Origin: Diplonema papillatum
Taxonomy: Eukaryota; Euglenozoa; Diplonemea; Diplonemida; Diplonemidae
Direction of reading: 5' to 3'
NCBI GenBank assembly: GCA_030068145.1
Contig: JAPJBO010000048.1
Location: forward strand, 456,381 to 520,380
Length of the DNA stretch: 64,000 nucleotides
The translations under genes were made by a program, and so were the position numbers. Positions 1 through 64,000 of the stretch are shown one piece after another. Below the pieces are notes generated by a model. That model made no database searches, had not been told where the DNA came from, and saw only the letters and a program-made list of their open reading frames with translations. How positions within the stretch are numbered: the stretch's first letter is position 1; every line of letters starts with the position of its first letter.

Positions 1-136
1 AGTGGGTAAAGTCAGCATCCAATCCCGCCGACTTGCCATCACGGATTCCTCCAACGAGGATGACAAAGGAAAACAAGGAGAAGGTTACACTTGCGGTGTG
101 GAGCTTTCTCACAGGACCGGCGTAGTGGAGGCGGGA

Positions 137-534
137 TGCGACCTTGTTGTTCGCAAGGCTTTCTCGTTATTCCACTTCGTTTGTTATTGTGTTTACCAGC
201 CCGTTGCTTCGCATTTCTCTTCCCTTTCGAGTTTATGACGCGGCTAGAATAGCAGGAGAGATGATTCTGCTGATTTATCGGGGGAATCAACGACCCGAAT
301 ATGGCCGCACTGGTGTGACTTTCCAAGCATACACCATGATCCAGGGGTAGTGGTTGTGGTGGGTGAAACGTAAAGCGTTTAAAGAACCCGCCCTCCCTCC
401 CCCTGCGACCTTGTTGTTCGCAAGGCTTTCTCGTTATTCCACTTCGTTTGTTATTGTGTTTACCAGCCCGTTGCTTCGCATTTCTCTTCCCTTTCGAGTT
501 TATGACGCGGCTAGAATAGCAGGAGAGATGATTC
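137..534. repeat. 131-bp direct repeat, two copies
   Basis: Positions 137-267 and 404-534 carry the same 131-base sequence, starting tgcgaccttgttgttcgc and ending agagatgattc, offset by 267 bases. The open frames across it are fragments of the repeat and do not look like protein. The sequence from about 283 (gaatcaacgacccga) also recurs inverted near 3045-3070, so the spacer itself is repetitive. Confidence 0.9.
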
Positions 535-1127
535 CCACGTATTTTAGAACAACCCTCAGAAGACTTACCGAGCTAGCGGTTGTATTTGGCCACCTTTAGC
601 TAAAATTCTGGTCGGGTGGCCGGGGGTGGGCAAAAGGCCCTAGCCAATCCAGAAGCTCAGGACAGGCTCGACGCTCAACAGACATCCTGTCCTGAGGGCC
701 ACCGTGTGTATACCAGACGGAAAACTCTCAAATGCGAAGAGCTCAGTTGCAAAAGTATCACACAAGCTTCAAATGCACCCTCGAAGGGCCTCGAGACCGC
801 TAAGGAGGGGGCCGAACTTTTAAGCTTGGATTTCGACCAAATAACCAGGGAAAAGTTGAGAGCCTGGAGTTTAAGGGTCAAATGGATAAACCAGGGAAGG
901 AACAAATCTGCACATAACAATGTCATGTACGTTCACGATGATCGTGAACAAAGTTATGCTGAAACAAGGAAAGATGGCAGCAGAAACCGCACCAGTCCTC
1001 TCCCAGATAGCACTGGGCACTTACGAGCAGTGCATGGCGGGATTGCCGCGGCTGTTTTGAAATACGGTGACCACGTCAGCAACGCCGGTGGCCCGTCGGT
1101 TTGGCGCGGCTGTGATGCAAAACGGAG
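535..1127. other. no gene recognised
   Basis: An open frame runs through this stretch into the 12-bp minisatellite, but it starts at a GTG and resembles no family I know. I see no convincing splice sites or RNA gene. Confidence 0.5.
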
Positions 1128-1303
1128 CCAGTCGCCCAGCCAGTCGCCCAGCCAGTCGCCCAGCCAGTCGCCCAGCCAGTCGCCCAGCCAGTCGCCCAGC
1201 CAGCGCCCAGCCAGTCGCCCAGCCAGTCGCCCAGCCAGTCACCCAGCCAGTCGCCCAGCCAGCTGCCCAGCCAGTCGCCCAGCCAGCTGCTCAGCCAGCC
1301 GCC
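1128..1303. repeat. 12-bp minisatellite
   Basis: The unit cagtcgcccagc is repeated about 14 times, drifting towards the end. Because 12 is a multiple of 3, several frames stay open on both strands and give Ser-Pro-Gln or Pro-Ala-Ser repeat peptides. That openness is a consequence of the repeat, not evidence of coding. Confidence 0.92.
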
Positions 1304-1649
1304 AGGGCAACACCCTTGTGAGCTGGTGGCAGGGAAAGGCCGAGGCGAGCCATCCAGTGCATCAGCACATGAAACGCAAGGTCGCTTGCACATTGGCCCC
1401 TTGCCAAGATGAACATCACAGGTACTGGAGGTGTTGGCAAGGCCAGTGTCTTTACCTCGCCCGAAATGGTCCAAAGGGCCGCGTGCAGCGCGAACCACAA
1501 CCGCAGTTGGGCTTGCGCGCAGAAAACGGGAGTTCGGCTCAAGAAAACGTCAGCGTTGTGCACCATCATTATAACAATAAAAAGTGACACCCCCTACTCC
1601 ATACAACTTCTATCAAACTTCTATATTCAGCATTGTGGGTAACACCACC

Positions 1650-1785
1650 AGTGAAGAAAACTTTTTTCACAGAGTGAAGAAAACTTTTTTCACAGTGAGG
1701 AAAACTTTTTTTCACAGTGAAGAAAACTTTTTCACAGTGAAGAAAACTTTTTGACAGTGAAGAAAACTTTTTTTCTCCCACTACT
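1650..1785. repeat. ~20-bp AT-rich tandem repeat
   Basis: A unit close to cacagtgaagaaaactttt recurs about six times with variable T-run length. The sequence after it (gtgggagaaacttctcagagtgagag) looks like more degenerate units. Confidence 0.85.
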
Positions 1786-1973
1786 GAGGGAAAACCACAG
1801 TGGGAGAAACTTCTCAGAGTGAGAGAAAAATACTAATTGGTCTGCCAGCGGACTTGCCTGGAAGCAACCTCAACACACAGAGTAAGGCGCGTGCCTTTAA
1901 CTCATTGATGTGATGTTTCTTGTGGAAGGGTGACCATTCCTCCCCGTGAACGAATACTTCACCTGTTTCCCGA

Positions 1974-2735
1974 TCAACAATAACGCCGCCCTTGCACTAC
2001 TACGGACGGTGGCAGAGCAACACGTGTGCCGGGTTGCCTTGTATTACGATTTAGAGAGTTCACAATTCTCCTTAAAAACTTTAGGGCAAACCAATATGTC
2101 CCTGGGAACACACCTGAAACAGCTGACGCGTGTAGCAACCTACCACCCAGAGACTCAAGGTCTGACACAGTAATATCTGAAGAAAGATCCAGTGCCTCGA
2201 GCCTGTTTCTGATTTTGCTGGAAGGCCGCACTACTTTCTTTTCATGGTTCCATTCGACACCAATAAACTCATATATCTTGACCTGGTTTCTTGTGTCTTG
2301 CGGCTTCCATGTGAGTCGGCAACTTTCGGCCGTCGTGTCGAGTCTTGCAGACTCCCTTTTTACTGCCACAGTTCTTCCAGTGTATCGAATGTTATCGATC
2401 CAAACGTGCACGCACACACCTTTGGCCGCAAATGCTGGTTTGACGTACACTGGGTCCCCTGCCACCACCGCTGCAAGGGTGTGCATGATCTCCGGGGCAC
2501 AACAATGCCCCATCGGGAGCCGGTTCAGAGTCCACCAGTCGCCGTCAGAGTCGGAAAAAGTGAACAGATGCCGACTCGGTTTTGGTACTTCTATGGCATA
2601 AAACCCCGTTTTGAAATCCCTGGTCGAGGCACATTCATCGTTCACACACGGCAAGTAAAAAGAGATATGCTCGATGGGCACTTTTGCCTCGTACCCTCGT
2701 TCAGACAAGCAATTGTTCGCTGCCCGGGTCCACAA
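1974..2735 (-). pseudogene. reverse transcriptase fragment, DIRS/LTR-like
   Basis: About 250 residues of a retroelement reverse transcriptase, read on the minus strand. Visible landmarks in order are a fingers/palm segment with LNRLPMGHCCAPEIM (matching the LPxG..P motif), a box C region HVWIDNIRYTG where the usual xDD is replaced by IDNI, then FIGVEWNHEKK and LGGRLLHAS, which resemble the thumb/connection of DIRS- or VIPER-like and LTR elements. No endonuclease, integrase, RNase H or tyrosine recombinase is attached, and the frame has no plausible ATG start. I read it as a truncated copy. The exact superfamily is an inference from motif spacing. Confidence 0.6.
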
Positions 2736-3094
2736 AATAAATCAAGGCTTTACCACCAACCAAGCAACCAACCTCCCCCCTGGTTCTTAGTACTATTTGT
2801 TGGATAAATAGCTACTAGGGGCTATTCTCTGGAATGTCGATTCCCCAAATGAATCTGCACGGGTCCGCCCCAATGTCATCAGCCCATTGCACGACATCAT
2901 CAGCATCCGCCGGAAACACCACCTTCGAGTTGTCCTCTTCTGCTGGCGCCACCATTCCACTGCGCTTAAAACTTTCGGTTTTCACCCTTCACCGCCCTCC
3001 TGGATCACGGTTCGTTGAAAAGCGACACTGGAGTGGCCATCTTCGGGTCGTTGATTCCCCAGATGAATCTGCAAAATCATGCATGACCGGAAAA
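2736..3094. other. no gene; short internal repeat
   Basis: No coding region is recognised. The sequence near 2830-2865 (gattcccc, then atgaatctgca) is repeated near 3052-3075, suggesting a degenerate repeat ending at the tRNA-like sequence. Confidence 0.5.
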
Positions 3095-3174
3095 GTGCCT
3101 CGCCCAGGTTCGAACTCGGGACCTCCAGACTGGAGTCCAGCCCTGAACCCTTGCGCTGTTCACTCTGCCATCAC
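3095..3174 (-). repeat. degenerate tRNA-like sequence (SINE or tRNA pseudogene)
   Basis: On the minus strand there is an A-box-like TGGCAGAGTG and, about 45 bases later, a B-box-like GAGTTCGAACC in a T-arm with four of five pairs. The acceptor stem pairs poorly and the anticodon arm is ambiguous (loop GGACTCC, or a displaced CTCCAGT), so a functional tRNA is unlikely. A short (gaat)n tract lies at 3190-3214. Confidence 0.5.
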
Positions 3175-4256
3175 GGTGTCATTTCCAGGAATGAATGAAT
3201 GAATGAATGAAAAACAAGCACCGTTCCTTCAGCCGCTCAGAAGGGGGGCGAAAACTTCCTGACCCTTTACACTTTGATGCTTTGATTCATAGAAAGAGCT
3301 GTGCCAGCTGGTGCTTGACCAATAAATCCAGTGAAAACCTGAACAAAAACTCAACATGGGGAGTGAACCGCCCTGACCAGGGGAAGGAAAACCGCCGAAA
3401 ATACTGAAGCAGGCCACTTGGTTGGCATGGACCACGCCCAGTAGCCTCCACAAGTTGCGTGGACGGTGCGAGCCTTCAGCTCAGCCGAGCTCGATGAACT
3501 CAATGCCAACGTTCACGCACGACATACAGTTGGAGTGTCGACCTCGCACGAGGGCGCTGCACAGCGGCGGGTGAAATTGTCCAGAGATGTCGCGATGTCC
3601 AGAAGGAAAGCCAGCAGCTATCATATAATGATAGCTAACGACTGGAGCAAATCTTTTTGTTCGGGGAAGGATCCTGCAGTCAGAAGCAACCCAGCCACCA
3701 CAGATAGAGCACAAAAGCCTCAGCCAGCCGAAGGATAACCGAATAGCTATCGACGGCATTTTGCACGAACCTTGGTCCAGTTAACCCAGATGGGTCATGC
3801 CTAGAACTCTTTCCTTACGCCATTCTGACGAAGCTGACTCAGCGACTGGGGAGGGGGCTCGCGACTCGGCCGTATCCAGGCTGCAGGTAAGCTCCACTGT
3901 GTACGTGGCTGCCTGCACTGAAACCCCTGGAAGACGAACACTAGTAAAAAAAGCCACACGCCTGAGATGCTTCGAAATATAAAACTGCCCAGAGGCAGTT
4001 TTGAAAAATGACTGGGCCACCGGTCTTAAAGCGAACACTGAAGGCATTCCATAAAAATAAAAATGGGGAAAAGTGGAAATTAACCTGTAGGTGCTTGGTC
4101 GGAGTTGGGTTAAACTAAACTAGACTTTCTCCCCCTTGCCGGACAGAGTCTGCCAAGTCGAACTGATGCGTTCCCGTAGTGATCATATTTTCTACATTTG
4201 ACGAGTCTCAAATACCCCGCCTTCTCAGCGATAGGCTAATCATAAGAAAAGCAACC
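3175..4256. other. intergenic, 5' flank of GH28 gene
   Basis: Beyond the (gaat)n tract I see no gene or clear repeat. The bases before the GH28 ATG (gcaaccATGG) are a good eukaryotic start context. No TATA box is obvious. Confidence 0.5.
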
Positions 4257-6545
4257 ATGGTGCTGCGACGCCTCCCGGGCGTGTTTATTGCCATTCTGGC
4301 AACTGAAATGACTCTCACCGAAGGGGCGGAGCCGTGCATGACGTATTACGCCGTCAGGGCTGCCATGGACGACGCCGGCGTGTGCCACGCCCTCGAATGT
4401 ATCGCGGGCTACGTTCTGACCGATGATGCCAGCGGTCCGACCACATGCACCGCGGCGCCGATGCCGAACAACTGGCTCTCGTATCGGTGGTCACTTTCGA
4501 ATTGCCAAGCAATCGTCGGGGGGATTGAGCTATTGGATCAACACCGCTTTTCATGCCCAACTAAATACGTGTACGACGATTATTATCCCGTCCCGTTGAT
4601 CGGCTTCCTGATGCAGAACAGCTCTTCTTGCGTAGAGAATGAGCTGAGGGGCGCTGTCAGATGCGTAGGGGGGTACGAGGATGCGTACCCCGATGTCCAG
4701 TGCCGGGCGCAAAAAACAGAGTGCGGCGAGACACTCGGAAAGGGGCTGGAGTCCTTCGCCTTCGAGCCGGACTGTGGACCGGCGGCAGTGATGAGCTCGT
4801 GGGTGCTCGAACAAGACGAATGTGATGCCGGCGAGGGGCGCATTGTGTACACTTGCTGCGATGTCCCCAAATACACCCATGCTGTAGAAAAGCAAACGAC
4901 CTGTCGGGACAAGGGAGACGGAGCCGAGCACCTCGAAGGCCATCACGTATTCTGTGGACACGAGAGCTCGGAGCAACCGTGGGGCCTCGTCCAAAGCTTC
5001 CGGTTTGACCAGGGCACGTGTGACGAGTCACAGATGCAGTTTACGTACACCTGTCGGTACTACGAAACTCCGGACATTGTTCTGCCCCCCCGGCCCCACA
5101 ACGACTGTCTCGACCCGCAGATCTTCGGAGCGAAGGCGGGAGGGAGAGAGAACGAGCCTGTGAACTCGCAGGCAATTCAGTACGCGTTGGAATTCGGCGG
5201 CTGCATCACCATCACTGGAGGCGATTACTTCGTGGGAAACCTGAAGATACGATCGAACACAAGGTTGACACTCGAGGCGGACGGCCGGATCCTGAACACG
5301 CACGGCAAGACAACGCGCGCGTTGCTGTACATTGGCCAGGGAGTAGACAACGTCACGATTGACGGGACGGGGGAGATCAACGGGATGGCAGAGGACTACG
5401 TGGCATACTACGACCCATCTGACACACGGCTGTTCCCCGTGCCCCCGGACGGCCAGCGGCCGTGGTTCGTTCTGTCGGAAGGAGCGAGCAACCTTGTGAT
5501 CCGCGATGTCCGGCTCCACAACGCGAGCGAATGGACGCTGCGCCTGATCGGGACACACAACATCCTGATCGACAACGTCGACGTCTACGGAGACTACCGG
5601 TTCCCGAACAACGACGGGATCGATCCGGACGGCAGCACCAACGTTCTCATCATCAATTCGCGGATCGATGTTGGCGACGACGGCATCTGCCTGAAAGCGT
5701 ACGAGGGCTGGGGCCCGGTGAGGAACGTGACCGTGCGCAATTGCACGATCCGGAGTAAAAGCCACGCAATCAAGTTCGGGTCGCCGACAGACGAAGACAT
5801 GTATGACATCCTCTTCGACAACATCACGATCTACGACTCGAACGCCGCCCTCGGCATCCAACAGCGCAGCGACGGAAACATCTGGAACGTGACGTTTTCG
5901 AACATCGTCCTGGAAGCGCGGTACTCCGCCCCTGGGTGGTGGGGCAACGGTCAATGGCTCACCGTCTCGTCCGAGCCGAGACATCCTTGGCAAGGATTCC
6001 AAGACCTTGGTGGAAACATGACGAACATCCGCTTCATCAACATCACGGGACGTTCTGAAAACGGTGGGGTTGTCAGTGCCCGGGGGAGCCACGGCAGCAG
6101 AGTGACCAACATTTCCTTCGAGAACGTTCACATCGTCTTTGACAAGTGGTCGAACTACAGCAGCGGCGAGATCTGCTACGAGGCTACAGGGGAAAAGATC
6201 CCCTGCATGGGTGCATTGGACTTCCGCCCATCCGGGCTTCAGGACACCGAGCTCTGCAAGATCGACTCGTGCCCACCGGGAGTGGAGGAGTTCGATTCCG
6301 CTGTCTGCGAGAAGGACTCGTACAATTACTGCAGGACGCCCCTCAGCGGCGGGATGCGTGGTATCTACTTCATCAACACGGATGGTGCCACTTTCGAGGA
6401 TGTCAGCTTCACCTGGTCTGCGAACCCGTCACCGCTTCCGTTCTACTGGGGGCAGCAGACTTGTATCGATTCCCTCAATTCGACCGGCATTTCAGACACC
6501 GGCGTGACGTGCAACCAAAGAGTGTCACCCACCATTGAAGACTGA
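4257..6545 (+). CDS. secreted GH28 polygalacturonase-like protein
   Basis: The protein has 762 residues, encoded without introns. The ATG at 4257 has a strong start context and begins a signal-peptide-like segment (Arg-Arg then a hydrophobic stretch), so secretion is expected. Residues about 30-270 are Cys-rich. Two similar modules at about 156-207 and 216-266 each run C..., a GL-x-SF-x-F-like core, C, then YTC. From about residue 285 a right-handed beta-helix follows. It carries the GH28 catalytic pattern: NNDGID (D453), GDDG (D474, D475) and SHAIKFGS (H503). The family uses two or three Asp and a His to hydrolyse alpha-1,4-galacturonan or related rhamnogalacturonan. The first motif is NND, not NTD, and the third is SHA, not GHG, as in divergent GH28 groups, so the exact substrate is open. 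Many N-x-S/T sites suggest glycosylation. The lack of introns is compatible with transfer from bacteria, but that is only an inference. Confidence 0.9.
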   Translation: MVLRRLPGVFIAILATEMTLTEGAEPCMTYYAVRAAMDDAGVCHALECIAGYVLTDDASGPTTCTAAPMPNNWLSYRWSLSNCQAIVGGIELLDQHRFSCPTKYVYDDYYPVPLIGFLMQNSSSCVENELRGAVRCVGGYEDAYPDVQCRAQKTECGETLGKGLESFAFEPDCGPAAVMSSWVLEQDECDAGEGRIVYTCCDVPKYTHAVEKQTTCRDKGDGAEHLEGHHVFCGHESSEQPWGLVQSFRFDQGTCDESQMQFTYTCRYYETPDIVLPPRPHNDCLDPQIFGAKAGGRENEPVNSQAIQYALEFGGCITITGGDYFVGNLKIRSNTRLTLEADGRILNTHGKTTRALLYIGQGVDNVTIDGTGEINGMAEDYVAYYDPSDTRLFPVPPDGQRPWFVLSEGASNLVIRDVRLHNASEWTLRLIGTHNILIDNVDVYGDYRFPNNDGIDPDGSTNVLIINSRIDVGDDGICLKAYEGWGPVRNVTVRNCTIRSKSHAIKFGSPTDEDMYDILFDNITIYDSNAALGIQQRSDGNIWNVTFSNIVLEARYSAPGWWGNGQWLTVSSEPRHPWQGFQDLGGNMTNIRFINITGRSENGGVVSARGSHGSRVTNISFENVHIVFDKWSNYSSGEICYEATGEKIPCMGALDFRPSGLQDTELCKIDSCPPGVEEFDSAVCEKDSYNYCRTPLSGGMRGIYFINTDGATFEDVSFTWSANPSPLPFYWGQQTCIDSLNSTGISDTGVTCNQRVSPTIED

Positions 6546-8024
6546 CCGAGTTATCCTTATCTGTCAGCTCTGACGTTTTTGCCGCGAACCAAGCGTTCAA
6601 CAAGTTCTAGCCTGCTTTGCCAAATGATTATATGAGACTGTGTGTCTACGGTTGATCATGCAAGACATCGTAGAGAGGGCAACCAGGTTGTATTTGTGAA
6701 CCTGCAAAAAGGGAGTAAACAGAAGGAGACTGGGGACTAACCAAACCCAAAAGAGGACTAGTTCTTAGGAAAAATATGTAATAGTCCACAAGCGAAGAAA
6801 AATAAGCAAACAACAATAAGCCAAAATGAGGCATAAGAACGACGTAAATTCAACCGCACAAAAACTGAAGAAAAAGGTTATGAGTGCCAGTCAACTACGT
6901 AGTTAAGCTCTTATGGTCTCCATTGAGGCAACGAGCTCAGTATGTTTCTTTTGACAATCTCAATTGATCCGATTCAAGCGCGGTTCGCGAAATGATGGAG
7001 TGCTTTCACCAGATCCTGGCCGTGCACGGCACGGGCGAATATTCCATCAGTACATGGTCCTTCAACCTCCGATGCCCGTCATTTTCGAGACGTGCTTTGA
7101 TCAAAGACACCGCAACAACCAAGGAAACATCGTGCGGTTTATCTCGCACGCTTGCAGGATTCCTGCAGTACCCCCCTGCATTTTCCACGGGCCTACAGCC
7201 GGTGCGAAGTAGGAATGTCACCTCTGCCAGTGATTGCCTTGTCGCGTGGCTCATTCAACATCCATTCATTTTTGTTTTTGCTTTGTATATTCACAGGCAG
7301 CAGACCGTGACTGACAGGTGAACGGTGTACCTCTTCCAGCAAGCTATCAGATCAACCTGCATCTGATGCAATTGTTCAATCTTTGCTTGTTTGTATAGAA
7401 TCCTCGGAGGGACGGAAGAGAAGAAGGTTTCAATACTGTAGAGATGTGTAAGCGGGGGAATAGGGTGATCTTTTTTCACGGTTTCCAAACCGCGAAATCA
7501 CGGGCTCGCGGTTGGGAAAAATATATATAAAAAAGACGAGATCTGGGATTCGGCCTTGGGTGGTTGAACTGAAGGAACCTGCACGCCGTCCGACACTCCA
7601 CTGGCCTAGTCTTCACTTCACTCGACACTCCCGGGCCACAAAAGAGAGGATTATGAACTTTCGTTAGAGACCTGGGTACGACTGAGGAGGCCTTCTCAGT
7701 GTACGATCGTGAGAACCAGAGCTTCAGTTCCCTGATAGGCGTGTGAGGTGCTGGAACACTATACAACGCCTAAGAAGGTCCAGGAGTGCGGTCGGCAGTG
7801 AAGGCACCGCTCCATTTTTGTGCCCACAACATACTCCTGTTGCACGCGAAGAACTGGCCCCACTATCCGCGGGCACCAGCTCGGTCGAATACACGTTTAG
7901 CAAAAATGAACTTGCTGAAGACGAAGCTGCGCCGTTTGCTGCACGACGGGACACTGTGCAAACAACACGCAAGTGGGGCTGGAATCGGCCTTTAAGCGAC
8001 GCAGGCTGAGTACCAGTCACAGAC
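6546..8024. other. intergenic, possible unrecognised exon
   Basis: There is no recognised gene. A frame at 7743-8009 has protein-like composition in its second half (YTFSKNELAEDEAAPFAARR and onward) and ends just before the small ORF at 8025. It could be part of an unrecognised gene, but no family match or splice pair supports it. Confidence 0.3.
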
Positions 8025-8198
8025 ATGGCTCTCAAGTATTGTTCCACTGATCGGCGGTTGGAGGTTGACTGGGAACAGTACCGGCATGTCATTGATGATG
8101 TCCGGACGCTGCGGCAGTACCTGTGCAAAAATCGCGATACCATGAGAAGGGCTCTGCAAAGGGCGGACAAGAAGCTGCGCGGTGAAACCATCACCTAA
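8025..8198 (+). CDS. small ORF of 57 residues, unknown
   Basis: The frame opens with ATG GCT CTC and ends with TAA. The product is basic and predicted helical, with WEQYRHVIDDVRTLRQYL near the middle and a Lys/Arg-rich end. The amino-acid pattern is more protein-like than that of random frames nearby. I do not recognise the family. It could instead be the last exon of a longer gene, since CAG acceptors lie at 7999-8004 and 8018-8022. Confidence 0.3.
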   Translation: MALKYCSTDRRLEVDWEQYRHVIDDVRTLRQYLCKNRDTMRRALQRADKKLRGETIT

Positions 8199-8448
8199 AC
8201 CGCGAAACCGTGGAAGTCAAAAGTGGATCCATCCTAGTCCCCTGTGTGTAACGTACAACTTCTGAAACAACTCCGGTTGGTCTGTTTCTGTATTCCTCCC
8301 ATTCAAGCTTACAGGACACGGTCGTTCATGTTCGTAAGGAAGCAGAAAGGTTGGAGGGTCTTACTGTATCAGTAAAACCGCCAAACAGGGTTCGTTTCCT
8401 CTGCGACCTTGAATGACCATTCAAGTTTCTTGTCTTTTACCCCCCTCC

Positions 8449-9008
8449 GGGCAATGTTGTCTTGCGACATAAAGCTGAAGTGAAGCCGCTGCCCGTCCTA
8501 ATTATTTTTGCCGTGGAAGTTCAGGTGACACAGGCTTCACCTTGCTGCTTCACCCGAGACTTTTCTTTTGGTGTGCAAGAAGCTGCGGGAGGGCATCCGT
8601 TGGAGTTCCAGGGACAACGTCCGTGATGGGGGGGGGTGCACATGCATGGTCGTGACCTGTGGCGTGGTCGTGGTGCCGGGGTGCGGTCGTGGTGTCCGTG
8701 GTGCGGTCGTGGTATCCGTGGTGTGGTCGTGGCCCGTGGTGTCCGTGGTGAGGTCGTGGTGCCAGGGCGAGCTGCACCTGTGCAAAGGTTTCTAACTGGT
8801 TGGACGTGCCGTGCCACGTCCGTGGAAATTTTAAAAGGGGGGGAGGGAAGGGGGGGTGTTCTGGAGGGTTCACGGCAAGTGTCCGTGGAACTCCAACCGA
8901 TGCCTTCCCTGCACATCATAAAAAGTTCTACAGCTACACCCATTGTTCTGGATAGATTACAGTGCGTCACCTGTGCTTCACCTAAATTAAGACAGGACAA
9001 CATTGCCC
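8449..9008. mobile_element. fold-back (TIR) element, 560 bp
   Basis: The left end GGGCAATGTTGTCTTG is matched by the right end, whose reverse complement is GGGCAATGTTGTCCTG (15 of 16). A second inverted pair lies inside: agggcatccgttggagttcc near 8594 and, inverted, near 8890-8912. The centre (8640-8780) is a degenerate GTGGTCGTGGTG-type minisatellite. Flanking ctcc on both sides may be a short target duplication. A half copy with the left-end sequence is at 52738-52860. There is no transposase frame, so it is non-autonomous. Confidence 0.75.
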
Positions 9009-10419
9009 CTCCCGCTTACAGGGCCGAAACACGGTTGTACCGGTTCGGTGCTGCACATCCATTCTTGCACTCCCCCCATCCAGCAGGGAACTTCGCTATG
9101 CGACATGTTGCCTCACCTCACAGTATTACTTTCTGACACTCTTTTCTTTGGTACTTCAACCATAGATATTGCACACAGCCACCCCATGGCCTCTGCTCCA
9201 CGGAGTTAACTTCACAGATTGCAGTTCTTTCTTAGAGCTTCTAGCAATTCACAGCCACAAGGCATTCACAGTTACGAGTTGTGCTCTCGTAGTACGAGTG
9301 GTCCTGGCTGAGATTAGCTATAAGCAACCACCTGAAGAACCAGACTCATATCACTGTTCTGCAGACATTCTGGTTTCGCGTTGGTGTTGTGCTTAATTTG
9401 TCTGTAACTCGAAGGACCGGAACACGGTGCAGATAGGACATAGTTTTGGCGTTGAGCAATTCAACCTCCAAGCACGTTCTTACATCCCTCCCTTAAACGT
9501 GGCAACCACCACTTTTCCGCCCCCCTGCATCTGGTCGCACGAGCCGGATTGTTGCGGAGCAGGTTGAGTGGGCGGCCATCAGCCCTTCATCATTCCTCAT
9601 CGAAGTTTTTGCACTCCCTTCTCCTCTTTTTTGTGTTGACAATGTATTGTTGCTACTAGCAGTTGGGAAGTGACAGTTGGCAACGCAGCGGACTCAGCTT
9701 GAGCTACTTTTTGTGGCTGATCGCGAGGTCGTCAAGGCTGCCTGCGCTCGAAGTCGATGGTTTCTCGTGCAGTTGTCATCACGTGATTGGTGGAGAGCTT
9801 GAGACAGTGCTGACGAGTAGCTACACCAACTGCAGAGCCAGTACTTCCGCGAACTTACAGTGTCCGTGAAGATAGCAGCGACAAAATGTGCGCTCAGTGG
9901 CGAAACCTCCAGGTGCGACGTCTGTTCCTGCTGCGTGCACCTCCTGCAAAGGAGCAGCTCACCAAATGAACCAAAATGTGCGCTCAGTGGCGACACACAG
10001 CCTACCAAAGCAGTCCCGGTGCGCAGTTCGCCTCCAAACCGATTCCTTCTGGGTTGCAATGTGAGTGAGGATTGCCCTCGTAGTAGATACATCCAACTGA
10101 CCTGTCCAGGTTGTACAGTGGGTGCCCAAGCATAACTTTGTCATCAGCTCAGGAACGCAGCGCCACGTCTTCCACACCGTCGGCGCATGTGTTGTTTTGG
10201 GAAGCAGAGCCATCAAAACCGGACCTTTGAGCCTGATAAAAGCTAAAGAAGAGGCTCGCTGGCAAAGGACAAGTGAGAAGTTCACCCCCATTTTCCGCTC
10301 CTCCAGGACAAAGCAGAACACCCAAAAAGGTAAAAGCAGGCGGGGACCTCAAAAAAGAGACAAAACAAGGACGCACTACTGGTGTAGTGCTGACCGGAGA
10401 AAAAGTGCGCTAGCCCCCC
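9009..10419. other. intergenic
   Basis: No gene is recognised. A 22-base segment (aaaatgtgcgctcagtggcga) occurs twice, at 9893 and 9974, in a frame that opens with GTG. I see no other structure. Confidence 0.5.
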
Positions 10420-11472
10420 ATGACAGTTGGGGAGGGCTTGCACAATGACAATGAACAAGGTGCTGGAATTGTAGACATCGATCAAGCTCTGAGTGTGGTG
10501 AGAGAGGTTTTTGTCGATGGCCGATTGCCTGACTGCGGACGTATTCTCAAAGAAGTTGAAGTTTCGGTTAAAGCGTGTTCCGATGTGGTACGACGTAAAC
10601 GCTGCGAGGAGTATGTCCGCTACTTGCAAGGTCTGATTCAGCTGAAGCTCGGTGAACATCGGTCCGCCATGGATTTGTTTGAAGAGGCCTTACTTTGTAG
10701 CCAGCTGCTCTTCGAGGCAGGCGATCAGACACCTAGCAGGGTATGTATGGAAGCACTCAAAAGTCGTGCGATTAGCTTGCTCTTGCACGGAACGTACCCA
10801 ACAGCAGTTAGGGTCTTCAAAGAGTGGCTACAGCTGCGCGATCGTTTCTGGCCCGAGATGGACGCAACAGAGGTTCAGTACAACTTGGGAATGTGCTACA
10901 AGCGAATGTTTTGTTTTGCTTCCGCCTTGCACTGGTTCAAGCAGGTCTTCCTTTTGGCTGGAAAGACCTCGACACCAGAGTCGGAAGAATGCGTTGTTCG
11001 AGCTCTGGACGAGATTCGAACAGTCGAAGAGCTCACTGCTACTCCCACCGAAGAAGAAATACGCGACGACGTCACGAGGATCTCTCTTCCATCGAAAGCC
11101 GGATGCAGCCAAGACTACTTCGCTACGAAACTGCCAACTCTTCGAGCTAAGATTCATCGATATCTAGCCCAAATGGCCTGGGGGATACTTTGCAGCCGAA
11201 CGGCTTCTGAGCACGCCGCTCAAACATCCGCCCGAGGAAGCAAAATTATCAAAGGCTCAAAGTGGTTTGGAAAGCTTATTTCTGATCAGCTCCACTATGT
11301 TGCTGGATTTTCGAACAGTCCGTCCCACGCGCACGCTGAACACTTGCCGAAGCCTTCCATTGAAGAAACTCGAGATGTCATTCTTCATGTTGCCACGTCT
11401 TTACTATGTAAGATTGTAGGTAGCAACGAAGACGCGGTTCGAAAATACCTCTGTGAAGGTGCTTCTCCTCAG
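10420..11472 (+). CDS. TPR-like N-terminal exon of TPR-TLDc protein
   Basis: The exon has 351 codons, starting at the ATG at 10420 and ending in phase 0 at CAG|GTTTGT. The product is a run of amphipathic helices. Segments such as YLQGLIQLKLGEHRSAMDLF and VQYNLGMCYKRMFCFASALH have the spacing of tetratricopeptide repeats (small residues at positions 8, 20 and 27). The end of the exon joins in frame to the TLDc exon at 12695, giving about 637 residues in total. TPR regions usually bind partner proteins. The join is inferred from matching phase and splice signals. An additional exon within the 1222-bp intron cannot be excluded. Confidence 0.7.
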
Positions 11473-12694
11473 GTTTGTCGTTTCTGCTTGCTTCGCTTGG
11501 CGTGAAGCACTTTCTCTTTGCATGAGACCGGTGAAAACGTCAACAGGCCTTACTGATAAGGCCGTGGCTTACGCCCCGTTCTCGGTCGCAGAGAAAATAC
11601 GCGCGGTCCACATGTGGACACGTAAAGTTTGAGGCGAACAAAAAGACTTCCCCCTCTGTGTGCGGCGGGCAAAAATAGCGTCGCTACTGGACTTGGCTGT
11701 GCGACGCGTTGCCGTGCGGCCATGGCGACTTGTGGGGCCAGCCATGCGACCTTGGTCGTTGGTAGCACGACTTGGCCGACCGCGAAGTTCTGAGTGGCTT
11801 CGGCAGATCGTGGTGCGATCTTGCCGACATGACTGCTGTGGCCTGTGCGTCCGCTGCAAAACGTTTCCCGACGGCTCGAAGGTGAGCCAAGATGGTAAAG
11901 CTGTATTTGACCTCCTCGCAATGTGGGCGTAAGCCCATGGCTAAGGCTTCACCTTCAACCCACACACACACACTCACACAGGCTGTACGCCTTCTCGGGA
12001 CTCCGCTCAAAACCGCTCAACGTCAAGCTCTGACTTTCGCTGCCGAGTTTGTTACGAACTTCCCGGGCATGCATGCTTGGTTGACTGCGGTATCTTTTTT
12101 TCTGTCAATCCTTAGTCGGAGAATCTGCAGTCCTTGCCAGCACGGTATCTTCGAGCATAGGTGGAGGAAATCGATGGTTCCACCTCCACCGAGACACAGT
12201 ATGGTGTTCAGGGAACACCCAAGTTGAATATCGGGATCTGACAGGTCACCGAACCTAAAGAGTTGAGAACCGTTCGGAAGCAACTGTAAGAGTCGGTACA
12301 CGTTCTGTACGCGCCTCTCGCTCACTCACTCACACACTGAACTTCTTACCTCGCGCCGATTTGGACTGGCCGCGTCGCTGCCCTCACACCTCGCACTCGT
12401 GTGCTTGCTAACAAAAGAAAGGTAAAACGGCAAACCAAGCTAGACCACTAGACTGCACTACTTGTGCCACGAAAGATACAAATCCTATAAAGAACATGAG
12501 TCTGCAAAATAAAGCCGCCCGAACAATACAGTCTTTCGGGAGGGGAGTTGCTGTGCGCTCCTGCGGTCTTTGTGTGTTTCATACTTGACCAACAGGTTCA
12601 CCCCCCCCGCACGCCAAGCCCGCCCTTCGGTATACGTTCGTCCAGAACTTCTCTCGCTTAATTCTTGATCCTCCTCTCCCTCACTCGCACACAG
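11473..12694 (+). other. intron joining TPR and TLDc exons
   Basis: The intron starts GTTTGT and ends in a pyrimidine-rich tract followed by CACACAG (12688-12694). It contains a short CA tract at 11961-11976 and no recognised repeat from elsewhere in the window. Confidence 0.6.
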
Positions 12695-13555
12695 CAAATG
12701 CAACCTGGCGAGGGAGCTCGGCAAACGTTGGTCAACGAGTTCCCGCCGATGCTCCCGTTCCTTTCCGGCGACGGGGCCCCCGGGTCCGAAGAGGACGCGG
12801 ACTTTCCGGGCGAGTACGTCATCCGCTTCTTGTGCGACGCGGTAGAGAACTACGAAGCCTACACCGAGGCCGCCCGCGCCGTGGTCGAGGAGCAAGCGCC
12901 GTTCACGCCGCGGGTGAGCGGCCTCCAGGGGGAGACTGCCCTGCTGGGCGACGCGCAACGAGAGGAGCTCTGCCGGGCGCTGCCCTCGCGGCACCACCGG
13001 CAGCACTGGAGTCTCGTGTTCAGCACGCGCCGCGATGGGTTCGCCCTTTCCTCGTTTTTCCAGCGGGGCGAAGACGTCGGAGAAAACGTCCTCGTCGTCG
13101 AAACCATCGACGGCGACATCTTCGGCGGCTACTCTTCGGGCCCTTGGCAGCCTTCGAAATACTACTACGGCAACGGCGAGACCATGGTGTTCGCGTGGAA
13201 GCTCGGCGCGCCTGATTTGACCATCACGCTGCCAAGCACTCCCACCCCTTCGCCCGGTTCCCGGTTGTCCCCCACGTCGCGTTCCAGCACGCCCCCGGGC
13301 CGAAAAGCGAAGAAGGGCCCGACGTTCTACGCGTGGCAGTGGACGGGGAGCAACCGCATGTTCGTCCACTGCGACCAGCACTCGTTCGCCTTCGGCGGCG
13401 GCGCGACCGGGCCGTCGTTTTCGATCGACGGAAACAACCTCGGCAGCGGCACGTCGAATCCCTGCGAGAGCTTCAACAGCCCCGTCCTCACGTCCTCACA
13501 CCGGTTCGTCATCAAGTGTGTAGAGTGCTGGACCTTCCACGACGAAGAGGAATGA
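12695..13555 (+). CDS. TLDc-domain terminal exon
   Basis: The exon has 286 codons and a TGA stop. It holds a TLDc domain: HWSLVFSTRRDGFALSSFF, then VLVVETIDGDIFGGYSS, FYAWQWTGSNRMFVHC, the glycine-rich FAFGGGATGPSFSIDG and the closing FVIKCVECWTF. These match the successive conserved blocks of the OXR1, NCOA7 and TBC1D24 family, linked to oxidative-stress resistance and, in several members, to the V-ATPase. A Pro/Ser/Thr-rich insertion (about residues 180-205) interrupts the domain. The acceptor precedes CAAATG, so this ATG at 12698 could also start a stand-alone protein. The phase-0 match favours fusion with the upstream TPR exon. Confidence 0.9.
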   Translation, partial: QMQPGEGARQTLVNEFPPMLPFLSGDGAPGSEEDADFPGEYVIRFLCDAVENYEAYTEAARAVVEEQAPFTPRVSGLQGETALLGDAQREELCRALPSRHHRQHWSLVFSTRRDGFALSSFFQRGEDVGENVLVVETIDGDIFGGYSSGPWQPSKYYYGNGETMVFAWKLGAPDLTITLPSTPTPSPGSRLSPTSRSSTPPGRKAKKGPTFYAWQWTGSNRMFVHCDQHSFAFGGGATGPSFSIDGNNLGSGTSNPCESFNSPVLTSSHRFVIKCVECWTFHDEEE

Positions 13556-14890
13556 GACCGCCCGCTCCTCGACTCACACGCTAAACTCGCCGTCCGCCGG
13601 AGCCGGCAGACAGAGTGAGGTTCACCGTGCTCACACGACCTTTCCACACCTGCTGCGCTGCCACGAGAATGAAGGCACAGGGTGTCCATCGTCCTTCGCA
13701 AACCGGTCGCCCCCCCCAAAGAACCTTTCCGGAGTTGGGGCTTGCACTGATAAACGAAGTAACCGACGATCAGCATCAACCGACCAAAGGTGATGAAAAT
13801 GGTACGACAGGAGTATCTTGTTCTTCGCGTGTACAGGGTATAAACCTCTCTGGGGGGGTTTTTCCTGTACTAGCACTTTTTCGTTGGCTTCGTTTTCTCT
13901 TTCATGTGCACGTTGTTCCGGAAATGTTCCCGTCAGTGCAGATGTACGATTAAAAAAGCCCAACCCCAAAACATAGTGCCCGCAAATAGCCAACTCCGCA
14001 GCACTTAGCCCGGCCGCGGGAAGTCTCCGCGGTCCTTCTCATACCTCTTGCCCCCTCCTAACAAAGCCGAATGCGGGAGCCTCGCTCCCCCCGAGGGATT
14101 TCCGTCTTGCGCGCCAGCGGCGCAAGAAAATGCTTTGTCCCTACTTGTGCTTCGTCCCCATCGCCGGCGTGAACAAGCGCCGTTTCTGTTTCGCTCGCGC
14201 AAATTGCTGGGCCGCGTGTCCCCCAGCTGTGCCCTACGAATGTCCCCAGACCGCAACCAGAGGATGAACCCTGAAGCAAGGTCTGTGGTTTGAAGGTCTG
14301 AAACCTGGTCTAAAGCGGTAGTCAAAAAAGATTGCGGTGCGAACGGATAGACGTTCGTTACTCTAGATGTAAGCTTTCACCGAGCCGCTCTGCCGTGTTG
14401 CCAAACCGAAAGCCTCAATTCGGCTACACCCTCTATCTTATAGGTTTAGTTTATGAGTGGGCCCAATGGCGACTTACAAGTTATCTTGTCCACAAATCCC
14501 CACGGTACTTGCCTGCGCCTGTGAGCACTGATGCGTACGACGCTCACTTACATCGCTTACCGGAATGCCCACTCACCTCGCTTGTGCCATTCGTACAGTC
14601 GCTCCGCTCGCACCGCCCACATGTGTGCCATACTGCGCCCTCGCTAAATACAGTAATGGTAAGGTCAAAATAGCCATGTAAACCGTGTGCCGGCCACGTA
14701 CCATGTTTGGAAGAAGCACTGGTCCGGCGCATGAATCAGACCGGACACTTCTTGGACGGGCAGTTCTTGGGACTTTCAGTCCCAATTGCCTTGGGACTTT
14801 GCCCGGGGCCAGGTTCAGTAGTAAGATGGACCGACAACAAAAACATCCCTACCTTTGGCCAATGCCCAACAGTACATTTCTATTGAAAAC
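13556..14890. other. intergenic
   Basis: I recognise no gene, RNA or repeat. The open frames are short and overlap in several directions. Confidence 0.45.
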
Positions 14891-14898
14891 CAGACTAG

Positions 14899-14977
14899 AA
14901 AGCGTGCCTGCTGGCGCACTAGTCGGGAACCTGTGCTCCCTCGCCCTCCCGCGGGTTCAAACCCACGGGGTACGTTC
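14899..14977 (+). repeat. possible tRNA-like sequence
   Basis: An A-box-like TGGCGCACTAGTCGG is followed about 45 bases later by GGTTCAAACCC. The flanking GCGTGCC and GGTACGT can pair as an acceptor stem with wobbles. The T-loop is one base short and the anticodon arm is weak, so a SINE head or tRNA relic is more likely than a working tRNA. Confidence 0.25.
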
Positions 14978-16208
14978 GTAGTCGGGTTCTTCGACAAATC
15001 TAGCCTGTGGTCCAAAAAGTGTGCTCGAAAAAAGGCATCGCTCGCAGCCGCCCACACAAGACCGACCCGCTCTCAATTGGACTTTCACGAGGAGTTGCCG
15101 TGACCTGTGGCCTTTCGCTGCCTTCGGTTATGTCCTCAACACGAATTTCACCTCTGACAGCCCATGCGCCCAGGGCTTTCCTCACCTGTCGGATCAAAGC
15201 CCCATCCTCATTCAGTGCGCAATGCTCTGTATCCAATCTTCCCCAGCGTCGTGCGTTGACAAACACACGTGCGTGCAACATTCTGTCTTCGTTCTATTGA
15301 GTGTTCCATGTTCCTCATGGGGGCTGTAGGCTAACGCACGTCGGAAAAGAGCCGGCTGTCCATCTGTACGCGGCATTTTCGTGAAGATTGTTCCCGCGGA
15401 GATCCGAGGCAACACTCGAATGAAACAGAAAAGAAGAACAGTCCACCTCAACCCACCCGAATTCTCCTGTTGTAGGTTCGGGTGGTGTGCTCGTCCTGCC
15501 ATGCGCTTCGCCCCAGTTCCTACCGCGTTCTAAAGTAGTGCTACTTTCCCTCTAAGGTTCGATTCCTCGGAAGAGTTTTTATTTGAGGCCCGAGAATCGC
15601 CAAACAAGTCTAAAGTGCCATCGGGGGGTCAGATTTCTGGCTACATCGAGTGCCGAAAGGGTGCCGAGACGTGCCATGGGTAGCTCCTTCCAGCCCAAAA
15701 AAAATTAACGAATTTCTTCAAAATTTTGACCCACCGATACCTGCACCTTCGATGCAAAATCTGTGACATTCTCCGAGTGTTCCAACTCTTCTTTTACGTA
15801 GGAAAACCGTGCGAACTCCCCTGGTCACCTCTTGCCATTGCGAGAGGTGCTGTAGAGAGTGGTCACTTTGCCCACTCAGAAAGGCGGGGTCCTTTTAGGG
15901 TCCCGGCGGTTTGGCGACACGTTTTGCGGGCGTTTTATGAACCCACACCGGTGTGGATCAAACTTTCCTGGGGTTTCCGATTGTTTTTGAGTTCCCTCTG
16001 TTGTTGTGTCCAAGTCAGGCTGGTTTTTGTGGGGTTTTGACGTTTTCCTTATCCGAAAGTTTGCCCGCCCTCTCATGAGTGGCCAAGGTTCGCCCATTTT
16101 ATGCGGACTGGCACACCGGCTGCCGAAGGGCAGCTTCCGGTGCAGGAGTTCGGTTTCATTATCGGCAGAATCCGAACTGGGTAATGAGCGACCATTTCGA
16201 ATACCAGT
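14978..16208. other. intergenic
   Basis: No gene is recognised. A perfect B-box string is present near 15557 but without an A box. Confidence 0.45.
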
Positions 16209-16310
16209 GTCTTTTTTGTACTAACAATCTTGCGGGTTGTCCTTCAATGTATTGTGCAGGCTAAAAAGACGCAGGCAGCGTGTTTTGTTGGTTGATCAGA
16301 TTTTCTTACC
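16209..16310 (+). repeat. dispersed repeat R3, copy 1
   Basis: The segment from actaacaatcttgcgggttg to gaagcccc-type flank recurs at 32136-32208 and 50143-50243 with the same orientation. The shared core is attgtgcaggctaaaaagac. Copies differ by scattered substitutions and small indels, as expected of an old interspersed element. No tail or target duplication is clear. Confidence 0.85.
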
Positions 16311-17700
16311 CGAAAGCCCCAAAGGTCAACCGGAGACCCTAAAACACCGAACCTCTAACACAATAAATGCCTGAAAATGACACAGGGGAAATACAAGTCG
16401 GAAAACGATCAACCGGCACGCACTAACAAAACTGCAGGGAAGCTTGCAAGGATGAATTCTCCCATGGCTCTTTCGAACAGTTCTCGAAAGCTTCGAAACA
16501 TTCGTGCGTGCTAGTGGGTATAAAGCCGAGTGCAATCGCGTATGACTGGAAAGCGTCCAAACCTGTAACCTTAACGGTCCTCACTGGGTGCTTCTACAAA
16601 AACAAAAAACAAAAAATGTCGTCGGAAACACAGATGAAGCACCCCAACCTTCTCCAACCACACACCACTGTCCTGTCTGCAGACACTCAGGTTCCACGCT
16701 GATGATGGTCCGCTGAATGCGTACGTGACTTAAAAGGACCGATACACGGTGCAGACATAACATGGCGCCGTGTTGAGCACGTTTCATGCAGCACTTTCTT
16801 GCACCCCCCGCCTACTCCATACCTAGCTCTGTTCTATCGCTTTTACCTTCGGCAGACGCCTACGCGGGCGCCGCAAAGAAAATAAATGCGCCACGCTGCA
16901 ACCCTGCAAAATACTGGCCCCCCGAGACGAGATGCCCTGCTCTCGCCGCGCACCTTTCCACTTCCCCTTTCTTTGCGTTGACAATGTACATGAGTCAAGC
17001 TTTGAGTGCGTGGGAAGTCTATCACGCGTGCGAGGCTTAGGGTGTCAAACCCACAAGCCGCACTGAAAGGGAGATGTGCCAATCCTTGAGGACGCAGCAC
17101 AGCCCGATCCTGATTTACTGGAAAGGGATTTGAGGTTAAATACAATAAATACAATAAAATACACGTGGTATGGTTCAATTTTGATGGGCTGTTCGGCACT
17201 GTCTCCCCACAGTTTAAGCAACTTCAACGGGGGAAACTCTTTTTAAAGTGCAAGTTCACACATTTTTAGGGGTAAAACCAAAACAAACCGGTATTAGCCA
17301 GTCTTTACATTCCAGCAGAACATCCAGCAGAGCACATAGGAATCATGTTACATTCACGCAAGTACTTTTTGCACTTATGAGCACTGTCCTGTAGGTAAAG
17401 CAAAGCGCAAAAGTCATACCAAGATGCCAAGGAGAACTTGCTGGGCCCAGGTACATCAGAAATGCTGAATGCGTGCAGAGGGAGCCGGCTGAAGCTCAAA
17501 TTAGCACGGAGTGGTTAGAGAAACGACACAGAGAAACGACGCCTAGCTTTCCTGAGCATTTTCAATGATTTGGTACGAGTAGAATGCTGTGGCACCCTAA
17601 AACCAACAGCAGCAAAGGAAATCTACAAAACGGTAACAAAATGTAGCGAGACTTTTGGCCGCCAGGCTGCAAACCTGAAGAACTGCTACTGTTACATGGT
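16311..17700. other. intergenic with dispersed repeat R4
   Basis: No gene is recognised. The segment 17028-17114 recurs inverted at 32531-32620 (shared ccacaagccgcactgaaag). AT-rich aataaatacaataaaatac lies at 17142-17160. Confidence 0.6.
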
Positions 17701-17776
17701 GCTTGTATTTTATTGTATTTTATTGTATTTTATTGTATTTTATTGTATTTTATTGTATTTTATTGTATTTTATTTT
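17701..17776. repeat. 10-bp microsatellite-like repeat
   Basis: The unit tgtattttat is repeated about seven times without interruption, about 300 bases upstream of the DYNC2LI1 start. Confidence 0.95.
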
Positions 17777-18076
17777 ATGGCTGAGTCAGTGTATTTTATC
17801 TTCCTTGCACGTTGATCCAACGCTTCGCAAGCGCTCTGTTTTGTTCTTGCAGTTCAATTGTTGGCGCGAGAAATAGTAGGCGTGTGCTTGGTTGTACATG
17901 CCGCGCCCTTTGTATTCCAGTGTGCGAAGCTCTTTCTAGCAAGTCCGTTGTACTTCTCTGTCCTTAGTCAAAGCTATCGTCTCCGAAACCGTCTGTTGTA
18001 TCGTCTCCGCACTTCTCTGCCTGTAACACGAAACAACGGCGCGAAAACAGCGGAAAGGAAACAACACCAAGGGAAA

Positions 18077-18691
18077 ATGGAGCGCCGCCCGTCTGAAAAG
18101 AAGGCGGAACGGCGGGCCTCCGGCGATGCCGCCGGCGAGGGCGATGACGAGCTGGACATGTCGGGCACGAAGAAGGAGGCGGAGAAGGGCCCCCCGAAGT
18201 TGAAGCTAGACCGGAACAAGACGCTGTGGGACAACATCGCGGCCACCAAACCGAGCGGTGCCGTCGAGACGCAGGACGTCAACGTGTTGGTGATCGGCAG
18301 CCGAAAGGGGGGGAAGAGCACGTTGATCCAGCGCTTCATCAAGAAGGACGAAGCCACCATCCCGAAGCCGACCAGCGCCCTAGAATACTCGCACGGCCGC
18401 AAGGAAGAAGGCAAAAAGGTGCAAACCGCCCACTTCTGGGAAGTCGGCGGCGGGTGCGATCTGCACATGCTCATGGACGTGGTCATCTCGCCCGAAAACA
18501 TCCACACCCTGGTGGCCGTCGTCGTCGTCGACCTGTCCGACCCGCGCACTCTGTGGCACACGCTGACGGCGAGCCTCAGCAGGATGAACAAGCGCGTGCA
18601 GGAGTGCTACGCCAGGATGAAGGTCAAAAACAACACGACCCCGGACCGCCTGCTGCAGCGGCACAAGCGCAAGATCGGCGAGGACCACGCG
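18077..18691 (+). CDS. DYNC2LI1: dynein-2 light intermediate chain, exon 1
   Basis: The exon has 205 codons, from the ATG at 18077 (context aaaATGG) to phase 0 at GCG|GTACAC. An acidic and Lys-rich leader is followed by TLWDNIAATK and the P-loop GSRKGGKSTLIQRF (residues about 73-87). A switch-like TSALEYSHGRK and WEVGGG, the family equivalent of DxxG, come next. This is the RAS-like GTPase fold of the D1bLIC/DYNC2LI1 family, the light intermediate chain of the retrograde intraflagellar transport motor. The exon ends at GEDHA, and the next exon resumes with DLSKIM, as the family alignment requires. The frame is open upstream of the ATG to 17858, but that part resembles leader sequence and not the family. 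Confidence 0.93.
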
Positions 18692-19126
18692 GTACACAGC
18701 TCTTTTTCTTCGTATAAGCACCCGTGTGTGTGGTCCTTCCAAGATGGATTGTGTCTGCGCTCTCTCTCTCTCCCTTAAGGTTGCCGCCCGAGGGAACCGG
18801 CTGTGAGCCGAAACTCGGCGCCGGTCTCTCCGGACTGCACCAGGAGAGAACTTCGCGGCGGATCACAAAGCACCCGCCCTGCACGAGGTACGCGCCCAAG
18901 ACCCGTGCACGGCTACCGTAGCACCCTCCGTGTTTGCACCTTCCTCGGATGCTACGGTCGGGAAGGGGCTTCAAAGTAGTTGGGAAAACACGTTCCCCTT
19001 CCCCGCGTTCTGCGTGTGGGGTTACCAGGGACCCGGGCAACTGCCGCAGCAGCCGCAGAAACGTCCTTCGCCCTTGGCTCACTTTCGGGAGTCACCTACC
19101 AGTGTGTTCCTGGTTGTTGCCAGTTG

Positions 19127-20585
19127 TCAGCGCGATAGCGATGACAGCGAGAACACATATAGGTGGGCGGGGAGAGGCCCTGGGACTGCTAAGACGGGAC
19201 AACCACACCCTTTGACCTGTTTTGATGTGTTCTCTCGGAAAGTCAGCGCGATAGCGATGACAGCGAGAACACATATAGGTGGGTGGGGAGAGGCCCTGGG
19301 ACTGCTAAGACGGGACAACCACACCCATTGACTTGTTTTGATGTGTTCTCTCGGAAAGTCAGCGCGATAGCGATGACAGCGAGAACACATATAGGTGGGT
19401 GGGGAGAGGCCCTGGGACTGCTAAGACGGGACAACCACACCCTTTGACTTGTTTTGATGTGTTCTCTCGGAAAGTCAGCGCGATAGCGATGACAGCGAGA
19501 ACACATATAGGTGGGTGGGGAGAGGCCCTGGGACTGCTAAGACGGGACAACCACACCCTTTGACTTGTTTTGATGTGTTCTCTCGGAAAGTCAGCGCGAT
19601 AGCGATGACAGCGAGAACACATATAGGTGGGTGGGGAGAGGCCCTGGGACTGCTAAGACGGGACAACCACACCCTTTGACTTGTTATGATGTGTTCTCTC
19701 GGAAAGTCAGCGCGATAGCGATGACAGCGAGAACACATATAGGTGGGTGGGGAGAGGCCCTGGGACTGCTAAGACGGGACAACCACACCCTTTGACTTGT
19801 TATGATGTGTTCTCTCGGAAAGTCAGCGCGATAGCGATGACAGCGAGAACACATATAGGTGGGTGGGGAGAGGCCCTGGGACTGCTAAGACGGGACAACC
19901 ACACCCTTTGACTTGTTATGATGTGTTCTCTCGGAAAGTCAGCGCGATAGCGATGACAGCGAGAACACATATAGGTGGGTGGGGAGAGGCCCTGGGACTG
20001 CTAAGACGGGACAACCACACCCTTTGACTTGTTTTGATGTGTTCTCTCGGAAAGTCAGCGCGATAGCGATGACAGCGAGAACACATATAGGTGGGTGGGG
20101 AGAGGCCCTGGGACTGCTAAGACGGGACAACCACACCCTTTGACTTGTTTTGATGTGTTCTCTCGGAAAGTCAGCGCGATAGCGATGACAGCGAGAACAC
20201 ATATAGGTGGGTGGGGAGAGGCCCTGGGACTGCTAAGACGGGACAACCACACCCTTTGACTTGTTTTGATGTGTTCTCTCGGAAAGTCAGCGCGATAGCG
20301 ATGACAGCGAGAACACATATAGGTGGGTGGGGAGAGGCCCTGGGACTGCTAAGACGGGACAACCACACCCTTTGACTTGTTATGATGTGTTCTCTCGGAA
20401 AGTCAGCGCGATAGCGATGACAGCGAGAACACATAAAGGTGGGTGGGGAGAGGCCCTGGGACTGCTAAGACGGGACAACCACACCCTTTGACTTGTTTTG
20501 ATGTGTTCTCTCGGAAAGTCAGCGCGATAGCGATGACAACGAGAACACACAAACGTGACAGAAGGCCCTGGGCTGCTAAGACGTG
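19127..20585. repeat. 116-bp minisatellite, about 12.5 copies
   Basis: Units starting tcagcgcgatagcgatgaca recur at exact 116-base steps from 19127 to 20519, and a partial, more divergent unit ends near 20585. Units are almost identical. A diagnostic site (gttttgatg or gttatgatg) reads T,T,T,T,A,A,A,T,T,T,A,T along the array. The recurring open frame on the minus strand comes from the repeat; 116 is not a multiple of 3, so it is not a repeat protein. Confidence 0.98.
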
Positions 20586-20924
20586 ACATACCCGCCCCTG
20601 TCCCCCCAGGAAGCCCAGTCCGAGCCTAGCCAGCCCCCCGACCAGGCCTTGCGTTCCGCATGCGGTGCGTGCGGAATTCCGTACGTGTTTTCCGCCATGT
20701 GTTTTGCATGTATTAAACTTGGCACTCACCTGTGTATATGGTCAAACACCTACTATCATTGGTTAGTCACAGTCGGGATATCCGTTCAGACCTTGGACGG
20801 ATGTCCGAAGCCTGGATCCGAGTTGGACCTTTTCCGCACGTTCCGTATGTGAATTAAGTTTGAACCCAAGAGTATCGGACGCCATGCCCCGACACGGAAT
20901 CTTTTTTTGTTTTGTGTTCTCTGA

Positions 20925-21088
<164 letters not shown>

Positions 21089-21114
21089 GGGCGAACCGCG
21101 AACACCACCCGCAG

Positions 21115-21666
21115 GATCTGTCGAAGATCATGCTGAACGGGATCCCGACGGTGATCGTCGGGACGAAGTACGACATGTTCCACGACAACCCGCACACGAA
21201 GATCATGGCGAAGACGCTCCGGTTCATTGCCCACCGCAACGGGATGCACCTCGCCTGGGTGAGCACCAAGGACGAGAAGGACATGACCCGCTTCCGGCTG
21301 CTGATGTCGAACCTCGTCTTCGGCACCCCGTTCGCCGAGCGCTACATCAACCTCGACTACGCCGCCGGCCCCCTGATGGTCTGGCCCGGGAGGGACTCCT
21401 TCGAGCAGATAGGCCCACCCATCGGCCTGCAGAAGCCGCCCGAGAACTTCGCGTCTTGCGGCGACGCGGAGCTCGACGCGTACAAGCGGCCCTACGACGA
21501 CGTCTACCCGCCGAAGCCGTCGCAGCAGCAGGAAAAGGACCTCTTCTCGGCCGCCCTGTACGAAGAGTTCGAGGAGCGGGAGATCGACGCATACCGGCGG
21601 CAGAAGGACGAGGAGCTCCGCAAGTCGGAGCAGGCGAAGGCGGGCAAAGCAGCCCGCACCGCCTGA
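21115..21666 (+). CDS. DYNC2LI1: dynein-2 light intermediate chain, exon 2
   Basis: The exon has 183 codons and a TGA stop, in phase 0 with exon 1, for 388 residues in total (the human protein has about 350). It begins DLSKIM and contains GIPTVIVGTKYDMF, the NKxD-equivalent strand of the G domain, then FIAHRNGMHLAWVSTKDE. The C-terminal segment has PLMVWPGRDSFEQIG and a helical tail rich in Glu, Arg and Lys. The end part (21381-21589) is the source of the decayed copies that follow. Confidence 0.93.
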   Translation, partial: DLSKIMLNGIPTVIVGTKYDMFHDNPHTKIMAKTLRFIAHRNGMHLAWVSTKDEKDMTRFRLLMSNLVFGTPFAERYINLDYAAGPLMVWPGRDSFEQIGPPIGLQKPPENFASCGDAELDAYKRPYDDVYPPKPSQQQEKDLFSAALYEEFEEREIDAYRRQKDEELRKSEQAKAGKAARTA

Positions 21667-21750
21667 GTCCGTTTCTTCTTCTTTTTTGCGCGACAACCGG
21701 GAGCTGCTTCCTTGGGGAGCAGCATACTCGTTGCAGCCAAAAAACGGAAC

Positions 21751-22290
21751 GTTGCCAGCGGTGCTCAGGATGCTGGTGCTAAGTTCGGCATTCGTGCGAG
21801 CCCCTCTGTGGCCTGTGGAGTCCCTGATGCTAAGTTCGGCGCCAGTACCGGGGAGGGACTCCTTCGAGCAGACAGCCTGCGGAAGCCGCCCGAGAACTTC
21901 ACGTCTTGCGGCGACGCGGAGCTGGACGCGTACATACAAGCAGCCCTACGACGACGTCTACCCGCCGAAGCCGTCGCAGCAGCAGGAAAAGGACCTCTTC
22001 TCGGCCGCCCTGTACGAAGAGTTCGAGGAGCGGGAGATCGACGCTTCCGGTGCTCAGGATGCTGGTGCTAAGTCCGGCACTCGTGCGAGCCCCTCTGTGG
22101 CCTGTGGAATTCCTGATGCTAAGTTCGGCGCCAGTACCGGGAAGGGACTCCTTCGAGCAGACAGGCCCGCCCGTCGGCCTGCGGAAGCCGCCCGAGAACT
22201 TCACGTCTTGCGGCGACGCGGAGCTGGACGCGTACATACAAGCGGCCCTGCGACGACGTCCCCCGCCGAAGCCGTCGCAGCAGCGCTTGC
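21751..22290 (+). pseudogene. two decayed copies of DYNC2LI1 exon 2 end
   Basis: The exon segment gggagggactccttcgagca to gagcgggagatcgacgc is repeated at about 21853-22043 and 22143-22285 with deletions. Each copy is preceded by a 95-base non-exon sequence (21756-21850 and 22050-22144, shared gtgcgagcccctctgtggcc). Units are about 294 bases apart. The second copy breaks off before the source exon's end. Frames are broken, so these are relics. Confidence 0.9.
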
Positions 22291-22304
22291 AACGCATCGT
22301 CGGA

Positions 22305-22592
22305 AGAAGAAAGAAGAAGAAAAAGAAAACGCCCGCTCCTGGTCCAGGAACGTGACGGTCAACCACAGCTTGCAAAGCTTGAGTCGGAGGCAGCGCAGTG
22401 CCACAACCCTGCCCTGTGGCTGACCGTCTCGACGAGCTTGTGTTCAGCGCAAGCGCCAAGCCCCAAGGTGCGCGACGCCTTGATGCTTTAGTTTGGGAAA
22501 TCGGTAGCCACTTGACCCGTAGGCCCGTGGCTCTGCAGTACCGCCGAACACGTGAAGCTTGGCTCCCGTGTAGCAGGCTTTCCCTGGTACCG
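22305..22592 (-). mobile_element. SINE-like element R1, copy A
   Basis: The element is flanked by a perfect 13-bp duplication, acgcatcgtcgga, at 22292-22304 and 22593-22605. Read on the minus strand it starts near ggtaccagggaaagcctgc and ends in a T/C-rich tail (ttctttcttcttc). Other copies are at 40031-40318 (minus), 50250-50523 (plus) and 51760-52004 (plus). The target duplication plus simple tail indicates retroposition. I see no convincing pol III A and B boxes. Confidence 0.85.
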
Positions 22593-22905
22593 ACGCATCG
22601 TCGGATCTAAAACATTAGCAGTTGACCTGGCGTTACTGCATACAACTTGCCCAAAGCAGGCGAGAGTCCGCGAGTGCGCACAAACAAATGAAAGCGCCGC
22701 TACCAATCTTCTGGCGGACGCAAACCACGTCGGGAGGCATTCCTTATGTCTCCGGGGGGCCACGAAGGGGGGTTTGTAATACCCGACAACTCCGGTCCTC
22801 CGTGTTGACCTTCAGTCTGCGGGTGACGTGCAAATGGGCACAAGAGGCCGCAAGACTCGGCCAGCTGTGCTGTTCTTGTGTCTAACAAATGCAATTTGCC
22901 AAGAA

Positions 22906-23098
22906 GAATACTCGAGGGGCTGCCTTGTGCTTACTTCGAAGGAGGCTAGAGGGGGAGAAACAATACAACTACAAAATGGGTCTTTTTTGTTGAACGCTTA
23001 CGCCCGCCACTGAACCCAGATTCACCTGCGTTTCGTGTGGGCTACAGCACATTTACCTCCTTTGATCTTTTGCAGCTGGCAGCCTCCTCAAGTATTTC
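22906..23098 (-). mobile_element. MITE-like repeat R2, copy 1
   Basis: This repeat of about 190 bp has inverted ends: gaatactcgagg at the left and cctcaagtatttc at the right. The sequence continues on one side with acaaagcaggtgcttat, which is shared by all copies. Copies 2-5 are at 28475-28666, 35164-35338, 52207-52399 and 52926-53114, all in the opposite orientation. There is no coding capacity. Confidence 0.9.
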
Positions 23099-23566
23099 CT
23101 ACAAAGCAGGTGCTTATCCAACAAAAAACCGATCGATGGCAGCGCATGAACCTCACTCCTGTTAGAGGAAGACACCAGGTGTTCAAGAAAGTGCGCACAA
23201 ACAAAGGAAGCGCCAGTTCGATCAGAAAGCAACGAATCTGTAGCGATCGTCTGCATCGTTGTCTTGCGAGTCCCGGCAGCGGCGCACTTCGATGCAGCTC
23301 AGAGTGAGTATTCAGAGAGTGCCAGGCCAAGGGCTGTAGCCTTTGAGCCCTGTAACTGTAGCAGTGCGAAACTCTTCGCGGGTCAACGCTTGCACGTCGA
23401 AGGCGACTTGCAGGATACCAAGCTGTTTTTCAAGGTTCGTTGTCTGCGTTGAGAACTGAGCAGGCATGAGCGGCTGGCTGTGCAGGCGGGATGGGGGCGG
23501 TCTATGTCAAAAGACGTGGCACCGCCACTCTCCATTGAGGCGTCGCCGAAACCCGTCCAGCCTCAG

Positions 23567-23700
23567 AAGCTGGAGCTAAAGAGGGTGTGCCCGAGTCACA
23601 CCCGGAAAGCCACCAAAACGCGTGCAAATCCACACCCGAAACGCGGGTGTGACGCCTGCTTTTTTAGCTCCAGCTTTAACTCCAGCCTCTGAGCCTGGAC
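23567..23700. repeat. short fold-back repeat
   Basis: The left arm tcagaagctggagctaaag is matched, inverted, by ctttaactccagcctctga at the right. A related fold-back lies at 47921-48024 (cagaagctggagtcaaag and tctagctccagctc). Confidence 0.75.
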
Positions 23701-23955
23701 CCCACCATGCAGCTACCGTGTAGAGCCTCCACAGCATACCCATCCCTGCTGTGTAGTGCTACTACTGTATGGTGTGGTACTGAGGCTGGACCCCACCGTG
23801 CAGCTACCGTGTAGAGCATCCACAGCATACCCATCCCTGCTGTGTAGTGCTACTACTGTATGGTGTGGTACACCACTACGCCGTGTGCAGACAGGAGGAT
23901 ACCACGTAGATAGCGGGGTCCAGCCTCTGAGGCTGGACCCCACCGTGTAGTGAAA
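23693..23955. repeat. ~89-bp tandem duplication
   Basis: The unit aggctggaccccaccgtgca to tactgtatggtgtggta occurs twice (23693-23781, 23782-23870) and its first bases recur at 23931, after an inverted ggggtccagcctctga. Confidence 0.85.
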
Positions 23956-24545
23956 TACCCCGCGTCCGAGACTCGACAAGCAACAATAAGCACCCCAGCC
24001 ATGTCCTGGGAGGATCGGGCGCTCGGCACCGTCGGGAGGGAAAGTCCCATAAGAGGGGGCTTCAAGAAGCGCTCGTAGCTCCTGGTCCAGCCTCCTGCAC
24101 AAGGAGAGTCTGCGGAACTAAGCGCGGCACCGTCTCCTTTCTCCCGGCGAATCTTCGCGCCACCCGGCAACTTGAGTGCGCGAATACCAATGCTGGCAAT
24201 TTGTTGAGCAACGGAGAGCACAATGGTAGATCGTCGGTGAAGCAGAAGGCGAGATGCTGCATATAACACGACCTGTGCACAAGAGCAAGGGTGCAAATAT
24301 GTCTGCATCCCTGTCACTACCCGACTCCCAGCCTTAATGGTCGACGCTGGTGGCGCCCCGCCGGGGGCGCACCCTCCTTCCGTTCATCCGGCATGCGTGC
24401 AGCCCTCTCGCAGCGTCGGCGCCGTCTGTTTATCTTGTTGGCGCTCACCCGTAACCCGTAAGGAAAAAGAGGAATCGAAAATCCCTTTCCCTTTTGCCGC
24501 GAAAGCGCATTTCAAGGCCTGCAGGCCAGACACTGGCCTTCGAGG
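23956..24545. other. intergenic
   Basis: No gene, RNA gene or repeat is recognised. Confidence 0.45.
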
Positions 24546-25045
24546 CTCCTGAAGACGAAACGTTGAAGTTCGAGGCCCCACAAAGCCAGGCAAGTTCAAA
24601 GCCCCACAAAGCCGAGTTCAAGGCCCCAAAGCCAGGCACTGCAAGTTCAAGGCCCCACAAAGCCAGGCATCGAAGGTCAAGTTCAAAGCCCTACAAAGCC
24701 AAGTCCAAGGCCCCACAAAGCCAAGTCCAAGGCCCCACAAAGCCAGGTATTGCAAATTCAAGGCCCCACAAAGCCAGGCAAGTTCAAAGCCCTACAAAGC
24801 CGAGTTCAAGGCCCCAAAGCCAGGCATTGCAAGTTCAAGGCCCCACAAAGCCAGGCATCGATGTTCAAGTTGCAAGTTCAAGGCCCCACAAAGCCAGGCA
24901 CTGGAAGTTCAAGGCCCCACAAAGCCAGGCATCGAAGTTCAAGTTCAAAGCCCCACAAAGCCAAGTCCAAGGCCCCACAAAGCCGGGCATCGAAGTTCAA
25001 GTTACAAGTTCAAGGCTCCACAAAGCCAGGCATTGCCCCGACAGG
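24546..25045. repeat. minisatellite, ~30-bp units
   Basis: Units built from aagttcaaggccccacaaag and ccaggcatcg recur about 15 times with shuffled spacing. The open frames give Lys-Pro-His-Lys and Ala-Pro-Gln-Ser type repeats, which follow from the unit and shift frame between units. I do not call a protein. Confidence 0.9.
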
Positions 25046-25281
25046 TCAGACACTAGAGGTCACTACAGGTCACACTAGAGTTCACAGACCAGACACTACA
25101 GTTCGAGGCGCCTATGCGGCATGCAGTTTTCCTCAGCTGAGGTGGCATACGTCTCAACCAATGTCCGATACAATTGTACTGAAACGCCGAGAGGTCGTAT
25201 CACCAGCTTGTCCACACTCGGGGGGGAAAGGGCGGCGTGTTCACGGGTGGGGGAAAGGCGGACCACACACACACGTACACA

Positions 25282-26049
25282 TTTCTGCAGGCGAGGGCGA
25301 GCATGGCCGACCTGACACCGCGGTTTGAGTTCAGTTTGGAACACGTACCGCGGAGTAGGAACGTCGATGCGGACGCGTTAAGTAACGCGGCCATGGACAG
25401 GGTGCAAGCAGAGACGGGCGCGCAAGTAGGATTGATACGGGCGCAGTATGAGGAGTTCAAGAGCAGTGCACTGGCGAAAGGCCAGTCTTTCCGAGCGGTC
25501 ACCAGCGCGGTAGCACGAATCTGTGGCGTAGCGTGGCACTGTGGGCACGTCTCCAATGTCACCAGCGTCACAGCGCTAGGCGGAGGGGTAATGCTAGGCC
25601 TCTCGTGCCGAGCCGAGCTAGCCCCGCAGACCGAAGCAGTGTTGCAGGAAATGAGTCAGCCGCGCCCTGGCACACACACAGCTGCGACGGCACCCGCGAG
25701 CCCATTCGTCAAGGCACATGAGGCATGGGCAGCGAGCAGGCACCCGGAACACTTTTACAGTACAACATGGAAGGAGGAGGCGGAGTGGAAGGGAAGAGAG
25801 CAGGAGAGGGGCGCAAGCAGCCAGCGATCCCGACCAACAGCAAGGAAAGCGAGGAATGCGACGGCACGATGCGCGAAACATGATGAACCCCGCTGCACCG
25901 CGTGTAAGAAGAGGCGATTGCCCCCAGATACGTGTTGCGACCAGCAGCACATGGGACATGGAGCAGGGAGCCTAAACCAAACGAGGCTGCAGTTTAGATC
26001 AGAGCGTGGCCAACACGAGCAGCCGGCAGGACCATCAGCTGTGACGTGA
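25282..26049 (+). pseudogene. 5'-truncated retroelement: RNase H end and Cys/His module, unit 1
   Basis: The frame opens directly out of an (AC)n tract and keeps only the end of an RNase H fold (FEFSLEHVPRSRNVDADALS, the HVPRxxNxxAD signature of RVT_3-type RNase H). About 200 residues of linker follow, then a Cys/His module (CAKHDEPRCTACKKRR, then CCDQQH) and a TGA stop. The 3' part has gggctatactccgc and ends in a CACACA tail at 26107-26127. Loss of the 5' part with a simple-repeat tail is typical of LINE insertions. The rest of the element is absent here, so its clade is unknown. Confidence 0.75.
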
Positions 26050-26157
26050 GGATGTTGACAACGTGGGCTATACTCCGCTTCAGGGGTTACCCGAAATTGA
26101 ATTCCATCACACATACACACACACACGGGACGACCAGAGAACAGCGGAGGACGGGTA

Positions 26158-26979
26158 GTGGTGCGAGGTGATTCCAATGTGGTCATAACGGCCATGAACG
26201 GAACGACCCAGTGCAGGTCGAACCTGCGCCCATACTACTTGCAGGCAAAAACGAATATGGCCGAATTGGGACCGCGGTACAGGTTTAACCTGGAGCACGT
26301 CGCCCGCGACAAGAACGTTGACGCTGACGCTCAGCAACGCGGCGATGAACGAGGTGCAAGCGCAGGCGGTCGGGCAAAGTAAAACTGTACGTAGTCAATA
26401 TGAACAGTACAAAGGAAGTGCCCTGGCGAAAGGGCGATCCCCACGGGCGCTGACGAACGCAATGGCGAGGCTAAGTGGCGTTAAATGGCTGCGGGCAGGT
26501 AGCGAACGTCACCAGCGCCACAGCGTTGGGTGGGGGGATTTTGCAGGGCATAGCTTGTCGGGCTGAGCTCGACCCCCGGACCGAGTCGGTGTGGCGAACC
26601 GTGAGCCGACGAGTCCAAAACGCAGCGACGGCCCCAAACCCATTCGTTAAACCACATGAGGAGTGGGCGGCAGGCATCCACCCGGAGCAGCACTATGAGC
26701 CACGTGGCAGATGGCAGAACATGGCGGAGAGGAGAGGAAGAGAGCAGGAGAGAAGGAGCCAGCGGCCAGCGGTCGAGGCCCCCAGGAAATCGAACGCTGA
26801 GGTGCGCGAAACACGATGCACCCCGCTGCGCATCATGTAAGAGAAAACGGCTGCTCCCGGAAGGATGCCATGACCAGCAACATGTAAACCATGAGGCAAA
26901 ACGCCCGTGCCAGACAAAGCTCCGCACAATGGGCAATCATCACGAGCGGGCGGCAGGAGGAGCCTCGGCAGTAACCTAG
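26158..26979 (+). pseudogene. 5'-truncated retroelement: RNase H and Cys/His module, unit 2
   Basis: This second, diverged unit retains more of the RNase H domain: VRGDSNVVITAMNG, LRPYYLQAKTNMAEL and FNLEHVARDKNVDAD. At least two frameshifts follow (near 26330 and 26490), and another lies near 26800. It ends with CAKHDAPRCASCKRKR, then CHDQQH and SAVT-stop, as in unit 1. The 3' flank gggctatattccgc and (AC)n tail at 27038-27055 match unit 1. The second Cys of the CC pair is replaced by His. Confidence 0.75.
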
Positions 26980-27056
26980 AAAGGGCGGGAAAATGGGCTA
27001 TATTCCGCACAGGGATTACCCACAACTGAGATCTAACACATACACACACACACACC

Positions 27057-27206
27057 ATGCAAGACCTCCAGCGGAGCAGATCGTGGGGGACCGGGCGCAG
27101 CAAAGGCAGCGTGCGGTCCGGGTCGCCGTTCGACACGAACTCAGCGGTCAGCCGGTACGAGGCGAACCAAAGCATGCGGGAGCGGGCGGCCAACATGTGG
27201 CTCGAG
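27057..27206 (+). pseudogene. exact 150-bp copy of the coiled-coil exon start
   Basis: From ATGCAAGACC to GGCTCGAG this stretch matches 27475-27624 base for base, as far as I can see. After 27206 the sequence changes to an unrelated AT-richer segment that stays open to 27441. Both copies are preceded by (AC)n. There is no donor site at the break, so it is not a usable alternative first exon. Confidence 0.85.
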
Positions 27207-27474
27207 ACCCAAAATCCGGAAAAATCCGAGGAATCAGAAACCGGAAATTTAGAAGTTTTGCTAAAAGAAGTTGCTCAGTGCATTCCTCGGAGGGAAAACC
27301 AAGTTGGTTCGGATCAGTATCCTACGGGAATTGTTTTGAGGAAAGAATCGTGGCTCGACGCCCTGCGAAAGACTTTCACTCTAAAACAAACTTTCTACGG
27401 CGACCACACTCAGGGGGGAAAGGGCGTGTTCACGGGTGGGTGAAAGGCGGACCACACACACATACACACACACC

Positions 27475-28437
27475 ATGCAAGACCTCCAGCGGAGCAGATC
27501 GTGGGGGACCGGGCGCAGCAAAGGCAGCGTGCGGTCCGGGTCGCCGTTCGACACGAACTCAGCGGTCAGCCGGTACGAGGCGAACCAAAGCATGCGGGAG
27601 CGGGCGGCCAACATGTGGCTCGAGCAGCTGCGGGAGAAGCACGAGCGGCGGCGCGACGCAGCCCGGCGCAGCCATGAGATCAAGGAGCTGCAGAAGAACC
27701 ACACCCAGTCACGCATCGAGTACCAGGAGGCGATGTTCGAGTACAACAGGAGCAAGCGCAACGAGCAGCTCGACAGCAAGTCGCAGGCCTACCAGGAGCG
27801 GCAGAACTACCTCCACGAGGCGCGCAACCACGCCGAATTAATGGCGCAGCACAAGCAGCAGGTCGTCGACGCCGAAGTGTCGATAAAGCTGGAGACCGCG
27901 GACCGGAACCACAAGGAGAAGCTGCAAGAGAAGATCTCGAAGACGCATTACCGCAACCAGGCGAGGGCGCAGCAGGCGCGGATGAACAGCCACATCATCC
28001 AGCAGCAGCACGTGCACAAGAGCCGCGCGAAGCTCGCGCAGGAGGAGCAGCGGCAGCAGCTGATCGAAGACCAGCGCCGCAGGGAAGACGAGGAGCGCGC
28101 CCTCGCGGCCGAAGAGAAGGAGATGCAGCGGCAGGAGGCGATCGTGCGGGCGGAGCAGATCGCTGCCATGAAGCGGATGGGCACCGAGGCCAAGCTGCAG
28201 CAGGACGGCCACCGCTCGGCGTCCGTGCTCAGGCGGAGGGAAGAATGGATCGCCCGGAAGCAGGAGCAAAATCGCATCAAGCAGGAGCAGGTCCGGCTGC
28301 AGGTCGCGCACGCCCACGAGATGCGGAAGGCGAAGGAGCGGCAGTACGAGACGCACTTCCAGGAGTCGATCGCCATCGGGACAGAAACCGCAGAGCACAA
28401 CAAGATGTTCAAGCTGAACAACAAGATCATGCATGAG
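27475..28437 (+). CDS. coiled-coil protein, first exon
   Basis: The exon has 321 codons, from the ATG at 27475 to phase 0 at GAG|GTCCGC. After a Ser/Arg/Gly-rich start (about 30 residues) the product is a nearly continuous charged coiled coil rich in Gln, Glu, Arg and Lys with Ala and Met at core positions, for example IIQQQHVHKSRAKLAQEEQ and LIEDQRRREDEERALAAEE. It resembles cytoskeletal or ciliary coiled-coil proteins, but I cannot name a family. A MITE-like repeat begins 38 bases after the donor. The later exons were not identified. The basic exon at 33703-33899 is one candidate for its end. Confidence 0.75.
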
Positions 28438-28474
28438 GTCCGCTTTTTGTTTTGTATAAGCACCTGCTTTGTAG

Positions 28475-28666
28475 GAAATACTTGAGGAGGCTGCCACCTG
28501 CAAAAGATCAAAGGAGGTAAATGTGCTGTAGCCCACACGAAGCACATGTACATCTGGGTTCAGTGGCGGGCGTAAGCGTTCAACAGAAAATACCCACTTT
28601 GTAGTTGTATTGTTTCTCCCCCTCTAGCCTCCTTCGAAGTACGAAGTAAGCCCCTCGAGTATTTCC
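28475..28666 (+). mobile_element. MITE-like repeat R2, copy 2
   Basis: This copy runs from gaaatacttgaggaggctgc to cctcgagtatttc and lies just inside the intron of the coiled-coil gene. The shared outer sequence ataagcacctgctttgta lies to its left. Confidence 0.9.
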
Positions 28667-31600
28667 CGTCTCCCGCCCCGTGGTAGCGTGCTTCGTTTCG
28701 CGGTTCAGCCAGGTTGATTCGCAGTTTGCAACCCATATTAACAAAGTCCGCGTTGCTCTTTCCACAGTTCACCTGGTATCTAAATCGGAACTACTGGAGT
28801 TGTGTAACGTTGAGATGTTACGGTTTTCTTTTGAGGGTTTCCTCATACCAAATGGGTAGTAGCACAAAAGTCGTCGAATGGACAACAACATGTTTTCCCC
28901 GAAGAGCAGACACCCTGTACGTAGGCTTGTCAAGCCGAGCAGAATCCCTCGGAAATCCGTGCGACTTCTGCAGGACTTCGATGTGGGTCACATTCCACAC
29001 TTCGCGGCGAGGCGATCGCTAAACCTGCACTGAGTGGCACAGGTCTATGGCTTTACTGGGGCTAAACGGCGGGGCCGGCGCCTGCCCGTCCGCGTGACGA
29101 TAGACTGAGCAAGTCGCTACCGACTACGCGTCGTGTCGTGTTTCGGACGCTTCTTGCCCCGGCACACGCTTCACGTCCGGTGATTAAGATTTGAACGCAT
29201 CTCCAACTCTTACCACTCATCTGTTTCAGGGGCTTTTACCCCTCTTTTCAAAGTTCTTTGCATCTTTCCATCACGTGGCTGTCGAGAAGCGGAGAGATAT
29301 ATCGTGTCGCAGGGCTTTGAATTGGGAAACAAAAGGAAGCATGGTTATAGCAGATCAATCTTTCGTGCGGAGACTGCTCCTTATTTCGCCACTTTGGAAA
29401 AGGCTTTCACACTTTGCACACCACACTTCGCACTTTCACACATTCGACTTCACATTTCGCACTTAGCGCTTCATATTTCACGCTTTTTCAATCTCATCCG
29501 TCTTCTTGTTGCGTAATGAGTACCGCACTATGCCAATCTCATACACACAAACCTCAAACTATACAGCTCATGCAAGGTATGATCCACGACGCCAATGCTC
29601 GCAGCAGAAGCTCAGCGCGACGTTCCTAAGCGCATGCGGGCCCGACGCATAAAGGCACGCCTCGAAACGGAATTGCACACGCCGACAGTCTGCTGGCCAA
29701 CGGCTTGCTTCGCCGCCGGCGGAGATCGGAACCGGTCCCCAAAGAAGCCGCAATTCGTGGGTTGCACCCAATTCTTTCAACACCGCGGTCGCAGTTCTTC
29801 TGCAACCGCCACGTGAACGAACCGACCGTCGTCCTCCCTCTTTCTCGCCCTTTTTCTTGCCAGCCGGAACATCGCCAATCGGACCGGTGCCCCTCAGTCG
29901 AAGAAAACAGAAAATAGAAGTGATAGCATGCCAAAAGGGCAGGGGGAGGATCGCCTCAGAACACTGGGTGACCCCCTGTTTTGCCGGAAAAAGGCCCCCC
30001 CCCCCCCAGAAACCCAAAACTTGAAACCTACCACTCGGGTGGTCCTAAAATGCTCCGGAAATGCAGAAGAGGTTGTCGGATGCTCGTTCAGGCTGAAATA
30101 ATGGCTACACAGAATGCGAAAGCAAGGCGAAATCACCTCAGGCATACGCATACCCCACATGCACAGCGTCGTTCCCTGCCGAATGGGGGCCCCAATCCAT
30201 CTGTGAAAGCATCGTCTTTTCTGAGCGTACATCCCCGTTTCTTTGGGTTTCGAACTCACACGACCCGGCGGAGCAGCAACGAGTCAGGCTGCGGCCTGCT
30301 TTTTCGTGCGCTGTGAAAGCTGGCGGGCACCAGCGGTGCGGGGGCTCCGCGTATGCGACAGGTCTATTGGGGCCCCTCTTCGTTGGCCGTTGACTTGGCG
30401 CACCTTCTCGTGGGTGGGAGCAGGCAGTGGTTGCCCTCATCAGGCTCTGCGGAGGACCCAGTGCAAGCGAAAATGACACCCGACGCACTTAGGAATGCAT
30501 GCGCGGCATCGTGCTCTGCCAGAATCCTTCTGCCCAAACCCCATCCCATCACGCCCACCATGCACGACTAAACATTAATCCAAGGGTTTCCCCCTCCCTG
30601 TTGGCATTTTTTCTCGAATGGAAACACCCCCCTTCCCCCCCGCCCCGCCTCACAAGTCAAACGGAGACTCCAAAAAAACCGACCGCTTACTACAAGAAAC
30701 AGTCTCGAAACGAGTTCCGCAAATCCCGTTTCCATCCTTATTCCTCGGCAATGCGGTCGTGCTCGGGCAGACAGCTGTAGTGCCGCGGCACTACCCAATT
30801 AAGTTTGCTGCCAGCGGAGGGGGCTCGTCCCGATGACTGGCATATTATTCATAAACCCCCCCCTCGTATATGGTGGTATGGTGGTATAATACCGTTGTAC
30901 GTAGATACCACATACCGTAGGTGTATTCTAGCTACCCTCTCAGGGTGTCCTCAGCAGGTCGAGATCCCGAGGATCTCGAGGTCGTGAGTGAGTACTCACC
31001 CACCTCGTGGTCCTGCTCGAGCAAAGCGCATGGCACGATGAGCACCTTCCCGAACCAACACCAAAAGAGTTTGGGATGAGGCGGGGTTTCATGTAGACAG
31101 TCACTTCGGCGTTGCTGTGTAGACCAAACCCAGCAGGATCAAAGAACGTCAGTCTCCCCTTCCTCGGAATTCTGCTTACTGCCTTTTGTGTTCGCTGACG
31201 TAAAGTCTGCGGGATACTTCTTGGTGAAATGACTGCAAGAAAAAACGAAGAGGAATCAAACCATCCAGAGTAAACCTATCACTTACATTGCATAAGGGCA
31301 AGATGAAAATACCCGTCCAGGGGACTTACGGAAATAAGCTTGTCTGGACAAGGTCACAGGGGGAAGGGAGGGTGGGTTTTCTTCCCGTCCAACGACACCC
31401 CCCCCCGACCACCTGGTTCTTGGGTGGCTTGACGACTGCGCAGCAGCATTCCCGCAGTGAGACTGTAATTCTTCCCACCATACCACGTGGCATGTATACC
31501 TGTGCACTCCACCCGCCCCTCGTTAACGCCCGCACGAAATCCGGTAAATTTTTTGTTTTCTCAAGCTTTTACTGGAGGCAAAGCTCAGCGACTACATTGC

Positions 31601-32135
31601 CCCCCGCCCCCCTCTTTTTCCTCTAGCATCGGCTGACGCCAATCTGCGCAGTTAACCACGGTTACGCCCTAAAGCGTGAAGACTTCTGCAGAAAAGCAGT
31701 GCAAAGTATTGCCCCTTTTTTGGCAAACCCCACGGTAAACACGTTTTCACAACAAAACTACGCATTTCTTTTGATTTTTGATAGCACTTTCTGCTTGCTT
31801 CGCTTCGCAAGTTTCGAATCGGAAGGATGTTTTGTATCTAACTCGTCCTGAAGTTCGAGCGTGTGGACGAAAGCTTTGTGACTTTGGGGTTGAAATCCAT
31901 CTTGCTGGTCTGCTCGCGCCTTCGGAAGAAAGCTGACGCTGCATACTGCTCGGCACAAGACCGCGAGGACGAACGAAGAACTCAAGTCGAAACCATCCAA
32001 GAAATTCCTTACCTACGTCGCGTCGGGGCAATACGAAACCGCCCGCCCAGGGCAGGGGGAGGAGACTTTCGGGAATGAGCTTGCGTCTGGACAAAGGGCC
32101 TTTCCGCCCTTTTCTTTCTTTTTAGCGTTATTTTT
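28667..32135. other. long stretch without a recognised gene
   Basis: It is probably intron or intergenic DNA. A segment at about 29187-29255 (agatttgaacgc, cccctcttttca) recurs near 35029-35110. Near 30840-30930 there is a tatggtggta repeat. No exon with both splice sites is convincing. Confidence 0.45.
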
Positions 32136-32208
32136 AGTGCTAACAATTCTGCGGGTTGCCCTTCAATGCATTGTGCAGGCTAAAAAGACGTGGCCAGCGT
32201 GTTTTGAC
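32136..32208 (+). repeat. dispersed repeat R3, copy 2
   Basis: This is a shorter copy of the repeat at 16209-16310, with the core ttgtgcaggctaaaaagacg. Downstream, 32311-32390 matches 52006-52085 (atagctcaaagcatctgcag). Confidence 0.8.
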
Positions 32209-32530
32209 CTGCAACCACCGGACAGGATTTTGAGTCAGGGTAGTAGTCAACGATATGAATCCAACAAAATTGGACACATCTTTCTACCATGGTTAAGCAG
32301 ACGTACGAAAACCTAGACACAAATATAGCTCAAAGCATCTGCAGAATAGCACGAATAGCCTAGCCAAATCCCCCGTTTTCACATTTCTCCTACTTGCGGT
32401 TTCCTGTCCCTGGCAGCTGGGATGCAGTATTCCCGCACCAAGTGTGACGGGCCCTTCTTCGGGGCTCGCGCACACAAAAATTGACTTACGTAGTTCACCA
32501 TCTTTCGGGTCCCAACACCAACTAACCAAT

Positions 32531-32620
32531 CAGGATCGGGCTGTGCTGCGTCCTCAAGGATTGGCGCATCTCCCTTTCAGTGCGGCTTGTGGGTTTGACA
32601 CCCTAAGCCTCGCACACGTG
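32531..32620. repeat. dispersed repeat R4, inverted copy
   Basis: This segment is the reverse complement of 17028-17114, sharing ctttcagtgcggcttgtggg. Confidence 0.85.
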
Positions 32621-32696
32621 TTAGACTCCTTGATCCGTGTTTCAAGACCTGGATAGGACGAAGCCGGGGGAAACCCTGGTGGAGGTATACATGCAG

Positions 32697-32930
32697 TGTT
32701 CCCGCCCCGGGCAGGGGGGACAGCGAGAAACTCGGGCTAATCCTAGTCTATACCCAGTGTGACGGGGCTTTTTCTCGGGGGGCTCGCGCACTCAAAAAAA
32801 TGACTTACGTGCAGTATTCCCGCCCCGGGCAGGGGGGACAGCGAGAGGCACGGGCTAATCGTCGTCTGTACCCAGTGTGACGGGCCTTTTTCCGGAGGCC
32901 TCTTACGCGCTGAAATTTGATTTGCTAAGC
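32697..32930. repeat. ~120-bp tandem duplication
   Basis: Two units share cccgccccgggcagggggga, acccagtgtgacggg and a ctcgcgcac or cttacgcgc end. A more diverged third unit is near 32420-32490. Confidence 0.85.
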
Positions 32931-33702
32931 AGTGTTCCCGCAGGAAACTGATAAACCACTTCGCCCGCAAGTATATTCCTGGGATTATGCGAGCTGCGAA
33001 CTGTCACCCCACATCGCCGTCCTTTCCTGACTGACAGTCCGTAAATCACAGGACCGAAACATGGGAGCAGATGAAACGGGACATTGTTGCGGATTCCAGC
33101 ACGTTCTTGCACCTTTGCAAGCTTGCCAATACAATTCCCTACTACTTCGCTGTCCTCAGTTTTGCGAGACCGCTGCCGCTCTCTTATCCTCTGTCCGACA
33201 ATAGCATGCGATTCTTTGGTGTTATCCGACAGACCCACACTCCCAGGCCCTACAGAAGCCCTACGTTTCCATTTTGGTGTCGCAAACCTTTTGCTACCCA
33301 CCCGCTTGGTAGGAGGACTACTCACTCCATATGTCCGCGATTTGGATACCACCAACCTTTCTTGTGCCTCCTCCCATCCATTCCCCATCCTGTTTAGTTA
33401 GTTTGCTGCTTTCTTGTCTCCCATCTTCCAGCGTTTTTGTTATATCTTCGTGTTCTGTTTTGTTCTCGCATCTATGTAGACCATATCCCCTTCGTGTGAG
33501 TAAAAAGGAAAAGGAATGCGAGAACGTGTCGACAAATGTCAATGGATTTAATAAGAAAAATAGATTCCCGAAACCCTTTGCTTCATCGGTCTTCTGCTGC
33601 CACGCAGTGCTCCTGCTGCACCTGGGGACGGCCGTCGTACTGCCAAGAGTAATGCTGTCGCTAAGTGTGGAAAGGGATCCAACTTGCCGGAGGTACGTAC
33701 AG
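32931..33702. other. no recognised gene
   Basis: Open frames here are rich in Ser and Pro and resemble no family. A good donor-like GAG|GTACGT lies at 33690-33698. Confidence 0.4.
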
Positions 33703-33899
33703 ACCCGTCAGGCTATCGTTACAGCCTCGTGGGGCTAGGCAGCCTCTCGTATTACCACGAAGAAGCAGAAATCGACGCGCAACCGATGAACCTGGACGAG
33801 CAATCGAAGAAGAAGCGAAGCACCCAGAGCGCGCCTGAGCGCGACGATCAAGACGAGCTTAAGAGGCGAAAACAAGACACATCACGTGCGAAGAGATAA
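33703..33899 (+). CDS. possible terminal exon, basic C-terminus
   Basis: Following TACGTACAG, the frame reads PSGYRYSLVGLGSLSYYHEE and then a Lys/Arg-rich tail with KKKR and KRRK clusters to a TAA stop. The composition is protein-like and the basic clusters could be nuclear localisation signals. The acceptor (33702 or 33710) is a guess and no upstream exon is identified, so the parent gene is unknown. It may be the end of the coiled-coil gene that starts at 27475. Confidence 0.35.
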
Positions 33900-34140
33900 C
33901 CGCGCCGCCGGCGATGCAAATTATCGCCACAGATTCTTTGCAATCTAACCCAAACGTATTACCACGAGTGCGGTGATTACGGGGTTGCAAGTCCTTTTGG
34001 TCGCTGCCGTGTTGAACTCTGAGCGACAAGGCGTGCGGCGTATCACCCTACCAGGAGGAAAGTGGTCATCGAGTACGGAGCCGGAGTCTGTGAACAGTTG
34101 GTATCTATATACCAAGCCACCGTTACGGTCCTAAGGCTAC

Positions 34141-34782
34141 ATGTCGTCCGGCCAAGAGTTCGGAGCTTGGTCATTAAGGCGCATCCGCTGCGCCTTGGCG
34201 ACGAGCCGTGAGGTGGTTCCAGAGCTTTTTTCTGCTCCGGCCACATCACCGCACCGCGACCGCACGGACTGCGCGTCTGCACACCCCACCCAGTTCCGCA
34301 AAAAGAAAAGCGACGTGGCAGAGTCTAGTGACAGTATCACAACGTGTTCTCCCAAACCTGCCTCAGGGGGGGCTGGGCTGGTCTGGCACGCGCCATCTTC
34401 GGGGGAAGAGAAGAAGGAAAACCGAGAGAGAGAGAGAGGGGGAGAGTTAGAGAGAGACCGCGAGAGAGCCGTAGCAGGAGAGCACTGCTTCTTCCCGCTA
34501 GGCAGGCGGCGCGTTCGTCCAATGGACGCTCGGGTCCGTGAGCTGCACCAGACGCAGCATGTGCTTAACCGTCGTCTGGCCGAGTTGAAGGGGCGTGAGC
34601 TGGGGTTCTCGAGAGAGCAGGCGGAGCATGCCTCCGCCGAAGCCGCGGCGCGGGAGGTCGCCCTCAAGTCGGAGATCAACACGCTGCTAGCCCGCTTTTC
34701 GCAGGCCGAGCAGCAGCTCGGGCTCCTGCACTCCACGCAAGACGACGTTCGCGCCGCGCACGGAGAGCTCCGGATTACGCAG
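34141..34782 (+). CDS. coiled-coil protein 2, exon 1
   Basis: The exon is open from an ATG at 34141 to phase 0 at CAG|GTCTGG. A second in-frame ATG at 34522 begins the conserved-looking part (MDARVRELHQTQHVLNRRLA), which is a clean heptad coiled coil. The stretch between them is low complexity and includes a GAGAGA-coded Arg/Glu run, so 34522 is the more likely start (87 codons) and the upstream part is perhaps leader. The exon joins in phase to 36402, giving 750 residues from 34522 or 877 from 34141. Confidence 0.65.
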
Positions 34783-35163
34783 GTCTGGCCTTCTCTCAAA
34801 GAAGTTGTCGACAACGAAAGAAAGAAAAGAACAGAAAATAAGACTCTGCATTTCGCAAAAAAAAACTTGATGCTAGCATCAAACACATGAGAGGCAAGTA
34901 GCGCCTGCACACGAAACTAAGATTTCCCCCCCGCACTGCGCCTACAGCAAGACGTGCTGAAAGAGGCAGTGCGTTCTGACGCTTCCAGACGTCTTGAACA
35001 TCAAACTCCAGTCACAGAGCAACCATCGAGATTTGAACGTGTCTTCAACTCTTTTCTTTGGCGCACACATCGGCTTGAGGGGCTTTTAGCCCTCTTTTCC
35101 AGCGCTCATCGGGTTGAGGGACTTTTTTGACCCTCTTCTCTTGTATACGCACCTGCTTTGTAG

Positions 35164-35338
35164 GAAATACTTGAGATGGCTGCCAGCTGCGAAAGATCAA
35201 AAGGAGGTAAATGTGTTGTAGCCCGGTTCAGTGGTGGGCGTAAGCGTTTCAACAAAAAAAGACCCCCTTTGTAGTTGTATTGTTTCTCCCCCTCTAGCCT
35301 CCTTCGAAGTAAGCACAAGGCAACCCCTCGAGTATTTC
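35164..35338 (+). mobile_element. MITE-like repeat R2, copy 3
   Basis: It runs from gaaatacttgagatggctgc to cctcgagtatttc and is slightly shortened internally compared with copy 2. Confidence 0.88.
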
Positions 35339-35637
35339 AACGTTGGATCAAGAACTTCGTGAACGAAGTGAGAGAAGTGCTGTATGAACTTATCCGAAGG
35401 ACCAGGCGCGCGGGGGGGTGAACCTGTTGGTCAAGCACGAAACACACGAAGACCAGGAACACGCAGCAACTCCCCTTTCCGTCAACCGTACTTGTTCGCT
35501 GACGGCCTTCCGGGGAGATTGGACCTCAGCAGAGGGATACCTCCCGATTAGCTCTACAAACCGCGGAAAGGCCTCCTCACCACGGCGCCCTCACTCAGCG
35601 GCCCGGCTTTGCAGGTAGCGGTAAACGGACTCCAAAC

Positions 35638-36175
35638 ATACAGGATCAACCTCGAGCACTGGCCGTGAGACTCCAAAAAGAGCTACCAGGCCAGGAGGCA
35701 CGAGGAAGACCCTCCGCGCGAAGACTCCTAGACATACAATGCATCCGAGACGTATCCTTGTCTCCGATACTCGTGTAAACTCGTCATACAAGTTTAGACG
35801 AGAATCCGGCGTTTGCGCTGTATGCCTAGAAGGTCCCTTAAAAGACTCCGAAAAAGACACCAAAGGGGCACCAAAGAGACTTCAAAACGACTCTTAAGGA
35901 TTCCTAAACAGGCCCCTGGAATTGACTCCCAAAAGGACCCCAAAGAGACCCCAATGCGACTTATACCACACGTGCAGGATCAACTGCAAGCACTGGCCCA
36001 AGACAACGACGCCGCCGAGGAGCGCGGCATAAACGCCGAGCTCCGCACCAAAGTAGAGATGCTCGAGAGACAGACAGGCGTCGGCGACCGGCTGCGCATG
36101 GAGCTGGCCGAGGCGAAGGCCCACGCACAGAACCAGGCCAGGAGGCACGAGGAAAGAAGAACACCTCCCGCGTGA
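35638..36175 (+). pseudogene. two decayed partial copies of exon 2 start
   Basis: Copy one (35638-35735) joins ggatcaacctcgagcactgg directly to the later exon piece aggccaggaggcacgagga. Copy two (35970-36175) joins gatcaactgcaagcactggc to the exon sequence of 36638-36785, skipping about 200 bases. Both are followed by the same intron-like tract (agactcctagacacaca..., then repeated aaaagacaccaaa and aaaaggacccc) that precedes the true exon. So the duplicated unit covered intron plus exon. Confidence 0.9.
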
Positions 36176-36401
36176 AGACTCCTAGACACACAGTGCATAC
36201 GAGTCGTATTCTCGTCTCCGGTTCTCGTCTAAACTACGAGTTTAGACGAGAAACCGACCATGCCTGAGGCCCCTTGAAAGACTCTCAAAAAGACACCAAA
36301 ATGACTCCAAAACGACTCTTTAAAGGACCTCTAAAGAGGCCCCTCAAATAGACACCCAAAAGGACCCCGAGACCCCAATAAGACTCCAAACATACATACA
36401 G

Positions 36402-38393
36402 GATCAACTGCGAGCACTGACCCAAGACAAGAAGTCGGCGGAAGACCTGCTGCGCGCGACGCAGGACGAGTGCGCCGCCGAGCGCAACCGCGGGGAGAAG
36501 CTGGCCGCGCACGCTGCGATGCTGCAGGACCAAGTCGAGCGGCTGACGGCGTCGGCCCGCCTGCACGACTACGAGCGGGAGACCGGCAGCGACAACCTGC
36601 ACCGCGCGCTGCAGGACTGCAGCAACGCGCAGAACGACGCCGCCGAGGAGCGCGGCATAAACGCCGAGCTTCGCACCAAAGTAGAGATGCTCGAGAGACA
36701 GACAGGCGACGGCGACCGGCTGCGCATGGAGCTGGCCGAGGCGAAGGCCCACGCACAGAACCAGGCCAGGAGGCACGAGGAGGAACTCCTCCGCGCGAAG
36801 AGCGAGAGGGAGCGAGAAGCCGGCGCGAGGGAAGTGCTCGTCCAGAGCCTGAAAGGCGACGTGGCGCACTTACGGGACGAGTGCACCCACCTGCGGAACT
36901 CCGAAGAAAGGGCCCAGGCCGCTGCGGCCGACGCACAAGCGGCCCTGCAGCGGTCGGAGGCGAAAGTGGACCAGTTGCTGAGGGATCTTTCTGCAGCGTC
37001 GGAGCAGCACGTCGCAGACGTCGCGAGGCTCACCGCCGAGGTCAACGCAAAGAGCCTGTCCGAACGGGAGGCCGACGGGAAGGCGCGCAACCTGCAGCAC
37101 CAGGTCACCGGGCTGCAGAACGACTTGCAGAGGGAGCGGGAAGAGACGAAGACGATGGCGGCGCAGCTGCACACCGCGATCACAGAGCTTCGGGAGTCGA
37201 GGTTGAAGGGTGAAGACCTCTCGTCGTCGCTTGAGGACTTGGCGCGGGAGAAGGCAGACCTCGAGAAAGGGTTGACCCTCGCTCGGATCGACACAAACGG
37301 GCTCCGTTCGGAGCTGTCTCGGTTGACCGCTGAATACACGCAGATGGTCGAGAGGGACGAGCAGGGCGCAGCGAGCCGGGGGAGGGACAGGGACTTCATC
37401 CGGCGGCTTGAATCGCGTGTCTCCGAGTTGGAGGAGGAGTGCAACCGCGCGAAGCGCGAGCTCGCAGAACTCCTACAGCACCAGCACGCCCTCACGACAC
37501 TGCACCACGCGGAGGTGCAGAAGAACATGGAGGAGATCCAGTCGCTGCGGCGGGACCTCGCGAAGATGCAGGAGGCCTGCGGCGTCTGGGAGACCTCCCT
37601 CAACGATACGCAGCGACGCCTGCGCGAGGAGCAGGGCGTGGCGAGCAAGCTGGGGGACGCGCATAGGAGGATTAAGGAGCTCGAAGCGAAGGTGTCCGAG
37701 CTGGAAGGCACGTTTTCGAAGGACGGCCGCCTGGACCAGGCGCACGCGGCGGTGAGCCGCGCCGCGCAGGTGTGCGAAGGCGACATCTGGAGCTACCTGC
37801 AGCAGGTGGAAAAATACGTTTCGGAGGTCGAGCACGCGTGGGGCGGCTTCGGCGAGGCCATGGGCAACCACCTGGAGATCATCCGCGCGCTGCACCACGT
37901 GCACGTCGACTTGGAGTCTACCTGCGCGCGGGCACCGATGGGGACCCTCCCCGCTGCGATCCCCGCGGCGAAGCACCGGTTGAAGACGGTGCTGAACAAC
38001 GCGCTGACCGACGGGGAAAAGCTGTTTTTGAGCACGGTTTGCGAGGGGCAAACGGCGCGGCCGGTCGGGAGTCTGCCGGCGCCGATGGGCGGGAGGGACT
38101 TGCTGGGGAGGCTGCGGGACCTGGCGGCCTCCTGCGGGCAGCTGAGGGCCTGCTTCGAGGCGGTGCCGGGTGGCTCGCACAGATCGCCGCCGCCGAGGTC
38201 GAAGGCGCAGTCGCACCACCACACGGGAGGCACGACGCCTTCCCACGCCGGCAGGTCGAAGATGATGAGCGACGCCACTTCGGGCGCCCTACCGAAAGCG
38301 CCCCCGCCGTCTACCAGGCGACTCATCTGCCCGTCACTGGGCTCGCAGTCCAAACGGCCGAGCACAAGCACCCGGCATTCTAAGGGGCCCTAG
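36402..38393 (+). CDS. coiled-coil protein 2, terminal exon
   Basis: The exon has 663 codons and a TAG stop, in phase 0 from acceptor CATACAG|GAT. Residues 1-450 form a long coiled coil typical of centrosomal or ciliary scaffolds (for example VEMLERQTGDGDRLRMELAE, VAHLRDECTHLRNSEERAQA). About 200 less regular residues follow, with WSYLQQVEKYVSEVEHAWGG and a predicted helical bundle. The end is a Ser/Pro/His-rich tail. I do not recognise an orthologue. A myosin-tail or CEP-like role would be a guess. Codon use is strongly GC-biased, as in the other host exons. Confidence 0.85.
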   Translation, partial: DQLRALTQDKKSAEDLLRATQDECAAERNRGEKLAAHAAMLQDQVERLTASARLHDYERETGSDNLHRALQDCSNAQNDAAEERGINAELRTKVEMLERQTGDGDRLRMELAEAKAHAQNQARRHEEELLRAKSEREREAGAREVLVQSLKGDVAHLRDECTHLRNSEERAQAAAADAQAALQRSEAKVDQLLRDLSAASEQHVADVARLTAEVNAKSLSEREADGKARNLQHQVTGLQNDLQREREETKTMAAQLHTAITELRESRLKGEDLSSSLEDLAREKADLEKGLTLARIDTNGLRSELSRLTAEYTQMVERDEQGAASRGRDRDFIRRLESRVSELEEECNRAKRELAELLQHQHALTTLHHAEVQKNMEEIQSLRRDLAKMQEACGVWETSLNDTQRRLREEQGVASKLGDAHRRIKELEAKVSELEGTFSKDGRLDQAHAAVSRAAQVCEGDIWSYLQQVEKYVSEVEHAWGGFGEAMGNHLEIIRALHHVHVDLESTCARAPMGTLPAAIPAAKHRLKTVLNNALTDGEKLFLSTVCEGQTARPVGSLPAPMGGRDLLGRLRDLAASCGQLRACFEAVPGGSHRSPPPRSKAQSHHHTGGTTPSHAGRSKMMSDATSGALPKAPPPSTRRLICPSLGSQSKRPSTSTRHSKGP

Positions 38394-38498
38394 AGCCTTC
38401 TTAGCAAAATCATGCTGCCGCGTGACCAGTTGACGGCAACACGGTGAATCTGCCATCATGCCGTGAATCCTTTCCCAAGAAGGAAGACGACAGCACAT

Positions 38499-38690
38499 GT
38501 TGAAGACAGTGTTGAACAACGTGCTGACGGTGAGAAGCCGCTGTTTGTGAGTTACACTTTGCGGTAAGCAGTCTACCGGCACCACCACACGGGAGGCACG
38601 ACGCCTTCCCATCCTGCACGCGCACGCCGACAGGTCGAAGATGATGAGCGACGCCACTTCTGTCCTGCCCAAAGCGGAACAGTCGAACCA
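38499..38690 (+). pseudogene. decayed copy of the end of coiled-coil gene 2
   Basis: ttgaagacagtgttgaacaa matches exon positions 37980-38012, and 38580-38672 matches 38213-38300 (caccaccacacgggaggcac, agatgatgagcgacgccact). The sequence between is deleted, and the frame is broken. Confidence 0.88.
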
Positions 38691-40030
38691 AGTCGACCAG
38701 CAGTCTGAGAGATTAGATTTTCAAGCGACGCTCAACTGCTGTCCCGCGAATGCGTTCGACGACCTGACGATTCTGCAATTCCCATTGGCTATCGCGTCTG
38801 GCCGCGGTCTTCATCGTTCCCAGGGCCAAGACGTCCACCGATGAGTGCAATTGGTTCCATCAACCGCTGTGTGCATGAGCCGAGGGGAACAGTCATCTTG
38901 CCTTTCCGATTGCTCGGATTTTCTTGACTTCCTTCATGATCGTGTTCGAGTCCCCCAAGAGCGGCACCGCATCATAGTAGATAGGGCAGAAGGAATCGCA
39001 TTGAAGACGAGGCACGTGGCCACTTGAAGGGAGTCATAGTTCCTCCCGTCGTCTACCCGTGCTCAAGAAAGCGGCACCGTCCCGCTCAAGATCTACGATC
39101 CGTCGCACCCACGTTCCTTTGCTTCGTAGAACCGAGGGCGACCGCCCTCTCCTCGACCCCCTCTTCTTCCTGTATAAACCTCTCGTTCCTTTTTTCCGTA
39201 CTATTTTTTCACCATAGATAGATGGGAATTCCCTGCTTTTTCTTCGGCGCCTGTGACCTTGGGGGTTGCCGTAGCTTAAAGAAAACAAACGCAGGCACAG
39301 CGTGTTGTGGTGGTCGTAGACCACGAATTCCTAGTTTAACCTCCTGGGGCTACTTCACTGTAGCACCCTAGGTGTACTGTACCGCTGCGCGTGCTGCGCT
39401 CTTTCTCCGACGCGAGAGTTTCCGACCGCCTCTTGTGCCCTCTCCTAGCACACCCGTTTGTGTTTATGTTTGACAACTGTTGATTGCCTTCGTCTGTTGT
39501 ATCGAAACCGTAGTATCCAGCGGACCTTGCTTCGTTTTCGGCCGTTCATTCTTTCTCCAGCAGTGGCGCAGACACCTCTAGCATCGTGAATCATCGAAGG
39601 AAGCTCGCAAGCTTCCGAGGAGGAATGCGCCCTGGGACTATGTAGGATGGAAACGTTCCGTTTCGGTTGCCTTCTGTTTGGCGGGTGCATGGCAATACCG
39701 TTTCCTTTCAGCTCAGCCCTAAGGGACGAGAGGTGAGTTGCCAGCTTGTTTTAGTCTTTGGGTGACCTTCGGCCACAGGAATGCGAAAGATAGGCGACGC
39801 GTCGATTCCAGGGCTACTGAACGCGCAGAACCAACTTGACACATTGGCGTCAAAACTGACTGAAAAGAGAGCAGTGATATCTGCTCATTTTGCTCGAGAC
39901 GTTCCACCGTGACAATAACTAAAAATGAGGCACTCACGGCTCGCAGTCCACGCTCTCGTCGTATTCCGGCAACAAACCTGCTCAGAGCTGCCCAAAAAAA
40001 TCTGTAGCTAACACCCTGGTTTAACTCTGA
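38691..40030. other. intergenic
   Basis: No gene is recognised. Confidence 0.45.
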
Positions 40031-40318
40031 AGAAAGAAAATAAAAAGGCCGCTCCTGGTCCAGGAACGTGACGGTCGATGACAGCTTGCAAAGCTTGAGT
40101 CGGAGGCAGCACAGTGCCACAACCCCGTCCGCTCTGCCCTGTGGCTGACCGTCTCGACGAGCTTGTGTTCAGCGCAAGCGTCAAGCCCCAAGGTGCGCGA
40201 CGCCTTGATGCTTTAGTTTGGGAAATCGGTAGCCACTTGACCCGTAGGCCCGTGGCTCTGCAGTACCGCCGAACACGTGAAGCTTGGATCCCGTGTAGCA
40301 GGCTTTCCCTGGTACAGG
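40031..40318 (-). mobile_element. SINE-like element R1, copy B
   Basis: This copy is close to copy A along its length, including the purine-rich tail side (agaaagaaaataaaaagg). Imperfect 14-bp flanks (ggtttaactctgaa and ggtttacctctgaa) may be a target duplication. Confidence 0.85.
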
Positions 40319-40404
40319 TTCAGGTTTACCTCTGAAACAGGGCATTAGCTTCCCCATCGTCCAAATTCCGTCAGCTGACGAATTTGGAAATCCGGGCCAG
40401 GGGG

Positions 40405-40945
40405 TTATGCACTGCAGCGGTTGGGTGAGGTAACTCACCCAAAAAAAAAAAAATCGAAAATCGGGTGGGAGGTTGGGTTGATTTACACTACCTCGGATTG
40501 GGTTGGGCAGGAGTTTGGTGTCTGTAATCTTGGGTTGGCAGAGGTTTTGGGTGTCTGTAGTGGGAAATATTTCTCCTATTCTGAAGGGTGAGACCTATCA
40601 TCAGTAGGCTAGGTGTCTTCTGGAGGAGAACACTGGCTGTAGAAGGTCCTGCCTTAGCCAGGACAGGACATCAGATTCTGAGGCACCATGTACCATGCCG
40701 TCTCCCAGGGGGCGGTGCCCCCAGGACCCCCATAAACTATCTACAAGATTTCGAATTTTCGCCAGAGGCCTGTTACCAGGCATCAGTTTCCGTTACAGGT
40801 TCCGAACAAGACAGAATCTGAAGTGCCATGTACCGTACCGTCTCCCGGGGGGCGGTGCCCCCCGGACCCCCCCTGCATTAAGACTCACCAGAGAAAATGG
40901 GCTTGGTGTCTAGTCTGAAGGATAAAATGGGCTGCATAAGGTCCC
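40405..40945 (+). repeat. dispersed repeat R5, copy 1
   Basis: The stretch from gttatgcact and gtgaggtaactcacccaaaa to gggctgcataaggtcc matches 48065-48597, with short indels. Inside it, a segment with ggcggtgccccc is itself repeated (40680-40740 and 40826-40870). There is no coding sequence. Confidence 0.93.
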
Positions 40946-41794
40946 GATCCGGGCGGCTCAAAAAATAAAAGAAAAAGTGCAAAAAACGACCTTCGATGAA
41001 GTCGTGGGGGTCCGGTGGAGGCGTGGGCTGGCCATCGGTGGGTCGCCGCTGGGCATGGTGGGCTGACTGGCAGAAGTTTGGGTGCTGAGCCGAGTGAGAG
41101 AGTCGAGACTCAGAAGCAGCCCAGAATTCTTGACAGATTCTCTCCGAGTTGACACAAGTGCCTTGTTCCGTGTGATCTCCGGTCTGCATCTACTCGTGCC
41201 AATGATTTACCAGCACACACTATCTGAGTGGTGGATGAATTTGAAATGGGCTGTTGACTTCAGGAGTTCGCACCAGGGGGAGCGGGGCGAGGGTCACACA
41301 GATGGCAAACAGTGCCACCAGTACGTTGGTCGTATGTCTTGCGCGACAAACGGACTGAGAAGTGCTCTCGTTTTTCCTTTTTTTTGAAAAGGAGAATGTC
41401 ATGGGGGGGCCTTCACGTGGCGACGCTGTTGACCGCTCCTTAATTGAGTCGCGGTCGCAACCGCCAGCATGACAGCACCGCCCGGCGAATAGAGCCGCAA
41501 AAGTGGCAAATCGACCGGTGGGTGCTTAGCAGCCAATGGCCGATGGCTGAGTGCACACCTAAGCAGGGCTGCATCCTCGTGTTGTAGCCGTGTTGTGTAT
41601 AAGGCTTCGTGGGGGCCTGGTCAACCACCTCGTCACAAAAGGCGCAAACCTTTCTCGACAGTGATTGGACAGTCGGGATTGCCGGGGGCGGGTCTCCATG
41701 AAGAAGAGAGTTGAAGTATGGCTAAAGATAAAGTGGTGTCACCTGAGGGGGTAATCTCAGGGCCGCCCACGTGACAAGCCGTTAAGCATTGAGT
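40946..41794. other. intergenic
   Basis: No gene is recognised. It precedes the 3' end of LINE copy 1. Confidence 0.45.
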
Positions 41795-41847
41795 TCTTTT
41801 AAGTACATGAACCACATGGATTAGCACGCACTGCCTTGAAAGTCAGG

Positions 41848-43644
41848 TTATCGGATGACGTCGTCACCTGCCATTGCGTCGTCAAGGTCGAGCATTTGTG
41901 GAGCTAGCGGGGTTTGGCTTTCTTGCGATTCCAAAGACTGAGTCGGCGAGTACGAGGGCAGGCAGGAGTGCCCGTTTTCCACTTTCGAGGGCATTGGTGT
42001 GCCCGTGGTCCCCGGTCGTTTCTGAGAGCTGCTTGCCCTCGGAACCTTCTTCTTCCTTCGATGCACCCCTGAGTCGGGTGTGGTCGCCTTCGTCTTCTTC
42101 CGCTTGCGGCCGGCGATCAGGCCTTCCTTCGGGGTGCCGAGCACCCTCTTCTTCAGCGCTGGTCGTTCGCTGGTTCCTGGCGTTGGTGGCGGCCTCTTGG
42201 TCGCCCGTCCGGTCGTCGCCGTCTCCTTTTTCGTTGCCGCGAGCGGCGCTCGCGCCGCTCGCGCCGCTCGCTTTCCTACTGGCGTTTCCCGCTGTACACC
42301 CACCTGGGTGGGTGAGGAGGGCCTCTTCTTCTTGTTGCGTCCGGGGGTTGACTCGACGTTCGGCTTGTTGGACTGGTGGTGGCCGCGGCTGCAACATGCC
42401 GCCGGTCGCCTCTGCGTCAGCGTAGGGAGCCTTTTGCACTCTTGGCAGGTCCCTCTGCCATGCGTGCGGCAGGCATGATGCCCGCTGCGGCAACACGCCG
42501 CCGCCGTCTTGCACTCGCCGCACTTCGTCGTGCTGTGCTCTGTGCACACCGCGATCGGCTGCCCATCGTTCGCGTGGTGATGGTGCCGGCAGCACATCTC
42601 TACCGTGGGAACGTCCCTTCGGACGAGTGCTCTGCACGCCTCACACTTCCCTTTGTGATGGGTCGCGCACGTGACGAGTGCCTTCTCTATACCGACACCC
42701 GGCATATGCACGGGGTCTGGGTGCAGTTGTGGTGGGGCAGGCAGGGCCCACCTCGCCGCTCTCCCGATCGTCCAGTCAGGGTACGTCGGGCACTGCGTCC
42801 CTACATCGCTTCCTTTCACTTGTTCCTCAAGTATCGTCCCCGTGTGTGCCTCGCGAAAGCGTGGCCTGGGCCGTATACCCGATATCCCCGTGATGCCCAT
42901 GAACGACAGCGACGTCGTCGGGCACACCCTCTCTCCTCTCATGCAGCTTCCCAGCCCTTGCTGTGCCGCCAGCTTGTCCAACGCGCTCATCATGCAGCGC
43001 AGGACGTTTCCCCGTTCTCTCACCCCCTTCGGCGCATTCCCGTGCAGCGGCATGCTGAGGCCCGAGAAGAGTTCAAAGTCGATCGCAAGCTCCAGCATTG
43101 ACGCCTGCCCGTTCTCGGTCCATTGCATGTCCGACAGCCACGCTACCAACGCATAAAACGTCGGTAGTCCCCAGGTCTTGTTCCGCTCCCACGTCCATGC
43201 CGGGGCAATCCGCGCGAAGGGGTGGTCAAATTTCTCGGCAGGCATCGCATTCGCTCTCGACCAGGGGGTCGTGGGGTTCCTGGCCACCCAGCCACGTGCT
43301 TCGAGCCCAGCCCGTTCCGCAAGGATTTCAGCCATCATCTCCTGGAGCCGCCTCGAGAATTGGGCATTCTCGGGTACTACCACACCGTGTTCCAGCGTGC
43401 ATCTGGGCCAGTCGGCCCGGTTGGCTGCCATCAGCTCGGCATGTGCCTCTCGTCGCCGTATGTGCGAGTACGCTCCGCAGTCCCAGAATACGTGTTTCTC
43501 GTCCTCGGTGTCGCCGCTTCCACAGTGCTTGCAGCTGGGCGCCTGCGGCTCAGCTCCGGCCTGCCTCATCCGCGACGTGTACTCAGCCGTGTTCACCCCC
43601 CCGCCAACGCTACACGTATAAGCCTCGCGGTGTGCGCGGGACAT
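41848..43644 (-). CDS. LINE protein, C-terminal part, frame-shifted from the RT
   Basis: The frame has 598 codons. It starts after a 7-G run where copy 2 has 8 G, so it is the rest of the same protein. It has a knuckle (CKHCGSGDTEDEKHVFWDC, C-x2-C-x8-H-x4-C), a mid-region of unknown fold, then three Cys/His modules at about codons 333-445: CATHHKGKCEAC..CCRHHHH, CTEHSTTKCGEC..CCRSGHH and CRTHGRGTCQEC..CCSRGHH. A long Lys/Arg/Pro/Thr-rich tail follows, suited to binding nucleic acid. The intervening piece 43593-43877 lies in a third frame. Confidence 0.9.
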   Translation of the reverse strand: MSRAHREAYTCSVGGGVNTAEYTSRMRQAGAEPQAPSCKHCGSGDTEDEKHVFWDCGAYSHIRRREAHAELMAANRADWPRCTLEHGVVVPENAQFSRRLQEMMAEILAERAGLEARGWVARNPTTPWSRANAMPAEKFDHPFARIAPAWTWERNKTWGLPTFYALVAWLSDMQWTENGQASMLELAIDFELFSGLSMPLHGNAPKGVRERGNVLRCMMSALDKLAAQQGLGSCMRGERVCPTTSLSFMGITGISGIRPRPRFREAHTGTILEEQVKGSDVGTQCPTYPDWTIGRAARWALPAPPQLHPDPVHMPGVGIEKALVTCATHHKGKCEACRALVRRDVPTVEMCCRHHHHANDGQPIAVCTEHSTTKCGECKTAAACCRSGHHACRTHGRGTCQECKRLPTLTQRRPAACCSRGHHQSNKPNVESTPGRNKKKRPSSPTQVGVQRETPVGKRAARAARAPLAATKKETATTGRATKRPPPTPGTSERPALKKRVLGTPKEGLIAGRKRKKTKATTPDSGVHRRKKKVPRASSSQKRPGTTGTPMPSKVENGHSCLPSYSPTQSLESQESQTPLAPQMLDLDDAMAGDDVIR

Positions 43645-43797
43645 TCACGCATCCTCCAGAAGGAGTTCGTCCGCTCCAGGTCGGCTCTCTGTATGCCCTC
43701 AAATCCCGGCCGCCTCGCCACCAGTCGGGACCACGTCTTCGCCCTCAAGTCCGCCCTAACTTCATGTCCCCTCTTCGAAGGTGCCGAGGTTAACGGG

Positions 43798-46700
43798 TCA
43801 TATGTTGCACCATTCCTCAGCGTGCGAGACAGGGGCCCGGGTCCCCATACGTGTCCACACTCCTCCATGCTCCTCATCGCCAGTCCAACTGGCCCCAGGT
43901 ATAGGGTGACGACAGCGTTTTACGCGGCGTGCGAGAGGTTGCCACGACTGCTGCCTCTGATGGAGAGCATCCGGGGAAGATACGCATGCTAGGCATGTAC
44001 CGGGATCCGTCAGGTGGCCCTTCTCCTGAAAGTTTAGGACCATCTCCCTCGCGCGCTTCGGGTTGGATCCACCCCAGATCAGTCCCATCACCGACGTCGT
44101 CAGCCGTTTCATCGCCACCTTCGATACCGGCGCGAAAGAGCAGCCTGACAGCGCCGCCGGTAGCACATTCGACTGCACAATCCGGACCCGCTTTTCGTAC
44201 CGGAACGGCGCATGGCGGAGGCCTTCCGCCAGGGCAGCCGCCTTCTCCACCCTCTCCGAGTCGGACCTTTCCGTCCTATTCTTCGCCGTCGAGACTAGGA
44301 CCCCGAGGCACTTGACGGATTTGCTAAACCGCAGCAGCGCATCCACGCTGTGGAGTTTGAGAGTCGACTGATGCCTACGTCTCGTCGAGAACGCGACCGT
44401 CTTCTGGAGGTTTAGCTCCATCCCGGTGAGTGTGCAGAACTCGTCTACTACGTCCACTCCCTTTTGCAGGGCGGCCTCCGACAGCCTGGACAGCAGTGTG
44501 GCGTCGTCCGCGTATGACTTTGGACTCACACCCTCCGCTTCTTTCTTGACCGCTTTCATCACTACCGACAGCAGGGCATTGATGAGTATGACGGATACAG
44601 GGCACCCTTGAAGGATACCGTTGGTCACACTGAACTCCCTGCCCACCCCTAATGGTAGCTTGAAGCGTCTCGCGAGCAGTCTGTAGATAGCCCTCAGCGG
44701 CTTGAGAACCCGATTGTGCAATCCTAAGTCCTCGGCTAAGCGCAGTACTATCTCTCGCGGGACCATGTCGAAGCATTTCCGGAAGTCCAGCGCCACACCG
44801 TAGAGCGGCTCCCCGTCTAACAAGGCGTCCTCCATCTCGAGCCCAATTTCCATCAAGACGTCCTCGATCCGGTGACCCGGTCGAAAGCCTTTCTGTCCTT
44901 CTTCGATCCATTCCTCTTGCCACAGAACTATGTCCGCCAGCCTGCGGCAGGCCCATAAGCGGTACACGGCGGATGTGACGGTTATCGGTCTTGTGTGCAG
45001 CGGGTCTTGACTCTCATCCTTCGGCACCATCGACACCAGCGCAGTTGTCATGCTTGCCGGCCAGTCTCCAGTTGCTTCGACCAGGTTCATGACGTCTGCA
45101 AGTGCATTCAGCAGGGGGAGCGGCAACTCCCGCAGTTCAGCCATACGCCAGCCATCCACCCCTGACGCGCTTTTCTTCGGCTTCTTCCTCAGCAGAATTC
45201 GCAGCTCCTCCCCCGTGATTGTTCCGGCTTCCATCATATGTGGGCCGATGTGATCCTGGAACCGATCCCGAAACGGCTCGTACTCCGGCTCTGGCCCGTC
45301 CTTGTACTTACGCAGGATAGGGTCCCACGCAGTGTTCAGCACCTCGTCCATCTCGTCAACATTTGCAGTCACTCCCGCCCCCTTTCGCAACACCCCCGAC
45401 GGCTCAGCGCGTCCGGCGCAGATGGTTGTCAGACATCGTCTGCTCGCATCGGCCCTCTCGTTCAGCTTGTCTCGGTATTTCGTAAACCTGGCCGCCGATC
45501 CTTCCTTTCCGAGCCTGCTCGTCTCTTCCCGCAATGCCGTGAGAAGCTGCTTCGCCTCCTCATGATCCGGGAATCCTTCTGTCCCTTGGCCATCTTTCAT
45601 GCACGCCTGTGCCAGCCGCCTGCTGTTCTGCCAGCAACGGGATACCTCATGCGGAACTGCCTCCGGCCCGCGCCGTTGCGCAAGGTAGCTGCAGATGCGT
45701 TCCATCCTGTGGATGGCCTTCCGGAGCCGTAGCTGTCTGCTGTTCGCCGCCCCCGACCCGTCGCTCGCAGTGCTTGCCGTGATGCAGACTCTTTTAGGTG
45801 ACGTCTTTATCCCCCGTCCTGTACTTCTTCCCCTTTCTTCCGCAGGGATTCCGAAGGCATCCTGCAAGTACTGCTCACTGACTCGTGACCACTCGAGCCA
45901 GGCCTCTTCCACTCGCTGTGCTGCCAGCCGTTCTGCGAAATCGGAGTTGGCCAGTCTCTGTACGGCTTCCCTGTAAGCTTCTGTGTCCGAGAGGCCCCAC
46001 TTGGGTCCCCCCTCCGTAGAGATTTCCCGCGGTACTTTAAATCGCCACACGATTTGGCGCAGCGCCGCAATGTCCAGGGTCATTGTCACGAGCCGGTGTC
46101 CCGGCACGTTCACCGCGGTGGTGACGCATTGGCGGAAAGCTCCCGTCGTTATTCGGTTGAGGAGTATGCGGTCGATCCTCGTGCCCGATGTCCGGGCGTT
46201 GGTAAAGGTCGGTGGTGGTGGTGTGTCACCGGTACGCGCATGGTGCAGTTCCGCTGCGTCGGACCATCCATTCCTTAGTGCCTTCCGCAGTACAGGGGAC
46301 CGGTCTTCTTCCGTGTTCAGGTCACCCATCACCATTATGGGGACGTCACCGAGGCTATCCGCCGCTGCGAAGAGGATCTTCTCCAGCATGTCCTCACGCT
46401 CCTCGCTCTCCGCCCTCCCGTTTCCGGAAGGGCAGTAGACATTGAACACGTGCACGAACGTGTTGCCGGCCCCTGTTGCTACTACCGTATGGCTCACTCG
46501 GTCCGGGGACCGTATTGCTGCGTGCGAGAGCGCCGTCATCGTATCGTACGCCGGTATCGGTCTCAGTACTAGAGTGGAGAGCCCTCCGTTCGCGGCGTTC
46601 ATCGTCGAGCGACTACCGGAGTTCCTACAGAGTCTTCCGGGTGGTGGCAGACCCCAGTGGCAGCACCATTTCCGCAGGTATTCCTCCGCCTGCACCCGTT

Positions 46701-47022
46701 TGCACGGAAGGAGTGTCACCTCCTGGCAGCAGAGAAGATCCGCTTCCACCGCGTCGGCCGCTGGGAGATACTGTAGTAGGTTGGTTACGTTTAACGTCGC
46801 GAACCTCATCTCCGCGCGGCCGGGACCAGGGTTTTGTTCGACGTCCCCCGCGGTTATCAGCCGCTGTCTTGCTGATTCTTTGATTGATTGTAGAGTTCTT
46901 TGGTGATGAAGCAAAAGTGTCCGTGGCGCGGGGCTGGACTGATGTTGGGAGGGTGCAGTGGATGCCTGAGGGCTGGGCGGGGGGGGTATGGGAGCTTCTT
47001 GCGGGGTGTCCCGGCCTTGCAA
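43798..47022 (-). CDS. LINE protein, 2A + AP endonuclease + reverse transcriptase part
   Basis: The frame has 1074 codons. A Pro/Ser-rich leader is followed by ITAGDVEQNPGP, which fits the 2A consensus D-[VI]-E-x-N-P-G-P that makes ribosomes skip a peptide bond. MRFATLNV follows at once and starts the endonuclease domain, with LLCCQE, VMGDLNTEED, GTRIDRILLN and PGHRLV as the AP-endonuclease motifs. The reverse transcriptase has ALDFRKCFDMV (motif A), GILQGCPVSVILINALL (B) and SYADDATLL (C), all intact. The last 60 or so codons are wrong-frame sequence created by the inversion. The listed start is a TTG, so the real initiation codon is uncertain. Confidence 0.92.
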   Translation of the reverse strand: MQGRDTPQEAPIPPPPSPQASTAPSQHQSSPAPRTLLLHHQRTLQSIKESARQRLITAGDVEQNPGPGRAEMRFATLNVTNLLQYLPAADAVEADLLCCQEVTLLPCKRVQAEEYLRKWCCHWGLPPPGRLCRNSGSRSTMNAANGGLSTLVLRPIPAYDTMTALSHAAIRSPDRVSHTVVATGAGNTFVHVFNVYCPSGNGRAESEEREDMLEKILFAAADSLGDVPIMVMGDLNTEEDRSPVLRKALRNGWSDAAELHHARTGDTPPPPTFTNARTSGTRIDRILLNRITTGAFRQCVTTAVNVPGHRLVTMTLDIAALRQIVWRFKVPREISTEGGPKWGLSDTEAYREAVQRLANSDFAERLAAQRVEEAWLEWSRVSEQYLQDAFGIPAEERGRSTGRGIKTSPKRVCITASTASDGSGAANSRQLRLRKAIHRMERICSYLAQRRGPEAVPHEVSRCWQNSRRLAQACMKDGQGTEGFPDHEEAKQLLTALREETSRLGKEGSAARFTKYRDKLNERADASRRCLTTICAGRAEPSGVLRKGAGVTANVDEMDEVLNTAWDPILRKYKDGPEPEYEPFRDRFQDHIGPHMMEAGTITGEELRILLRKKPKKSASGVDGWRMAELRELPLPLLNALADVMNLVEATGDWPASMTTALVSMVPKDESQDPLHTRPITVTSAVYRLWACRRLADIVLWQEEWIEEGQKGFRPGHRIEDVLMEIGLEMEDALLDGEPLYGVALDFRKCFDMVPREIVLRLAEDLGLHNRVLKPLRAIYRLLARRFKLPLGVGREFSVTNGILQGCPVSVILINALLSVVMKAVKKEAEGVSPKSYADDATLLSRLSEAALQKGVDVVDEFCTLTGMELNLQKTVAFSTRRRHQSTLKLHSVDALLRFSKSVKCLGVLVSTAKNRTERSDSERVEKAAALAEGLRHAPFRYEKRVRIVQSNVLPAALSGCSFAPVSKVAMKRLTTSVMGLIWGGSNPKRAREMVLNFQEKGHLTDPGTCLACVSSPDALHQRQQSWQPLARRVKRCRHPIPGASWTGDEEHGGVWTRMGTRAPVSHAEEWCNI
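43901..43985. other. 85-bp inverted segment inside LINE copy 1
   Basis: The plus strand here reads the same as the sense strand of copy 2 at 55029-55113 (atagggtgac to gaagatacgc), although copy 1 lies on the minus strand. The flanks on both sides (tgcctagcat and tggggccagttgg) are in the expected orientation. About 14 bases beside the inversion are missing relative to copy 2. Confidence 0.95.
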
Positions 47023-47080
47023 ACTTTGGGAGGCGGTTTCTGCATCCCTCCTGTAGTCCTAGACGGCAACAAGCTCACCT

Positions 47081-47566
47081 ATTCCACCTATTTCAAGGTC
47101 TCTTTCCTCCCACGAGCTGTACTCCCGCGCTTTTCTGCGGAGCGTTCTGCGGTGTTCCTCGTGCGGTATATCTGATTGATATCCCTGGTTCGTTTTCTTC
47201 TTATTTGATCATTTCTTACACCCCGGACTTCAGCAGCCATATACTAAGTCAATGCGGGAGTGAAAACGTGCGGGAGGCCACTCCCGCGTTGAGGGAGTGA
47301 GGCCGACCGCACAAATGACCGCAAACCCACTCCCGCAATCCGGAGTGGGAGTCCGGGGTGTACATCAAGAGAGCCGAGCAGAAAATCCCGTCCGGGTAAA
47401 GCAGCTACTGCTGTGCGGGCAATCAGAGAAGACATAAATTCAAAAAAAAAAATTCCGGAAAAATATCCAAATGTTCCGCGGAAGGCCGTTTTATCCAAAA
47501 TATTTCCTATCCAAATATTATTCCTATCCAAATATTTTCCTATCCAATATTTTTCCGAAGACGGTA
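47081..47566. other. 5' flank of LINE copy 1
   Basis: It may contain the LINE 5' leader. There is no gene. Short repeats of gggagtg (47250-47350) and tatccaaatatt (47465-47550) are visible. Confidence 0.45.
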
Positions 47567-47735
47567 TCCCAATGGGACAACAAATTTTGTTCCCTTATAT
47601 CCCAACCAACAAATTTTGTTCCCTTGTATCCCAATGGGATTGCCTTGCCCAAGGTAATCCCATTGGGATATAAGGGAACAAAATTTGTTGTCCCATTGGG
47701 ATATAAGGGAACAAAATTTGAAGTGGTGGGATACA
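47567..47735. repeat. fold-back repeat
   Basis: Arms containing cccaatgggacaacaaattt and its complement surround the centre ttgccttgcccaaggtaa. The unit acaaattttgttcccttata occurs in both arms. Next to it, 47740-47830 (gggccatcggccccgcggga, gacacaaggttttgaccctg) recurs near 61027-61260. Confidence 0.88.
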
Positions 47736-48064
47736 AGGGAAATTCACCTTTTTTTTTTCCAAAAAAATTTTTAGGGGGCCATCGGCCCCGCGGGAGCGTT
47801 TTAGAAGACACAAGGTTTTGACCCTGCATGCTACCCAGCTTGTGCACTGCACGAACAGCATGAAATTGCTGGTGTTTGCTTCCTCTGGCATGTTGGGGGG
47901 TTGACGGTGGGATCCAATCTCAGAAGCTGGAGTCAAAGCTACAGTGAAAAAAGTGGGTGTGGTGCGGATTCACGCGCATTTTGGTTGTGGTGGAGCAACC
48001 CATCTCTAGCTCCAGCTCACCCTGGGAGCACTGACAGACACTGCTAAAGAAAGCGCGACACTAC

Positions 48065-48597
48065 AGCCAGGAGGTTATGCACTGGGTGAGGTAACTCACC
48101 CAAAAAAAAAAAAAATCGAAAATCAGGTGGGAGGTTGGGTTGATTTACACTACCTCGGATTGGGTTGGGCAGGAGTTTGGTGTCTGTAATCTTGGGTTGG
48201 GCAGAGGTTTTGGGTGTCTGTAGTGGGAATTATTTCTCCTATTCTGGCTGTGCTACTGAAGAGGGGCGAGACCTTTCATCAGAAAAATCATCAGTAGGCT
48301 AGGTGTCTTCTGGAGGACACGCTGCAGAAGGTCCTGCCTTAGCCAGGACATCAGATTCTGAGGTACCATGTACCATACCGTCTCCCAGGGGGCGGTGCCC
48401 CCTGGACCCCCCATAAACTATCTACAAGATTTCGAATTTTCGCCTGTTACCAGGCATCAGTTTCTGTTACAGGTTCCGAACAAGACAGAATCTGAAGTGC
48501 CATGTACCGTACCGGACCCCCCCTGCATTAAGACTCACCAGAGAAAATGGGCTTGGTGTCTAGTCTGAAGGAGAAAATGGGCTGCATAAGGTCCTGA
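48065..48597 (+). repeat. dispersed repeat R5, copy 2
   Basis: This is the second copy of the repeat at 40405-40945. It ends only 68 bases before the eIF4E-family ATG, so the promoter or 5' leader of that gene must lie in or beside it. Confidence 0.93.
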
Positions 48598-48665
48598 CTA
48601 CTACTGGAAAGGAGAAAAAAAATTGCACCAGGAGAAAAGAGGAGGGCGTCGAAACAGCCGCAACG

Positions 48666-49792
48666 ATGGGCTCCGACGACGAGGCTCACCGAGGCTTCAC
48701 GCGCAGCGACTCGAGCCCCGCCGTGTGCTCGTCGCCGATGAGCAAGAAGGCGCCGGCGATGCCGGGCGGCGACCTGCCGCAGCAGCAGATGTCTCCCCCG
48801 CAGGTGCAGCAGCAGATGGCGCAGCACACGCACCACCACCACCAGCAGCAACACTACCCGCAGCAGCAGCAGCAGCAGCAGCAGATGTCTCCCCCGCCGC
48901 ACGAAGAGGACGTGAGCGTCGACAACCCGATGTTTGACTCGTCCCACCACAGCGGGCCGACCGACGACGCCGCGGCGATGCCAGGCGGCAACTCGACCGC
49001 GTCCGCCGGCACCGATTCGGACGCCGGGGACAGCCCCCAGACGGAGGGCCTCACGCGGAGCAAAAGTGTGCCGAACCTCTCGTTCGGCGGGCAGCAGGGC
49101 AAAGAAATCCTCGCCGCCCTGACCAAGGAAAAGGAGCGCAAGCGCAAGTCGAGCCAGAGCGCCGACGAGGACGTCGAGCTCGGCGACCACTGGACCATCT
49201 GGTTCGACAAGTCCACGAGGAAGTCTCGGCAGAAGGGCGCCCAGCCGATCTACGAAGACTGCATCGTAGAGCTCGGGACGTTCAGCACCGTGAAGGGGTT
49301 CTGGGCGTACTGGAACTCGCTCCACGTGCACAACCTCAAGGACCACTGCAACCTGCGGATGTTCAAAAAGGGGATCAAGCCACTGTGGGAAGACCCGATG
49401 AACAAAGCCGGCGGCAAGTGGGTCGTCCGCGGCATCCAGAAGGCCAACAGGAAGACGCTGTGGACGAACATGGTGACGTATCTTATTGCTGGCCGGTTGG
49501 TCGACTGCTCCGAACACGCGGTGTGCGGTGTGGTGCTCTCCACGCGGGACACAGGGGACAGCATGCAGCTGTGGGTGGACGGCGGCGTCATGTACAATCA
49601 GCAGCAAGAGTCGCCGGCCGCTGCGGAGGTCCGCAAGGCTCTGCCGCCCATCGACGTCATGCTCAAGGAGCTGCTCTTCAAGGACTGCGACGAGCCTAAC
49701 ACGAAGTTCATCTACCAGACCCACTACGAGCTCCAGCAGCCGCCGAAGGCGATGAACTACCACGCCGCCCGCGACACGCTCGACCCCGAGAG
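48666..49792 (+). CDS. eIF4E-family (4EHP-like) cap-binding protein, exon 1
   Basis: The ATG at 48666 begins a leader of about 170 residues with Gln/His runs and Ser/Pro-rich segments, then the eIF4E fold. DHWTIWFDK gives the first cap Trp (W43 equivalent in human eIF4E). PIYEDC puts Tyr at the W56 position, the hallmark of class II (4EHP/nCBP). FWAYWNSL matches the 4E-binding surface, and KPLWEDPMNKAGGKWVVR supplies the second stacking Trp with the cap-guanine Glu. VCGVVLS and QLWVDG follow. 4EHP proteins bind the mRNA cap without eIF4G and usually repress translation. The exon ends at GAGAG|GTACCC in phase 2. Upstream lies repeat R5. The fold is certain. The class II assignment is a motif-based inference. 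Confidence 0.93.
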
Positions 49793-51090
49793 GTACCCGT
49801 TTTGCTTGCTTGCGTTAGCGATGTTAATTTTTCTAAAAAGCCATCCCCAAGCCATTCCATACTGAGGAGGGGCCTACCGTAAGTAAGGTATGTGGACAAT
49901 GGTCGAAACCCCCAGTGACCAACAACCAAGGTACCCACCGATCCTCTTACCTCGTGTAACCACCACTCTCACGACACTCAGAGCACAAAGAATATCTTCC
50001 CTTAACGACGAAGGTCACCCGGAGACTTTAAAACCCCGGAGTTTCAAGCGAACTTTCACTCTAAAAAGGACAGGACTTTAAATGTGGGGTCGACTCACAA
50101 CGGTCTGACACGCGCCTGGCTGTCGGAACCTTTGCCATTTTGCTAGTACTAACAATCTTGCGGGTTGCCCGTTTCAATGTATTGTGCAGGCTAAAAAGAC
50201 GTTGGCAGCGTGTTTTGGTGCTTGATCAGAATTCCTTACCTGAATATACACGGGAGCCAAGCTTCACATGTTCGGCGGTACTGCAGAGCCACGGGCCTAC
50301 GGGTCAAGTGGCAACCGATTTCCCAAAACTATAGCATCAAGGCTTGGCGCACCTTGGGGCTTGGCGCTTGCGCTGAACACAAGCTCGTCGAGACGGTCAG
50401 CCACGGGGCAGAGTGGACGGGGTTGCGGCACTGTGCTGCCTCCGACCCAAGCTTTGCAAGCTGTGGTTGACCGTCACGGCCCAGGAGCGGCCTTTTTCTT
50501 CTTCTTCTTCTTCTTCTTCTTCAAGCTTTAAGAAGCCGGTATTTTTCGACGCCGAGGCGTGTTGGGTATTGCCAACTACTAATTCTTCCTAACGAATGTG
50601 AACTCGGTGTCGGTCACAAGAACTCGACGAGACACACACACGCACATGCACTGCTACTACCAGATACGTGAGCCGGTCCATCCCGTCCGTGATAGACCGA
50701 AGTACAGCATCGGGCAATTCGATGCAGCTCTAGGGACTAGAGATGGACCTGATAGACCGGGTGGACCGTGATTCACTGTGATAAACAGCAGCAGGCACTT
50801 CGATGCAGTTTCAAGAGATAGGGACGGACCGGCTCAATACGATATGCGTGCCAGCATACGATACCATAAAAAAACCATTTTCGACAACGTTCATCCGAAA
50901 CCCCCGGATCTCTAAGCGAGCAAGGCATTGTTGGTACTTGGTCTCGGGCGAACCTTTTTTGGACTGTTTCAAGTTTTAAGAAGCCGGTATTTTTTGAGTC
51001 CGGCTGACCGCCGAGGCGGGTTGGGTATTGCCAACTACTAATTCTTCCTACCGAATGTGTACTCGGTGTCGGTCACAAAAACTCGACGAG

Positions 51091-51121
<31 letters not shown>

Positions 51122-51418
51122 TGCACTGCTACGATGTGCGTGCCAGCATACGATACCACAAAGGAACCTTTTCGACGACGGTCACCCGGAGGCTTAAAAC
51201 GCCCGGATCTGCAAGACTCTTTCTATACCCTGCTTTAACAGCGCAAAGGAAAACACCCCCGTCTCACAAGTCGAACGGAGACTTAGAAAACCGACCGTTT
51301 ATCGCCAGAAACAGTCTACAGTTGAAGTGAACCTCACAAGCCGAACGGGGGACTTACAAAACCGACCGCTTAGCACCAGAAACCGACCAAAAGTAGAACT
51401 AAACCCTCCCCATCGCAG
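49793..51418 (+). other. intron 1 of the eIF4E-family gene
   Basis: The intron runs from GTACCC to CCATCGCAG. It contains R3 copy 3 (50143-50243), SINE-like copy C (50250-50523) and a roughly 150-bp duplication (50523-50665 and 50970-51132) whose units both end in (AC)n. Confidence 0.7.
50250..50523 (+). mobile_element. SINE-like element R1, copy C
   Basis: This copy is truncated by about 25 bases at its start compared with copy A and ends in a (ttc)n tail at 50492-50523. Confidence 0.88.
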
Positions 51419-51696
<278 letters not shown>

Positions 51697-51759
51697 GTAC
51701 GCGCTGTTTCCTTCATGCTTCTCTTCTATCATTTTTTTATGGTAACAGGGTATGGTAAG

Positions 51760-52004
51760 GTACCAGGGAAAGCCTGCTGCACGGGAGCCAAGCTTCACGT
51801 GTTCGGCGGTACTGCAGAGCCACGGGCGTACGGGTCACGTGGCTACCGATTTCCCAAACTAAAGTATCAAGACCTGGCGCACCTTGGGGCTTGGCGCTCG
51901 CGCTGAACACAAGCTCGTCGAGACGGTCAGCCACAGGGCAGAGCGGACGGGGTTGCGGCACTGTGCTGCCTCCGACTCAAGCTTTGCAAGCTGTGGTTGA
52001 CCGT
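51760..52004 (+). mobile_element. SINE-like element R1, copy D
   Basis: It runs from ggtaccagggaaagcctgct to tgtggttgaccgt. It lacks the simple-repeat tail. The next 80 bases match another dispersed segment at 32311-32390. Confidence 0.88.
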
Positions 52005-52206
52005 TAGACACAAAGATAGCTCAAAGCATCTGCAGAATAACACGAAAAGCCTCTAGGCAAAACCCCGTTTTTCACATTTCTTCTTCTTCTTCTTCTATGG
52101 TAACAACCGCGGTTGTCATTATCAAAACGTGGCGATTGGCAGCGTACTGTGGAAATATCCATGCAGGTGATAGCACACACGCACAAACAAAGCACCCGCT
52201 TTGTAG

Positions 52207-52399
52207 GAAATACTTGATAAGGCTGCCACTTGCAAAAGATCAAAGGAGGTAAATGTGCTGTAGCCCACACGAAACACAGGTAAATCTGGGTTTGGTGGCG
52301 GGCGTAAGCGTTCGATAAAAAATACCCACTCTGTAGTTGCATTGTTTCTCCCCCTCTAGCCTCTCGAAATGAGCACAAGGCAGTCCCTCTCGAGTATTT
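52207..52399 (+). mobile_element. MITE-like repeat R2, copy 4
   Basis: The copy is complete and is followed at once by ataagcacctgctttgttgg, the start of another unit, suggesting a head-to-tail pair of which the second is lost. Confidence 0.88.
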
Positions 52400-52473
52400 T
52401 ATAAGCACCTGCTTTGTTGGAAATGGATGAAAGCGCTTACGCGTCCACCATCCGCATACGGGTCGACCACCGA

Positions 52474-52727
52474 TGTTACTGTGAACAAACCAGCGTGCCC
52501 AAAGCAGGCGTTCGCCGTGAATGATAAAGCATGGAATAACAAGGGATTGATTCTCTCGACTCTTTTTGTTGGTCTCTTAACCCGAGAAGGAAGAATCAAA
52601 ACGAAGTTCTTAGCGGTTCTCTTTTGAGTTTCGTCTAAGGCCTCGTTGCGCGGGATCAATAGGGACTGCCGGGGTCGTACGTACTCCTACGTCAGAGGTG
52701 AAATTCTTAGATCGTAGAAAGACGAAC
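52474..52727 (+). rRNA. 18S rRNA gene fragment (V4-V5 region), likely pseudogene
   Basis: Conserved small-subunit strings appear in the correct order: cccaaagcaggcg, aaagcatggaataacaag, tttttgttggtctc, aatagggactgccggggtcg, gtcagaggtgaaattcttag and aagacgaacttctgcgaaa. This covers the stretch from about helix 22-23 into the V5 region. The fragment begins and ends abruptly; the right end abuts the half fold-back at 52738. The rest of the rRNA gene is absent, so it cannot be functional here. It is the most useful sequence for placing the organism. Confidence 0.88.
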
Positions 52728-52737
52728 TTCTGCGAAA

Positions 52738-52860
52738 TACCTGGGGACAATGTTGTCTTGCGGACTGAAGCTGGTGAAGCCGCTGCCCGCCCTTTATTTT
52801 TGCCGTGGAGGTTCAGGTGACGCAGGCTTTACCTGGCAGCTCCACCTGGGGTGACAGAAG
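52738..52860 (+). repeat. half copy of the 8449-9008 fold-back element
   Basis: ggggacaatgttgtcttgcg and tttttgccgtggaggttcag match the left arm of that element. The right arm is missing. Confidence 0.85.
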
Positions 52861-52925
52861 CTGCACATTTCTACAGCTATTCGCACGTGGTGACTTTTCT
52901 TTTTGTATTAGCACCTGCTTTGTAG

Positions 52926-53114
52926 GAAATGCTTGAGGAGACTGCCAGTTGCGATAGATCAAAGGAGGTAAATGTGCTATAGCCCACACGAAACACAGGT
53001 AAATCTGGGTTTAGTGGGCGTAAGCGTTCAACAAAAAGGACCCACTTTGTAGTTGTATTGTTTCTCCCCTCTAGCCTCCTTCGAAATGAGCACAAGGCAG
53101 TCCCTCGAGTATTT
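52926..53114 (+). mobile_element. MITE-like repeat R2, copy 5
   Basis: The copy runs from gaaatgcttgaggagactgc to ccctcgagtattt, in the same orientation as copies 2-4. Confidence 0.9.
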
Positions 53115-53378
53115 TTAGCCACATGCAATGTGTGAGGAAACTGAACCGCCCAAGTAGGACCTTCTGATCATGATCATTTGCCAAATTTGCCACCTGAAAC
53201 CACGTCCAGGATTTGGGCTCAGGGTAGTGCGGTCAACGAAAACATGATGTCGTTCGAACGAACTGATGCGGTCGCCCTCGTAAAGAAGGTGACGGGGACG
53301 TTCCGTCCGCTTTCTTCTTTCCTACTTACTTTGATCATAGGTGTCACGGCAAGTTTTGGCAGCCGCTGCTCAACAACG

Positions 53379-56300
53379 CATGCTAATCCATGTGATTCAT
53401 GTACTTAAAAGAACTCAATGCTTAGCAAAGGAAAGAAGGATTCCCGGATCATGAGGAGGCGAAGCAGCTTCTCACGGCATTGCGGGAAGAGACGAGCAGG
53501 CTCGGAAAGGAAGGATCGGCGGCCAGGTTTACGAAATACCGAGACAAGCTGAACGAGAGGGCCGATGCGAGCAGACGATGTCTGACAACCATCTGCGCCG
53601 GACGCGCTGAGCCGTCGGGGGTGTTGCGAAAGGGGGCGGGAGTGACTGCAAATGTTGACGAGATGGACGAGGTGCTGAACACTGCGTGGGACCCTATCCT
53701 GCGCAAGTACAAGGACGGGCCAGAGCCGGAGTACGAGCCGTTTCGGGATCGGTTCCGGGATCACATCGGCCCACATATGATGGAAGCCGGAACAATCACG
53801 GGGGAGGAGCTGCGAATTCTGCTGAGGAAGAAGCCGAAGAAAAGCGCGTCAGGGGTGGATGGCTGGCGTATGGCTGAACTGCGGGAGTTGCCGCTCCCCC
53901 TGCTGAATGCACTTGCAGACGTCATGAACCTGGTCGAAGCAACTGGAGACTGGCCGGCAAGCATGACAACTGCGCTGGTGTCGATGGTGCCGAAGGATGA
54001 GAGTCAAGACCCGCTGCACACAAGACCGATAACCGTCACATCCGCCGTGTACCGCTTATGGGCCTGCCGCAGGCTGGCGGACATAGTTCTGTGGCAAGAG
54101 GAATGGATCGAAGAAGGACAGAAAGGCTTTCGACCGGGTCACCGGATCGAGGACGTCTTGATGGAAATTGGGCTCGAGATGGAGGACGCCTTGTTAGACG
54201 GGGAGCCGCTCTACGGTGTGGCGCTGGACTTCCGGAAATGCTTCGACATGGTCCCGCGAGAGATAGTACTGCGCTTAGCCGAGGACTTAGGATTGCACAA
54301 TCGGGTTCTCAAGCCGCTGAGGGCTATCTACAGACTGCTCGCGAGACGCTTCAAGCTACCATTAGGGGTGGGCAGGGAGTTCAGTGTGACCAACGGTATC
54401 CTTCAAGGGTGCCCTGTATCCGTCATACTCATCAATGCCCTGCTGTCGGTAGTGATGAAAGCGGTCAAGAAAGAAGCGGGGGGTGTGAGTCCAAAGTCAT
54501 ACGCGGACGACGCCACACTGCTGTCCAGGCTGTCGGAGGCCGCCCTGCAAAAGGGAGTGGACGTAGTAGACGAGTTCTGCACACTCACCGGGATGGAGCT
54601 AAACCTCCAGAAGACGGTCGCGTTCTCGACGAGACGTAGGCATCAGTCGACTCTCAAACTCCGCAGCGTGGATGCGCTGCTGCGGTTTAGCAAATCCGTC
54701 AAGTGCCTCGGGGTCCTAGTCTCGACGGCGAAGAATAGGACGGAAAGGTCCGACTCGGAGAGGGTGGAGAAGGCGGCTGCCCTGGCGGAAGGCCTCCGCC
54801 ATGCGCCGTTCCGGTACGAAAAGCGGGTCCGGATTGTGCAGTCGAATGTGCTACCGGCGGCGCTGTCAGGCTGCTCTTTCGCGCCGGTATCGAAGGTGGC
54901 GATGAAACGGCTGACGACGTCGGTGATGGGACTGATCTGGGGTGGATCCAACCCGAAGCGCGCGAGGGAGATGGTCCTAAACTTTCAGGAGAAGGGCCAC
55001 CTGACGGATCCCGGTACATGCCTAGCATATAGGGTGACGACAGCGTTTTACGCGGCGTGCGAGAGGTTGCCACGACTGCTGCCTCTGATGGAGAGCATCC
55101 GGGGAAGATACGCCGAGGGGGACCTACCCCTGGGGCCAGTTGGACTGGCGATGAGGAGCATGGAGGAGTGTGGACACGTATGGGGACCCGGGCCCCTGTC
55201 TCGCACGCTGAGGAATGGTGCAACATATGACCCGTTAACCTCGGCACCTTCGAAGAGGGGACATGAAGTTAGGGCGGACTTGAGGGCGAAGACGTGGTCC
55301 CGACTGGTGGCGAGGCGGCCGGGATTTGAGGGCATACAGAGAGCCGACCTGGAGCGGACGAACTCCTTCTGGAGGATGCGTGAATGTCCCGCGCACACCG
55401 CGAGGCTTATACGTGTAGCGTTGGCGGGGGGGGTGAACACGGCTGAGTACACGTCGCGGATGAGGCAGGCCGGAGCTGAGCCGCAGGCGCCCAGCTGCAA
55501 GCACTGTGGAAGCGGCGACACCGAGGACGAGAAACACGTATTCTGGGACTGCGGAGCGTACTCGCACATACGGCGACGAGAGGCACATGCCGAGCTGATG
55601 GCAGCCAACCGGGCCGACTGGCCCAGATGCACGCTGGAACACGGTGTGGTAGTACCCGAGAATGCCCAATTCTCGAGGCGGCTCCAGGAGATGATGGCTG
55701 AAATCCTTGCGGAACGGGCTGGGCTCGAAGCACGTGGCTGGGTGGCCAGGAACCCCACGACCCCCTGGTCGAGAGCGAATGCGATGCCTGCCGAGAAATT
55801 TGACCACCCCTTCGCGCGGATTGCCCCGGCATGGACGTGGGAGCGGAACAAGACCTGGGGACTACCGACGTTTTATGCGTTGGTAGCGTGGCTGTCGGAC
55901 ATGCAATGGACCGAGAACGGGCAGGCGTCAATGCTGGAGCTTGCGATCGACTTTGAACTCTTCTCGGGCCTCAGCATGCCGCTGCACGGGAATGCGCCGA
56001 AGGGGGTGAGAGAACGGGGAAACGTCCTGCGCTGCATGATGAGCGCGTTGGACAAGCTGGCGGCACAGCAAGGGCTGGGAAGCTGCATGAGAGGAGAGAG
56101 GGTGTGCCCGACGACGTCGCTGTCGTTCATGGGCATCACGGGGATATCGGGTATACGGCCCAGGCCACGCTTTCGCGAGGCACACACGGGGACGATACTT
56201 GAGGAACAAGTGAAAGGAAGCGATGTAGGGACGCAGTGCCCGACGTACCCTGACTGGACGATCGGGAGAGCGGCGAGGTGGGCCCTGCCTGCCCCACCAC

Positions 56301-57242
56301 AACTGCACCCAGACCCCGTGCATATGCCGGGTGTCGGTATAGAGAAGGCACTCGTCACGTGCGCGACCCATCACAAAGGGAAGTGTGAGGCGTGCAGAGC
56401 ACTCGTCCGAAGGGACGTTCCCACGGTAGAGATGTGCTGCCGGCACCATCACCACGCGAACGATGGGCAGCCGATCGCGGTGTGCACAGAGCACAGCACG
56501 ACGAAGTGCGGCGAGTGCAAGACGGCGGCGGCGTGTTGCCGCAGCGGGCATCATGCCTGCCGCACGCATGGCAGAGGAACCTGCCAAGAGTGCAAAAGGC
56601 TCCCTACGCTGACGCAGAGGCGACCGGCGGCATGTTGCAGCCGCGGCCACCACCAGTCCAACAAGCCGAACGTCCAGTCAACCCCCGGACGCAACAAGAA
56701 GAAGAGGCCCTCCTCACCCACCCAGGTGGGTGTACAACGGGAAACGCCATTAGGAAAGCGAGCGGCGCGAGCGCCGCTCGCGGCAACGAAAAAGGAGACG
56801 GCGACGACCGGACGGGCGACCAAGAGGCCGCCACCAACGCCAGGAACCAGCGAACGACCAGCGCTGAAGAAGAGGGTGCTCGGCACCCCGAAGGAAGGCC
56901 CGATCGCCGGCCGCAAGCGGAAGAAGACGAAGGCGACCACCCCCGAGTCAGGGGTGCATCGAAGGAAGAAGAAGGTTCCGAGGGCAAGCAGCTCTCAGAA
57001 ACGACCGGGGACCACGGGCACGCCAATGCCCTCGAAAGTGAAAAACGGGCACACGTGCCCGCCCTCGTACTCGCCGACTCAGTCTCTGGAATCGCAAGAA
57101 AGCCAAACCCCGCTAGCGCCACAAATGCTCGACCTTGACGACGCGATGGCAGGTGACGACGTCATCCGATAACCTGACTTTCAAGGCAGTGCATGCTAAT
57201 CCACGTGGTTCATGTACTTAAAAGAACTCAATGCTTAGCAAA
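53379..57242 (+). mobile_element. LINE copy 2, 5'-truncated
   Basis: This copy starts inside the region between the endonuclease and the reverse transcriptase and continues to the same 3' end as copy 1. A 52-base sequence (catgctaatcc to atgcttagcaaa) stands both immediately before it (53379-53430) and at its 3' end (57191-57242). Since the same sequence ends copy 1, the first instance is best read as the tail of an earlier insertion. A long target duplication is the alternative. Confidence 0.9.
53432..57172 (+). CDS. LINE protein, 5'-truncated, open to its stop
   Basis: The frame runs more than 1200 codons without interruption from the truncation point to TAA-flanked TGA-free sequence ending ...DDVIR. 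It contains the whole reverse transcriptase (ALDFRKCFDMV, GILQGCPVSVILINALL, SYADDATLL), the CCHC knuckle, all three Cys/His modules and the basic tail. It lacks the 2A motif and endonuclease. Differences from copy 1 are few, such as EAGGVSP for EAEGVSP and one fewer Arg-Ala-Ala repeat, so both copies derive from a recently active source. This copy gives the correct reading frame across the inversion and G-run in copy 1. There is no initiation codon of its own. Confidence 0.9.
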   Translation, partial: KEGFPDHEEAKQLLTALREETSRLGKEGSAARFTKYRDKLNERADASRRCLTTICAGRAEPSGVLRKGAGVTANVDEMDEVLNTAWDPILRKYKDGPEPEYEPFRDRFRDHIGPHMMEAGTITGEELRILLRKKPKKSASGVDGWRMAELRELPLPLLNALADVMNLVEATGDWPASMTTALVSMVPKDESQDPLHTRPITVTSAVYRLWACRRLADIVLWQEEWIEEGQKGFRPGHRIEDVLMEIGLEMEDALLDGEPLYGVALDFRKCFDMVPREIVLRLAEDLGLHNRVLKPLRAIYRLLARRFKLPLGVGREFSVTNGILQGCPVSVILINALLSVVMKAVKKEAGGVSPKSYADDATLLSRLSEAALQKGVDVVDEFCTLTGMELNLQKTVAFSTRRRHQSTLKLRSVDALLRFSKSVKCLGVLVSTAKNRTERSDSERVEKAAALAEGLRHAPFRYEKRVRIVQSNVLPAALSGCSFAPVSKVAMKRLTTSVMGLIWGGSNPKRAREMVLNFQEKGHLTDPGTCLAYRVTTAFYAACERLPRLLPLMESIRGRYAEGDLPLGPVGLAMRSMEECGHVWGPGPLSRTLRNGATYDPLTSAPSKRGHEVRADLRAKTWSRLVARRPGFEGIQRADLERTNSFWRMRECPAHTARLIRVALAGGVNTAEYTSRMRQAGAEPQAPSCKHCGSGDTEDEKHVFWDCGAYSHIRRREAHAELMAANRADWPRCTLEHGVVVPENAQFSRRLQEMMAEILAERAGLEARGWVARNPTTPWSRANAMPAEKFDHPFARIAPAWTWERNKTWGLPTFYALVAWLSDMQWTENGQASMLELAIDFELFSGLSMPLHGNAPKGVRERGNVLRCMMSALDKLAAQQGLGSCMRGERVCPTTSLSFMGITGISGIRPRPRFREAHTGTILEEQVKGSDVGTQCPTYPDWTIGRAARWALPAPPQLHPDPVHMPGVGIEKALVTCATHHKGKCEACRALVRRDVPTVEMCCRHHHHANDGQPIAVCTEHSTTKCGECKTAAACCRSGHHACRTHGRGTCQECKRLPTLTQRRPAACCSRGHHQSNKPNVQSTPGRNKKKRPSSPTQVGVQRETPLGKRAARAPLAATKKETATTGRATKRPPPTPGTSERPALKKRVLGTPKEGPIAGRKRKKTKATTPESGVHRRKKKVPRASSSQKRPGTTGTPMPSKVKNGHTCPPSYSPTQSLESQESQTPLAPQMLDLDDAMAGDDVIR

Positions 57243-57894
57243 ATTTGACGTTGGCGGCTTTAGATTTACATCTGAATACCTCAACACAAAACAAGTTGTC
57301 GATAACTAACAAGTAAACGAATAAAACAAAACTACGCATTTCTTCTGCTACACTACGTGCTTCACCTAAAATAGGTTCAGGCTCACTACCCAGGGACAAC
57401 ATTGCCTGAGGAGGCTGCCAGTTGCGAAATGCCAAAAGCAGGAAAATCCCGAGCAATCGGAAAGGGAAACCAACTGTTCTCCTCGGCTCAACTGCGGCGG
57501 GAACTCGTCGTCAACTGGAACAGGACCGAGTCGGAATAGCGTCGGACTAAACAGTCAAGTTAAACCTGGCGAAGGCCCAGTTACAATTGCAGTACCCCTG
57601 AAGGAGGTTGTGTACAGAGACACGACGGTGCGGGAGTGGGTTGTTTCTCCTAGCTAGCCGTTGGAAGGTTGTCCACGTCCCTTTCCCCCAAAGTGACTTC
57701 ACCAAGGTTGTTTCTCCAGCCTTGGTGAGACCCTTTTCACCATCTCGCAAGTTACCCAGTGTTCGATTTATTCATGAATGACTGTTCAACGAGTTTTTCT
57801 CTTCCTTTGTGCGCGCTGCGTGAGCAAACGATCTCGCAGCAAATTCCCACCCCTATTCGGAAGCACGCCACCCCCAATCTAATACCACGCGCAG

Positions 57895-58253
57895 GACTCA
57901 TGTCACCGACTGCCTTTCAGGGCCAGCAAGTACTGTCGTCGGGTCCCATTCTCCCGGACCCGCAGTCGAACTTGCAGCAGACGGAGCTCAGTCGCATGAT
58001 GAATAACATGGGTACCATGGGTACCATGAACAATATGGGTGCCATGGGTGCCATGGGTGCCATGGGAGCTATGGGCACTATGGGTGCTATGGGCAACATG
58101 AGCAACATGGGCAATATGAACAACATGGGCAACGTGAACAACTCGATGATGCAAAACGTCCTCGCCACGAACATGCTCGCGCCGATGTCCGTTCCCATGG
58201 TCATGGGCAACAACCAGCAGATGCTCTTCAACCCCTCTTTGTCGATGGGCAAC
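57895..58253 (+). CDS. eIF4E-family gene, exon 3 (Met/Asn/Gly-rich)
   Basis: After acceptor CACGCGCAG the two bases GA complete the split Gly codon of exon 2, and the frame runs LMSPTAFQGQQVLSSG. It then enters a 9-bp-type repeat (MGAMGAMGTMGNM) of about 45 residues and ends PSLSMGN|GTATGG in phase 0. The low-complexity Met-rich stretch is unusual, and its role is unknown. An alternative acceptor at TTTCAG (57930) would be out of phase with exon 2. Confidence 0.6.
58006..58140. repeat. coding minisatellite (atgggN)n
   Basis: Repeats of atgggtgcc or atgggcaac type in exon 3 keep the reading frame. Confidence 0.9.
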
Positions 58254-59039
58254 GTATGGCCTTTCATTTCGCGTCTTTTACCCCTTTCCAATGATGCTAG
58301 CATCTGCCTTAAAGCCCTGCACTTAAACGCGCGTGAGGGCCCAAGACTCAATTCATAGCGAATTTCTTCTCGGTGTCGGTCACATCAGTTACAAACATGG
58401 CCAGCCGTACTTAAATTGTGTAATATTATGTCTGCGTCCCTTTTACTATTAAAGGAACCTTTACGACAATGATCACCCCGGAGACTTTAACACCCCGGTC
58501 TAAAAACGGTCGAAAGACACCAATCCGCACGCCTTTATGAATCGTCGTATGCACTCCAATAAACGCTTGACCACGCACTCACACGCACATTACGGGGTAG
58601 CAGTCGGCGGGTCTGGATCAACCCAATCTGGATCAATAAAAACTGGATCAAAAAAACTGGATCAAAAAAAACTGGATCAATAAAAACTGATCAACTTTCC
58701 CAGTCAAAAAACTGGATCAAACTTTGATCCAGTTTTTTTCAGGTGGGTACACCTGGATTAAAAAAAACTGGATCAATAAAAACTGGATCAACTTTTTTGA
58801 TCCAGTTTTTTCCAGGTGGGTACACCTGGATCAAAAAAAACTGGACCAAAAAAAAAACTGGACCAAAAAATACTGGACCAAAAAATACTGGACCAAAAAA
58901 AACTGGACCAAAAAAAACTGGACCAAAAAAAAATGGACCAAAAAAAAAAACTGGACCAAAAATACTGGACCAAAAAAAACTGGATCAATCTGGTCGAAAA
59001 AACTGGATCAGTTTTTTTGATCAGTTTCTGGCATAGATG

Positions 59040-59290
59040 GCCGTTATATAACGTTATATAACGTTATATAACGTTGTTCCCGGAGTTATTTGTTACCCCC
59101 CCCCTAAATCCAGAAAAACCGTTATTGACCGTTATAAAACCGTTATTTGCCATTTTTGGTCGAAAAATAACGTTATTTGACCGTTATAACGTTATATAAC
59201 GTTATATAACGTTATAATAACGGTATAATAACGTTATATAACGTTATAATAACGTTATATAACGTTATATAACGTTATATAACGGTTTTT
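59040..59290. repeat. palindromic ataacgttat array, left
   Basis: Tandem ttatataacg units, each self-complementary, are partly interrupted at 59086-59180. The same array is at 60875-60940. Confidence 0.95.
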
Positions 59291-59314
59291 TACCAGTCCA
59301 TGGGAGGTCACACT

Positions 59315-60830
59315 GTCCTCCAGATTTTGGTCATTTTTGGCCATTTTTGCCACATTTTCCAGATTTTGGCCAATTTTGGTTATTTTTGCCAATTTTTCCA
59401 GATTTTGGTCAATGTTGACCAGTTTTGCCGTGTTTTCCAGATTTTGGCCCATTTTGGCCGTTTTTACTGATTTGGCCAGGATTGGCCATTTTTGCCATGT
59501 TTTTCAAAAATTTGGCTATTTTTGCCGATTTTTCCAGGTTTTGGTCATTTATGCCCTGCCCCTCACCAGAGCTTCTTGTCTGAGTTTCTTAAACCCGCAC
59601 AAGCTCGAACAGGCAGTCCGTGCGCGGAAAAAAAAAAAGGTCGAAAGACACCAATCTGTACGCCCATTCGGGATCGTCGGAAACACAAAAACACGTGTAC
59701 CGCCCCACCCGCTTCGATTTCAGCCACACTAGTCTTTCCAAAGGGAATATCGACTATGCCTGCGAAAAGCTCCCCGAAGGTCCAGCCGAAGCCGAAGGCT
59801 CAACCTAAAGCTCAGCCGAAAGCTCAGCCGAAGACCCCAGGTACACAGCGCAAACGGCCTCGCGCCGAAAGTACGGATAGCAACAGCAGCAGCAGCAGCG
59901 CCTCGGTTGCAAAGGCGCGACGCGGAAGGAAGAAGGTGGCGGAAACGCTGCGCGTCGAGGCCGGCTGGCTGGGTTCTACGGGAAGCGCCAGCTGTGACTG
60001 CTCGACTTTGCATGTCTCGTGCTCATCATGCACCCATATTTGGTACTGGGACCTTGTCTGACTGGCATAGTACGCAACGGTCTGCCGAGTGGACAAGCTT
60101 GGACAAGTTGGACTCCAGTGGCCGGATCATGCTGGTGACATCTGCTGCCTCACGAAGGACACTGCAAACGACCGTTACGGGCCACCGACTGAGGGACACG
60201 CGCCGGAAACCCAAAACTGCAGACATCCACATCCCAAGAACAACATCGCACAGTGAAAGAGTCATGTGAATCCGGAAGGATCGCGTTTGTCGCGCTTGGG
60301 TGGAAGTCCGCAAGAAAATAAGTAAAAGAGAAAAAGCTCTGGGGAGGGGCTATACGGACCCCTGAGGACCGGTTACTACGAATTCTTTTCGGACCAGGGT
60401 TTGTTTCCGAACAGTTTTTGTGACCGGGATCCAAAAATCGGCAAAAGTCTGGAAAAATTGGCAAAAATGGCCGAAATTGACCAAAATCTGGAAAATCGGG
60501 AAATCTGGAAAAATCGGAAAAAAATGGCCGAAATTGACTGATCTGGATAAATCGGCCAGAGTGGCCAAAATCTCAAAATTGTCCAAAATCTTGAAAAATC
60601 GGCAAAAATGGCCGAAATCTGGAAACATCGGCAAAGATTGCCGAAATCTGGAAAAGATCGGCAAAATGGCCAAAACCTGAAAAAATCGGCAAAAGTCTGG
60701 AAAAATTGGCTAAGATTGACCAAAATCTGGCAAAAATGGCCAAAATCGGAAAAAATGGCCGAAATGGACCAAAATGAGGAAAAAATGCCAAAAATCTGGA
60801 AACATGGCCAAAATCGGAAAAATTCTAAAA
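59315..60830. repeat. inverted arms of attttggcca repeats
   Basis: The left arm (59315-59560) consists of attttggccatttttgcc-like units. The right arm (60425-60830) is their complement (aaaatggccaaaatctgg). The arms enclose 860 bases with the Lys/Pro-rich frame. Confidence 0.92.
59756..60061 (+). CDS. small basic protein or captured gene fragment
   Basis: The frame starts with ATG and has 101 codons. It begins MPAKSSPKVQPKPK, repeats AQPK (a 12-bp repeat), then has an Arg/Lys and Ser-rich stretch with RKRPRAESTD and KARRGRKK, resembling a histone H1-like or nuclear tail. The last 30 residues look random. A donor-like CCCCAG|GTACAC at 59836-59843 would instead make it a first exon of a host gene. 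Its position in the loop of an inverted-repeat element suggests capture of a host fragment. Confidence 0.35.
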   Translation: MPAKSSPKVQPKPKAQPKAQPKAQPKTPGTQRKRPRAESTDSNSSSSSASVAKARRGRKKVAETLRVEAGWLGSTGSASCDCSTLHVSCSSCTHIWYWDLV

Positions 60831-61414
60831 ACCGTTATTTGCGTTATTTTTTCCGTTATTTTGCGTTTTCGACCGTTATATAACGTTATATAACGTTATA
60901 TAACGTTATCACCGTTATAACGTTATATAACGTTATCAACCGGCCATCTATGTTCTGGACCAGACAGTTGTTAGAATGTGGGGTGAGGTGTTGGGCTGGT
61001 GTGTGTGAGTAGCAAAAACGGTGGTTAAAAAGACACAAGGTTTTGACCCTGCATGGTAGGTGTGAGTGGTGTGATTGGGGTGGGTGTGAATGGGTGGTGT
61101 GGGTATGAGTGGGGTGGGTGAGTGAGTGAGGTGGGTGTGAGTGTGAGTGAGGTGGGGAGGTGATGTGAGTGGGTGTGAATGGGTTGTGGGAGGGAGGTGG
61201 TGAGTGTGGGTGGGTGGGTGGGTTGTCTTTTTATAACGCTCCCGCGGGGCCGATGGACCCCAAAAAAAAATTTTGGCAAAAAAAAAAATGCTCAACTTCC
61301 GCCAAAATTACCGCAGAGTTTGTTCCAAAATTTTAAAATTCAAAAAACCCATTTTTTTTCCGGAAACAAATTTTTGGCCATTTCCAAAAAGACACAAGGT
61401 TCTGACCCTGCATG

Positions 61415-62200
61415 CTAAACCAGGTTTCTGTCTTAGGCCACACTTGCCAACACACTTGTGCTACACCCACTCACACCCACCTCACTCAACCCACCCACCC
61501 ACACCACCCATTAACACCACTCACCCATCTCACTCAACCCACCCACCTCACTTCACACCACTCACACCCACCTCACTCACACCACCTGGATCAAAAAGTT
61601 GATCCAGTTTTTTTGGCCATATTGATCCAGTTTTTATTGATCCAGATTGGGTTGATCCTGGTTGAGTGTGGTGCCAACACAGGTCAAACTGGTTTCTGTC
61701 TTGATCTTCCCTTGGGAAGAGACACAGGCTAAACCAGGTTTCTGTCTTAGGCCACACTTGCCAACACACTTGTGCTACACCCACTCACACCCACCTCACT
61801 CAACCCACCCACCCACACCACCCATTAACACCACTCACCCATCTCACTCAACCCACCCACCTCACTTCACACCACTCACACCCACCTCACTCACACCACC
61901 TGGATCAAAAAGTTGATCCAGTTTTTTTGGCGATATTGATCCAGTTTTTATTGATCCAGATTGGGTTGATCCTGGTTGAGTGTGGTGCCAACACAGGTCA
62001 AACTGGTTTCTGTCTTGATCTTCCCTTGGGAAGAGACACAGGCTAAACCAGGTTTCTGTCTTAGGCCACACTTGCCAACACACTTGTGCTACACCCACTC
62101 ACACCCACCTCACTCAACCCACCCACCCACACCACCCATTAACACCACTCACCCATCTCACTCAACCCACCCACCTCATTTCACACCACTCACACCCACC
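61415..62200. repeat. 314-bp tandem repeat, about 2.5 copies
   Basis: ctaaaccaggtttctgtctt starts units at 61415, 61729 and 62043. Each contains a cccaccca-rich stretch and a gatccag block that is itself fold-back. Units are almost identical. Confidence 0.95.
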
Positions 62201-63165
62201 TCACTCACACCACACCACCCACCTCACCCACCCCACTCTCACCCACACCAGCCACTCACACCCACCTCACTCACCCATACCACCCATTCACACCCACCCC
62301 AATCACCACACCCACCACATCCACACCACCTCACCCCACATCCACACCACCACCTCACTCACCCTCACTGAGCCCACCCACACACACAACACCAACTGGA
62401 CCAAAAACTGATTCAGTTTTTTTTGATCCAGTTTTTTTGACCATATTGATCCAGTTTTTTTTGATCCAGTTTTTATTGATCCAGTTTTTTTTGATCCAGG
62501 CATACCCACCTGAAAAAAACTGGATCAAAGTTTGATCCAGGTGTACCCACCTGAAAAAAACTGGATCAACTTTTCTGGTCGAAAAACTGGATCAATAAAA
62601 ACTGGATCAAAAAGTTGATCCAGTTTTTTTGGCCATATTGATCCAGTTTTTATTAATCCAGATTGGGTTGGTCCAGACCCGCCTAGCAGTCGTCAGCATT
62701 GTAGAATGCTTGGCGACAAGTAGTTCGCGCCACTTCCCCGTGCGAGCGAGCCTCGGAACAGGACTCAAAACTGTGACCCAAGTGGCGACTGCCGACCATG
62801 ACGGGGCTTGCACCAGGAGTTTGTACAGCTAGTCAGGCCAAGCTCATTGCACAGACACATCCTCGGGTGAGATGTGCCGCCTGTGTGAAGACACTCAGCT
62901 GTTGCCCGGGACCGAAAACCCCGTGCAGCTAACACCGCAAGATGAAAACAGAAGTCTTGAGCCGAGTGCCGGATGGCGAAGCTGACAGCCTCCCACGCTC
63001 TATCCGTCCCTCGAAGGATCCCGCCCCACCCACCCCTTCGGAGAGGAGTCACAGGACCCAAAAGCAGCGTGGAAACTCAAAGCCGACTGGTGAAAGTGAC
63101 AAGTGGGCTATACTTCGATTCAGTCGTCACCCACTCAAAGCCCTGAACTTAAATCACACGCACAG

Positions 63166-63378
63166 TACGGAATGCTGCCGAACATGATGGGCGGCCAGCT
63201 CGCCGACGGCGGCGCGTTGGCCGGCGGCCTGCCGAACGCCGGCCTCCAAACCGGGTCGAGCATGACCAACTGGACCCTGCCCGCGAACTGCGACCTGAAG
63301 GACGGCGACAGCCCGCGCAGCTCGAGCAGCGGCAGCGGGTACATGGGCGACGTTACCGAACCGGTGAAGGCGATCCAG
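63166..63378 (+). CDS. eIF4E-family gene, exon 4 (partial gene at window end)
   Basis: The exon has 71 codons in phase 0 from acceptor CGCACAG and ends phase 0 at CAG|GTGCGG. It reads YGMLPNMMGGQLADGG, NWTLPANCDLKDG and DSPRSSSSGSGYMGD, continuing the Met/Gly/Ser-rich style of exon 3. Total coding so far is 659 codons. The gene continues beyond the poly-C tract. Its codon use is GC-rich, like the other host exons. Confidence 0.6.
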
Positions 63379-63387
63379 GTGCGGTCC

Positions 63388-64000
<613 letters not shown>

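Follow-up and report, generated by a model that had tools for sequence, protein, structure and literature searches.

The element at 58606-62683 is, with good confidence, a non-autonomous, divergent Merlin/IS1595-type cut-and-paste DNA transposon that was probably moved in trans and was later hit by a second element. It lies in a window (the whole stretch of DNA that was analysed) of 64,000 nucleotides from Diplonema papillatum.

Boundaries of the outer element

The original prediction had delimited a single element by perfect 8-bp target duplications and 45-base inverted ends with two mismatches. The exact boundaries and the duplications were confirmed, and the inverted ends, again with two mismatches, measured 46 bp. 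The features of this outer element were as follows.

58606-62683: outer element, 4078 bases
58598..58605: left 8-bp target duplication, TAGCAGTC, matching 62684-62691 exactly
62684..62691: right 8-bp target duplication, TAGCAGTC
58606..58651, + strand: left terminal inverted repeat, beginning GGCGGGTCTGGATCAACCC, 46 bp, 2 mismatches relative to the right end
62638..62683, - strand: right terminal inverted repeat
58606..59031, + strand: left arm, tandem repeats in ctggatcaa/ctggaccaa arrays
60959..62683, + strand: right arm, tandem repeats in GT/CA-rich arrays plus TTGATCCAG words, with matches to other copies
61414..62213, + strand: 314-bp unit, 2.5 copies at 99% (Tandem Repeats Finder), right arm only
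61224..61419: dispersed repeat of ~196 bp within the right arm (blastn)

The two arms were unequal in length (left 426 bp, right 1725 bp). The left arm contained the words CTGGATCAA (n=10), CTGGACCAA (n=8) and TTGATCCAG (n=2), the last of which occurred 14 times in the right arm. Neither the GT/CA-rich arrays nor the 314-bp unit was present in the left arm. The ~196-bp repeat was found by blastn one to several times in the other loci C1270, C261, C1115 and C390.

The outer family across the genome

The left-end sequence of the outer element recurs at many genomic places, and its ends, GGCGGGTCT, mark a multicopy family spread over the genome. Facing ends were searched for with up to 5 mismatches on 19 other contigs. 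Ten loci lacking a facing end pair (C1639, C1159, C1230, C679, C253, C1115, C2028, C550, C529 and C390) were left out of the duplication count, which covered the fetched contigs, a subset of the places with single-end matches. Perfect 8-bp duplications, differing in sequence, flanked nine of the ten complete outer copies examined; the expectation that every copy would carry one thus held for all of these except C1270, for which none was found.

For C941, C584, C1479 and C261, the joined flanks with one duplication matched uninterrupted homologous sequence, the left-side match for C261 being only 17 bp. Among the loci compared here, no unoccupied site was matched for C743, C9, C1275 or C1270, and no match spanned the site of the window copy. 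Empty-site matches for C957 were discounted, since they fell within simple repeats of that copy's own contig. The C743 copy, with its perfect duplication, was only 512 bp long, showing that so short an element can carry sufficient cis sequence.

The C9 copy was compound, with an extra right-type end inside it at L045:5201. The 10.1-kb copy C1275 was considered as a possible autonomous copy and rejected, as visual inspection of its two long frames, of 634 and 1909 codons, suggested a LINE that had entered the element. The 634-codon frame, which was scanned, gave only chance Pfam matches.

Transposase of the fuller copies

A transposase profile derived from other copies had no match among the frames of the window, in agreement with the predicted absence of a transposase. 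The full-length relatives that had been anticipated were found in C941 and C9, where intact transposase frames (662/635 aa) lie between the outer-family ends. Approximately 70 related transposase matches were present among those listed in the genome. A second transposase subfamily had ends GGCAGGTCT; for it, an 8-bp duplication was found in C310, no duplication in C1719 and no recognisable left end in C357. Two unoccupied-site matches for C310 were weak (72%, one contig). Of 36 transposase pairs analysed for dN/dS, the four above 50% identity were reported; one of these had saturated dS, and the three computable pairs gave values of 0.11-0.14. The third acid was D in all 11 aligned transposases (D-D-D, not D-D-E), and the spacing of this motif to W and LK equals that of IS1595.

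A transposase profile of nine sequences, of low diversity (Neff 2.4), was compared by hhalign with a set of 55 IS1595 proteins from viral contigs. The match had a probability of 95.1, P=3.1e-8 and a score of 66.8, against scores of 24.2 or less in 30 column-shuffled controls, and the profile-profile comparison with IS256 was negative (P=0.64). The zinc ribbon, the first two D and the VNH motif aligned in order with IS1595. Both halves matched independently: 33 columns of the N-terminal half aligned with the zinc-ribbon region of IS1595 at P=2.9e-5, and the catalytic half alone matched at P=1.9e-5; the block around the third acid aligned at P=0.012 only.

The curated models did not match in this way. 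PF12762 (DDE_Tnp_IS1595) gave nothing in the genome at E values up to 10. Zn_ribbon_IS1595 (PF12760) matched 3 of 11 members weakly, with a best E of 0.041, and unrelated models did as well or better in E-value on single members. Searched with a plain HMM made from the IS1595 set, these transposases scored 5.2 bits at best. No match identifying the transposase was found in Pfam, NCBIfam or PDB sequences, and PHROGs gave weak matches only, mostly to families of unknown function. Relatives were not found in plasmids, nor in viral contigs and genome contigs, the last two scanned after prefiltering on a few short peptide patterns.

The profile kinship to bacterial IS1595 transposases in turn suggests kinship to eukaryotic Merlin, which the GG ends and 8-bp duplications fit. 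The original prediction had known of no described family with these ends; the ends, the duplication length and the transposase instead point to a divergent Merlin/IS1595 variant. The hAT, P and Zisupton-like groups also make 8-bp duplications. It was considered that the family belongs to one of these superfamilies and that the IS1595 likeness is spurious, a reading with which the silence of the curated IS1595 models would agree. This is improbable given the ordered alignment of zinc ribbon, two D and VNH at P=3.1e-8, the negative shuffled and IS256 controls and the ends starting with GG, in a profile comparison that covered IS1595 and IS256.

A second element nested in the left arm

The interior had been described as almost wholly palindromic, and 63.6% of the 4078 bases of the outer element indeed lay within significant inverted matches. 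Ten stretches of equal length from the rest of the window gave 0-2.3%, and 20 shuffles in two-base blocks gave 0. The symmetry, however, belongs to two nested elements. The ataacgttat and attttggcca arrays mirrored around a central ~860 bases, which had been taken as part of the same element, are a separate, later-inserted element with the following features.

59032..60952, + strand: inner element, second high-copy family, ends CATAGATGGCCG, ataacgttat and attttggcca arrays
59026..59031: left 6-bp duplication TTCTGG, matching 60953-60958 exactly
60953..60958: right 6-bp duplication TTCTGG
59756..60061, + strand: small basic frame, inner-element core

Most genome matches to the inner element started at about 59032, and a 6-bp duplication was present in 10 of the 12 copies with both flanks read. 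The corresponding site was empty in the outer copies C941 and C9. The second mirrored layer is thus accounted for by insertion of the inner element into the outer left arm. In other copies the small frame had ~109 bp extra at 59962/59963 and a different C-terminus; Pfam gave no match for its L207 version.

The arms themselves were compared over 100 bp. Between copies, left arms were 96.0% identical on average and right arms 99.6%, whereas left compared with right gave 79.8%, whether the two arms came from the same element or from different ones. These data bear on the proposal of a single FB-like fold-back element, unrelated to Merlin, whose inverted arms grew symmetrically by slippage or hairpin-templated copying. 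The arms do consist of short tandem repeats, inverted relative to each other, and the 314-bp unit is tandemly repeated; tandem growth is real but one-sided, as this unit occurs in the right arm only. Growth by slippage that keeps inverted symmetry, as originally suggested, is contradicted already by the inner mirror, which comes from another family, has a 6-bp duplication of its own and is missing from the corresponding site in C941 and C9, and by arms no more alike within one element than between different elements. A transposase also lies between the outer-family ends in some copies, and a single fold-back origin is accordingly very unlikely. Chance, simple repeats or misassembly, which the low-complexity arrays and a 612-base C run at 63389-64000 might suggest, have a negligible probability, being refuted by the recurrence of common ends with different 8-bp duplications in nine of ten complete copies examined and by the unoccupied sites for four copies.

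For the Merlin/IS1595-type transposon, the following course is proposed. The transposase would bind the terminal ~250 bp, comprising the inverted ends and the ctggatcaa subterminal repeats, excise the element and insert it via an 8-bp staggered cut. A transposase of the C941/C9 type acting on the common ends would have moved the window copy in trans. An element of the different, high-copy family then entered the outer left arm, duplicating TTCTGG. The arm arrays would grow by ordinary tandem duplication, each side separately, with no symmetry-keeping process.

Host context and significance

The element probably sits in a host intron of a Met/Gly/Asn-rich gene, judging from the open, in-phase frames on either side.

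58254..63165, + strand: probable host intron (GT-AG) containing the element

It has been proposed that noncanonical introns of diplonemids can derive from MITE-like elements (PMC12621601). One copy of the present 8-bp-duplicating family lies in a probable intron; any tie to that proposal would be conjectural.

In the available text of the D. papillatum genome paper, the DNA transposons named are TATE, MULE and Helitron, not Merlin (PMC10161547), and a search of the literature collection used here found no paper on Merlin transposons in diplonemids. Palindromic elements with arms of repeats, in a large protist genome, are here tied to a concrete transposase family missed by the curated models tried. 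A broader proposal, which we regard as evenly balanced, is that diplonemids harbour a deep, expanded IS1595-derived clade that kept the bacterial zinc ribbon, changed its triad to D-D-D, gained two long catalytic-domain insertions, escapes current protein models and gave rise to many non-autonomous, repeat-armed elements here. Such a clade would be either a sister lineage to Merlin or the product of a separate entry of IS1595 into eukaryotes, and a zinc-ribbon-bearing Merlin-like clade bears on single versus multiple entry of Merlin into eukaryotes.

Comparison with known systems

Like bacterial IS1595, the transposase has a zinc ribbon followed by a catalytic domain, with the motifs VE.DE, TD, VNH and T....[ED]..W..LK, and 8-bp duplications are shared (PMC8101967). 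The bacterial proteins differ in their length of about 300-330 aa, in a third acid that was E in 26 of the 27 measured and in catalytic spacings of 70/35 compared to 104/107 here.

Merlins, as far as described in the same text, have 5'-GG ends, inverted ends of 24-462 bp, 8- or 9-bp duplications and an IS1595-related transposase, so far always without the N-terminal IS1595 zinc ribbon (PMC8101967). The present family agrees in its GG-starting ends (GGCGGGTCT, and GGCAGGTCT in the second subfamily), inverted ends within that range and 8-bp duplications. It differs in its N-terminal zinc ribbon, D as third acid, longer spacings, long insertions and the silence of PF12762. Sy.m_F1, a divergent Merlin of Symbiodinium microadriaticum compared by description only, is similar in its poorly recognised transposase domain and in complex tandem repeats at one end that are duplicated in opposite orientation, and differs in lineage and in its reported conserved DDE (PMC8101967).

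The foldback elements Tetris (PMC4079207) and Galileo (PMC4168063) are described with similarly long inverted arms of short tandem repeats. The symmetric arms of an FB-like element were not found here, the inner insertion being separate and the arms unlike within one element. Galileo is a P-superfamily element (PMC4168063), whereas the transposase of the present family is IS1595/Merlin-like.

Two nested elements in the window

A single fold-back element at 58598..62691 had been proposed. Its exact ends were borne out: TAGCAGTC was present at 58598-58605 and again at 62684-62691 as a perfect 8-bp duplication, flanking terminal inverted repeats of 46 bp with two mismatched positions. Significant inverted matches covered 63.6% of the 4078 bases of the outer element, compared with 0-2.3% in 10 equally long stretches from the rest of the window and 0 in 20 shuffles (two-base blocks). 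The outer element is real, and chance is excluded. The sequence between the duplications, however, consisted of two nested elements:

58606-62683, outer element, a repeat-armed transposon
59032-60952, inner element, within the left arm of the outer element, with its own inverted ends CATAGATGGCCG
59026-59031 and 60953-60958, 6-bp duplication TTCTGG of the inner element

When the inner element and one TTCTGG were removed from the outer element, the resulting sequence was found uninterrupted in other outer copies (122 of 146 aligned columns in contig C941 and 121 of 148 in C9). The mirror noted around a central 860 bases was present, but it corresponds to the inner element and not to the symmetry of the outer one.

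With 40 candidates scored for each part, at least 39 other places matched the left part of the inner element and at least 39 its core, the latter at 100% over 478 bp. The inner sequence belongs to a high-copy family of its own. Both flanks were read for 12 copies (the window copy, three more and eight from a further set), and 10 of these had a perfect 6-bp duplication. The exceptions were C6, without one, and C198 (stretch L208), with a 22-bp repeat instead, one base away from the left end. The family (59032-60952; L207-L209, L213-L228) was very homogeneous and carried a small conserved basic frame without a Pfam match. By eye, the C124 copy (L221-L222) seems to lie within the initial part of an 18S rRNA gene.

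Genomic setting

A GT-AG interval (58254-63165) enclosed the outer element, and since the open frames on either side were in phase, the element probably lies in a host intron. In PMC10161547, the D. papillatum genome is given as ~280 Mb, with introns that also house transposable elements. By eye, a 26-base stretch (ggtcgaaagacaccaatc...) was shared, with two differences, by the probable host intron (~58508-58533, not part of the outer element) and the inner-element core (~59639-59664). A diplonemid spliced-leader sequence, searched with up to two mismatches, matched 345 and 305 places; read backwards as a control, it matched 0. Besides a gene for a glycosyl hydrolase 28 (polygalacturonase-like), in keeping with the D. 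papillatum genome, the window contained:

19126-20549, 12.3 tandem copies of a 116-bp unit (99%)
38726-38849, 5.8S rRNA match (Rfam)
43798-47022 (-) and 53480-57172 (+), LINE-like RVT_1 reverse-transcriptase frames
52331-52770, small-subunit rRNA fragment (Rfam)
63389-64000, window end, 612-base run, 98% C, either real or an assembly artefact

The two rRNA matches lay apart from each other and may be scattered rRNA pieces, an arrangement reported for the 28S rRNA of D. papillatum.

Copies of the outer family

The window lies in contig C48 of the assembly searched, which comprised 271 Mb in 2910 contigs. Counting the window, the left end had at least 25 matches of ≥96%, each spanning 89 or more of its 95 bases; for the right end there were at least 26 (≥96% over 134 bases). 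Twenty stretches were fetched from 19 contigs, the choice being partly guided by both ends listed close together. Complete copies with the same ends in inverted pairs, as anticipated, were found in nine contigs, ranging from 512 bp (C743) to 10.1 kb (C1275); the other 10 yielded no complete copy in a search allowing up to 5 mismatches in the ends. The long frames of the C1275 copy (L039-L040) resemble, by eye, a LINE inserted into an outer-type element.

Duplications of 8 bp had been expected in all copies. They were perfect in 9 of the 10 complete copies, window included (TAGCAGTC, AAAGGCGT, ACTACACT, AAAAATTA, TTGACCTT, GTCACACT, ACAGCGGG, AACGAAAA and CTTGGAAA), and absent from C1270. Uninterrupted homologous sequence in other loci matched the rejoined flanks (a single duplication kept) of four copies, C941, C584, C1479 and C261; on its left side, the C261 match covers just 17 bp. 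No such site was found for the window copy among the loci compared. A dispersed repeat surrounded the C941 copy (L042 flanks), and 126 matches among the loci compared spanned its two flanks when joined.

The first 100 bp of the arms were compared across the 10 complete copies. Mean identity between different copies was 96.0% for left arms and 99.6% for right arms (45 pairs each), and left matched right at 79.8% both within one element (10) and between elements (90). Over this length, the arms of one outer element are not kept alike by anything. In the right arm of the window copy, a 314-bp unit occurred 2.5 times in tandem (99%), so one arm is able to grow alone. The proposed growth of the arms with inverted symmetry preserved was not supported.

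The transposase

No window frame matched the profile of the C941/C9 transposase, in agreement with the original observation that the element lacks one; the full-length relative that had been called for was found in C941 and C9. Their frames, 662 and 635 aa long, respectively, were intact and 99% identical and lay between window-type ends. The C9 copy is compound, since it has a second right-type end inside it (L045:5201), 21 bases past the frame. Relatives in the genome gave 70 listed matches, some being pieces of one gene, of which 65 had no internal stop; apart from C9, those listed were 36-48% identical. Nine relatives were fetched and aligned. The dN/dS was 0.11-0.14 in the three computable pairs (dS >1), indicative of purifying selection.

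Independent support came from a second subfamily. Its C310 member encodes a transposase that shares 43% identity with the C941 enzyme and lies between GGCAGGTCT ends with the 8-bp duplication AGTACTCG. C1719 had both ends and no duplication; for C357 the left end was not found.

Relation to IS1595 and Merlin

Curated models (Pfam, NCBIfam, PDB sequences) gave no identification of the C941/C9 transposase. PF12760, the zinc ribbon of the bacterial IS1595 family, matched 3 of 11 members (best E 0.041), with unrelated models equal or better on single members, and the plain HMM score against IS1595 was marginal. The alignment showed, in order, CxxC...WxC, [LV]E.DEFS.G, DGA..Y, WVNHG and AGTQ..DG.W..LK. 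Using a profile of only nine sequences of limited diversity (Neff 2.4), hhalign against 55 IS1595 proteins gave a probability of 95.1 (P=3.1e-8, 191 columns), pairing zinc ribbon with zinc ribbon, first D with first D, second D with second D and VNH with VNH. The score was 66.8 versus ≤24.2 in 30 column-shuffled controls, and 19 IS256 proteins gave P=0.64. Each half also matched by itself, the catalytic one at P=1.9e-5 and the N-terminal one at 2.9e-5; past the second insertion, TQLADGQWGRLK was aligned with TNTIESFWALLK (P=0.012). All 11 transposase sequences had D as the third acid, compared with E in 26 of 27 measurable IS1595 sequences. The acids of C941 stood 104 and 107 residues apart; the IS1595 medians were 70 and 35.

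A library search for work since 2021 on the zinc ribbon and eukaryotic Merlin/IS1595 transposases found PMC8101967 and PMC10045372, and one for Merlin transposons in diplonemids found no paper. PMC8101967 characterises Merlin elements by GG ends, duplications of 8-9 bp and a transposase resembling that of IS1595, with the zinc ribbon absent from those described there. The outer family resembles them in its GG ends and its 8-bp duplications; its transposase domain is related to IS1595, yet below curated thresholds. The family differs in its D-D-D triad and in having a zinc ribbon. Judged from sequence, the outer family would work like a Merlin/IS1595 element, as a variant of such elements.
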